In this document: positions 1 through 43,234 of the stretch, one piece after another
How the letters are laid out: the number at the start of each line of letters is the position of its first letter
How positions within the stretch are numbered: position 1 is the stretch's first letter
Origin: Candidatus Kuenenia stuttgartensis
GTDB lineage: Bacteria; Planctomycetota; Planctomycetia; Pirellulales; UBA1268
Direction: 5' to 3'
DNA: 43,234 nucleotides
Assembly (NCBI GenBank): GCA_945890755.1
Contig: CAMDDA010000006.1
Location: forward strand, 1-43,234
Made by a program: the position numbers and the translations under genes
The notes under the pieces: generated by a model
What the model saw: the letters and a program-made list of their open reading frames with translations, nothing else
The model's database searches: none
Told to the model about the DNA's origin: nothing

Positions 1-1
1 C

Positions 2-955
2 GCCGTTCGCGAGCACTCCGATCTGCTGCGGGAGTATTTCGGAAAGATCATCCCCCCGACCGACAACAAGTTCGCCGCCCTCAACTCGGCCGTGTGGTCC
101 GGCGGCTCGTTCATCTACGTGCCCAAGGGCGTGTCGATCGAATTCCCGCTCCAGGCGTACTTCCGCATCAACGCCGAAAGCATGGGGCAGTTCGAGCGGA
201 CGCTGATCATCGTCGACGAAGGCGCTCACGTGCACTACGTGGAGGGCTGCACCGCGCCGATGTACTCGACCGAGAGCCTCCACTCGGCGGTGGTGGAGAT
301 CGTGGTCAAGAAGCATGGTCGCTGCCGTTACACGACGATCCAAAACTGGGCCAACAACATCTACAACCTCGTCACCAAGCGGGCCATGGCCTACGAAGGC
401 GCCCTCATGGAGTGGATCGACGGCAACCTCGGCAGCCATCTGACGATGAAGTATCCGGCGGTCTACATGATGGAGCCCGGCGCACGCGGCGAGATTCTTT
501 CGATCGCCTTCGCCTCGGCCGGTCAGCACCAGGATGCCGGCGCCAAACTCGTGCATGCCGCCCCGCACACCAGCGGCCGGATCGTCTCCAAGAGCATCTC
601 GAAGAACGGCGGCCGGGCCAGCTACCGTGGCCTCGTGAAGGTGGAGCCGGGGGCCCGCAAGAGCCGGTCGAGCGTCGTCTGCGACGCGCTCATCCTCGAC
701 GACAAGAGCCGCAGCGACACCTACCCCTACATCGAGATCGAAGAGCAGGACGTATCGATCGGTCACGAGGCGAGTGTCTCGAAGATCGGCGAGGAGCAGC
801 TCTTCTATCTGATGAGCCGCGGCCTCACCGAGGCGGAGGCGAGCACGATGATCGTCGGCGGGTTCATCGAGCCGCTCGTGAAGGAACTGCCGATGGAGTA
901 TGCCGTCGAGATGAACAAGCTGATCCAGCTCCAGATGGAAGGCTCGGTGGGCTGA
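2..955 (+). CDS. sufB: Fe-S cluster assembly protein SufB, 5' truncated by window edge
   Basis: Frame open from base 2 ([44 protein letters not shown]...), SufB-type core and C-terminus; followed directly by sufD. Confidence 0.95.
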
Positions 956-959
956 CCTC

Positions 960-2336
960 ATGACGACCGCCGTCGCTCCGCCGCCTGCCGCCACGCCCTT
1001 CACCCGCGAACTGCTCGAGTTGATGATCCGCGGGTCGGCGTCGCCCGACTGGGCGTCCGATCTCCGCCGCGATGCCGTCGATCGGCTCGCGGCTCTCGGC
1101 CTCCCCGACCGCCGAGACGAAAACTGGATGCGGACCGACCTGCGGCTGTTCAAGCCTGCCAACTGGTCGTTCCGTCCCGCCCCGGCGGCCGACGCATCGC
1201 TGCCTCGGGGTCTGCTCACCACCGGATCCACCGCGCTCGCCGAGGACTTCGACGACGCCCCGACCGAAGCGGCCCCGGCCACGCTTGCCGGCCGGTTTAC
1301 GGCGCTCGACGGCCATGTCGTGGTCGATGAACTCGCTCCGGAACTGGCCGCTCAAGGTGTGGTATTCGGCTCCGCCGATCGCCTGCTCGCGGAACGGCCC
1401 GATGCCTTTCGGCCGCACTGGTTTTCGGTCATCGATCCCGGGTGCGACTGGTTCGCCGCCCTGCATGCCGCGTTCCATCGGGCCAGTGCGGTGCTCTACG
1501 TGCCGCCGGGCGTGCGGGTCACGGCTCCGTTTCATGTGCTCTCCGCCCTCTCCGATGGCGGCCTCGATACCGGGCACGTGCTCGTGGTGCTCGGCGACGG
1601 AGCCGAGGCCACCGTGCTCACGGAGACGGCCGGCGGTGGAGCGAGCGGCAACGGCGGATTCCACTGCGGCGGCACCGAGATCGTCGTCGGCCAGTCGGCC
1701 TTCCTGCGGATGGTGAATCTCCAGAATTGGAACACGGGCGTCTGGCACTTCGCCCGGCAGAAAGCGGTCGTCCATGCCGGGGGCAGGCTCCAGTGGACGC
1801 TCGGCGCCCTCGGCAGCCGGCTCTCGCAGGTGGCGCAGGACGTCGCCCTCGTCGGCCGCAATGCCAACGCCCAGGTGAACGGCGTGATGTTCACGGAAGG
1901 CCGCCAGCAGCTCGTCTACAACACACTTCAGCACCACGAGGCCCCGGCCTGCAAGAGCGACCTGCTCTACAAGGGGGCCCTGCAGGATCGCAGCCGGCTC
2001 GTGTGGCGCGGCATGATCAAGGTGGACAAGGCGGCCCAGAAGACCGACGGCTACCAGCGGAACGACAACCTGATGCTCTCCAAGGAGTCGCGGGCCGATT
2101 CGATCCCGGGCCTGGAGATCGAGGCCGACGATGTGCGGTGCACGCACGGTGCAACCAGCGGCCGGGTGGACACCGACCAGATTTTCTACGCCCAGGCCCG
2201 CGGTCTCACGGCCGACGAGGCGGCGAGGCTGGTGGTGGCCGGCTTCTTCCAGCAGGTGTTCGACCGCATCACGATCGCACCCGTTCGCGAGGCTCTCGCC
2301 CGCGCGATCGGGCAGCGAATCCGCCGAATCAACTGA
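960..2336 (+). CDS. sufD: Fe-S cluster assembly protein SufD
   Basis: 458 aa, SufBD core (KSDLLYKGALQDRSRLVWRGMIKVDKAAQKTDGYQRNDNLMLS), 4 bp after sufB. Confidence 0.93.
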   Translation: MTTAVAPPPAATPFTRELLELMIRGSASPDWASDLRRDAVDRLAALGLPDRRDENWMRTDLRLFKPANWSFRPAPAADASLPRGLLTTGSTALAEDFDDAPTEAAPATLAGRFTALDGHVVVDELAPELAAQGVVFGSADRLLAERPDAFRPHWFSVIDPGCDWFAALHAAFHRASAVLYVPPGVRVTAPFHVLSALSDGGLDTGHVLVVLGDGAEATVLTETAGGGASGNGGFHCGGTEIVVGQSAFLRMVNLQNWNTGVWHFARQKAVVHAGGRLQWTLGALGSRLSQVAQDVALVGRNANAQVNGVMFTEGRQQLVYNTLQHHEAPACKSDLLYKGALQDRSRLVWRGMIKVDKAAQKTDGYQRNDNLMLSKESRADSIPGLEIEADDVRCTHGATSGRVDTDQIFYAQARGLTADEAARLVVAGFFQQVFDRITIAPVREALARAIGQRIRRIN

Positions 2337-2349
2337 GGTGCCACAACGC

Positions 2350-3138
2350 ATGGCCGAATTCGTGAAGGTTGCGAACGTCTCCGAAGTGCCCGATCCGGGC
2401 AAGACGCTCGTCGAGGTCGATGGCGAGATGGTGGCCCTGTTCCACGTCGACGGGCAGTGGCATGCGATCGACGACGTCTGCACGCACGACGGCGGCCCGC
2501 TGGCCGACGGCGAGCTCCGCAATCACACGATCTCCTGTCCGCGGCACGGAGCGAAGTTCGATATCCGCACCGGTGCCGCCCTCACGATGCCGGCCATCCG
2601 GCCGACGCGGGCCCACGACGTGAAGGTCGAAGGGGCCACGGTGTTCGTGCGGCTTCGGGAAGAGCCCGGGTCCGCCGGCCCGGCAGCCCATGCGTTGCCG
2701 ATCCAGGCGACGGGAACGGCCGGCTCGGCGCAGGTGGCGGCGTCCGTGCCTGCGGCCGCCACGCCCGGGGCGGCAACTGCGTCCGCGACAGCCGCTGCAT
2801 CCCCGGCGGCCGGCCAGCCGCTCTGCGAGGATGCCGTTCGCGAACTGCTCAAGGACGTGAAGGACCCCGAGCTCTTCGTCAACATCGTCGACCTCGGTCT
2901 CATCTACGGCGTGACGCTCTCTCCGGCCGCCGATACCGGCGGCAAGCAGCACGTGGCGATCGACATGACGATGACGAGCCCGGCCTGCCCTGCCGGTCCG
3001 CAACTGATCGGCGACACGAAGCGGGTGCTGGCCGCCCATCCGGAGGTCTCGGCCGTCGAGGTGCGGATCGTCATGGATCCTCCCTGGACCCCCGACCGCA
3101 TGACCGAAGCCGCCCGCGACCAGCTCGGGATCTTCTAA
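2350..3138 (+). CDS. Fusion protein: N-terminal Rieske [2Fe-2S] domain plus C-terminal DUF59/MIP18 (SufT-like) domain
   Basis: CTH...CPRH Rieske ligands, Ala/Pro-rich linker, then LLKDVKDPELFVNIVDLGLIYGV...TSPACPAG...PPWTPDRM. ORF track starts at 2131 but ATG at 2350 begins the Rieske domain. Confidence 0.9.
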   Translation: MAEFVKVANVSEVPDPGKTLVEVDGEMVALFHVDGQWHAIDDVCTHDGGPLADGELRNHTISCPRHGAKFDIRTGAALTMPAIRPTRAHDVKVEGATVFVRLREEPGSAGPAAHALPIQATGTAGSAQVAASVPAAATPGAATASATAAASPAAGQPLCEDAVRELLKDVKDPELFVNIVDLGLIYGVTLSPAADTGGKQHVAIDMTMTSPACPAGPQLIGDTKRVLAAHPEVSAVEVRIVMDPPWTPDRMTEAARDQLGIF

Positions 3139-3174
3139 TGCGGCCCGCAGCAGGTTGACCTCCTGTGGCGGAGT

Positions 3175-3214
3175 TCGGGGCTGCCCACGCCCCGTCGCCG
3201 GACGCTCGCTGAGG
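3175..3214 (+). repeat. Family C hairpin repeat, copy 1
   Basis: ttCGGGGctgcccacgCCCCGtcgCCGGACGCTCGCTgagg; near-identical to 10815-10855. Confidence 0.7.
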
Positions 3215-3394
3215 TAGCGCAGGTAAAAGGTGCGTCACCGGCTCGGGAGCGGTACAAGTCTCGTCGCGGGACCTCGAAGACTCGGTCCAAATGCTCCTCG
3301 AGCTTGCACCGACCCCCTTGCCTCCCTGGCTGCGCTCGGCGGCATACGCCGGCGACGGGGCACGGGCAGCCCCTCACGGCCGTATTCGCGAACT

Positions 3395-3445
3395 GTAGGC
3401 CCGTTGCTCCGCAACGGGCTGCCCGTCACGGAGTGACGGGCCTAC
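3395..3445 (+). repeat. Family B two-hairpin element, complete 51-bp copy
   Basis: GTAGG-CCCGTTGC-TCC-GCAACGGG-CTG-CCCGTCAC-GGA-GTGACGGG-CCTAC. Confidence 0.9.
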
Positions 3446-3465
3446 GTCAGGCAACGGGCAGCCCC

Positions 3466-4083
3466 TCACGGCGTCGTGGTTGGCAGCAGGCTGCGGATTT
3501 CAGCCTCGACGTCGGCGTAGGTGAACGGCCGGCCGAGCCGGCGGGCTGCGTCGTCGTCGTCGAACCGGCGGGCGAGCGTGCCGTCGGGCTTCCAGACGTA
3601 AACGGCCGGGATGCTCACGAGGTCGAGCTTCTCGTAAAGCGAGTCCGCGTCTTCCTTCGTGAGCATGTTCTCGATCCCGCCCGCGCCGACCTTCTCCAGG
3701 AACGACCGCACCGGCGGCAGGACCTCCTCGGGGGTGCCGAGGCCCTCGTAGTCGAAGGAGATGGAGAGGCAGGCCACCTGATCGCGATACTTCTGCGCCA
3801 GCGCGACGAGGCTCGGGAATTCCTTCACGCAGGGGGGGCACGACGTGCTCCAGCAGTCGAGCACGACGATCCGGCCGCGATGGCGCTCGACGGCCGCCAT
3901 CAGGCCGGCGTGATCGACGAGCGCGACGTCGATGGCCTGCGTGGCCGAGCGCGGCTCGACCGGTGCCGGTGCGGCCGTGGCGGCCGGCGGCGGCTGCGGA
4001 GGTGGCGAGCAGCCGGCGATCGGGCAGAATGCCAGACCAGCCGCCACGATCAGATGCCACGCGATGCCACGATTCGAGCACAT
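3466..4083 (-). CDS. TlpA-like thioredoxin-fold lipoprotein
   Basis: MCSNRGIAWHLIVAAGLAFCPIAGC lipoprotein-like signal, WSTSCPPC redox motif, VSIPAVYVWKPDG; start trimmed from 4317. Confidence 0.85.
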   Translation of the reverse strand: MCSNRGIAWHLIVAAGLAFCPIAGCSPPPQPPPAATAAPAPVEPRSATQAIDVALVDHAGLMAAVERHRGRIVVLDCWSTSCPPCVKEFPSLVALAQKYRDQVACLSISFDYEGLGTPEEVLPPVRSFLEKVGAGGIENMLTKEDADSLYEKLDLVSIPAVYVWKPDGTLARRFDDDDAARRLGRPFTYADVEAEIRSLLPTTTP

Positions 4084-4579
4084 CAGGCACAAGCCTCCCG
4101 AGATCCTGCCGACGCCGCGCGAGCTCGTCGTCGCCTGCGCGGCGATGCGCAGCCATGTCAATCTCTCGCATATCGTACGGACCTGCGGCTGTTTTGGCAT
4201 CCGCCGCGTGATCGCCTGCGGCGCGGCCCGGCTGCATGAGCGGATCGCCCGCGACGGCGCCGAGTCGGTGGTGCTCGACGTGCATCGCAGCCTGCCCCCC
4301 GTGCTCGACCGGCTCAAGGCCGAGGGCTATCAGCTCGTGGGCCTCGAGCAGACGACGCATTCGGAGCGGCTGTTTTCGTTTGCGTTCGCGCCACGGACGG
4401 TGCTGGTGATCGGCAACGAGCGGACGGGGCTGGAGCCCGACGAGCTCGTGCGGCTCGACCGCGTGGCCGAGATTCCGATGGCCGGGATGCCCCACAGTCT
4501 CAATGCCGCCACGTCCACGGCGATCGCGGTCTATGAATACTGCCGCCAGCATCCGGTGGCCGTGGGGATTGCACCGTGA
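4064..4579 (+). CDS. SpoU/TrmH-family RNA 2'-O-methyltransferase
   Basis: RSHVNLSHIVRTCGCFGI, VLVIGNERTGLEPDEL, IPMAGMPHSLNAATSTAIAVYEY motifs. Confidence 0.9.
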   Translation: MPRFEHIRHKPPEILPTPRELVVACAAMRSHVNLSHIVRTCGCFGIRRVIACGAARLHERIARDGAESVVLDVHRSLPPVLDRLKAEGYQLVGLEQTTHSERLFSFAFAPRTVLVIGNERTGLEPDELVRLDRVAEIPMAGMPHSLNAATSTAIAVYEYCRQHPVAVGIAP

Positions 4580-5490
4580 CGCTCGTCATCGGTGCTGACG
4601 AAGCGGGCTATGGGCCCAACCTCGGCCCGCTCGTCGTCGCGGCCACGGCCTGGCGGGTCGATGCCGTGCCCGACGACGTCGAGCAGCGATTCGCCGCGGT
4701 CGCGGCCGAGCTTGCCGGCCTGTGGGGCGACTCGAAGCAGATCTACAAGGGCGGAGCCGGCCTCGCAGCGCTCGAGCGCGGCGCACTGGCCGGCATCGCG
4801 GTCACGACCGGGCGCATGCCCGCGGCCTGGAGCGAACTCGCCCCCGTCGTCGGCTGCCTGCAGGATGTCGAGCTACCGGAGTACGAGTCGCTGTGCGCGA
4901 TCACCCTGCCGGTCGCAGCCGATCTCGATGCCGGTCTGCCTCCAGCGCTCGCTGCAACGCTGGCCGCTCAGGGCGTGACGCTCGCGGCGGTGCGGTGCAC
5001 GGTGGTCTCTCCGGCGGCCTTCAATCGACTCCTCGACGCCGGCCTCAACAAGTCGGATCTGCTCTCGCAGGTGACGCTCGACCTCGCGGCGGGCCTGGTC
5101 GCGGCGGCTGGGCCGACGGTCGTCTGGTGTGATCGGCACGGCGGCCGCAAGCGGTATGCGCCGCTGGTCTCCAGGCATTTTTCCGCGCCACTCGTGCAGG
5201 CCCGGGAGGAGACGAACGTCCGCTCCGTCTATGCCATCCCGGCGGCGAACCTCCGGATCGAGTTCAGCGTGGGGGGCGAGGCGAGGACGCCCGTGGCGTT
5301 GGCGAGCATGACGGCGAAGTATGTGCGGGAACTGGCGATGCGGGCCTTCAACGGCCACTGGGGCCGGCTGGTGCCCGGCCTGGAGCCGACGGCCGGGTAT
5401 CCCGTCGATGCGGTTCGCTGGCGGCGAGCGGCGGCGGCGGCCGTGGAGCAGGCGGGCACCGACTGGGATGCGGTCTGGCGCCGGGCGTGA
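4576..5490 (+). CDS. Divergent RNase HII-like protein
   Basis: GADEAGYGPNLGPLVVAA resembles GxDEaGRGplaGPvv; GDSKQI resembles DSKKL; ASMTAKYVRELAM resembles SxxAKvxRDxxM; overlaps upstream stop by 4 bp. Confidence 0.6.
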   Translation: MTLVIGADEAGYGPNLGPLVVAATAWRVDAVPDDVEQRFAAVAAELAGLWGDSKQIYKGGAGLAALERGALAGIAVTTGRMPAAWSELAPVVGCLQDVELPEYESLCAITLPVAADLDAGLPPALAATLAAQGVTLAAVRCTVVSPAAFNRLLDAGLNKSDLLSQVTLDLAAGLVAAAGPTVVWCDRHGGRKRYAPLVSRHFSAPLVQAREETNVRSVYAIPAANLRIEFSVGGEARTPVALASMTAKYVRELAMRAFNGHWGRLVPGLEPTAGYPVDAVRWRRAAAAAVEQAGTDWDAVWRRA

Positions 5491-5561
5491 GGCCCGTTGG
5501 GCTGCCCGCCCCGAACGTCGCTGCTTGCGTGCTGTCCCGGCGCGTCGCACAATCTCGCCGC

Positions 5562-6047
5562 ATGCCCCCGACGCATCTGTTTATCGTTCGTCATGCCGTC
5601 GCCGAAGACATATCGGAGGCGGGTGACGATGCCTCGCGCCGGCTGACGAAAAAGGGGCGCAAGGCCTTCGTGCGACTCGTCGGCCAGCTCCGCGCCGCTG
5701 GGATGGATGTCGACCTCGTCGCCACCTCGCCACTCGCCCGCACGCGGGAAACGGCCGCCGCGCTCGCCGAAGAAGTCGGGGGCAGGCCGCCGGTCGAGGT
5801 CGTCGATGCGCTCGCCCCGGGGTCCGATTGGCGGGCCATGGTGGAGTGGACCTCCCGCCAGGATGCCGACCGGGTCGCCTGGGTGGGGCATGCGCCGTGC
5901 GTCGGGCAGCTCGTGGCGCAGGCGATCGGTGCCGCCGGGGCCGGGGTCGTGATGCAGAAGGGAGCCGTGGCCTCGATCCGGCTGCCGGGCGGCATCGGCG
6001 AGCCCGGCGACCTGGAGTGGCTGGTGACGCCCGACCTCGTCGATTGA
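5562..6047 (+). CDS. sixA: SixA-like phosphohistidine phosphatase (histidine phosphatase superfamily)
   Basis: FIVRHAVAED RHG motif, SPLARTRETAAALAE, WVGHAPCVGQL. Confidence 0.85.
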   Translation: MPPTHLFIVRHAVAEDISEAGDDASRRLTKKGRKAFVRLVGQLRAAGMDVDLVATSPLARTRETAAALAEEVGGRPPVEVVDALAPGSDWRAMVEWTSRQDADRVAWVGHAPCVGQLVAQAIGAAGAGVVMQKGAVASIRLPGGIGEPGDLEWLVTPDLVD

Positions 6048-6182
6048 ACCGCTGCCTTGCCGGCGGGAGAGGCCGGACTCCACCTCCCCGGGGCTGGCGT
6101 CTACAATCCTGGCAACCAAACGGGCCGCCGATGCAAAAGTATCGGCCCCAGGCCGCCGTGCCATTTCATTCGGAGTCGAGTC

Positions 6183-7721
6183 ATGTCCGTTCTCGCCGAT
6201 CGTCGTGATGCCGCGTGGATCTGCCCGCTTTCGCTCCTCGTAATCGGCCTCGCGGCCGTGGCCGTCGGCTGTGCGCCGGCTGCAGGCCCTGGTGTGCCGG
6301 CTGGCAACGTCGTCGAGACGATCGAGGTGATCTCCGCCGATGAGCCGAAGCCGGCCAACCCCGGCGTGGTCGAAACGGCTGCAGCCGTGCGGAAGGCGGT
6401 CGAGGAGACGAACGAGGCCATCGCCGATGCCGACCAGCGGATTGCCGAGGCGGCGGAGTCGCTCGAACGCAAGGAGACGCCGGCCGAGCAGCAGACGGTC
6501 GCGGCCAAGACGGATGCGTCGTCAGAGCAGGCGAAAGCCGGCGCCGTGGAGCCGAAGAAGACCGCCGCCCCTCGTGAGCCGGTGAAGCTCGGTGATCCGG
6601 CCCTGACGGCGGGCGTGCCCGCGAAAGCCGCCGGCGTACCGATCACGCTTCCCGAGATCACGGAGTGGCTCGACGACCCGAGGAACTTCGTGGAGTTGGA
6701 GCCTGTGCTGCCGCTTGGCCTCTCACAGGGCGCCGCCCAGATCACGGGCCTCGACAAGAACCCACTCACGCGGGCCAAGATCGAACTTGGTCGGCAGCTG
6801 TACTTCGATACGCGGCTCTCGGCCGACTCCACCGTCAGCTGCGCCAGCTGCCACAACCCGGCCGAGGGTTACTCCGCGCATACCACCACCGGCGTGGGCA
6901 TTCGAGGTCAGCTGGGGGGGCGGAATTCCCCCGTCTCATTCAATCGCATCCTGTCGGGGCCGCAGTTCTGGGACGGCCGCGTCGATTCGCTGGAAGCCCA
7001 GGCGGTGGGGCCGATTCAGAATCCGATCGAGATGGGCTTCACCCACGAGGGCGTCGTCAAGCGGCTCAGCGAGATTCCGGTCTACCAGCGGCAGTTCGAG
7101 AAGATTTTTGGCGAGCTCACGATCGACCGCGTCGGTGAGGCGATCGCAGCCTTCGAGCGGGTGCTCGTGACGGCGCCATCCCCCTATGATTATGGCGAGC
7201 AACTGCGGGCCTTCGCCGGCCTCGACGAGGACGACATCGCCGACGATCCCGAATTGGCCGCCAAATATGCGGCTGCGAAGGAGGCGGCCGTGGCCCATCC
7301 GATGAGCGAGTCGGCCCAGCGCGGTCGCGACATCTTCTTCAGCGAGAAGGGGAACTGCACCGCCTGCCACGTCGGGGCCAATCTCGCCGACGAGCAGTAC
7401 CACAACATCGGCATCGGCATGGACAAGGAGCAGCCCGACCTGGGCCGATTCGTTGTCACGAAGGACGAGAAGGACACCGGCGCCTTCAAGACGCCCACGG
7501 TGCGCAACGTGGCCCTCACGGCTCCCTACATGCACGACGGCTCGGTGGCGACGCTCGAAGAAGTCGTCGAGTGGTACGACAAGGGGGGCCACCCCAATCC
7601 GCACCTCAGCGGCAAGATCAGGCCACTCAAGCTCACGCCGCAGGAGAAGGCCGACCTCGTCGAGTTCATGAAGGCCTGCACGGGCCCCACGCCGACCGTC
7701 GAAACCAGCCGCCTTCCCTGA
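6183..7721 (+). CDS. Di-heme cytochrome c peroxidase/MauG family lipoprotein-like
   Basis: Two CXXCH motifs (CASCH, CTACH), RNSPVSFNRILSGPQFWDGRVDSLEAQA, FKTPTVRNVALTAPYMHDGS. Confidence 0.92.
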   Translation: MSVLADRRDAAWICPLSLLVIGLAAVAVGCAPAAGPGVPAGNVVETIEVISADEPKPANPGVVETAAAVRKAVEETNEAIADADQRIAEAAESLERKETPAEQQTVAAKTDASSEQAKAGAVEPKKTAAPREPVKLGDPALTAGVPAKAAGVPITLPEITEWLDDPRNFVELEPVLPLGLSQGAAQITGLDKNPLTRAKIELGRQLYFDTRLSADSTVSCASCHNPAEGYSAHTTTGVGIRGQLGGRNSPVSFNRILSGPQFWDGRVDSLEAQAVGPIQNPIEMGFTHEGVVKRLSEIPVYQRQFEKIFGELTIDRVGEAIAAFERVLVTAPSPYDYGEQLRAFAGLDEDDIADDPELAAKYAAAKEAAVAHPMSESAQRGRDIFFSEKGNCTACHVGANLADEQYHNIGIGMDKEQPDLGRFVVTKDEKDTGAFKTPTVRNVALTAPYMHDGSVATLEEVVEWYDKGGHPNPHLSGKIRPLKLTPQEKADLVEFMKACTGPTPTVETSRLP

Positions 7722-7740
7722 GCGCTGGCGCGGGGACGCT

Positions 7741-7884
7741 CATACAAGCCCTGAGCGCGAGCGCCGGGATTCCTCCGCGCGCGATCCCCCGGCTTGCGCC
7801 TGGGGGCTTTTATGGGAGGGGATCTCCTGGCTTGCGCCTGGGGCTTTTGACGCTCATACAAGCCCTGAGCGCGAGCAACGGGAT
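7741..7884. repeat. Family A repeat cluster (A2 + orientation at 7741-7770 and 7855-7884; A1 - orientation at 7783-7814; degenerate A1 at 7821-7848)
   Basis: catacaagccctgagcgcgagcgccgggat / gatcccccggcttgcgcctgggggcttttatg copies. Confidence 0.85.
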
Positions 7885-7942
7885 TCCGTCGCCCCACGGC
7901 AGGCGTCATACTCGGGGGCTCGCCGCAGGCACTCCGACGCAC

Positions 7943-8965
7943 ATGAACCGCACCACGCTTCCACTCTCCGCCGCGACGCTGCCGCTCTATGCGGGCGTGG
8001 ACCTCGGTGGCACGAACATCAAGGCGGCGCTGGTCGACGACACCGGGCGGATCGTCGCCTTTCACACCGAGCCGACACACGCCACCCGCGGTCCGGAGGA
8101 CGCCGCCGCCCGCATGGGCCGCGCGGTGCACGCCCTGGCCGCCCAGGCCGGCATCGCCACGGCCGACGTAGCTGCCGTCGGCCTCGGCTCGCCCGGGCCG
8201 CTCGACATTCCAGCCGGTAGGATCGTGCGAGCCGGCAACCTGCCTGGCTGGGACGACTTCCCGCTGCGGGATCGCGTGGCTGCTCACTGCGGCCGGCCCG
8301 TGACGTTCGCCAACGACGCCAATGCGGCGGCATATGGCGAGTTCTGGGTCGGCTCCGGCCGCGACGAGACGAGTCTCGTCATGCTCACGCTCGGCACGGG
8401 CGTGGGTGGCGGGATCATCATTGGCGACCTCAACGTGGAGGGCGCCCACAGCCACGGATCGGAGTGCGGCCACATACTCGTCGATCCGTCGCCCGAGGCC
8501 CGCGCGTGCCCCTGCGGCCAGCCGGGCCACCTCGAGGCCTACGCGAGCGCGACGGCGGTCGTGCGGCGGGCCGACGAGGCGATCCGGTCTGGGGGCTCGG
8601 GGTCGCTGGCCCGGGCGGTGGCTGCCGGCGAGCCGCTCACGCCGATCCTGGTGGGCCGTGAATGTGCCGCGGGCGATCCGCTGGCCACGGCACTCGTGGC
8701 CGAGACAGCCCGCTGGCTCGGCATCGGGATCGTGACGCTCATGCACGCGATCGACCCCGAGGCCGTGATCATCGGCGGCGCCATGACGTTTGGCGGCGAG
8801 GCCGACCCGGTGGGTCATCTGTTCATCGAGGCGGTTCGCGCCGAGGTGCGATCCCGCACATTTCCGCTCCTGGCCGCCCAAACGGCGATTCGCTACGCCA
8901 GCCTCGGGGGCGATGCCGGGGCCATCGGCGCCGCCGGCCTCGCGCGGCTCGCCCATCGCGGGTAA
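7943..8965 (+). CDS. ROK-family sugar kinase (glucokinase-like)
   Basis: YAGVDLGGTNIKAALVDDTGR, GLGSPGPLD, TLGTGVGGGII, GHILVDPSPEARACPCGQPGHLEAYAS. Confidence 0.92.
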   Translation: MNRTTLPLSAATLPLYAGVDLGGTNIKAALVDDTGRIVAFHTEPTHATRGPEDAAARMGRAVHALAAQAGIATADVAAVGLGSPGPLDIPAGRIVRAGNLPGWDDFPLRDRVAAHCGRPVTFANDANAAAYGEFWVGSGRDETSLVMLTLGTGVGGGIIIGDLNVEGAHSHGSECGHILVDPSPEARACPCGQPGHLEAYASATAVVRRADEAIRSGGSGSLARAVAAGEPLTPILVGRECAAGDPLATALVAETARWLGIGIVTLMHAIDPEAVIIGGAMTFGGEADPVGHLFIEAVRAEVRSRTFPLLAAQTAIRYASLGGDAGAIGAAGLARLAHRG

Positions 8966-8974
8966 GATTCGTTC

Positions 8975-10786
<1,812 letters not shown>

Positions 10787-10814
10787 GGGTGACGTTCAAT
10801 GCCTCTGGGATAGG

Positions 10815-10855
10815 TCGGGGTTGCCCATGCCCCGACAGCCGGACGCTCGCTTAGG
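10815..10855 (+). repeat. Family C hairpin repeat, copy 2
   Basis: tCGGGGttgcccatgCCCCGacagCCGGACGCTCGCTtagg; matches 3175-3214. Confidence 0.7.
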
Positions 10856-10927
10856 GCATCCTGCCCTGCGCTCGCTCGGATGCCGCCCGCGGCCTGCTCG
10901 CGCTGATCATGCCGCGCCGTTGAGCGT

Positions 10928-11557
10928 TCAGCCGATCGGGAGCACGTGCCAGCCGGCACGGCGGCCGGCGGCAATGTCGAGCTCGGGGTCGTCACCCACG
11001 AGCACGAGCTCGGTCGGGCTGCGGCCGAGCCGCCGCTCCACCGTGCGGAAGAACTCGACGGCCGGCTTCCGCCAGCCGAGCTCCGACGAGGCGAAGACAT
11101 GATCGGCCCACGACAACGGCTCGATCAGCGGTGCGATTTCGAACAGTCGCTCGTCGAAATTGCTCGCGAGCGCCACCGTGAGCCCGGCATCGCGGGCGGC
11201 TCGCACGAGGTCGCGACCCGCGGGGATCGGCCGCCAGGCATCGGGCCGCCCGAAGTGGACCCAGAGATCATCGAAGATCGTGTCTCTCTGCGGCGCCGCG
11301 TCGAACACATCGGCCACGATCGCCCGCCACCGCTCCCGCTCCCGGCCGCCACTCGTGGCGAACGGGGGCACCGCGGCCGCGTCCAAGGCCTCCTGCCGCC
11401 GCCAGGCGGCCCGAAACCGGCGGTCGATGTCGGCGACATCGTGATCGATCCCGTGCCGCAGTGCGGCTGCGCGATAGGCCTCGGCCACCGCCGGCGCCGG
11501 TTCGACGAGCGTGCCCACCACGTCGAACACGATCGCCTGTGCGGCGGCGGGAAACAT
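10928..11557 (-). CDS. HAD-superfamily hydrolase
   Basis: IVFDVVGTLVEP (DxxxT variant), ALASNFDER, LVLVGDDPELDIAAGRRAGW. Confidence 0.85.
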   Translation of the reverse strand: MFPAAAQAIVFDVVGTLVEPAPAVAEAYRAAALRHGIDHDVADIDRRFRAAWRRQEALDAAAVPPFATSGGRERERWRAIVADVFDAAPQRDTIFDDLWVHFGRPDAWRPIPAGRDLVRAARDAGLTVALASNFDERLFEIAPLIEPLSWADHVFASSELGWRKPAVEFFRTVERRLGRSPTELVLVGDDPELDIAAGRRAGWHVLPIG

Positions 11558-13623
11558 CAGCGGCGGGGAATGAGTCCGAGGTCGAGGCCGAACACGAACA
11601 TCATCAGCGTGAGGATGAGGGCGAGGCCGAGGTACGAGAGCACCGCCACCACGTTCTCGCTCGGCGGCTTCCCGCGAATGAGTTCGTACACCAAAAACAC
11701 CATATGCCCGCCGTCGAGCACGGGGATGGGCAGAAAATTCACGACCGCGAGATTCGCGCTGAGCATCGTCAAAAACAGGAGCAGACGCCCGAATCCCTCC
11801 TGGGCCGACCGGCCGGCCTGCTTGGCTATCTCGATGGGACCGCCGAGCAGCCGGGGGCTGATCTGGTTGCTCGTGAGCTTTTGGAGAAAGCTGTAGACGA
11901 GCGACAGGTCCTCCATGGCCTTACGGCTGCCGCGGGCAAAGGCCGCTCCGACCGATCCTGCCCGCACCGTCTTATAGACCGGGTCGAACACGAGGCCACG
12001 ATCGACGACGAACCGATCGGCTGCCGCAACGGGCACCAGGTCGACGTCACGCCGGCCGGCGTCGTTCTCGACCGTGAGCCGAAGGGTGGTGTCGGCAGGC
12101 ACCCGCTGGAGCACGGCGGCCACAGCCACCCAGTTTGGCGCCTGCTCCGACAGTTCGACGCCGGCGTCTGGCTCGTCGGCCTTGGCATCGGGGTCGATGA
12201 ACCGGGCTCGCACCACCCGGTCCCCCGCCGTGATGTCGGCCGCAGCTGCCGGACTGCCGGGCTCGACCGCAGCCACGACGGAGTCCACCACCAGCGCGAT
12301 GCCGAGTGAACCGATCGAGGCCGGGCTGGACGGCCAGTTGGCTTCGTTGTCGATCCAGGTCACGGCCCGCGGCGTGATCTCCAACTCGCGATTGGCGGCG
12401 TTGTCGCGGCCGATCGTGAGCGTCACGGTCTGTCCGGCACGGGCCGCGAGTCGCGCGTCGAGCGTGAGCGGGTCGCCGAGCGGTTCACCATCGACCGCCA
12501 CCAGCCGGTCCCCCGCCGCGAGTCCGGCCACCGCCGCCGGTGAGCCGTCCTGAACGGCGGAGATCGCGCGCGGTGTCATCACCAGGCCGACCGTGCGGGC
12601 GGGCTCGGCCGGCAGTTCGATCGAGAGCGTCTCGGCCGGGCCGTCCGGCTGCCCGCCCGCGGGTCGACGCGCCACGGTCAGCGTCACCGGCTTCGACATG
12701 GCCCGTGAGAGCGTGGCAATCAGTTCGGCGTACGACGCCACCGGCGTGCCATCGACCGCTTGAATCGTGTCGCCCCCCGCGAGCGCGGGCGTGGCGGCGG
12801 CCGCACCGCCGATGAGGCCCTTGCGCAGGTCGGCCGGGAGGGTGAGCGAGAGCGGGTTCGTGACGCCGATCGTCGGGGCGCCGAGATCGGTGTCGGGCTT
12901 CAGCAGCACGGTGCGGGTGGTGTCGTCGGCGGGCCGGCGAACCGTGAACTCGATCCCCTTGGCCACGCTGCCGACTGTCACGCCGTGTCGCAGGTCGTTG
13001 AAGATCGGATCCTTGCGGCTGCCGATCGCCGTGATCTCGTCGCCCGTCCGCAGGCCGGCCCGCCAGGCCGCGCCGCCCGGACGCACGCTCGACATCGCGC
13101 AAGTCATCTCGCGCACGCCGAGGCCGAAGGCCCACGACGCCATCAACACGGCGAAGATCACGTTCATGATCACGCCGGCTGAAATGATCGCCATCCGCTT
13201 GGGCACGCTCTGGGCCGGGTAGCTGCGGGGATCCCAGGCCGGATGCGGGCCGGCCGTCGGCTCGGGGGGCAGGTCGCCGGAGAGCCGGGCCCGCTCCGCC
13301 TCGGCCGCCGCCGCCGCGGGGTTGTCGTCCTGGCCGAGCATCTTCACGTAGCCGCCGAGCGGCAGGGCGCCGATGCCATACTCCGTCTCGCCCCACTTGA
13401 AGCTGCAGATCTTGGCGCCGCCGACATCGAAGCCGAGATAGAACTTCTCGCACTTCACACCGCAGGCCTTGGCGACGAGGAAATGGCCCAGTTCGTGGAC
13501 GAAGATCACGAACCCGAGGCCGCCGGCCACCTGGAACACGACCCACCAGTTGGCGGGCTGGGCCAGCCATTCCGCCCACGTTGCCGCGATGCAGGGAGCG
13601 ATTCCCGTCAGACCATTGCCCAC
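11557..13623 (-). CDS. rseP: RseP-type site-2 intramembrane zinc metalloprotease with multiple PDZ-like modules
   Basis: FVHELGHFLVAKACGV, ALPLGGYVKM, C-terminal NFLPIPVLDGGHMVFLVYELIRGKP; GTG start at 13623 inferred, overlapping the dxr 3' end. Confidence 0.9.
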   Translation of the reverse strand: MGNGLTGIAPCIAATWAEWLAQPANWWVVFQVAGGLGFVIFVHELGHFLVAKACGVKCEKFYLGFDVGGAKICSFKWGETEYGIGALPLGGYVKMLGQDDNPAAAAAEAERARLSGDLPPEPTAGPHPAWDPRSYPAQSVPKRMAIISAGVIMNVIFAVLMASWAFGLGVREMTCAMSSVRPGGAAWRAGLRTGDEITAIGSRKDPIFNDLRHGVTVGSVAKGIEFTVRRPADDTTRTVLLKPDTDLGAPTIGVTNPLSLTLPADLRKGLIGGAAAATPALAGGDTIQAVDGTPVASYAELIATLSRAMSKPVTLTVARRPAGGQPDGPAETLSIELPAEPARTVGLVMTPRAISAVQDGSPAAVAGLAAGDRLVAVDGEPLGDPLTLDARLAARAGQTVTLTIGRDNAANRELEITPRAVTWIDNEANWPSSPASIGSLGIALVVDSVVAAVEPGSPAAAADITAGDRVVRARFIDPDAKADEPDAGVELSEQAPNWVAVAAVLQRVPADTTLRLTVENDAGRRDVDLVPVAAADRFVVDRGLVFDPVYKTVRAGSVGAAFARGSRKAMEDLSLVYSFLQKLTSNQISPRLLGGPIEIAKQAGRSAQEGFGRLLLFLTMLSANLAVVNFLPIPVLDGGHMVFLVYELIRGKPPSENVVAVLSYLGLALILTLMMFVFGLDLGLIPRR

Positions 13624-14825
13624 TTGACGACCTCCTGTCTGGCCCAGGCGTCGAGCCGCAGCACCTCGTCGAGGGTCGGCTCCGCCTGATGCGGATGCTC
13701 TTCGAGCAGCCGCGCACAAATGTCCGTAATGTCGGTGAATGCGATGGCGCCGTCGAGGAAGCCGCGAACGGCCTCCTCGTTGGCGGCGTTGAGCACGGCC
13801 CCTGCCGTGCCGCCGCGGGCCGCTGCTTCGTACCCCAGTCGCACGGCCGGAAACCGCGCGAGATCCGGGGGCTCGAAGTCGAGCCGCGCCGCCTGGGTGA
13901 AGTCCATCCGCCGCGCCGGTCCCGGGAGCCGTTCGGGATACGAGAGCGCGTATTGAATCGGGAGTCGCATGTCGGGAGGGCTGAGCTGGGCGATCACCGA
14001 GCCGTCGACGAACTCCACCAGCGAGTGCACGATCGACTGCGGGTGCACCACCACGCCGAGTTTTTCGGCCGGCGTGTCGAAGAGCCAGCGGGCTTCGATC
14101 AGCTCCAGCGCCTTGTTCATCATCGTGGCGGAGTCGACCGTGATTTTCGGTCCCATCGACCAGGTGGGATGTCGCAGCGCCTCGGCCGGCGTCACCGTGG
14201 CGAGCGACTCGCGGGAGCGCGTGCGAAACGGTCCGCCGCTGGCGGTGAGCAGAATGCGGGCCACCTCGGCAGGCTGTCCCGAGCAGAGGGCCTGATGGAT
14301 GGCGGAGTGTTCGCTGTCCACCGGCAGGATCGTCGCTCCGGAGTCCGCGGCCAGCCGCATGACGAGCGGCCCGGCCATCACGAGCGTCTCCTTGTTGGCC
14401 AGGGCGACGGTCTTGCCGGCGGCCACGGCCGCCCACGTGCTCCGCAGACCGGCGGCGCCGACGATCGCCGACACGACCCGATCGACCACCGGGGCCGCCA
14501 CGAGGTCGTCGAGCGCCTCTTCGCCGACCGCCAGCTGCGTGCCCGGCGGCAGGCTGTCCGCGCCGATCTTGGCGGCGGCAGCGGGGTCGGTCACGACCAC
14601 CCACCGCGGGCGAAACTCGCGGGCTTGCTCGAGGAGGAGACCGACGCTGCGGCGGGCCGCAAGCAGATGCGGCACGAACCTCCCTCCGGAGGAGGTGATC
14701 ACGTCGAGCGTGCTCTTCCCGATGCTCCCTGTGGAACCCAGCACTGCGACGGCAAGCCCGCCCCATGGCGGGCGTGTCGGCGTCGGTGGCCCCGCGGGGG
14801 CGGAACCGCTGGGGCGGAACGGCAT
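13608..14825 (-). CDS. dxr: 1-deoxy-D-xylulose-5-phosphate reductoisomerase
   Basis: AVLGSTGSIGKSTLDVI, ILPVDSEHSAIHQAL, LTASGGPFR, HPTWSMGPKITVDSATMMNKALELIEARWLF, MRLPIQYALSYPER. Confidence 0.97.
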   Translation of the reverse strand: MPFRPSGSAPAGPPTPTRPPWGGLAVAVLGSTGSIGKSTLDVITSSGGRFVPHLLAARRSVGLLLEQAREFRPRWVVVTDPAAAAKIGADSLPPGTQLAVGEEALDDLVAAPVVDRVVSAIVGAAGLRSTWAAVAAGKTVALANKETLVMAGPLVMRLAADSGATILPVDSEHSAIHQALCSGQPAEVARILLTASGGPFRTRSRESLATVTPAEALRHPTWSMGPKITVDSATMMNKALELIEARWLFDTPAEKLGVVVHPQSIVHSLVEFVDGSVIAQLSPPDMRLPIQYALSYPERLPGPARRMDFTQAARLDFEPPDLARFPAVRLGYEAAARGGTAGAVLNAANEEAVRGFLDGAIAFTDITDICARLLEEHPHQAEPTLDEVLRLDAWARQEVVKWAMV

Positions 14826-15028
14826 GATGTGGGCGTTCGGAGGGAGGAACCAGATAACAAAAGCTTAGAAAAACCGGACTTCAACTTCCACATCGGCTTT
14901 CAAACTGCCGGCCGGCGACCCCCATTCACCCGTTTGCCGGGGGATGTGCCGAGCGTTTGTCGGGCGGTCTGCCCGCACATACCATTGAATACTGCGGAAT
15001 TCCCCCGCGGCACCACCCCGGACACCCG

Positions 15029-17101
15029 ATGACAAAACGACGCGAAACCCCCAAGCGGCCCGGCGATCGTCGGCCGGCTTTGGGAGGGAATCTGGTCTGG
15101 TCGCTGATTGCCGCCGGCGCGGCCAGCCTGTTTGCCTTGAGTCTGATCGGCACGACGCCGGACCTCGAACTCCCCTACAGCGACCTGGAGCGGTTGATCG
15201 TGGCCGCCGATGCGTCGGGGAGCGACCAGTGGGTCACCGTCGAGCGAAACGGCGTGTCGGGCCGGTCCGAGGCCCGCTACGGCAGCCTGCACGACGTGGT
15301 CATCGGCGCATTTCAGGTGTCTGGCAAGGTTCGCGAACCCAATGCGGCCAAGGCCGCCGATGCCACCGAGCCGCCGCCGGTCGGTCGCGGCACCTCGTCC
15401 GTCCGGCGGTTCACCACCGCCAAACTCCCGAGCGAGAACTCCGAGTCGGGGCTGATGCGGCTGCTCAAGGAGCATGGCGTGCCCTTCCGCTACGAGGATC
15501 CGCCGAGCGCGTGGCGAAACTGGCTGCCGATGCTCGTGCTCACCGGGCTCTTCGGCGTACTGCTCTTCGTGATGATGCGGCGACTCGGCGGTGCGGGGAG
15601 TCCGATGGCCTTCGGCCGCAGCCGCGGCAAGATGTATGCGCAGGAGGACCTCGGGATCACGTTCGACGACATCGCCGGGATCGACGAGGCAGTCGACGAA
15701 CTGCGGGAGGTCGTGGAGTTTCTCCGCAGCCCCGAAAAGTATCAGACGCTCGGCGGCCACATCCCCAAGGGTGTGCTCCTGGTGGGCCCGCCGGGCACGG
15801 GCAAGACGCTCCTGGCCAAGGCGATCGCAGGCGAGGCCGGCGTGCCCTTCTTCGGCCTGTCGGGCAGCGACTTCGTGGAGATGTTCGTGGGCGTCGGTGC
15901 AGCGCGGGTGCGTGACATGTTCCAACAGGCGGCGGCGAAGGCCCCGTGCATCATCTTCATCGACGAACTCGACGCGCTGGGCAAGACCCGTGGCACGAGC
16001 GTGGTCGGCGGTCACGACGAACGGGAGCAGACGCTCAACGCCCTGCTCGTGGAGATGGACGGCTTCGGCAGCAACAGCGGCGTGATCGTGCTCGCAGCGA
16101 CCAACCGTCCCGAGACGCTCGATCCGGCGCTCCTGCGGCCGGGCCGGTTCGATCGCCACGTGCTCGTCGATCGGCCGGATGTCCGCGGCCGCGAGGCGAT
16201 CCTGCGGGTGCATATCGCCAACGTGAAACTCGACCCGAGCGTCGATGTCGAGCAGATCGCCAGGATCACGTCGGGCTTCGTGGGAGCCGATCTCGCCAAC
16301 CTCGTCAACGAGGCGGCGCTGCTCGCGGCCCGCAACGACAAGACCGCCGTCGGCATGGAGGAGTTCAACGAGGGCGTCGAGCGGGTGACGGCCGGGCTCG
16401 AGAAAAAGAAGCGCGTGATCCATGAAGACGAGAAGAAGCGGGTGGCCTACCACGAGGCGGCCCATGCCCTCGTGGCGTTTTCGCTGCCCAACACCGATCC
16501 CGTGCACAAGGTGTCGATCATCCCCCGCGGCCTCGCGGCCCTCGGCTACACGATGCAGCGGCCCGAAGACGACCGCTACCTGCTCACGCAGAGTGAACTG
16601 GAGAGCCGCATCCAGGTGCTTCTGGCCGGCACGATCGCCGAGGAGTTGGTGTATGCCGACGTCTCGACCGGAGCCCAAAACGACCTGGAGCGGGCCAGCG
16701 AGATCGCCCGGTCGATGGTGATGGACTACGGCATGAGCCGGCTGGGCCGGGTGACCTACCGCGAGAACCCGCGGTCGCCGTTCCTCGCCGGTGCGGGCTC
16801 CGAGATGCCGGCCGCCCGCAGCCACAGCGAGCAGACGGCCCGCGAGATCGACGAGGAGGTGCGGCGGATCATCGACGCCTCGATGGAGAAGGTGCGGCGG
16901 ATCATTGAGGCGCGACGGGCGGCCCTGGAGGCGGTGACGGGGCGGCTGATCGAATGCGAGGTGATCGACGGTGCCGAACTCAAGGCGATCGTGGATGCTG
17001 CCATGGGAGTGCCCCAGATCGTGCCGGGCACGGATACCGACCGGCGGCCGCTGCGACCGGTGGCCGATCCCGAGGCGGCAGCCGGCTCGGCCGAGGCCTG
17101 A
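15029..17101 (+). CDS. ftsH: ATP-dependent zinc metalloprotease FtsH
   Basis: [64 protein letters not shown]. Confidence 0.97.
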
Positions 17102-17278
17102 CGAGGCCCGAAGCGGGCAGGGCCGTTGGCCCCGACAACCGTCACGATCGCCGCATGCTGCCCGAGCGGCAGCGGCCTCCAGCCGAAGTGGCCTGCCGGT
17201 CGATGAGCGACACAGGCTCTGGCGGTTGTTCGCCTGTGGCCCTGTTCCCATACCCTGTCAGCCGGTCGTTGGCCTCTC

Positions 17279-17515
17279 ATGTGGAAGAGCGTGTTTCTCG
17301 CGTCCGGTATCTTTGCCACGGTCGTCGGCTTCGAGATGCTGCTCATCGACTCCGCCGTCATCCTGCCGATCGACGGCCAGGGCACGCCGCGGCAGTTCAC
17401 CGCGCCCGACTGGGCCCCGTGGACGCTCCTTTCCGCGGGCGCCGTGACGATCCTCCATCTCTGCACGTCGGTGAGGGGTGCGTCGTCCGCACCGCCGCCG
17501 CGGTTCCACGGCTAG
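17279..17515 (+). CDS. Small predicted membrane protein, unknown function
   Basis: 78 aa with two hydrophobic stretches (VFLASGIFATVVGFEMLLIDSAVIL; WTLLSAGAVTILHLC). Confidence 0.55.
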   Translation: MWKSVFLASGIFATVVGFEMLLIDSAVILPIDGQGTPRQFTAPDWAPWTLLSAGAVTILHLCTSVRGASSAPPPRFHG

Positions 17516-17556
17516 GCGGACGGCGGCGGCACACTACGATTCGGGTGGCCAGTCGC

Positions 17557-17958
17557 ATGATCACCACCGCCACTCGTCCGCCGCGCGACACCGTGATCTA
17601 CGACGGACACTGTCGGTTTTGTCGCAGCCAGATCGCAGTGCTTCGTCGGCTGGATCTGGGCGGCAGTCTCGAGTTTGTATCGCAGCACGACCCGAGCGTG
17701 CCGCGGGACTATCCGGAACTGTCGGCGGATGATCTGCACGCGCAGATGTTCGTGATCGACCGCGCCGGTCGGGCTCGTGGCGGCGCCGAGGCGGTGCGGT
17801 ATCTATCGCGGCGGCTGCCTTTGCTGTGGCCGCTCGCGGTGTTGCTGCACGTGCCGGGCAGCCTGCCGGTGTGGTCGGCGGCGTACCGATTCGTGGCCCG
17901 CCATCGCTTTCGTATCGCCGGCAGTTGCGACGACGGCACGTGCCGGCTCCCGCCGTGA
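17557..17958 (+). CDS. DCC-family thiol-disulfide oxidoreductase (DUF393)
   Basis: VIYDGHCRFCRSQIAVLRRLD with CXXC, C-terminal WSAAYRFVARHRFRI. Confidence 0.88.
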   Translation: MITTATRPPRDTVIYDGHCRFCRSQIAVLRRLDLGGSLEFVSQHDPSVPRDYPELSADDLHAQMFVIDRAGRARGGAEAVRYLSRRLPLLWPLAVLLHVPGSLPVWSAAYRFVARHRFRIAGSCDDGTCRLPP

Positions 17959-17961
17959 GGA

Positions 17962-18187
17962 ATCCCCCGGCTTGCGCCTGGGGGCTTGTATGGGGACGAA
18001 TTCGCCCGCTTTCATACAAGCCCTGAGCGCAAGCGCGGGGATGCGGTGGCCAGGAACGTGATCCCCCGGCTTGCGCCTGGGGGCTTGTATGGGGACGAAT
18101 TTGCCCGCTTTCATACAAGCCCTGAGCGCAAGCGAGGGGATGCGGCTGCCAGGAACGCGATCCCCCGGCTTGTGCCTGGGGGCTTCC
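17962..18187. repeat. Tandem 99-bp composite array of family A hairpins (A1 - orientation at 17962, 18061, 18160; A2 + orientation at 18013-18042 and 18112-18141)
   Basis: atcccccggcttg(c/t)gcctgggggctt at exact 99-bp spacing with shared spacer ggggacgaatttgcccgctttcatacaagccctgagcgcaagcg. Confidence 0.93.
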
Positions 18188-18198
18188 TTGCGACGTGC

Positions 18199-19257
18199 TT
18201 ATTCGGCGTCGGCTGCGTCGTCGGCGTCCGGAGCACCGATGTCCTTCAGCAGCCGCGTCATCGTGTTGGCGTGCACGCCGAGCAGCTTCGCGGCCCGGGC
18301 CTTGTGGCCGCGGGTGATCTCGAGGGCTTCTTTGATCGCCTGCTCACGCAGCTTGGCGAGATCGAGGCAGGGAAGCTTGCCAGAGGACACCTGCGCGACC
18401 GAACGCACGGGCACTTTCGGCTCGGTCTGCAGCACATACGCCTGCTCGATCGCGTGCTCCAGCTGCCGCACGTTGCCCGGCCACTGGAAGCTGCAAAATT
18501 CCGCCAGGGCATCGGCGCTCGGCTCCCAGACGGGCAGGCGATACCGATCTGCGAACTTCTGGGCGAAGAACTCGATGAACTGCGGGATGTCTTCCTTCCG
18601 CTCGCGGAGCGGCGGCACCCGTAATTCGATCATGTTGAGACGGTAGTAGAGATCCTCGCGGAACGTCCCCTTCTCGACCTCCTGCTCGAGGTCGCGATTG
18701 GTGGCCGCGACGATCTGCACGTCGATCGGCACGGGCTCCGTGGCACCGACGGGAATCACCTCGCGCTGCTGGAGCACGCGGAGCAATTTGGGCTGCAGTT
18801 CGGGCGGCATCTCCCCGATCTCGTCGAGGAACACCACGCCTCCCTGGGCGGCGCGGAAGATGCCCAGCGAGCGGCCGGCGGCGCCGGTGAACGCGCCCTT
18901 CTCGTGACCGAAGAGCTGGCTCTCGGCAAGCGTCGGCGTGAGCGCGGCGCAATTGACGGGGATGAATGCCTTGGAGCGGCGTGGGCCACTGCGATGCAGG
19001 AGCCGTGCCCAGAGTTCCTTGCCGGTGCCGGTCTCGCCGCTGACGAGCACGGTGCACTCGACTTCGGCGGCGCGTTCGATCGACTTCGCGATCCGCCGCA
19101 TTGCGGCGTTCGATCCCAGCACCCAGTTCGAGGTCGGGGCGACGGCGGGTGATTTCACGCCACGGTCATCGACGGCGATCGCCGGATCGAGCGACCCACC
19201 GCGCGGATCGCGTCCAGCCGATTCGCTCGCGCGGAAGCTTAGTGGGCGAATGGCCAT
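18199..19257 (-). CDS. Sigma-54-dependent transcriptional activator (NtrC-type AAA+ with C-terminal Fis-like HTH, no receiver domain)
   Basis: GETGTGKELWARLLH, GHEKGAFTGA, FLDEIGEM, PPLRERKEDIPQF, WPGNVRQLEHAIEQA, C-terminal HTH ALEITRGHKARAAKLLGVHANTMTRLL. Confidence 0.92.
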   Translation of the reverse strand: MAIRPLSFRASESAGRDPRGGSLDPAIAVDDRGVKSPAVAPTSNWVLGSNAAMRRIAKSIERAAEVECTVLVSGETGTGKELWARLLHRSGPRRSKAFIPVNCAALTPTLAESQLFGHEKGAFTGAAGRSLGIFRAAQGGVVFLDEIGEMPPELQPKLLRVLQQREVIPVGATEPVPIDVQIVAATNRDLEQEVEKGTFREDLYYRLNMIELRVPPLRERKEDIPQFIEFFAQKFADRYRLPVWEPSADALAEFCSFQWPGNVRQLEHAIEQAYVLQTEPKVPVRSVAQVSSGKLPCLDLAKLREQAIKEALEITRGHKARAAKLLGVHANTMTRLLKDIGAPDADDAADAE

Positions 19258-19440
19258 GATCTGCGGCCTTGCGATCGTTTTCGGAAATCGGGATGACAAA
19301 GGTGTCCAGCCCGCCTCAACACGATTGAGTATCGCGCTTGCCGAGGCCGGATGCAATCTCCAGGACCACAAAATCCAGGAATTTATCCGGTGTTCCCCGG
19401 CCCGTCCGGCAAACCGGGTGGATTTCGCTGGAAAATGGGG

Positions 19441-20196
19441 TTATTTGGGTCGTTCGGCACCCTCGCGCACACCCCAAAATAGCAGGTGCTGCCAGGGCAG
19501 GCGGTCGAATTCCCGGGTCAGTTCGAAGCCTGCGGGCTCCAGTTCGGCCCGGACCTGGGCCTTGGTCATCTTGTGAAGTGGCTTGATCGGCACGGCCGGA
19601 TCCTCGCCGCGAAACTCCGCCAGCACCAACTGGCCCCCGTCGGCAAGGCTCTCGCGAATCCGGGCGAGCATGGCCTCAGGATGCGAGAACTCGTGATAGA
19701 CATCCACGCACAGCACGACGTCGAGTTCACCCGCGGGAAGCCGCGGATCGATCGGCGTGCTCAGCACCGGCCGGATGTTTCGCAGTCCCTCCGCCGCGGC
19801 CCGTTCGGCGAGCATTCGCAGCATCTCGGGCTGGATGTCGACGGCATAGACCGTGCCCCGGGGGCCAACCTGACGAGCGAGCTCAACCGTGTAAAAGCCG
19901 TTGCCGCAGCCCAAGTCGCACACCTTCTGTCCGGGCTTGATGGCGAGCGCCTCCAGCAGCATCCGGCAGTCTTCCTCCCGCTGGCGACTCTCACGCACGA
20001 GCCACGGTGCACCGGTGTAGTGCATGGTCTGCGCGATCTCGCGGCCCATGTGATGGGTCTGCGGAGGCGGGATCGGCTCGGCGCGGTCGATGGCCATGTC
20101 GATCGCCACGGCAGGCGGCGCGACGACGGCCTGGCCGTAGGCAACGGAGGCCGCGAGCGAGCCGACGAGAACCGCGAACGATGTGAGGATCCGCAT
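19441..20196 (-). CDS. Class I SAM-dependent methyltransferase with N-terminal signal peptide
   Basis: MRILTSFAVLVGSLAASVAYGQA signal, VCDLGCGNGFYTVELARQVGPRGTVYAVDIQPEML, DVVLCVDVYHEF. Confidence 0.85.
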   Translation of the reverse strand: MRILTSFAVLVGSLAASVAYGQAVVAPPAVAIDMAIDRAEPIPPPQTHHMGREIAQTMHYTGAPWLVRESRQREEDCRMLLEALAIKPGQKVCDLGCGNGFYTVELARQVGPRGTVYAVDIQPEMLRMLAERAAAEGLRNIRPVLSTPIDPRLPAGELDVVLCVDVYHEFSHPEAMLARIRESLADGGQLVLAEFRGEDPAVPIKPLHKMTKAQVRAELEPAGFELTREFDRLPWQHLLFWGVREGAERPK

Positions 20197-20231
20197 GGTG
20201 GAAGTGTAGCGGAACGTGGGATCCCCTCGCT

Positions 20232-20302
20232 CATACAAGCCCCCAGGCGCAAGCCGGGGGATCGATTCTGCATACAAGCCCCCAGGCGCAAGCCGGGGGA
20301 TT
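20232..20302 (+). repeat. Family A1 hairpins, two tandem + orientation copies (20232-20263, 20271-20302)
   Basis: catacaagcccccaggcgcaagccgggggat twice. Confidence 0.92.
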
Positions 20303-20320
20303 CTGGACGTCAATCCTGCG

Positions 20321-21217
20321 TCAGGCGGCTGCCGAGGGGAGCGCCGGCAGGCCGGCGGTGTCGCAGAAGCTTGCAATCGTGATGCCGTGTCGCTCGGCAG
20401 ACGACGCGAGCGCCGGCCGATCGACGAGGATCGTGCGGCCCGCTTCGATCGCGAGCACGGTCGCGCCGGCAGCTGCGAGCGACTCGAGCGTGCCGATCCC
20501 GATCGTCGGCATGTCGAACCGCAGATCCTGCTGCGGCTTGGCGACCTTGACCACGACCATGCCCCCGGTCGGGCAGAGCGATCCGGCGCGGCGGATGCAG
20601 GCGTCGGTACCCTCGATCGCTTCGAGGGCGAGCGGCGCCCGGTTTTTCACGACGACCGTCTGGCCAATGTCGAGCCGGCCGAGTTCTTTCGCCAGCCGCC
20701 AGCCGAAGGCGACGTCGGCCTCCTGCCGCGCGGTGAGCGGTCGACCGGCGAGCACCCCTTCGTCGGCGAGCAACTCCGGCGCGAAGTCGGTGGCCGGACA
20801 GATCGTCACGCCGCGGGCATCGAAGGCGGCGGAGATCGCGCCGAGCAGCGAGTCGTCGCGGTTGTCGCGGCGGCGGCTCACGAAGTGGGGCCAGAAGGTC
20901 TTCAGGCCGATCCAGTCTGGCAGATTCCGCACCCAGGCCGCCCGGCCGAAGAGCCTGGTCTTGTGAATCTTGCCGGCCATCGTCGCGCGGCGCACGCCGT
21001 GGCTGCGGAAGAAGTGGATCGCCTTGCCGATCTCGGCCACGCCGACGTCGCCGTAGGCATCGGCCAAGGGCTCCAGCGCCGCATCGGCATGGTCGCGGAT
21101 CGAGAGGATCGCCGTGCGGCCGCCGCGCCGGCGGATCGCCTCGGCGACGACGACGGGATAACGGCCCCAGCCGGCGAGGATGCCGACGGTTTCGCCGGCG
21201 AGCGAGAGCGTGGTCAT
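20321..21217 (-). CDS. lpxI: LpxI-type UDP-2,3-diacylglucosamine pyrophosphatase (DUF1009)
   Basis: VGILAGWGRYPVVVAEAIRRRG, GTDACIRRAGSL, KVAKPQQDLRFDMPTIGIGTLESLAAAGATVLAIEAGRTILVD; adjacent to lpxD. Confidence 0.85.
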   Translation of the reverse strand: MTTLSLAGETVGILAGWGRYPVVVAEAIRRRGGRTAILSIRDHADAALEPLADAYGDVGVAEIGKAIHFFRSHGVRRATMAGKIHKTRLFGRAAWVRNLPDWIGLKTFWPHFVSRRRDNRDDSLLGAISAAFDARGVTICPATDFAPELLADEGVLAGRPLTARQEADVAFGWRLAKELGRLDIGQTVVVKNRAPLALEAIEGTDACIRRAGSLCPTGGMVVVKVAKPQQDLRFDMPTIGIGTLESLAAAGATVLAIEAGRTILVDRPALASSAERHGITIASFCDTAGLPALPSAAA

Positions 21218-21239
21218 GGTCTTCGTCTCTGTCGTAGTC

Positions 21240-22286
21240 TCAGGCAGCGCGGGACGTGGCGTCTTTCTGTTCGAGGGTTGTGACTCGATTCACGAGGTCT
21301 TTGAGATCCTTGCGCATCTCGGGGAGCTTGCTCATCGTCGCGAGTTGCAGCTTGCGGTCGCGGAGGTCGATGGCCGGCTCGCCGAGCACCGTCTTGCCGG
21401 GCTCCACGTCGTTCGACACGCCGGAGCGGGCGCCCAGCACGGCCTTGTCGCCGATGTGCACGTGGTCGCGAACGCCCACCTGCCCCGCCATCACCACCCA
21501 ATCGCCGGTGGTCGTGCTGCCGGCCACGCCGACCTGTGAGCAGATCATGTTGTGCCGGCCGAGCCGGCAGTTGTGGGCGATCATCACGAGGTTGTCGAGC
21601 TTGGTGCCGGCGCCGATCACCGTCGGGCCGTAGGTGCCGCGGTCGATCGTCGTGCCCGCGCCGATTTCGACGTCGTCGGCGATCTCCACCCAGCCGAGCT
21701 GGGCCGAGATCCGGTAGCCGTCGGCCGTGGGCTTGTAGCCGAAGCCGTAGGCGCCGAGCACGGCACCGGCGTGGATGATGCAGCGGCTGCCGACGCGGGT
21801 GTTCTCGTAGAGCACGGCGTTCGGAAAGATCTCGGTATCGACGCCGATCCGCGTGCCCGCCATCAGGTGCACGCCGGAGTGGATCGTGGATCCGGGCCCG
21901 ATCTCGACGTCGGGTCCCACGGTGGCGAAGGCGTGGATCTCGACATCGGCTGCGAGTCGCGCCGACGGATCGACGGCGGCCTGCGGGCTCACGCCCGTCC
22001 GGGGCCGCTGCCGCGGCGGATGGAAGTGGAGGATCGTGGCGGTGAAGGCGGCGTGTACGTCGGCTACCTCGAGCGCCGGCCGGTCGAGCGGGCCGGTGCC
22101 CTCGGGCACGATCACGGCGGCGGCGCGGCTCTTGGCGAGGAGATGGAGCCGCTCGGCCTTGTCCACGAGCGTCACATCGGCGGCCGATGCCGTCTCGAGC
22201 GTCGCGGCGCCGGTGAGCACCAGGCCGCCGTCACCCGTGAGCCTGCCCCCGACACGTTCCGCCAATTCCCCGAGTGTGATCGACAT
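21240..22286 (-). CDS. lpxD: UDP-3-O-acylglucosamine N-acyltransferase
   Basis: Left-handed beta-helix hexapeptide repeats, GAYGFGYKPTADGYRISAQLGWVEIADDVEIGAGTTIDRGTYGPTVIGAGTKLDNLVMIAHN; ATG at 22286 or 22304. Confidence 0.93.
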   Translation of the reverse strand: MSITLGELAERVGGRLTGDGGLVLTGAATLETASAADVTLVDKAERLHLLAKSRAAAVIVPEGTGPLDRPALEVADVHAAFTATILHFHPPRQRPRTGVSPQAAVDPSARLAADVEIHAFATVGPDVEIGPGSTIHSGVHLMAGTRIGVDTEIFPNAVLYENTRVGSRCIIHAGAVLGAYGFGYKPTADGYRISAQLGWVEIADDVEIGAGTTIDRGTYGPTVIGAGTKLDNLVMIAHNCRLGRHNMICSQVGVAGSTTTGDWVVMAGQVGVRDHVHIGDKAVLGARSGVSNDVEPGKTVLGEPAIDLRDRKLQLATMSKLPEMRKDLKDLVNRVTTLEQKDATSRAA

Positions 22287-22422
22287 TGCAGCAACTCCCT
22301 GCAAGACATCCTGGGTGTCATCCGGCCTGCGGTGCCTGGTGCAGGCGGGCGGGGAAGGTAGGGAGCGGCGGCCTTGGCCGCAAGACCGCAGGCAGGCTGC
22401 AAAATCGGTGCTTCGTCTTGCG

Positions 22423-22580
22423 CAGGCCTGTTGCTCCGCAACGGGCAGCTCGGTTCTGTAGGCCTGTTGCTCCGCAACGGGCAGCCCGGTTCTGTAGGCC
22501 TGTTGCTCCGCAACGGGCAGCCTGGTTCCGTAGGCCTGTTGCTCCGCAACGGGCAGCTCGTCACGGAGTGACGGGCCTAC
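22423..22580 (+). repeat. Family B tandem array: four left-arm hairpins at 36-bp period plus one terminal right arm
   Basis: (c/t)aggcctgttgctccgcaacgggcag... at 22423, 22459, 22495, 22531, then tcgtcacggagtgacgggcctac. Confidence 0.93.
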
Positions 22581-22589
22581 GGGCCGCTG

Positions 22590-23882
22590 TCACGTCACGA
22601 GGCCCGGCTCTGTCTCGAGGTCGTCCTGGGTCTCGCCGGCGGCGGCGAGGGACCGCGGCGGCCAGAAGGCGATCGCGAGCACCACGGCCGCGGCGAGGGC
22701 CATGAACGTCGGCACGAGGAAGAGCTGCCGGTAATCGACCGTGCCGTCCGTCGTGAGCCGGCTCTGCAGCGGGATGAAGAGCCACTTGGCGGCCAGGTCG
22801 CCGAGGCCCAGCACGAGGAGGTTGAAGAGGCTTTGGGCGCTCGAGCGCACGTCCTTGGGGAAGGCGGCGTCGATGAAGATGTAGAGCGTGGCGAAGAAGA
22901 AGGCGTAGCAGATGCCGTGCAGCACCTGCACGGCCACGATGACGGCCTGACTCTGGGGAAAGAAGGCGAAGACGGCGAACCGGGCGGCATGGCCGAGGAT
23001 GCCGAGGATCATCGTCGTCTTCCAGCCGAGCCGGGCGAGCACGGCGCCGAGCACCGCCATCGTGAGGATCTCGGCCACCTGCCCGATGCTCATCACGGGC
23101 ATGATCCACTCCGGCTTGATGCCGACGGACTGGCTCTTGAGGAAGTCTCCGGCCAGCACGAAGTAGCCGTTGTGGATCACGGCGTCGATGAACGTGACGA
23201 TGAAGAGCACGAGCAGATAGGGATGGGCGAGGAACTTCGTCGCCTTGAGCCAGGCGAAGCCGCTGTCGCCGGGTACGGCCCGTTTCGGCGGCGTATGGGG
23301 GAGGAACAGGCTGTAGGCCGCGAGCACCAGCGACGTGATGCCCGCCACGAGGAAGATGCTGCGGCTTGCGGCCACGGCTTCGGCGCCGGTCTTGCCTTGG
23401 AGGATGAAATAGAGCGGCCAGGCGGCCAGGATCCAGCCGATCGTGCCCCCCATCCGCACGAGACCGAATTCCTTCTGGGCGTTTTTCATGTGGGTGAACG
23501 CGATCGAATTCGTCACGGAGATCGTGGGCACGTAGAGCAGGGCGTGCACGAGCATCAGGCTGAAGAACGTGCGGAAGTCGCGGGCCCAATACATGCCGAG
23601 GATCGCCAGGCCGCCCACGAGATGGCTCACGGCCATGAATCGCTCGGCCGCGAACGTGCGGTCGGCGAACTGGCTGGAGAAGAAGATCCCCATGATCGAG
23701 GCGATCGCGAAGGCACTGCCCACCCAGGCGATCTCGGTGCCGCTGAAGCCGAGGCCGCCATCGGCCACGGCGGCCCCCATGTAGCCCCAGATCAGGGGCA
23801 GCCACGCGCCCCAGATCGCGAACTCGAGCACCATCATGAGCCAGAGGCGAAACGTCGGCGCGGCGGATGTGTGTGTGTCCAT
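22590..23882 (-). CDS. MFS transporter, NupG-like nucleoside/H+ symporter family
   Basis: FAIWGAWLPLIWGYMG, FADRTFAAERFMAVSHLVGG, LVRMGGTIGWILAAWPLYFI; multiple TM segments. Confidence 0.85.
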   Translation of the reverse strand: MDTHTSAAPTFRLWLMMVLEFAIWGAWLPLIWGYMGAAVADGGLGFSGTEIAWVGSAFAIASIMGIFFSSQFADRTFAAERFMAVSHLVGGLAILGMYWARDFRTFFSLMLVHALLYVPTISVTNSIAFTHMKNAQKEFGLVRMGGTIGWILAAWPLYFILQGKTGAEAVAASRSIFLVAGITSLVLAAYSLFLPHTPPKRAVPGDSGFAWLKATKFLAHPYLLVLFIVTFIDAVIHNGYFVLAGDFLKSQSVGIKPEWIMPVMSIGQVAEILTMAVLGAVLARLGWKTTMILGILGHAARFAVFAFFPQSQAVIVAVQVLHGICYAFFFATLYIFIDAAFPKDVRSSAQSLFNLLVLGLGDLAAKWLFIPLQSRLTTDGTVDYRQLFLVPTFMALAAAVVLAIAFWPPRSLAAAGETQDDLETEPGLVT

Positions 23883-23920
23883 AGGGAGCAGGATAACAAG
23901 CCGCCGACCGCGGCGAGTCC

Positions 23921-24038
23921 AATACAAGCCCCCAGGCGCAAGCCGGGGGATCCCCTCGCTTCATACAAGCCCCCAGGCGCAAGCCGGGGGATTTCGTTGC
24001 GGAACCCCGGATCCCCTCGCTCGCGATCAGGGCTTTTA
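23921..24038. repeat. Family A hairpins: A1 + copies at 23921-23952 and 23962-23992, diverged A2-like - copy at about 24010-24038
   Basis: aatacaagcccccaggcgcaagccgggggatc and tcatacaagcccccaggcgcaagccgggggat. Confidence 0.88.
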
Positions 24039-24068
24039 TTGGGGACGGGGAATCGTGCCGCTTGCCCG

Positions 24069-24800
24069 CTACCGCCCGCGGAGATCCGCGAGGCCGCCGT
24101 CCACGCCGAGCACCTGGCCGGTGATCCAGCCCTGGGCCGGATCGAGGAGAAACGCGATCGCCCGTGCCACTTCCTCCGGCTCACCCAGCCGGCCGAGCGG
24201 GTGCATGCCCACCGACGCCTTTTCGGCCAGTTCGCTCGCCACGAGCCCCTTCGTGAGCGGCGTTCGCACGAGTCCGGGGGCCACGGCATTGAACCGGATT
24301 TTCTGCCTGGCGTAGGTGGCTGCCGCAGAAAGCACGAGGCCGATGATGCCCGCCTTTGCCGCCGCGATCGCCTCATGATTGGCGAGCCCCACCCGCGCCG
24401 CCGCGCTCGACACGAGCACCACCGAGCCACCGTCGACCTTCATCAGCCGACCTGCCGCCCGCACGCAGCCAAATGCACTCGAAAGGTTGGCGGCCAGCGT
24501 GGCCTGCCAGTCGGCGGTCGACGTCAGATGGGCCGGCTTCAAGATCAGCGAGCCGACGCAATTCGCGATGCCGTCGAGTCCGCCGAGGGCCACGGCTGCG
24601 GCATCGGCGCAGGCGTCCACCTGATCGGGGTCGGAGGCATCGACCGTGCCGCAGGGCATGGCCAGTTCATCGGCTACGGTCGCCAGCCGGCTCGGATCGC
24701 GGCCGGCGAGAAACACCTGCGCCCCTCCCTGCACGAGCTGCCGCGCAAGTGCCGAGCCGATGCCTCCCGATCCGCCGATCACGAGCACGCGGTGCGTCAC
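24069..24800 (-). CDS. Short-chain dehydrogenase/reductase (SDR)
   Basis: VLVIGGSGGIGSALARQL, NCVG, VLVSSAAARVGLANHEAIAAAKAGI; GTG start overlapping the upstream stop. Confidence 0.9.
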   Translation of the reverse strand: MTHRVLVIGGSGGIGSALARQLVQGGAQVFLAGRDPSRLATVADELAMPCGTVDASDPDQVDACADAAAVALGGLDGIANCVGSLILKPAHLTSTADWQATLAANLSSAFGCVRAAGRLMKVDGGSVVLVSSAAARVGLANHEAIAAAKAGIIGLVLSAAATYARQKIRFNAVAPGLVRTPLTKGLVASELAEKASVGMHPLGRLGEPEEVARAIAFLLDPAQGWITGQVLGVDGGLADLRGR

Positions 24801-25807
24801 AGCCAGTCGCCCACTGTCTGTTCGAGACGGGCCTCGGCCGCCATTTCACGGAGCTTTTCCATCGCACGGGTCTGGATTTGTCGGATCCGTTCCTTGCACA
24901 CGCCCATCTGCGAACCGAGTTCACGAAAGGTGCGTGGCGGCTTGCCGTCGAAGCCGAAGCGAGCCACCACGATTTTCCGCTCGCGTGGCTCCAGTTGGTC
25001 GAGGAACCCGGAGAACAGCTGCTTGAGCACGTCGATCTGCTCGGCGGAGTGGTACTCCGTGGAGTCGGGATCGTCGGCCCGCGACTTCAGTGCCTCGTCA
25101 TCGCTCACGAACCGCTTCCGCTGCTGGCGTCCGCGGTGGGAGATGCGGTAGAAGTGCCGCTGGACGGCATAGGTGGCATACGTGCTGAACCGGTTGCCGA
25201 GGGCGAAGTTGAACTTCTCGACGGCCCGCATGAGGGCCACGTTGCCCTCGCTGACGAGCTCCTCGAATGCCCACGACGGGTCGACGAACTTCTTGGCGAT
25301 CGACACGACGAGACGGAGGTTCGACGTGATCAAGATGGCCTTCACTGTCTCGGCTTCGGTGAGCCAGCCTTCAATTTGCTCGATCTGTCGGAGCGTCGCC
25401 CGCTTCTTGTCGAGGCGGCCGCGGGTGGTGGCGGCACGGAACTTCAGCCAGTTCATCCGGCGGAAGTAATACTGCTCCTCATCCTTCGTCAGCAGCCGGG
25501 TCTGGTAAAGGCTGGCGAGGTAGGGCGTGAGACCCTCGCCACGGGCGGGCTCGCGGTCGTGCGTCTCGAGCGGCACCGCAGCGTCGGACGGCGGTGTCGA
25601 CGCCAGGGCCTCGGCGTCGGCCTTGAGGAACTGCCGACAGGGGATGTATTCGATGAGCCGGTCGAAGAGCTGTGCCCGCCGTGCCTTGAGAGCTTCCCGC
25701 TGGGCGGCGTAGGCTGCGGCTGTTCGGCTGGGCCTGGGCGACCGAATGGCGGCTGCTGAGCCCCGAGTTTTCTTGAGCGAAACAGCCTTTTTGGCGAGAG
25801 CGATCAC
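24797..25807 (-). CDS. Sigma-70 family RNA polymerase sigma factor
   Basis: NLRLVVSIAKKFVDPSWAFEELVSEGNVALMRAVEKFNFALGNRFSTYATYAVQRHFYR (region 2) and LEPRERKIVVARFGFDGKPPRTFRELGSQMGVCKERIRQIQTRAMEKLR (region 4). Confidence 0.93.
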   Translation of the reverse strand: MIALAKKAVSLKKTRGSAAAIRSPRPSRTAAAYAAQREALKARRAQLFDRLIEYIPCRQFLKADAEALASTPPSDAAVPLETHDREPARGEGLTPYLASLYQTRLLTKDEEQYYFRRMNWLKFRAATTRGRLDKKRATLRQIEQIEGWLTEAETVKAILITSNLRLVVSIAKKFVDPSWAFEELVSEGNVALMRAVEKFNFALGNRFSTYATYAVQRHFYRISHRGRQQRKRFVSDDEALKSRADDPDSTEYHSAEQIDVLKQLFSGFLDQLEPRERKIVVARFGFDGKPPRTFRELGSQMGVCKERIRQIQTRAMEKLREMAAEARLEQTVGDWL

Positions 25808-25878
25808 GGTGGTCCTCCTGGCAGCCAGCCGACGAGTCGTCTGTGTCTGCCAGAAGGAACCGCAGGGGTCAGTCCGGA

Positions 25879-26646
25879 TTAACCGGCGATCTCGGCCACC
25901 ACTGAATTCCGGGCCGCGGCCCGCCGGCGGCGCCGCCAGCCGGCGGCCAGGACGCCCGCCGCCCCGAGGCCGGCCAGAGCGATGCTCGACGGCTCGGGCA
26001 CAATTTGGAATGTGTAGGTTTCCACCGGGCTCTGCAGCGGTCCATAGGATGGATCGGAGTAGCTGGCCTGCATGTCGAACGTGTAGATGCCGGGAGCCGA
26101 GAAACCCCAGTTAAAGTGGGTATGGCCCGACGAGAGGCTAAAGCTTCCGGTTCCAACTGTTCCTCCGATCGCTGAGAGTCGGAGCGCATTGCCGGACGTA
26201 AAGAGGGCAAAATTGCCGGGGTTCGAACTGCCTGATGAGAGCAGCGTGAACGTCACAGCGCCGGCTCCCTCAGGAAAGCCCGCTCGCGCGACTCCGGCTT
26301 CGAGGACGCCCAGGTTGGCGGCAGCTTCGGTGTCAGCGGGAAGAATCCACGCATTGCTGCCAAGCAGCGTGGTGATGCTGCCTGGAAGGCCAGTCGTGCT
26401 TGTATATGCCGCGTTCTTCACTTGAAGAAGCACATCGGCAGGCTCGTAATGGCCGTCATCTGTGTGCACGCCGAGATGGAGCGTGGGCGTTTCAGCTTCG
26501 ACCTGCTCGTATTCTACCTCGAAGATATCGGCATGACCGCTTGAAAGTATTGTGACGGGGTCGGCCCACGCAGTAGCCGCTCCGAACGACGCCAGCACTG
26601 GGCCGAGCGAAAGGATGGCAAAACGGTGCATGTGCAGGCGGTTCAT
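25879..26646 (-). CDS. PEP-CTERM sorted exported protein with choice-of-anchor M-like domain
   Basis: Signal peptide MNRLHMHRFAILSLGPVLASFGAATAWA; GHTHFNWGFSAPGIYTFDMQAS; C-terminal VPEPSSIALAGLGAAGVLAAGWRRRRR. Confidence 0.85.
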   Translation of the reverse strand: MNRLHMHRFAILSLGPVLASFGAATAWADPVTILSSGHADIFEVEYEQVEAETPTLHLGVHTDDGHYEPADVLLQVKNAAYTSTTGLPGSITTLLGSNAWILPADTEAAANLGVLEAGVARAGFPEGAGAVTFTLLSSGSSNPGNFALFTSGNALRLSAIGGTVGTGSFSLSSGHTHFNWGFSAPGIYTFDMQASYSDPSYGPLQSPVETYTFQIVPEPSSIALAGLGAAGVLAAGWRRRRRAAARNSVVAEIAG

Positions 26647-26775
26647 TCTAGGGCTCCTTGTTCGTGCTGATGCATTCAAGATGTAGGTGCAACTGACTTG
26701 CAGTACCGATCTTAGTCGTGTCACTATTGCCCGTCAAGCCAATTGGTCCTTGGCGTAGAAGCCGTTTCCCGTTCT

Positions 26776-27945
26776 CTACCGCGTCGCTTCCCCCCCGTTG
26801 CGACTGCCCATGCCCCACCACACCGCTCGGTCGACCTCGTCGGCAATGAACTCGACATGGCCGTCGGCAAAACAAACGTTCACGCCTCCGCGATGCTGGC
26901 TGCTGGGCGTGACCAGGTAATTGCCCACACCCTCGCCGTTGTAGACGTGGCCGTTGTAGCCATTCGGGGGAAACACATGCATGTAGGTATTTCCCAGCGG
27001 AGTCCAGCCGCTGATCCATGCCCGGCCCAAAAGGCGGGAGTACGAGGCGTCGGATCGCTTCTCGACGAACTCGATCCATGAGGCCAACGACTGACTGTTT
27101 CCGGTTCCGCCGCACCCAGATATCAACGAAGGAGGCGTGCTGCCGGCACGACCCTCATCAGGATCGCCACTGTCGAACTCATTGGCGGCGACAAGACTCA
27201 CAATGCGTCGTTCGGCCACGAGTGCTGTCTTCGAAAGTCCATCAGCGAAGTCCTTGAGCTTGATGGTCGAAGTCTGCCAGGAGGCTGTCGTCTGTCCTGG
27301 ATCAGGATTTTCCATAGGAATTGCGCCGTTGTGCTTTCCAAGTCCAGGACTCGGAATTGCCAAGGGCCCAGGAGAGATTCCCCTCGTACGCCGCGGCCAG
27401 CCGACATTCCCGGCATAACTTCCAGGAGCGGGCATGGCGGAACCGACATGCTGAGCGTGCTCAGATCGCTGGGTAAAGCTGTCTGACGGGCAGAGAAATG
27501 ACGGCACAAGGGTAGCCGCTGCCTTTGCATTCGGATGCGATGCTGAAATACGCATGGATGTTGCCGTCGGACGGTATCCACCCGTGCAGCCATCCATCAT
27601 GCCGATGTCGCGACGGATCGAATTGAAGAGTGGCGCATCATCAAAGTGCGGCAGGATTTCGACGAGGAAACTTGCAAAGCCCGGACCGCATCCGCCAGCG
27701 GTTGACGCCGCACCCGTTGAATGAACGGGCAGGCTCCCGCGGCAATCCGTATGGGTTTGAATGGCCAGACCGATCTGCTTGAGATTGTTGCTGCATTGCA
27801 TTCGACGCGCGGCTTCTCGAGCTGTTTGAACAGCGGGCAAGAGAATGCCGATGAGCGTGGCGATGATCGCGATCACCACGAGCAATTCCACGAGTGTGAA
27901 GCCACGATCGCGGGGCGCTCGAGCGGTGGGATGAAGTGACTGCAT
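26776..27945 (-). CDS. DUF1559 prepilin-type N-terminal cleavage/methylation protein (H-X9-DG family)
   Basis: [50 protein letters not shown]-terminal [17 protein letters not shown]. Confidence 0.95.
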
Positions 27946-28338
27946 GACGGGGGCGGGGGTGGGGCGGGCGCGTCGAGTGATCTCGGTGCTGGAAAACCCA
28001 CGCCGCTGTTTCGCCAAACAGCCAGGCGCTGGAGCGCCCGCCGAAGTCACGAAAATGATCGCGCGAAGAATTGATCCACCAGGCTCAGGAAGCCTCCGGA
28101 GCGCTGCCCAAAGGGGCGGCTCCGCACCGGAATCAAGACGCGCTCACGAGCAGTTCCTGAATCACACCGTTGATTGCCGGCGTCGTCGCCGAGTTTCTGC
28201 ATCAAAGTTGCATGTAGGGTAGGCGGCACCCCGAGGGGCGTCAAGCGTTGGGCACGCGAAATCGGAACCCACACGGAAACCCCGAAAAACCTGGTCCGCA
28301 GGCCGCCAGCCCGCGAAAAACCTGGGCGTTTGCCGGCC

Positions 28339-30225
28339 CTACGTCGTCGAAAGCAGCTCGACGTCGAAGACGAGCGTGGCGTTGGGCGGGATGTTCGGCG
28401 GACTCCCGTCCGCACCGTAGGCCAGGTTTGCCGGGATGATCAGCTGGCGACGGCCGCCGACCCGCATCGAGGCCAGACCCTCGGTCCAGCCGGCGATGAC
28501 GCGGTTCAGCTGGAACGAGGTCCCGTTGTTGCCGTCGAAGCGGGTGCCGTCGAGGAGGCGGCCCTCGTAGTTGACCCGCACCGTCGCCGTGCTGGTGGAA
28601 GGCTGGGCGCCATTGCCGACGGTGAGGTCGCGGTACTGCAGGCCGCTGGCCGTCGTGACCGTCGTCACGTTCGGTCGTCCGGCATCGCCCGACAACACGC
28701 CGCGAACATTGAACGGAGCCGCCGTCATGTCGCGCTGCAGCGACACGCCGTTGCCCGTCGTCGCATCCACGACGACGAACCGTCGCCAGGCCTCGGCGTT
28801 GCGAGCCGTTTGGGCCGCGATGACCGCATTCGCTCGGCCATCGCCATCGGTATCGACCGCTGCCACGGACACCGGCGCGTTGCGGCTGGCCAGATCGCCG
28901 AATGCGGTGAAGGTGGCGAGCTTCGCGTTGGCTGCCGTCGAGACGCCGCCGTCATACACCTCCACCACCGACGAGCCGCCGCGGCCCTGCGCCACGACGA
29001 TGTCGGGGATCGAATCCTTGTTCAGGCGGGCCGTGGTCACGGCATAACTGCCCGTGAACGTCTTCGTGAACGGCGAGACCGTGTCGAGCACCGGCACCGT
29101 GCTGCCGGACGCATCGCGGATCTGGATCGTCGGCGCGAGGCCGCGGGGACTGGCGACGACGATCTCAGCCTTGCCGTCGAGCTTCGTGGCATCGACGACC
29201 TTGCCGTCGGCAAACGTGCCAAAATCGGCGACCGCCAGCGAAACGCCCGCCGTGCCACCCGCGAAGGGCGTGAACGACCGGGACAGCGTCAGCGGTGTCG
29301 CGGCCGTCGGAGTCGATTCGTAGAGCTTCACCTCGCCATTGCCGATCGCCCGCGCCACGGCCAGATCGACGCGGCCGTCGCCCGTGAAGTCGCCCGCCGC
29401 CAGCACGAGACCGTGGCGATAGCCGGCGCCGAAGGGCTGGAGCGAGTAGCGGTCGTCGCGAACGAGCGTCACGCCGCCGTCGTCGGCCACCTTCTGGGTG
29501 AAGACCCTGATCTCGCCGACGTGGCCGCGGTTGGGGGTGGTGATCACCTCGAGCTTACCGTCGCCGTCGAGATCGCCGAGCACCGCCTGTACGCCCGTCT
29601 TGAGCTTCGTGTCGAACACGAGCTGCTCGGCAAGGGTGACGCCCGTCTCAGGATCGACGAGCTTCACCACCGGCGTGCTCGTGGGGCCGGCGGCGGCGGC
29701 GATCGCGAGCGAACGCGGCACGAACGCGTCGGTGTCGGTGGCCGTGAGATCGGTGCCGTCGAGCGAGACCTGCGCCGCGACTGCCAGCGGGCCCGTGGCG
29801 GTCGGGCTCACCGTGGCGAGAACCGTGAACGTGGCCTGTGCACCGGCGGGCAGCGTGATGTCAGTCTTGAGCGGGCCGGATCCCACGACGGGCCCGGTGC
29901 CGCCGCCCGCATAGGCCGCCGTCCAAGTGGCTTGCGTGATCGCAGCCGGGAGTGTCGTGGTGACGGCCGCCTTCGTCGCGGTGGCGTCGCCGTCGTTCGT
30001 GATCGTGAGCACGTAGGCCGTTTGCGAGCCGGGCAGATAATGGTCGAGTCCGTCCGTGAGGGTGATGCCCAGATCGGCCGCCATGAGGGCCCGCTGTTCG
30101 AGCGACTCGTGGCCCTGGATCCCCAGGCCGAGCGTCTCCCAGCGGCCGCCACGCAGCCGGCGGCCGCGGCCCCGCAGCCCGCGCGACTGGGCCTCGCGTC
30201 GCCGAAAGAGCGTCTTCAACGTCAT
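28339..30225 (-). CDS. Planctomycete surface protein: LEPR-like N-terminal motif, DUF11-like domain, FG-GAP/VCBS repeats, C-terminal FKBP peptidyl-prolyl isomerase
   Basis: [45 protein letters not shown] / [16 protein letters not shown] / [18 protein letters not shown]-terminal [14 protein letters not shown]...[18 protein letters not shown]...[29 protein letters not shown]. Confidence 0.88.
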
Positions 30226-30396
30226 GGTTGCGGCCGTCCGGGGGAGATGAGTGTCTGTGGGGATAGTACGTCGCGGGGGGGCCGGATGGTTCGCGGGCCC
30301 CGCACAGTCAGCCCATTTTGGGTGTTTTCTCCTGTTTCGGCTGCGAGTTCAACGATTCTCATGCCCCCTGACGGTGGTGCCGAAGAAACAGGTCGT

Positions 30397-31443
30397 ATGG
30401 ATTGTTCCAAGCTGCTGCCGATCGCCTGCCTGCTCGTGGCCGTCGCCGGGATTCCGGGACGAGCCGTCGGGCAGTCTCCGCCGTCGGCCGACGCCCGTCG
30501 CTACGTCATCGCCGACGCGCTCTTTCTGCAGCGGAACAACGCCACCCGCGAACAGGCCCTCGTGGTGAATGCCACCGATACGAACGTGCCGGTGGTGACT
30601 GCGAACGGCCTCGACTCACAGATCGGCACAGGCGTCCGGCTGCTCTACGGCGACTACGGCTGCGACAGCCTCGGCTGGGAAGTCGGCTACACCGGCATCT
30701 ACGGCATGGACGTCGATCGCTGGTTCGAGAGCGATGGCGACATCCTCCAGGCCGGCGGAGAGCCCGGGTTCGCGGAAGCCACCGGCCTGATCGATGGCCA
30801 GCGGGCTGATGTGTCATACCGATCGCAGATCAACTCACTCGAAGCGAATACGGTCTTCAACTCGTTCGATGGCGGCCGCGATCGCCGGTCGCCCTATCCG
30901 TGGCAGCGGAGCCCCGGCTACGAAGGAGGCCACGTCGACTGGCTCCTGGGTGTCCGCTGGGCCGGCCTCGAGGAGGCGGCCCAGATGGCGATCACGCCAG
31001 GTGGCTATCCGACGGCCAACACCTACGACGTGCAGGCGAGCTCCAATCTCTTCGCGGCGCAGGTTGGCACCCGCGGCCGCTGGGCCTGGCAGAACTGGGC
31101 CTTCGAAGGCTGGATGAAGATCGGCCTCGCCGGCAGCGTGCTCTCGCAGTCGCAGTCGATGTTCGACCAGCTCGCGCCCGGGGACCCGTTCCGTTCGCCA
31201 CGGTCGAGCGATGACCTCGGCATGGGCATGATCGCCGACATGAATGCGTCGCTGATCTACCGCCTCACCGACACCTGGGGTCTGCGGCTCGGCTACAACC
31301 TGTTCTGGCTCACGGGAGTGGCCCTCGCCCCCGACTCCTGGGATCTCACGACGAACACCGGCCCCGACGCCGGCACGGAGATCCGCAGCACCGGCAGCGT
31401 GTTTCTCAACGGTGCGAATGTCGGCCTCGAGGCCCGCTGGTAG
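30397..31443 (+). CDS. BBP7-like outer-membrane beta-barrel protein
   Basis: Signal peptide MDCSKLLPIACLLVAVAGIPGRAVGQ; Gly/Tyr/Trp-rich beta-strand pattern; C-terminal RLTDTWGLRLGYNLFWLTGVALAP...NGANVGLEARW. The 28174 start in the ORF track is read-through. Confidence 0.75.
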   Translation: MDCSKLLPIACLLVAVAGIPGRAVGQSPPSADARRYVIADALFLQRNNATREQALVVNATDTNVPVVTANGLDSQIGTGVRLLYGDYGCDSLGWEVGYTGIYGMDVDRWFESDGDILQAGGEPGFAEATGLIDGQRADVSYRSQINSLEANTVFNSFDGGRDRRSPYPWQRSPGYEGGHVDWLLGVRWAGLEEAAQMAITPGGYPTANTYDVQASSNLFAAQVGTRGRWAWQNWAFEGWMKIGLAGSVLSQSQSMFDQLAPGDPFRSPRSSDDLGMGMIADMNASLIYRLTDTWGLRLGYNLFWLTGVALAPDSWDLTTNTGPDAGTEIRSTGSVFLNGANVGLEARW

Positions 31444-31560
31444 GCCCGTTGCTCCGCCCCTCGTAGGCCCGTTGCTCCGCCCCTCGTAGGCCCGTTGCTC
31501 CGCCCCTCGTAGGCCCGTTGCTCCGCAACGGGCAGCCCGTCACGGCGTGACGGGGATACG
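31441..31560 (+). repeat. Family B tandem array: three truncated 23-bp left-arm units followed by one complete element
   Basis: taggcccgttgctccgcccctcg at 31441, 31464, 31487; full element from 31510 ending cagcccgtcacggcgtgacggggatacg. Confidence 0.93.
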
Positions 31561-31609
31561 CTAGGCAGTGCCGACGCCACTGATCCGTGCGACCCCCTGG
31601 AGTGATCCG

Positions 31610-33166
31610 ATGCCCCGTCATCTCGTGCTCGTGCTCGGCGACCAACTCGACCGTGCGGGGGCCGCATTCGACGGTTTCGACCGGCAGCGGGACAGCGTCT
31701 GGATGGCCGAAGTGGCCGAGGAGTCGACCCACGTCTGGACCCACAAGGCCCGGATCGCCGTCTTTCTGGCCGCGATGCGGCACTTTCGCGACACGCTCGC
31801 TGGCGAGGGCATCGACGTCGACTACACCGAACTCGCCGCCAAGCCGCAGGCGAAGGAGCCGGGCACGCTGGCGGCGGCGCTGACCGCGAGCCTCGCCGCA
31901 CTGCGGAAGAAGAAGCAGGGGCCGGAGAAGCTGGTCGTCGTCGAGCCGGGCGAGTGGCGGGTGCAGGCGGCGCTCACGGCCGCGGCCGCTGCTGCCGGGG
32001 TGCCGCTCGAGATTCGTCCCGACCGCCACTTCTTCTCGTCGCGGGACGACTTCGCGGCGCATGCCCAGGGCCGCAAGCAGCTGCGGCTCGAATACTTCTA
32101 TCGGCCGCTGCGAGAGAAGTTCGGCGTGTTGATGGACGACGGCGAGCCGGCCGGCGGCCAGTGGAATTTCGACGCCGAGAATCGCGGCGCGTTCGGGAAG
32201 GCCGGGCCGGGCGTGCTGCCGCCGCCGGTGCGGTTTTCGCCCGACGCGATCACCCGCGGCGTGATCGACCTCGTGAGCCGGCGGTTCGCGAGCCATCCCG
32301 GTGACCTCGCCGACTTCGACTGGCCCGTGACGCCCGCCGACGCGCGGGCCGCGCTCGACGACTTCCTGGCCCATCGGCTCGCCAGCTTCGGCCGCTATCA
32401 AGATGCGATCTGGACGGGCGAGCCGTGGCTCTACCACTCCCGGCTCTCCCAGGCGATGAACATGAAGCTGCTCGATCCGCGGGACGTGATCGCGGGAGCC
32501 GAGCGGGCGTGGCGTGCGGGGAAGGCGCCGCTGGAGGCGACGGAAGGCTTCATTCGCCAGGTGCTCGGCTGGCGGGAATATGTCCGCGGCATCTACTGGC
32601 ACTTCATGCCCGAGTATCTCGACCGCAACGCGCTCGGCGCCGAGCAGCCGCTGCCGGCCTTCTACTGGACCGCGGCCACGGAGATGAACTGCCTCAAGGA
32701 CGCACTCGGCCAGACGCTCCGCCACGGCTACGCCCACCACATCCAGCGGCTGATGGTCACGGGCCTGTTTGCGATGCTGCTCGGCGTGAAGCCGCAGGAC
32801 GTACACCGCTGGTATCTGGCCGTCTATGTGGATGCGGTCGAGTGGGTCGAGCTGCCCAACACGCTCGGCATGAGCCAGTTCGGCGATGGCGGCGTGATGG
32901 CGTCGAAGCCGTATTGCGCGACCGGGGCCTACATCGATCGCATGAGCAACGCCTGCAAGGGCTGCCGCTACGATCCGAAGCGGGCCACCGGCCCGGAGGC
33001 CTGTCCGTTCACGACGCTCTATTGGGACTTCCTCACGCGGCACGAGAAGCTGCTGGCGAAGAACCAGCGGATGACGATGCAGCTCAAGAATCTTGGCCGC
33101 AAGGATGCGGGCGAGCTGCGCACGATCCGCCGGCAGGCGGATGAGCTGCGGAACGGGCTGGGGTGA
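31610..33166 (+). CDS. Cryptochrome/photolyase-related protein of the FeS-BCP (PhrB-like) class
   Basis: HLVLVLGDQLDRAGAAFDGFD; FIRQVLGWREYVRGIYW; SQFGDGGVMASKPYCATGAYIDRMSNACKGCRYDPKRATGPEACPFTTLYWDF with conserved Cys set. Confidence 0.92.
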   Translation: MPRHLVLVLGDQLDRAGAAFDGFDRQRDSVWMAEVAEESTHVWTHKARIAVFLAAMRHFRDTLAGEGIDVDYTELAAKPQAKEPGTLAAALTASLAALRKKKQGPEKLVVVEPGEWRVQAALTAAAAAAGVPLEIRPDRHFFSSRDDFAAHAQGRKQLRLEYFYRPLREKFGVLMDDGEPAGGQWNFDAENRGAFGKAGPGVLPPPVRFSPDAITRGVIDLVSRRFASHPGDLADFDWPVTPADARAALDDFLAHRLASFGRYQDAIWTGEPWLYHSRLSQAMNMKLLDPRDVIAGAERAWRAGKAPLEATEGFIRQVLGWREYVRGIYWHFMPEYLDRNALGAEQPLPAFYWTAATEMNCLKDALGQTLRHGYAHHIQRLMVTGLFAMLLGVKPQDVHRWYLAVYVDAVEWVELPNTLGMSQFGDGGVMASKPYCATGAYIDRMSNACKGCRYDPKRATGPEACPFTTLYWDFLTRHEKLLAKNQRMTMQLKNLGRKDAGELRTIRRQADELRNGLG

Positions 33167-33199
33167 GAATCAGTTGCGGCGGTCGGGCTGACGCCCGAT

Positions 33200-33308
33200 A
33201 TCCCCCGGCTCGCGCCTGGGGGCTTTTATGAGGAGTATCCCCCGGCTCGCGCCTGGGGGCTTCCTTCGACTCTCGGCATAGAAGCCCCCATGCGCAAGCA
33301 GGGGGATC
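33200..33308. repeat. Family A1 hairpins: two - copies (33200-33230, 33237-33264; GCGA loop) and one + copy (33277-33308; compensated stem TGC/GCA)
   Basis: atcccccggctcgcgcctgggggctt x2; catagaagcccccatgcgcaagcagggggatc. Confidence 0.9.
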
Positions 33309-33344
33309 ATGCGGCCACCAACACGCGTACCGTCCACCCAACGC

Positions 33345-33863
33345 CTACGGCGTCGGCAGCAGCTCGATCGGCGCGGCCGGCGTCGGCTGTCGTCCGCCCG
33401 GCACGAGCACGCTCTTCGTGCCGTCTGCCGCCGGGTCGTCGTCGAGCGTCCACGCGCCGGTGGGCGTGGCGGTCTTCGTCGCCGGTGCCGTGCCGGCTGC
33501 CTGCTGCACACCGCTGGCGGACGGCGGCTGCGCGGGCTTTGCGGCGGCAGTGGCCGCAGGCTGCGGTGCTGCTGCAACCGGCTGCGCGGCGGCCCGTGGC
33601 CCAGGAGCAGCAGTCTTCGCGGCCGTCTGTGGCACGGCCGGGCTCGCCGGCGTTCGCACGACCGCGGGCCGGCGCGGCGGCACGGGCGCGGCGGGCAGCG
33701 TGAGCGTCGAGCCCGGGGGCAGGATGCGGGCCAGGCGGCGGGCGGCGATCCGGTCACGGGGCAGGGCCGAGGCGGTATCGGGCAGCGATACGAGCGTCGC
33801 AGCGGCGGCCGCGAGAAGTCCACGAATCACGAAACCGGAGGCGAGACGAGGCAGCATGGGCAT
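33345..33863 (-). CDS. Ala/Pro-rich exported protein, unknown function
   Basis: MPMLPRLASGFVIRGLLAAAAATLVSLPDTASA signal-like N-terminus then low-complexity A/P region. Confidence 0.5.
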   Translation of the reverse strand: MPMLPRLASGFVIRGLLAAAAATLVSLPDTASALPRDRIAARRLARILPPGSTLTLPAAPVPPRRPAVVRTPASPAVPQTAAKTAAPGPRAAAQPVAAAPQPAATAAAKPAQPPSASGVQQAAGTAPATKTATPTGAWTLDDDPAADGTKSVLVPGGRQPTPAAPIELLPTP

Positions 33864-34029
33864 CTCCCGTGGGAAAGTGGTCGAGGCATTATCACCGCTC
33901 TCCCTGAAATTCGCGAGAGGTTTCCCGCGGCTGTGAATCACTCCCTGCCGCGTCCACGGTTTCGATTGCCGCGGGCGAGCCGTTTGCCCTACAGTGGCGG
34001 AAATCCTCTCATTTTCACCGGATTGCCCG

Positions 34030-34941
34030 ATGACGTCCTACACGCTCACACACCTGCGCCAGCTCGAAGCCGAGAGCATCCACATCATCCGTGAGGTGGC
34101 GGCCGAGTTCGAGAACCCGGTCATGCTCTATTCGATCGGGAAAGACTCGGCGGTGATGGTGCGGCTCGCGGAGAAGGCCTTCTATCCCGCGAAGCCCCCC
34201 TTCCCGTTGATGCACATCGACACGACCTGGAAGTTCCGCGAGATGTACGACCTCCGCGACAACTACGTCGCGAAGGAGCTGGGCTTCAAGCTGCTCGTCT
34301 ACACGAACGAAGAGGGGCGGAAGCAGGGCATCAACCCGATCACGCACGGCAGCAAGGTGCACACCGACGTGATGAAGACGCAGGCCCTGCGGCAGGCGCT
34401 CGACAAGTATCGGTTCGACGCCGCCTTCGGCGGGGCTCGACGCGACGAGGAGAAATCCCGGGCGAAGGAGCGGGTGTTCTCGTTCCGCGACGAGTTTCAC
34501 CGCTGGGACCCGAAGAACCAGCGGCCCGAGCTCTGGAACCTCTACAACACGAAGGTGCGGAAGAACGAGAGCATCCGCGTGTTCCCGCTCTCCAACTGGA
34601 CCGAGCTCGACGTCTGGCAATACATCCACCTCGAGAAGATCCCGATCGTGCCGCTCTACTTCGCGAAGGAGCGGCCGATCGTGTGGCGCGACGGCGTGAT
34701 GATCATGCGGGACGACGACCGGCTGCCGCTCGAGCCGGGCGAGGTGCCCGAGATGCGACGGGTGCGGTTCCGCACGCTCGGCTGCTATCCGCTCTCAGGC
34801 GCCGTCGATTCGACGGCCACCACCCTCCCCGAGATCATCCAAGAGATGCTCCTGACGACGTTCTCGGAGCGGCAGGGGCGGCTCATCGATTCCGACGAGG
34901 CCGGCAGCATGGAAAAGAAGAAACGGGAGGGGTATTTCTGA
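34030..34941 (+). CDS. cysD: Sulfate adenylyltransferase subunit 2
   Basis: [85 protein letters not shown]. Confidence 0.97.
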
Positions 34942-35032
34942 AGCGGCCTCGTCTCCCGCCGTTGCAGCGGACCTGCGGCCGCTGAACGGCACATGCGGCT
35001 GAAAAGCGGAAGGCCACCAGGATTTTCAAGAC

Positions 35033-36967
35033 ATGTCACATCAATCAGCTTTGATCGCCACCGACATCGACGAATACCTCGCTCAGCACGAGCGGAAGGA
35101 GCTGCTCAGGTTCATCACCTGCGGCAGCGTCGACGACGGGAAGAGCACGCTGATCGGTCGGCTCTTCTACGAGTCGAAGATGATCTACGAGGATCAGCTG
35201 GCGGCGATCGCCAAGGATTCATCGCGGTATGGCACGACCGGCGGCGAGGTCGATCTGGCGCTCTTCACCGACGGCCTCGAGGATGAGCGGCAGCAGGGCA
35301 TCACGATCGACGTGGCCTACCGCTACTTCTCGACCGACAAGCGGAAGTTCATCATCGCCGACACCCCCGGCCACGAGCAGTACACGCGGAACATGGCCAC
35401 GGGGGCCTCGACGGCCGACCTGGCGATCATCCTCATCGATGCCCGCCACGGCGTGCTCCCGCAGACGAAGCGACACTCGTTCATCGTGTCGCTGCTCGGC
35501 ATCAGGCACATCGTCGTGGCCGTCAACAAGATGGACATCGTCGGCTACGACCAGGCGGTGTTCGAACGGATCCGGGCCGACTACACCGACTTCGCCTCGC
35601 GGCTCGAGCTGCCCGACGTCCACTTCATGCCGATCTCGGCGCTCAAGGGCGACAACGTCGTGGCCCACAGCCCGAACATGCCCTGGTACACCGGCTCGCC
35701 GCTGATGCCGCTGTTGGAGACGGTCTACATCGGCTCCGACCGCAACATGGAAGACTTCCGGTTCCCAGTGCAGTTCGTGCTCCGGCCCAACCTCGACTTC
35801 CGCGGCTTCGCCGGCACCGTCGCCAGCGGCATCATCCGCAAGGGCGACGAGGTGCTGTCGCTGCCCTCGCGGAAGAAGAGCCGCGTGAAGAGCATCGTGA
35901 CGTTCGACGGCGAGCTGGAGGAGGCCTTCGCCCCGCAGTCGGTCACGCTCACGCTCGAGGACGAGATCGATTCCAGCCGCGGCGACATGCTCGTGCGGCC
36001 CGGCAACGTGCCGAAGGTCGATCACAAGTTCGATGCGATGGTCGTGTGGATGGCCGAGGAGCCGCTTGTGCCCGGCAAGCAGTATCTCTTCAAGCAGACG
36101 AGCAAGGTGGTGCCCGGCGCGGTCGGCTCGCTTCGCTACCGCGTCGACATCAACACCCTCCATCGCCAGCCGGCGCCCACGCTCGCCCTCAACGAGATCG
36201 GCCGCTGCGGCATCACGCTCACGAGCCCCATCGCCTACGACGCCTATCGCCGCAACCGGGCCACGGGCGGCTTCATCATGATCGATCGGCTCACGAATGC
36301 GACGGTGGCCGCCGGCATGATCCTCGACCGCGAGCCGGAGGACGGCAGCAAGGCCCACTGGGACGACGAGCCCGCCGCGGAGCACATGCAGGCGGTCGCC
36401 AGCGGCGTGAGCGACGAGGAGCGGGCGGCCCGGTTCGGCCAGCAGCCGGCGACGGTGCTGTTCACCGGGCTCACGGGCTCCGGCAAGACGACGCTCGCCC
36501 GGGCCGTCGAGCGGCGGCTCTTCGACATGGGGCGGGCGGTGACCGTGCTCGACGGCCAGTCGCTGCGGCTCGGCATCAGCCGCGACCTCGGCTTCTCGGC
36601 CGAGGAGCGGAGCGAGAACCTCCGCCGCGGTGTCGAGGTGGCGCGGATCCTCAACGACGCCGGACTCGTCTGCCTGGCGGCGTTCGTCGCGCCCGACGAA
36701 TCGGTGCGGCAGAAGGCGGCCGAGCGGGTGGGCCGCGGTCGGTTCATCGTGGTGCATCTCTCGGCGCCGGTCGAGGCCTGCCGGAAGCGGGACACCGACG
36801 GCACCTATGCCCGGGCCGACGCGGGCGAGATCGCCAACTTCCCCGGCGTCTCGGCCGCGTATGACGCGCCGGCCGCGGCCGATCTCGTGCTGCCGACGCA
36901 CGAGTGGCCGATCGGCAAGTGTGTCGATGCCGTCGTCGCGTTGCTCGAGGCCCGCGGGATCGTGTGA
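35033..36967 (+). CDS. cysNC: Bifunctional sulfate adenylyltransferase subunit 1 / adenylylsulfate kinase
   Basis: [43 protein letters not shown]-terminal kinase [20 protein letters not shown]...[28 protein letters not shown]. Confidence 0.97.
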
Positions 36968-37085
36968 GATCCCCCTGCTTGCGCATGGGGGCTTCTATGG
37001 TGCGGTCATGGGTGCGATCGTGCGCATGGGGGCTTCTATGGTGCGGTCAGGGGTGCTGTCGTGCGCACCGGCGCTTCTCTACGGC
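36968..37085 (-). repeat. Family A1 hairpin (36968-36999) and its decaying 41-bp tandem array
   Basis: gatccccctgcttgcgcatgggggcttctatg; tgcgcatgggggcttctatggtgcggtca at 36980 and 37021, degenerate copy at 37062. Confidence 0.88.
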
Positions 37086-37101
37086 GGGCTTTCGTTCTGC
37101 G

Positions 37102-38313
37102 TCAGGCGGCGCGGCGCTGGATGGCTGCGTCCACGGTCATGAGCCTATAGCCGCGGGCCGCGACCACCTCGCCATATACGGCGATGATCGACGAGAAGGT
37201 GTCGTCGACGCTGAGCTCCAGTGCACGGCGGCGGGCGGCACGCCCCAGCGAGGCTCGCAGCCAGCGGTCCGCGGCCAGCCGCCGCAGCGTCGTTGCGAGC
37301 GTGCCGACATCGCCGGCATCGTCGAGCACGATGGCGTTCACGTCATGCGTGAGCAGTTCGCCCGCACCGTTGGCCCGGGTGGTCACGACGGGCAGGCCGC
37401 CGGCGAGCGACTCGAGCGTGGCGAGGCTGCAGGCGTCGTAGAACGAGGGCTGCACGGCAATGTCGGCGGCGGCATAGTGGGCCGGCATGTCCGACACGCA
37501 GCCGACTTCGACGACCGCATTTTCGGCGGGCGACTGCCACGCGGCGTGGCCTCCGCAGAGGAGCAGTTTGAGGGGCACGCCTTCGTGTCGCAGGCCGAGC
37601 ACGGCGCGGATGAGCGTCGCCATCCCCTTGAGCCGTCGATTGTGCGCCACACCGATCACGACGACGTCGTCCGGGGTGAAGCCATACCGGCGGCGGAGGG
37701 CGGCGCCGGTGTCGCGGTGCCGGGCCGGATTGAATCGCTCCGCATCGACGCCGTTGGGCACGAGCCGGATACGGCCGGGAGAGACCCCGTGCAGCGTGGT
37801 CAGATCGGCCGCGCCGCGGTGCGACAGCGCGATGCACAGCGACTCTTCCGCGCCGAACTGCTCCGCGGCCCGGGCCGCGATCCGCCGGCGTCGGCCGGCA
37901 GACTGCACGAGCCGCCGCAGCGGCCGATACCAGGCCGGATGGGCCAGCTCGGCGGCCTGCTGGCAGGCCAGGGGCGAGCCGACGTGCGAGTGGAAGATGT
38001 CACAGCCGACTGCCACGCCCATGTCGTGGGTCACGTCGGGGGCGATCGCAGCGATGCACGCGTCTGCGGCGCGAGTGAACGCAGCCCAGTTGCGGGTCGG
38101 GGGCAGGGTGTGAAACGTGAGCGGTAGCAGCTGCTCGCGCAGCCCGCACATGCGGCCCAGCACATGCACGTCGCAGCCGCGGGCCGCCAGCCAGACGGCG
38201 AGATCGCGGCTGTATGTCTCCGCGCCCCCGCGGCCGTCGAAGCGATCGACGAGCAGGGCGATCCGCGGCGGCCGTGCGGCTCCTGTGGAGTCGCGGAGAG
38301 AGTAGCGCAGCAT
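37102..38313 (-). CDS. Glycosyltransferase family 4 (GT-B)
   Basis: IALLVDRFDGRGGAETYSRDLAVWLAARGCDVHVLG; VVIGVAHNRRLKGMATLIRAV; QPSFYDACSLATLESLAGGLPVVTTRANGAGELL. Confidence 0.93.
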   Translation of the reverse strand: MLRYSLRDSTGAARPPRIALLVDRFDGRGGAETYSRDLAVWLAARGCDVHVLGRMCGLREQLLPLTFHTLPPTRNWAAFTRAADACIAAIAPDVTHDMGVAVGCDIFHSHVGSPLACQQAAELAHPAWYRPLRRLVQSAGRRRRIAARAAEQFGAEESLCIALSHRGAADLTTLHGVSPGRIRLVPNGVDAERFNPARHRDTGAALRRRYGFTPDDVVVIGVAHNRRLKGMATLIRAVLGLRHEGVPLKLLLCGGHAAWQSPAENAVVEVGCVSDMPAHYAAADIAVQPSFYDACSLATLESLAGGLPVVTTRANGAGELLTHDVNAIVLDDAGDVGTLATTLRRLAADRWLRASLGRAARRRALELSVDDTFSSIIAVYGEVVAARGYRLMTVDAAIQRRAA

Positions 38314-38519
38314 CGAGACAGTTTTCGGACCCGGTGCCGTGCGTGCTCCACTCGACCCGCCGCCGGCCGGAGAAATTCCTGAGCCGCGAACCCCCATCTT
38401 CCCCGGGCCGCGCACTCTTCCTCCGGCCTGGGGGCTCTGCGCGGCTGGCGGAAATATTTCGGCCGAGATTGCATCGCGGTGCCGTGCCCCGCCGATCCTC
38501 ATCCGGGAACGATCTCCCG

Positions 38520-39578
38520 GTGGCCCGAGGTGAGGAATCCGTGCGGCGACTGCTGGCCCTCACCGAAGACGCCGACTTCGTCTGCTACCGCTATCGGCTG
38601 GCCGCCTTCGCGCCCGCGCTGGCGGCGGCGGGCTGGAACCTGGAGCCGTGGCCGCGGCGCCGGGGCCTGTCCGACTTCACCGCCATGCTGCAGTCGATCC
38701 GGGCAGCCGATGCGGTCGTCGTGCAGCGGCGGCTGTTCAGCGCCGCGAAGGCCTGGCTCATCCGCCGCGCTGCCCGCGTGCTCATCTTCGACTTCGACGA
38801 TGCCATCTACTCTCGCGACAGCAACGCATCGCGTGCCGCGGCCGACCCGGTGCGGCTGGCGCGGTTTCGGCGGATGGTTCGCCTCGCCGATGGCTGCCTG
38901 GCGGGGTCCGAGCATCTCCGCCGCGCCGCCGATGCCTGTGGCGGCAGGGCCGCCGCGCAGCTGATGCCCACCTGTGTCGATCCACGCCGCTATCGGCTGG
39001 CCGCGCACGACCGTCCGGCCGGCCTGGCCGAGCTTGTCTGGATCGGCAGCCCGAGCACGGCAGCATCGCTCGCCGATGCCCGATCCTGCCTCCGGGCAGC
39101 AGCGGCGGCCGTGCCAGGGCTCCGGCTGCATGCGATCTGCGACGCTCAGGATCGCGACTGCGGCGTGCGAGCGCGGCATTCGGCCTGGTCGGCAGCGACG
39201 GAGGCCGACGACCTGGCCCATGCCGACATCGGGATCGCCTGGCTGCCCGACCATCCCTGGAGCGCCGGCAAGTGTGGGCTGAAGGTGTTGCAATACATGG
39301 CCGCCGGCCTGCCGGTGGTGGGCAACTCGATCGGCATCCATCGCCACCTGATCGACCACGGCACGACCGGTTTCCTTGCCGACACGCCGGCCGAGTGGCG
39401 GCGGGCGATCGCGACCCTTGCCGCCGAGCCTGAGCTGCGGCGCACGATGGGCCGCGCGGCACGGCTGCGGCTCGAGCGGCGCTGGAGCGTGCAGGAATGG
39501 GGGCCGCGGTTCGTCACGACCCTCGATCATGTGGCTGGCTGGCGTACGAGCGAGAGCCTCCGGGGCGCGGCTGCATGA
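38520..39578 (+). CDS. Glycosyltransferase (GT-B, family 4-like); GTG start, 38520 or 38541
   Basis: DADFVCYRYRLAAFAPALAAAGW; ADIGIAWLPDHPWSAGKCGLKVLQYMAAGLPVVGNSIGIHRHLIDHGTTGFLADTPAEW. Confidence 0.82.
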   Translation: MARGEESVRRLLALTEDADFVCYRYRLAAFAPALAAAGWNLEPWPRRRGLSDFTAMLQSIRAADAVVVQRRLFSAAKAWLIRRAARVLIFDFDDAIYSRDSNASRAAADPVRLARFRRMVRLADGCLAGSEHLRRAADACGGRAAAQLMPTCVDPRRYRLAAHDRPAGLAELVWIGSPSTAASLADARSCLRAAAAAVPGLRLHAICDAQDRDCGVRARHSAWSAATEADDLAHADIGIAWLPDHPWSAGKCGLKVLQYMAAGLPVVGNSIGIHRHLIDHGTTGFLADTPAEWRRAIATLAAEPELRRTMGRAARLRLERRWSVQEWGPRFVTTLDHVAGWRTSESLRGAAA

Positions 39579-39964
39579 ACGTCGAACGCGCGGAGCCGGG
39601 TACGCCGCAGTGGGCCGAGCTCGCTGCGCCACACCTCGCCCGGTACCTCTTCGCAGCGGAACGAGTCGCGGGCCGCCGCGTCCTCGATCTGGGCTCGGGC
39701 GCCGGCTACGGTGCCGCGGTGCTGCGGTGCGCCGGGGCGGCCGCCGTGCTCGGCGTGGATGCCGACGCCACCGCCGTCGTGTGGGCCTGGCGGAAGTGGC
39801 CGTGTATGCGGCGCGACGACCGCGGCTGGGCGCGGCTCGCCGGCCTCGCGGCACCGAGCATCGGCGACTTTCCGATCGTGCCGGCGGTGGTGGCCGACGT
39901 CTATGGATCGCCGCGGTTCACCGTCGCCAGCTGCCGGCAGCCGATCGCCGCGGAGTCAGCCTGA
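39575..39964 (+). CDS. Short class I methyltransferase-like protein, probably truncated or chimeric
   Basis: VLDLGSGAGYGAAVLRCAGAAAVLGVDADAT motif I/II, then no recognisable methyltransferase core; ATG overlaps upstream TGA, own TGA overlaps next ATG. Confidence 0.55.
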   Translation: MNVERAEPGTPQWAELAAPHLARYLFAAERVAGRRVLDLGSGAGYGAAVLRCAGAAAVLGVDADATAVVWAWRKWPCMRRDDRGWARLAGLAAPSIGDFPIVPAVVADVYGSPRFTVASCRQPIAAESA

Positions 39965-40884
39965 TGGGCATGCTGACGCGCACGCCCCTGGGGCGGATGT
40001 GGGACGAGTGGCGGCACCGCGGGCACCAGGCGGGCGACGACGCCGAAGACTTCCTGCTCGTGACGTGGGACTCCTGCCGCTACGACGTCTACAGCGATGC
40101 CCACACGCCCGTGCTCGACCGCCATGGCCCGGCGCAGCGGGCCTGGGCGATGGCCACCTACACGCTGCCGGCGCATCAGGCGATGTTCAACGGCTTTTTG
40201 CCGCACGTGTTCGAGCCGCTGCCCTTCTACAACCGCTACGTGCAGCAGCTGTGGCGGATTTCCCACCGCAATCTCGCCGTGCGGCCGCTGGTGACGTTTC
40301 CGGAGGCCACGGTCAGCATCGTCGACGGCTTCCGCCGGCGCGGCTATGCCACGGTCGGCGTCGCGGCGATGGACTGGTTCGCGAAGCCGAGCCCGCTGCA
40401 GGACGGTTTCGAGTGGTTTCGCGTGACGGGCACGGCGGCCCGCGAGCAGGTGCGGCTCGTGTGCGAGCAGGTGGAGCGGCGGGCCCGCCGCCGGCCGTGC
40501 TTCGCCTTCATCAATTTCGGCGAGACGCACAGCCCGTTTCGGCACGCGGAGATGCCGCCCCTCGCGGCGGATCCCGTCGCCGAGCGGATGAGCCTCGGCC
40601 GGCTGTTCAACGCGGGAGGCGTGCCCGATGCGGCCGGCATGCTCGATCGTGGGCTTTGGGATCGGCAGCGGGAGTGTGCCGAATATCTCGATCGACGGAT
40701 GGCCGATCTCTTGGCCTGCTTCATCGCCCGTGGCCGCCCGACCACGGTGGTGGTGACGGCCGATCATGGCGAGTGCCTCGGCGAGCAGGGCCTCTTCGGC
40801 CATGCCTTCCATCACGAGAAGGTGATGGAGGTGCCGCTCCTCATCTTCCGGCTCAACGCGCCGCCGCACGCGCCGCCCGCGTAG
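39964..40884 (+). CDS. Sulfatase-like / alkaline phosphatase superfamily hydrolase
   Basis: FLLVTWDSCRYDVY metal site, TYTLPAHQAMFNGFLPH, VVVTADHGECLGEQGLFGHAFHHEKVMEVPLLI. Confidence 0.82.
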   Translation: MGMLTRTPLGRMWDEWRHRGHQAGDDAEDFLLVTWDSCRYDVYSDAHTPVLDRHGPAQRAWAMATYTLPAHQAMFNGFLPHVFEPLPFYNRYVQQLWRISHRNLAVRPLVTFPEATVSIVDGFRRRGYATVGVAAMDWFAKPSPLQDGFEWFRVTGTAAREQVRLVCEQVERRARRRPCFAFINFGETHSPFRHAEMPPLAADPVAERMSLGRLFNAGGVPDAAGMLDRGLWDRQRECAEYLDRRMADLLACFIARGRPTTVVVTADHGECLGEQGLFGHAFHHEKVMEVPLLIFRLNAPPHAPPA

Positions 40885-40933
40885 GCCCGTTGCCCAGCAA
40901 CGGGAGCGGCCCGTCACGGAGTGACGGGCCTAC
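40881..40933 (+). repeat. Family B two-hairpin element, complete copy
   Basis: GTAGGCCCGTTGC-CCA-GCAACGGG-AGCGG-CCCGTCAC-GGA-GTGACGGGCCTAC. Confidence 0.88.
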
Positions 40934-41034
40934 GGTGGGGCGTTTGCAGGTGTGTGCTTCTACGGGCATGATGCGGAGCCACGAGCCTCGTTCATTTCGG
41001 CGACGCTCGACGTGAAGCCGGCGGCACACGCACA

Positions 41035-41409
41035 ATGATCGAGGAGATATCAGTGGATGAATTCGTGGAACCGCTCGGGATGCGGGTGTTGATCCGCAAG
41101 GATGAGAGCCGGCACAAGACTCGCGGCGGCATCGTGCTGCCCGATCAGGCGGAGATTCCCACCATCACCGGCCGCGTGGTCGAGGTGAGCCTGCAGGTCG
41201 AGCGCGATGCCGACTTCCCGATCGCGAAGTACGACAAGGTGCTCTTTCACCCGAAGAACTCGATCCCCGTGGACTTCGAACAGAACAACCTGCTCTATGT
41301 CGTGCCGATCGAAGACGTCGTCGCCGTCTTCCGCCGCGATGATGAATCGCGGCCGCAGCGGCGGGGCAAGGCAGGCCAAGACGAGCAGGCATCCGGCGAC
41401 GCCGAGTAG
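41035..41409 (+). CDS. GroES-like co-chaperonin (Cpn10 family), divergent
   Basis: EPLGMRVLIRKDESRHKTRGGIVLPDQAEIPTITGRVVEV...KYDKVLFHPKN...LLYVVPIEDVVAVF. Confidence 0.85.
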   Translation: MIEEISVDEFVEPLGMRVLIRKDESRHKTRGGIVLPDQAEIPTITGRVVEVSLQVERDADFPIAKYDKVLFHPKNSIPVDFEQNNLLYVVPIEDVVAVFRRDDESRPQRRGKAGQDEQASGDAE

Positions 41410-41414
41410 CAGCG

Positions 41415-42530
41415 TCAGGCGGCGACGGTGGGCTGACGCTCGTGCAAGGGTGTGGCCCGGAGGAGGATGCAGCCCTGCAGCACCTCGGGACGGCCGGGGC
41501 TGCCGACCGCGGCGGTCGGGCAGGCGATGAGGCCGCCGAGCCGGTTCCACGTCTGCTTGAGGGCGTGGGGCACCGAGCATGCGCTCACGTTGCCCGTCCG
41601 GCGGGTGAGACCGTTGATCAGTTCACCCCGCACGCCGTATTCGTCGAGCTTCATGCCGGTAAACCGCACGATCCCCGTGCCAGCCTGGTGGGGCACCACG
41701 AAGTTCACATCGCCGCCTGCGAGGCCCGCGGCGGCGAGCGCCTTGGCGGTGGCCGCCGACATCGCCCGCGGCGCGAGCTCCGCGATCGCCATGCCGTCGA
41801 GCGAAAAGACGAGCCGCTCGGCTGCGTGGAGCGTGCCGCCGTTCGGAGTCGGGATGGCCACGTGCTGCTGCACATGGAAGTCGAAGGCAGGCCGCTCTGT
41901 CGCCTGCTTCTCGGCATTGGCGTGCAGGATCTCGAAGTGCACGGGATAGCGGCGGCTCGTCGCGGGAGCCACGAGCGTCGCCGAGGCCATGTCGCCGAAG
42001 AGGCCGGCAGTCTGGCCGCAGGCGAAGTCGGTGATCCGGCTGATGCGGGTGGCCACGACCACGAGCACGAATTCATCGCGGCGGAGATCGAGTCGCGGGA
42101 CCCAGCGGCGGGAGACGACCGAGAAGGCCCGGCTGTAGCCGCAGCAAAACCAGTTGAGGCCGACGGTACGGCACCGCTGCATGCCGAGCAGGCGGGCCAG
42201 TTCATCGGCCGCATGGCTGGGCCGTTCGCGGACCACGTCGTCGGCGGCGAGATGTCGGCGGGCGACTGAGGGCGGAATGAACGACGGCGACACGAACGCG
42301 ATGCCGCGGCAGTCGGCGAGATTACAGCCCGTCTCGCGCTGCAACTGCCGCACGGCCTGCATGCCCATCGCGAGTTCGTCGTCGAGCGAGATACCGCGGG
42401 CCTCGATGCCGGTGTGGTGGGCAAACTTGCGGGGCATCGTCTCGCCGAACCAGGCGTTCTCCAGTTCCCAAGCGGGCTGGTGAACGGCGATGGCGGAGAT
42501 GCCGAGCGACGAGTGACGGCGCGAGTCCAT
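41415..42530 (-). CDS. 3-oxoacyl-ACP synthase III (FabH/KASIII-like)
   Basis: Catalytic triad candidates: Cys in GLNWFCCGYSRAF, His in VVPHQAGTGIV, Asn in TGNVSACSVPHAL; trimmed from the 43178 start. Confidence 0.85.
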   Translation of the reverse strand: MDSRRHSSLGISAIAVHQPAWELENAWFGETMPRKFAHHTGIEARGISLDDELAMGMQAVRQLQRETGCNLADCRGIAFVSPSFIPPSVARRHLAADDVVRERPSHAADELARLLGMQRCRTVGLNWFCCGYSRAFSVVSRRWVPRLDLRRDEFVLVVVATRISRITDFACGQTAGLFGDMASATLVAPATSRRYPVHFEILHANAEKQATERPAFDFHVQQHVAIPTPNGGTLHAAERLVFSLDGMAIAELAPRAMSAATAKALAAAGLAGGDVNFVVPHQAGTGIVRFTGMKLDEYGVRGELINGLTRRTGNVSACSVPHALKQTWNRLGGLIACPTAAVGSPGRPEVLQGCILLRATPLHERQPTVAA

Positions 42531-42730
42531 GGGATCGTTTCGCGTGAGGTGGATGGCGTGCAGAACCGCCGGCCGTGGCGACGGTGTCCATCCATGGGGG
42601 CGGGAATTGTTGCGATCGACCGCCCCCGAAGCCAGCCGAAAATCACCGCACAATCGCGGCCCAGGCTGGCACCCGGGGTCCCGCGGCAAGGGTAATTCCG
42701 CCCCGGACGCGATGCCATATTTCGGGCTTG

Positions 42731-43234
42731 TCAGCCCCCGGCCGCGTCGCCACCCGGGGTTTCGGCGGCAGCCGCCGCGGCCCCGAGCCCCACCAAAAAC
42801 CCTGAAAAACAGGCTTTCTGCAGTTCCACGGTGGCCGCGCCGAGGCCGTCGTAGTCGCGGTGATTGCACGAGAGCACGATCACCTGCAGGCCTTGGTCGG
42901 CCGCCCGGTCGAGCATGGCCTGGATGCCGGCCAGCCGCGTGGGGTCGGCGTTGACGAAGGCGTCGTCGAACACGATCGGCAGACAACCGCCGTGCTCCTT
43001 GGCCAGGATCTCGGCCATGGCCATGCGGAAGGCGGCCGCAAGCTGTTCGCGTGCGCCGCCGCTGAGCCGCTTGAAGGGCATGGCCACACCGCCGAACTCC
43101 GGCCGCGAGAGCTCGAGCGTCGTGAACATATCCCCCGCATAGCCGATCGACACCGTCGCATCGGCGCCGAACAAGCACCGCACATAGCCGGCCACGCGTT
43201 CCGCCAGCGGGGCCACGAACTGTGCCTCGATCTC
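42731..43234 (-). CDS. SMC/YhaN-like AAA ATPase, C-terminal part; N-terminus beyond window
   Basis: ABC signature-like RLSGGAREQLAAAFRMAMAEIL, Walker B LPIVFDDAFVNAD, VIVLSCNHRDYDGL; frame stays open to base 43234. Confidence 0.78.
   Translation of the reverse strand, partial: EIEAQFVAPLAERVAGYVRCLFGADATVSIGYAGDMFTTLELSRPEFGGVAMPFKRLSGGAREQLAAAFRMAMAEILAKEHGGCLPIVFDDAFVNADPTRLAGIQAMLDRAADQGLQVIVLSCNHRDYDGLGAATVELQKACFSGFLVGLGAAAAAAETPGGDAAGG

Follow-up and report, generated by a model that had tools for sequence, protein, structure and literature searches.

The 51-bp element at positions 3395-3445 of the window raises two questions: what kind of sequence it is, and why its two halves, which are nearly inverted copies of each other, are not identical. 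The window is the whole 43,234-nucleotide stretch analysed, contig C6 of a planctomycete MAG (G000) of 3.44 Mb in 309 contigs. The nearest relatives of the LepA encoded in the window come from planctomycete MAGs, many of which are labelled Planctomycetaceae or Pirellulales. The letters of the element match those quoted in an initial annotation made from the sequence alone, and no chance matches to the 51 bp are expected at three or fewer mismatches. As described there, neither 8-bp stem contains a mismatch, and what distinguishes the arms is TG/CA on the one side, CA/TG on the other.

Two hairpin types in the window

Each half of the element consists of GTAGG, then an 8-bp stem with a TCC loop, then a closing C. 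The element is composed of two REP units, one of type A and one of type B, inverted so that their GTAG ends face outward. The type A unit is GTAGG-CCCGTTGC-TCC-GCAACGGGC, with the stem CCCGTTGC/GCAACGGG, and the type B unit is GTAGG-CCCGTCAC-TCC-GTGACGGGC, with the stem CCCGTCAC/GTGACGGG. Units in the window are as follows.

3395..3419, plus strand: type A REP, with GTAG tag, 8-bp stem CCCGTTGC/GCAACGGG plus an outer G-C, and TCC loop
3420..3420, no strand: spacer of 1 nt (T)
3421..3445, minus strand: type B REP, with GTAG tag, 8-bp stem CCCGTCAC/GTGACGGG, and TCC loop (GGA on the plus strand)
22422..22446, plus strand: type A REP, array unit 1, with degenerate head GCAGG and a CCTG stem variant with T-G wobble
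22458..22482, plus strand: type A REP, array unit 2
22494..22518, plus strand: type A REP, array unit 3
22530..22554, plus strand: type A REP, left half of the full pair 22530-22580
22556..22580, minus strand: type B REP, right half of the full pair 22530-22580
31440..31508, plus strand: three tandem 23-nt truncated type A 5' halves (GTAGGCCCGTTGCTCCGCCCCTC)
31509..31533, plus strand: type A REP, left half of the full pair 31509-31559
31535..31559, minus strand: type B REP, with degenerate tag (read GTATC) and loop GCC, pairing with 31509..31533
40881..40905, plus strand: type A REP, with loop CCA
40909..40933, minus strand: type B REP, partner of the type A REP at 40881

In the array at 22422-22580, A units recur every 36 nt, four in all, and a single B unit comes after them; the array at 31440-31559 has three truncated 5' halves, 23 nt apart, ahead of one full pair. 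Further copies of the element had been placed at 22423, 31441 and 40881. The last of these is a pair, with the reported CCA loop present in its A arm, whereas the first two coordinates mark the starts of half-element tandem arrays; the full pairs are at 22530-22580, 31509-31559 and 40881-40933.

The neighbours of the pair at 3395-3445 are two convergent genes, one encoding a Rieske-domain protein and the other a thioredoxin-like protein. In other species of the genus, including the sister species G008, the genes to the left and right of the element (window 2400-4400) are on different contigs wherever both are found. The repeat cluster is therefore a break in synteny, whether through rearrangement or MAG assembly, and the orthologous site is unusable as an empty site.

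A genome-wide family and its dimer rule

At two or fewer mismatches, 583 units are found in the 3.44 Mb, while a reversed-pattern control finds 0. Detailed pair statistics are based on a 1.74-Mb sample of the genome, comprising 101 stretches. In this sample the mismatch histogram is bimodal, with a sharp gap between family and background; 365 units are found at five or fewer mismatches and 0 by the reversed control. Removal of hairpins called on both strands, which had produced apparent homotypic pairs at a gap of -21, leaves 347 units. The GTAG tag occurs in 290 of these and the variants GGAG, GCAG or GTGG in 30, the loop is TCC in 321, and stems are 8-9 bp long. Clusters lie outside predicted genes in 133 of 141 cases, according to a home-made gene caller, and between convergent genes in 50 of the 117 that could be classified, an enrichment compared with 128 of 625 intergenic gaps. 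The family has the features by which REPs are recognised, namely GTAG directly 5' of a short hairpin, high copy number, and a mostly extragenic location. The initial annotation overlooked that GTAG followed by a hairpin is a REP signature, and also that a cognate RAYT gene exists.

Among GTAG-outward neighbour pairs, 116 of 117 combine an A with a B, where 10,000 shuffles of the labels give at most 78. The sole homotypic pair is degenerate, and its outer stems differ. The arms therefore stay clearly distinct across genomic copies, which the initial annotation had set as a check on its reading. These 117 inverted pairs form a repeated unit, the arrangement seen in BIMEs and REPINs. A REPIN in the strict sense, with identical arms that form one long hairpin, is not what is found, as the arms are unlike in all pairs except one. 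Neighbours facing GTAG-inward are heterotypic to homotypic in the ratio 9:0, and same-strand neighbours are homotypic by 71:5, so that each cluster carries A on one strand and B on the other. A single nucleotide separates the arms in 58 of the 116 pairs, and most of the others have a spacer of 3, 10 or 11 nt; 51 bp is consequently the commonest length of a pair, and others occur.

REP units are also seen at the contig ends of C5, C12, C15, C18 and C33. The genome is a fragmented MAG whose assembly is probably interrupted at the repeats, and the count of pairs would be somewhat low for this reason.

The associated transposase and comparison with known systems

Two genes of G000, on contigs C105 and C295, match Y1_Tnp. 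The first has the following position.

Contig C105 (L053), 3533 to 2862, minus strand: RAYT gene, 223 aa

The C105 protein contains the motifs MPNHVHVL (HuH) and ESYDHLVR (Tyr). It matches the NCBIfam model for REP-associated tyrosine transposase, NF047646, with E=2.8e-17 and 63 bits, below the curated cut-off of 80, and it scores just above the cut-off for Pfam Y1_Tnp. A search of the genome contigs with this protein returned no named relative, and a PDB sequence search returned no meaningful match. A/B pairs adjoin the gene on both sides, three downstream and one upstream, giving the REPtron arrangement of a Y1 HuH gene with its own REP family to either side.

RAYT classes have been described (PMC6006769). 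RAYTs from E. coli and other species recognise the single-stranded REP and not the iREP, with the GTAG essential and acting as a guide, and other RAYTs cut single-stranded REP at CT or CA (PMC8266576). A RAYT flanked by its own pairs, together with relatives that have REP pairs of their own, identifies this system as a BIME or REPIN with its REPtron. Our reading, to which we assign a probability of roughly 90%, is that the element is a REP heterodimer of the BIME/REPIN kind, copied as a unit by the C105 RAYT, in which the dinucleotide swap limits pairing between the arms. The C105 RAYT is most likely what mobilises the pairs. Under the proposed mechanism, two inverted GTAG-tagged hairpins would be copied genome-wide as one unit by this enzyme (TnpA_REP). 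On each strand, one arm would present GTAG and a TCC-loop hairpin 5'-to-3', which is the known single-stranded DNA substrate that RAYTs bind and cut, and the other arm would present the same on the complementary strand. The TG/CA swap would keep the hairpin of each arm perfect and weaken pairing between arms; local hairpins could then compete with the long hairpin in single-stranded DNA, and no perfect 51-bp palindrome would be formed.

An earlier study (PMC3733652, Di Nocera et al. 2013) described GTAG REPs and the heterodimers that they form head to head, and reported REPs from members of the PVC group, R. baltica among them. The pairs reported here resemble those heterodimers in having an outer GTAG tag, a 6-9-bp stem, a short loop, and inverted REPs with unlike stems. 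They share the intergenic location with a bias toward convergent or unidirectional gaps, and also the 1-2-nt spacers of some families, such as GTAG-17 of Opitutus terrae. The likeness to the 24 families listed in that source is one of arrangement. What differs is that the split is here quantified, at 116:1 within one genome. The preference for heterodimers had no obvious explanation in 2013, and protection from SbcCD was suggested (PMC3733652).

BIMEs of E. coli, in which Y is combined with Z1 or Z2 REPs, likewise contain inverted pairs of two REP types and form arrays, and the E. coli REPtron likewise has a single RAYT gene flanked by pairs (PMC6006769, PMC8266576). Unlike the E. coli REPs, which have a bulged stem and a body of 29-37 nt, the units here have perfect stems, a 3-nt TCC loop, and spacers mostly of 1-11 nt. 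Pseudomonas REPINs (Bertels and Rainey 2011, PMC3116915) are similar in that an inverted REP doublet is the unit, is extragenic, and is associated with a RAYT. However, the arms of Pseudomonas REPINs share an invariant 16-mer and form one long hairpin (PMC3116915), whereas the present pairs have unlike arms and a weakened long hairpin. Since GTAG REP heterodimers, REPINs and RAYTs are all known, the element represents a new family within a known kind, and its value lies in how strict and clear the dimer rule is, with a RAYT identified alongside it. That the two hairpins differ is a near-absolute rule, and it shows here with unusual clarity. With two sequence types, hundreds of units, a cognate RAYT, and related systems that differ at other positions, this clean AB case makes palindrome clearance, substrate availability and descent directly testable against each other.

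A second abundant repeat family, ATCCCCCGGCTTGCGCCTGGGGGCTTGTATG and CATACAAGCCCTGAGCGCGAGCG, lacks the GTAG tag and occurs in the window at 7735-7892, 17958-18209, 20229-20302, 23918-24039, 33189-33308 and 36965-37018. Repeats of this family stand to either side of the other Y1 transposase gene (C295, L054), with apparently unlike halves in inverted orientation. This family and the C295 gene may constitute a second, non-GTAG REPtron.

Why the two hairpins differ

The stems record which structure has been constrained. Ten double changes are compensated inside their own arm, where 2000 shuffles give 1.6 on average and 7 at most. Changes matched across arms, which would keep the long hairpin, were seen once, and shuffling gives 2.7 on average. 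Compensation thus occurs within arms and not between them, as the initial annotation anticipated, and it is the local hairpin that has been conserved. Uncompensated decay makes up most of the recent stem changes (248 one-sided cells), hybrid arms are rare, and T-G wobble variants are frequent, with 65 cells at one stem position.

Folding energies, which are model values for naked nucleic acid, show what the swap does. With DNA parameters at 37 C, the AB 51-mer has -22.9 kcal/mol as a long hairpin and -22.5 kcal/mol as two local hairpins. A hypothetical AA dimer has -34.3 against -23.0, and BB -33.3 against -22.0. The swaps do weaken the end-to-end hairpin, as first supposed: the forms of AB are near-equal, and in a homodimer the long form would be the more stable by about 11 kcal/mol. 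RNA parameters give -41.6 for the long form of AB and -33.3 for the local form, so that the long form is favoured by 8 kcal/mol. The long hairpin loses about 6-21 kcal/mol through heterotypy in each of the ten related families examined. These modelled energetics fit two possible benefits: the substrate stays accessible to the transposase, and no perfect 51-bp palindrome arises. Neither is proven.

Near-equality of the long and local DNA forms is what could commend the initial proposal of a three-way junction, loop-loop pair or bistable switch, in RNA or DNA. Yet the RNA parameters favour the long hairpin, and the GTAG/CTAC pairing that was supposed to close the whole element adds little. The TCC and GGA loops are complementary as claimed, but they are one TCC loop read on opposite strands, a by-product of inversion, and the match is trivial. 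With hundreds of copies at unrelated genes and no conserved context, we consider a switch highly improbable. A main role as RNA elements at gene 3' ends, stabilising or attenuating mRNA with mobility secondary, would agree with the enrichment between convergent genes, where the window copy also lies, and with the frequent wobble variants and strong RNA energies. However, few clusters occur in divergent gaps, which is expected if promoter insertions are selected against, and the orientation of A and B relative to genes is unbiased (23:19). No intrinsic terminator signature was found, a promoter explanation is likewise without support, and Rfam returned no family above cut-off for window 3000-3700, only sub-threshold chance matches. 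We judge such a role unlikely.

The other two explanations compete only with the heterotypy part of the preferred reading, and evidence from relatives bears on both. A RAYT match at 1e-20 or better occurs in 23 of 147 related genomes, G000 included. Many of these RAYTs, at about 40-45% identity, are surrounded by GTAG hairpins of their own, often with a TCC loop, as inverted pairs; no GTAG hairpin pairs were detected around about a third of the matches. The flanking pairs are mostly heterotypic, with arm differences that are compensated and fall at varying other stem positions, and those at L159 and L160 are nearly homotypic. Whole-genome counts of heterotypic to homotypic pairs are 5:0 in G077, 8:3 in G082 and 4:1 in G098; among the matches listed they are 15:0 in G016, 14:7 in G118 and 7:8 in G075. 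G016, of the same genus, has spacers mostly of 25 nt and no homotypic pair among the matches listed. Homotypic pairs are concentrated in families with spacers of 57-72 nt (homodimers 8 of 15 in G075 and 7 of 21 in G118, among the matches listed), so heterotypy is not a universal requirement. A link of short spacers with heterotypy has p=8e-8 when pooled with G000 and p=0.21 without it, and with spacer confounded with family it serves as a lead only.

Heterotypy could be a matter of descent only, one heterodimeric founder having been copied whole with no selection on the arm difference. Dimers are the usual form of the repeat, and arrays are enlarged by tandem duplication of single halves or whole pairs, with no inversion involved. 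No process of arm-to-arm conversion is seen, so that faithful copying could be enough to give 116:1. Against this, the compensated differences at other stem positions in related RAYT families suggest that heterotypy has arisen or persisted repeatedly, and G016 is also strictly heterotypic among the matches listed, though the spacer link falls to p=0.21 without G000. We give descent alone slightly under an even chance; selection in addition to descent may lie behind the strictness of the rule. One form of selection, already proposed for REP heterodimers (PMC3733652), is that perfect short-loop palindromes of about 50 bp would be cut or deleted, by an SbcCD-type nuclease or replication slippage. 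It would account for strict heterotypy with short spacers and common homodimers with 57-72-nt spacers, for the energetic cost to the long hairpin in ten of ten families, and for central loop-to-loop deletions at two orthologous sites in G008. But the pooled significance is driven by G000, with spacer confounded with family, and central deletions occur in heterodimers too, which leaves palindrome clearance a possibility somewhat weaker than descent. More tentatively still, and on balance doubtfully, the arm difference may be actively maintained in this RAYT lineage, with symmetric dimers lost and the pressure relaxing as the spacer lengthens. Two unlike, internally perfect hairpins would then be required, the kind of difference being free and its existence alone needed, and single-stranded DNA would be balanced between two states, the local hairpins that the transposase cuts and the long hairpin.

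Within the genus, the A/B family is found only in G000, G008 (82 units) and G011 (3 units) among 22 genomes. One near-clean empty site in G008 corresponds to a pair in G000, with an alignment that falls short of single-base precision. At L198:12073 and L202:403, the two orthologous G008 sites mentioned above, 29-nt remnants fuse a 5' half-arm to the 3' half of the opposite arm; the composition of these "double foot" hairpins suggests a loop-to-loop central deletion of the palindrome. The only RAYT match in G008 is diverged (38% identity), and units can therefore persist without the cognate gene.

Follow-up and report, generated by a model that had tools for sequence, protein, structure and literature searches.

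Dispersed hairpins in a Planctomycetota genome: a REP/REPIN family and its probable class-3-like RAYT

The closest described relatives of the repeats reported here are short hairpins associated with Y1 tyrosine transposases (RAYTs). The known TnpA_REP enzymes recognize the foot, the bulge and the loop of a REP that has folded as single-stranded DNA, and they bind just one of its two strands (PMC8266576). In Pseudomonas and E. coli, a cognate tyrosine transposase resides amid hundreds of copies of short extragenic hairpins, which carry an unpaired 5' foot and form the inverted pairs and arrays of REPINs and BIMEs (PMC3116915, PMC2817692). Small palindromes tagged with GTAG or CGTC and located between genes, near the 3' ends of ORFs, have been reported from Planctomycetes too (PMC3733652). 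According to a 2018 study, class 3 TnpA_Y1 enzymes carry a Y----Q signature and occur mainly in Planctomycetes and Acidobacteria; it presents these class 3 RAYTs as rare proteins of little-understood behavior that may stand between insertion sequences and the transposases of REPs (PMC6006769).

The dispersed hairpins that we designate Family A share with the Pseudomonas and E. coli REPINs all of the traits listed above, and their intergenic location near ORF 3' ends is also that of the GTAG and CGTC REPs. Unlike the REPINs of Pseudomonas and E. coli, they have no GTAG tag and their arms differ in kind, one (A1) having a bulged A and the other (A2) an internal loop. The AAG foot, which is neither GT[AG]G nor CGTC, separates Family A from the GTAG (class 2) and CGTC REPs. 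With its unpaired stem base, its short 5' guide and its predicted recognition by a Y1 enzyme in single-stranded form, the irregular hairpin is reminiscent of the ends of IS200/IS605 elements (IS608, ISDra2), but Family A hairpins spread alone at hundreds of copies and the transposase gene is present once. Similarities to the class 3 TnpA_Y1 system include the Y----Q and HuH motifs, a length near 178 aa and atypical flanking hairpins that sometimes reach high copy number (PMC6006769). Unlike the foot published for class 3 hairpins, CnGA (the authors' notation is uncertain), the foot here is (N)AAG, with 8–9 nt arms and a cGNNAg loop (PMC6006769). Because the foot is AAG in the host, and (N)AG in 47 loci of the phylum, rather than the published CnGA, we classed the repeats with REP/REPIN elements and call the enzyme class-3-like, which stops short of proven class 3 membership for either.

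The dispersed hairpins are a known type of bacterial repeat (REP/REPIN with RAYT) rather than a new RNA family, and a single DNA element of the REP/REPIN type has A1 as one arm and A2 as the other. The earlier note on this DNA knew of no described family with such a signature, yet the family type had already been described. New here are the A1/A2 family itself and a phylum-wide consensus for poorly studied elements. We are highly confident that Family A is a REP/REPIN family with a class-3-like RAYT, and a single-strand-DNA transposase gene elsewhere in the host genome very probably aided its spread.

The A1 and A2 units and their arrangement

The window is the whole stretch of 43,234 nt that was analyzed, from a host assembly (GCA_945890755.1) that is 88% complete and has 309 contigs; regions totalling 849 kb were sampled for copy-level statistics. 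All 12 A1 positions listed in the earlier note hold an A1 unit, with cores at 7786, 17964, 18063, 18162, 20240, 20279, 23929, 23970, 33202, 33239, 33285 and 36971. An additional, degenerate A1 lies at 7824, and six A2 units lie at 7716 (degenerate), 7749, 7863, 18021, 18120 and 24013. The units are arranged as follows:

17961..18190, mixed strands: REP array A1(-) A2(+) A1(-) A2(+) A1(-), made up of two repeats of 99 bp and a further A1
17961..17992, minus strand: A1 unit with tail CATACAAG, 5 bp, bulged A, 3 bp and GCAA
18013..18043, plus strand: A2 unit with tail CATACAAG and CCCTGAGC-GCAA-GCGCGGGG
18060..18091, minus strand: A1 unit
18112..18142, plus strand: A2 unit, CCCTGAGC-GCAA-GCGAGGGG
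18159..18190, minus strand: A1 unit with loop ACAA and tail CAAGGAAG
7708..7885, mixed strands: cluster A2(+, degenerate) A2(+) A1(-) A1(-, degenerate) A2(+), between co-directional genes
20232..20302, plus strand: two direct A1 units, with a truncated A2 piece (GATCCCCTCGCTC) ahead at about 20220–20232
23921..24040, mixed strands: cluster A1(+) A1(+) A2(-)
33199..33308, mixed strands: cluster A1(-) A1(-) A1(+, TGC/GCA variant)
36968..36999, minus strand: single A1, TGC/GCA variant, directly past a stop codon

The array at 17961..18190 has convergent genes on either side and starts directly past the stop codon at 17956–17958. Beside the 36971 copy, two near-identical direct repeats (GCATGGGGGCTTCTATGGTGCGGTCA...) at 36980–37060, not found in the relative G008, apparently arose when part of the REP was duplicated together with flanking sequence.

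The A1 unit consists of CATANAAG followed by CCCCC-A-GGC-GCAA-GCC-GGGGG and then AT(C); conservation thus reaches past the hairpin, both to its 5' tail, CATANAAG, and to the AT(C) that trails it, and these are parts of the unit. Its predicted fold (5 bp, bulged A, 3 bp, GCAA; z = -3.2 with DNA and -3.7 with RNA energy models) agrees with the 8-bp stem, bulged A and GCAA loop drawn in the earlier note. Among 92 sampled A1 copies, the bulged base is A in 86 and the loop is GCAA in 68, GCGA in 16 and GCCA in 3; the loop exceptions previously reported, ACAA at 18162 and GCGA at 33202 and 33239, are both correct. The A2 unit has CATACAAG, then CCCTGAGC-GCRA-GCGAGGGG and AT, and in 48 of 77 copies TGAG lies opposite CGAG in mid-stem to form an internal loop of the tandem G-A type. 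The unpaired 5' foot CATANAAG is common to both, with each base of AAG kept in 82–84 of 86 A1 and in 66–68 of 69 A2 copies. The A1 stem also varies by a two-sided G-C to T-A change (TGC/GCA) that had been read as compensatory. The change is indeed present at 33285 and 36971, and in 4 of the 92 copies overall, but two further copies have broken pairs at that position. Furthermore, the 36971 copy is unchanged in G008, so these variants are at least partly one copied variant rather than independent events.

The whole assembly contains 259 matches to A1 (≤2 mismatches), compared to 1 for the reversed pattern used as a control. In the 849-kb sample, where ≤3 mismatches were allowed and the reversed sequence served as control, we counted 86 A1 and 69 A2 units versus 1 of each, which bears out the sister form A2 that had been proposed. 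What was claimed as a dispersed, oriented and structure-constrained hairpin with preserved bulge and loop and some compensatory change is a sound description. The sampled units form 58 clusters, only 11 of them singletons. Within clusters, 73 of 97 steps between neighbors are to the opposite strand, and 68 of these join A1 with A2. Core spacing is also preferred, with a mode of 22 nt when tails face each other and with 2, 15, 17 and 22 nt favored when loops do. This arrangement of A1 and A2 is the REPIN/BIME architecture. A1 and A2 join as inverted pairs into REPINs and BIME-like arrays, most probably short non-autonomous DNA elements.

The class-3-like RAYT and orthologous sites in a relative

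Two genes of the assembly match Y1_Tnp, one on contig C105 and one on contig C295. The C105 gene (L009 1420–2091, minus strand) codes for a RAYT (NF047646, E = 2.8e-17) and has GTAGGCCCGTTGCTCCGCAACGGGC of a different, GTAG-tagged repeat family on its flanks. The C295 gene has an intact frame for a protein of 172 aa with HuH (THVH) and YVVECQ motifs, and inverted A2-A1 pairs on both flanks. It is the sole class-3-like RAYT gene found in the assembly, though a second could be missing from the data because the assembly is 88% complete. The C295 protein matches the Y1_Tnp, REP_Tyr_transpos and IS200 models, with weak family scores under the curated cut-offs, and is related weakly and about equally to REP and IS200 transposases. 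Residues H97, Y158 and Q163 are invariant across the 18 aligned proteins. A sequence-profile search of solved structures gave no match to the protein, and we therefore compared folds. An AlphaFold model (pLDDT 90.6) of L083, a relative 56% identical to the C295 protein, had only Y1 transposases among its best 30 PDB matches, including ISDra2, IS608 and the REP-bound E. coli structure 4ER8, at moderate Foldseek TM-scores (0.42–0.50). Class membership was judged from the motifs of the C295 protein, whose Y----Q is the published class 3 signature, and these point to a class-3-like enzyme.

By analogy with these relatives, transposition and strand-specific recognition can be inferred for Family A. 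A single strand would fold to expose the 5' foot CATANAAG, an irregular hairpin and a cGNNAg loop, which the C295 Y1/HUH transposase would bind and cut. The enzyme would read the foot, the bulge or internal loop, and the tetraloop on one strand, and may then move or copy the units. Most copies are presumably neutral to the host.

Comparison with G008, whose sequence is mostly 84–93% identical to the window over the alignable parts, revealed differences in the occupancy of orthologous sites, which we compared with an affine-gap aligner. Of the six clusters of the window, two are absent in G008 (20240 and 23929, the latter with an empty site), and the sites at 33202 and 7716 have other repeat-like sequence instead. 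At 17962, where the host has five units, G008 has one hairpin, CCCCA-A-GGC-GCAA-GCC-TGGGG. Its fifth pair is A-T versus C-G in A1, a two-sided change that keeps the pairing. The tail of this lone copy, CAAGAAAG, resembles the CAAGGAAG tail of the A1 at 18159..18190, which is thus possibly the ancestral copy of the array. The hairpin at 36971 is common to both genomes and identical. Gain in the host is the simpler reading of the differences because it has 252 copies and G008 only 10; site by site, loss in G008 could also cause absence.

The copies could also be relics of a REP family that spread in the past and is now immobile in this genome, a variant of the main reading rather than an alternative to it. 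Degenerate or truncated copies (7716, 7824 and 20220) and the age of the 36971 copy that G008 shares are consistent with such a past. However, 52 of the 92 sampled A1 cores match the consensus exactly, the reading frame of the RAYT is unbroken and keeps the HuH and Y motifs, and the host has an amplified family compared to G008, all of which makes immobility unlikely. With an intact enzyme, an amplified family in one genome and alignable sites in a close relative, both the rules of recognition and mobility itself are open to direct testing.

Position relative to genes and the case for an RNA role

Family A is largely extragenic. Gene calls made with a simple codon model built for this analysis assigned about 87% of the sampled sequence as coding, yet 134 of the 155 sampled copies are intergenic and 13 lie inside predicted genes. 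Clusters occupy convergent gaps more often than divergent ones (16 of 75 versus 6 of 108, p = 0.002), and their density per kb falls from 1.41 in convergent to 0.50 in co-directional and 0.19 in divergent gaps. The median distance to a stop codon is 28 bp. Between co-directional genes, we found no strand bias, with 42 sense and 34 antisense copies, or 16 versus 10 when clusters are counted (p = 0.33). A sense bias of A2 alone (27 versus 10 copies) was gone once each cluster was counted once.

This crowding downstream of stop codons is what would be expected if the hairpins were functional RNA (3' end stabilizers, processing sites or terminators) kept by selection on transcripts; the earlier note had inferred selection at the RNA level. 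The hairpins also fold well as RNA with loop and bulge kept, and REPs elsewhere in bacteria are known to stabilize mRNA or stop transcription (PMC6006769). Selection at the RNA level is, however, difficult to reconcile with the lack of sense bias and with copies that often lie between convergent genes. RNA GNRA loops have a purine at position 3. In the relatives' hairpins, position 3 is often a pyrimidine (GCTA in 8 loci, GCCA in 7 and GTCA in 1), and many hairpin copies in G013, a congener, have the loop GTCA. The rule for the loop is therefore GNNA rather than strictly the GNRA that had been proposed. As DNA, d(cGNNAg) forms a stable tetraloop that was obtained by selection (Nakano 2002, cited in PMC8373063). 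Furthermore, an Rfam search of the window gave no match at the gathering threshold, and the family, linked to a transposase, is specific to its lineage. We consider an RNA function very improbable as the explanation of the family, although some copies may have an effect as RNA in addition. The sense of the element, with its conserved strand, loop, bulge and tail, is accounted for by a Y1 transposase that recognizes one folded DNA strand, and selection on RNA is not needed. The class-3-like RAYT system accounts for a class of repeats that can be mistaken for RNA elements.

Hairpins and enzymes across Planctomycetota

Copies of A1 number 252 in the host genome versus 0–10 in 21 congeners. Three congeners (G005, G016 and G013) have a homologous RAYT about 48% identical to the C295 protein, with its own hairpin family on the flanks. 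Their hairpins follow the plan of A1 with other stems (for example, AAG-CCGA-A-GGCC-GTAA-GGCC-TCGG) and are present in 44, 58 and 105 copies at home but absent from the host genome. Hence, four genomes of the host's genus have hairpins at high copy (44–252). Because the RAYT flanks of relatives keep the hairpin plan but differ in the stems, enzyme and repeat have changed together.

The association extends to the phylum, where one scan found 268 stretches encoding relatives of the class-3-like RAYT, in many Planctomycetota genomes. Rubripirellula and Blastopirellula have related genes. We compared the flanks of 75 loci with enough flanking sequence, drawn from 80 named Planctomycetota loci plus the host genome's own. 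Both flanks contain an identical 16-mer in 62 of the 75 loci versus 15 of 225 mismatched flank pairings. Among 67 loci with shared 14-mers, AG-(8–9 nt)-C-GNNA-G is present in 47 (the motifs were chosen regardless of the 3' arm); far fewer have unrelated feet or loops, and hardly any have arms of other lengths. When pairing was required, the search yielded 131 hits and 25 loci with both flanks hit, compared to about 1.6 and 0 in shuffled flanks. Of the 80 loci, 20 passed a filter that demanded strict, recurring hairpins of 8 bp. For covariation, motifs were picked regardless of the 3' arm, except that the closing C-G had to be present. Across families, bulge-type hairpins showed modest covariation at several pairs (p ~0.002–0.04, 13 distinct sequences); internal-loop-type hairpins showed none across families, their sequence being conserved and the middle unpaired. 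By itself, covariation is thus weak evidence, and it is gene association and copy behavior that carry the case.

Bacterial genomes commonly have short palindromes near the ends of genes, but the notion that these are independent MITE-type or other palindromic repeats (terminators, protein binding sites), close to RAYT genes by accident, is scarcely credible when 62 of 75 RAYT loci share flank sequence versus 7% in the control, the foot, arm and loop plan stays constant as the stems change, and the consensus has no T-run after the hairpin. Whether the class-3-like RAYTs and their hairpins constitute a separate, phylum-wide REP system of the Planctomycetota, with an AG foot, an irregular arm of 8–9 nt, C-GNNA-G, asymmetric A1/A2 REPINs (here) and enzyme and stem changing together, is a proposition that we judge evenly balanced.

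Other repeats were observed alongside Family A. The hairpin family AAGCCCGWGGC-GCGA-GCCRAGGG has 22 matches in G000, 41 in G008, where it adjoins the enzyme gene, and 26 in G015, so that the host genome too has copies of this family. In the Planctomycetaceae MAG RE-18aug17-209 (L084), a near-identical hairpin without the bulge, CATAAAAG CCCCCGGC-GCAA-GCCGGGGG, surrounds the RAYT. The GTAG-tagged REPINs (GTAGGCCCGTTGCTCCGCAACGGGC ... GCCCGTCACGGAGTGACGGGCCTAC) constitute a second REP family, found in the window at 3390–3446, 22417–22581, 31435–31560 and 40876–40934 and as about 94 half copies in the 849-kb sample. At 31435–31532, a truncated half unit of this family is repeated in tandem every 23 bp, with the complete one last. 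A third dispersed repeat of about 75–90 nt is located at 10801–10890, with a partial copy at 3172–3214; it has 21 BLAST matches in the 849-kb sample and about 30 in G008.
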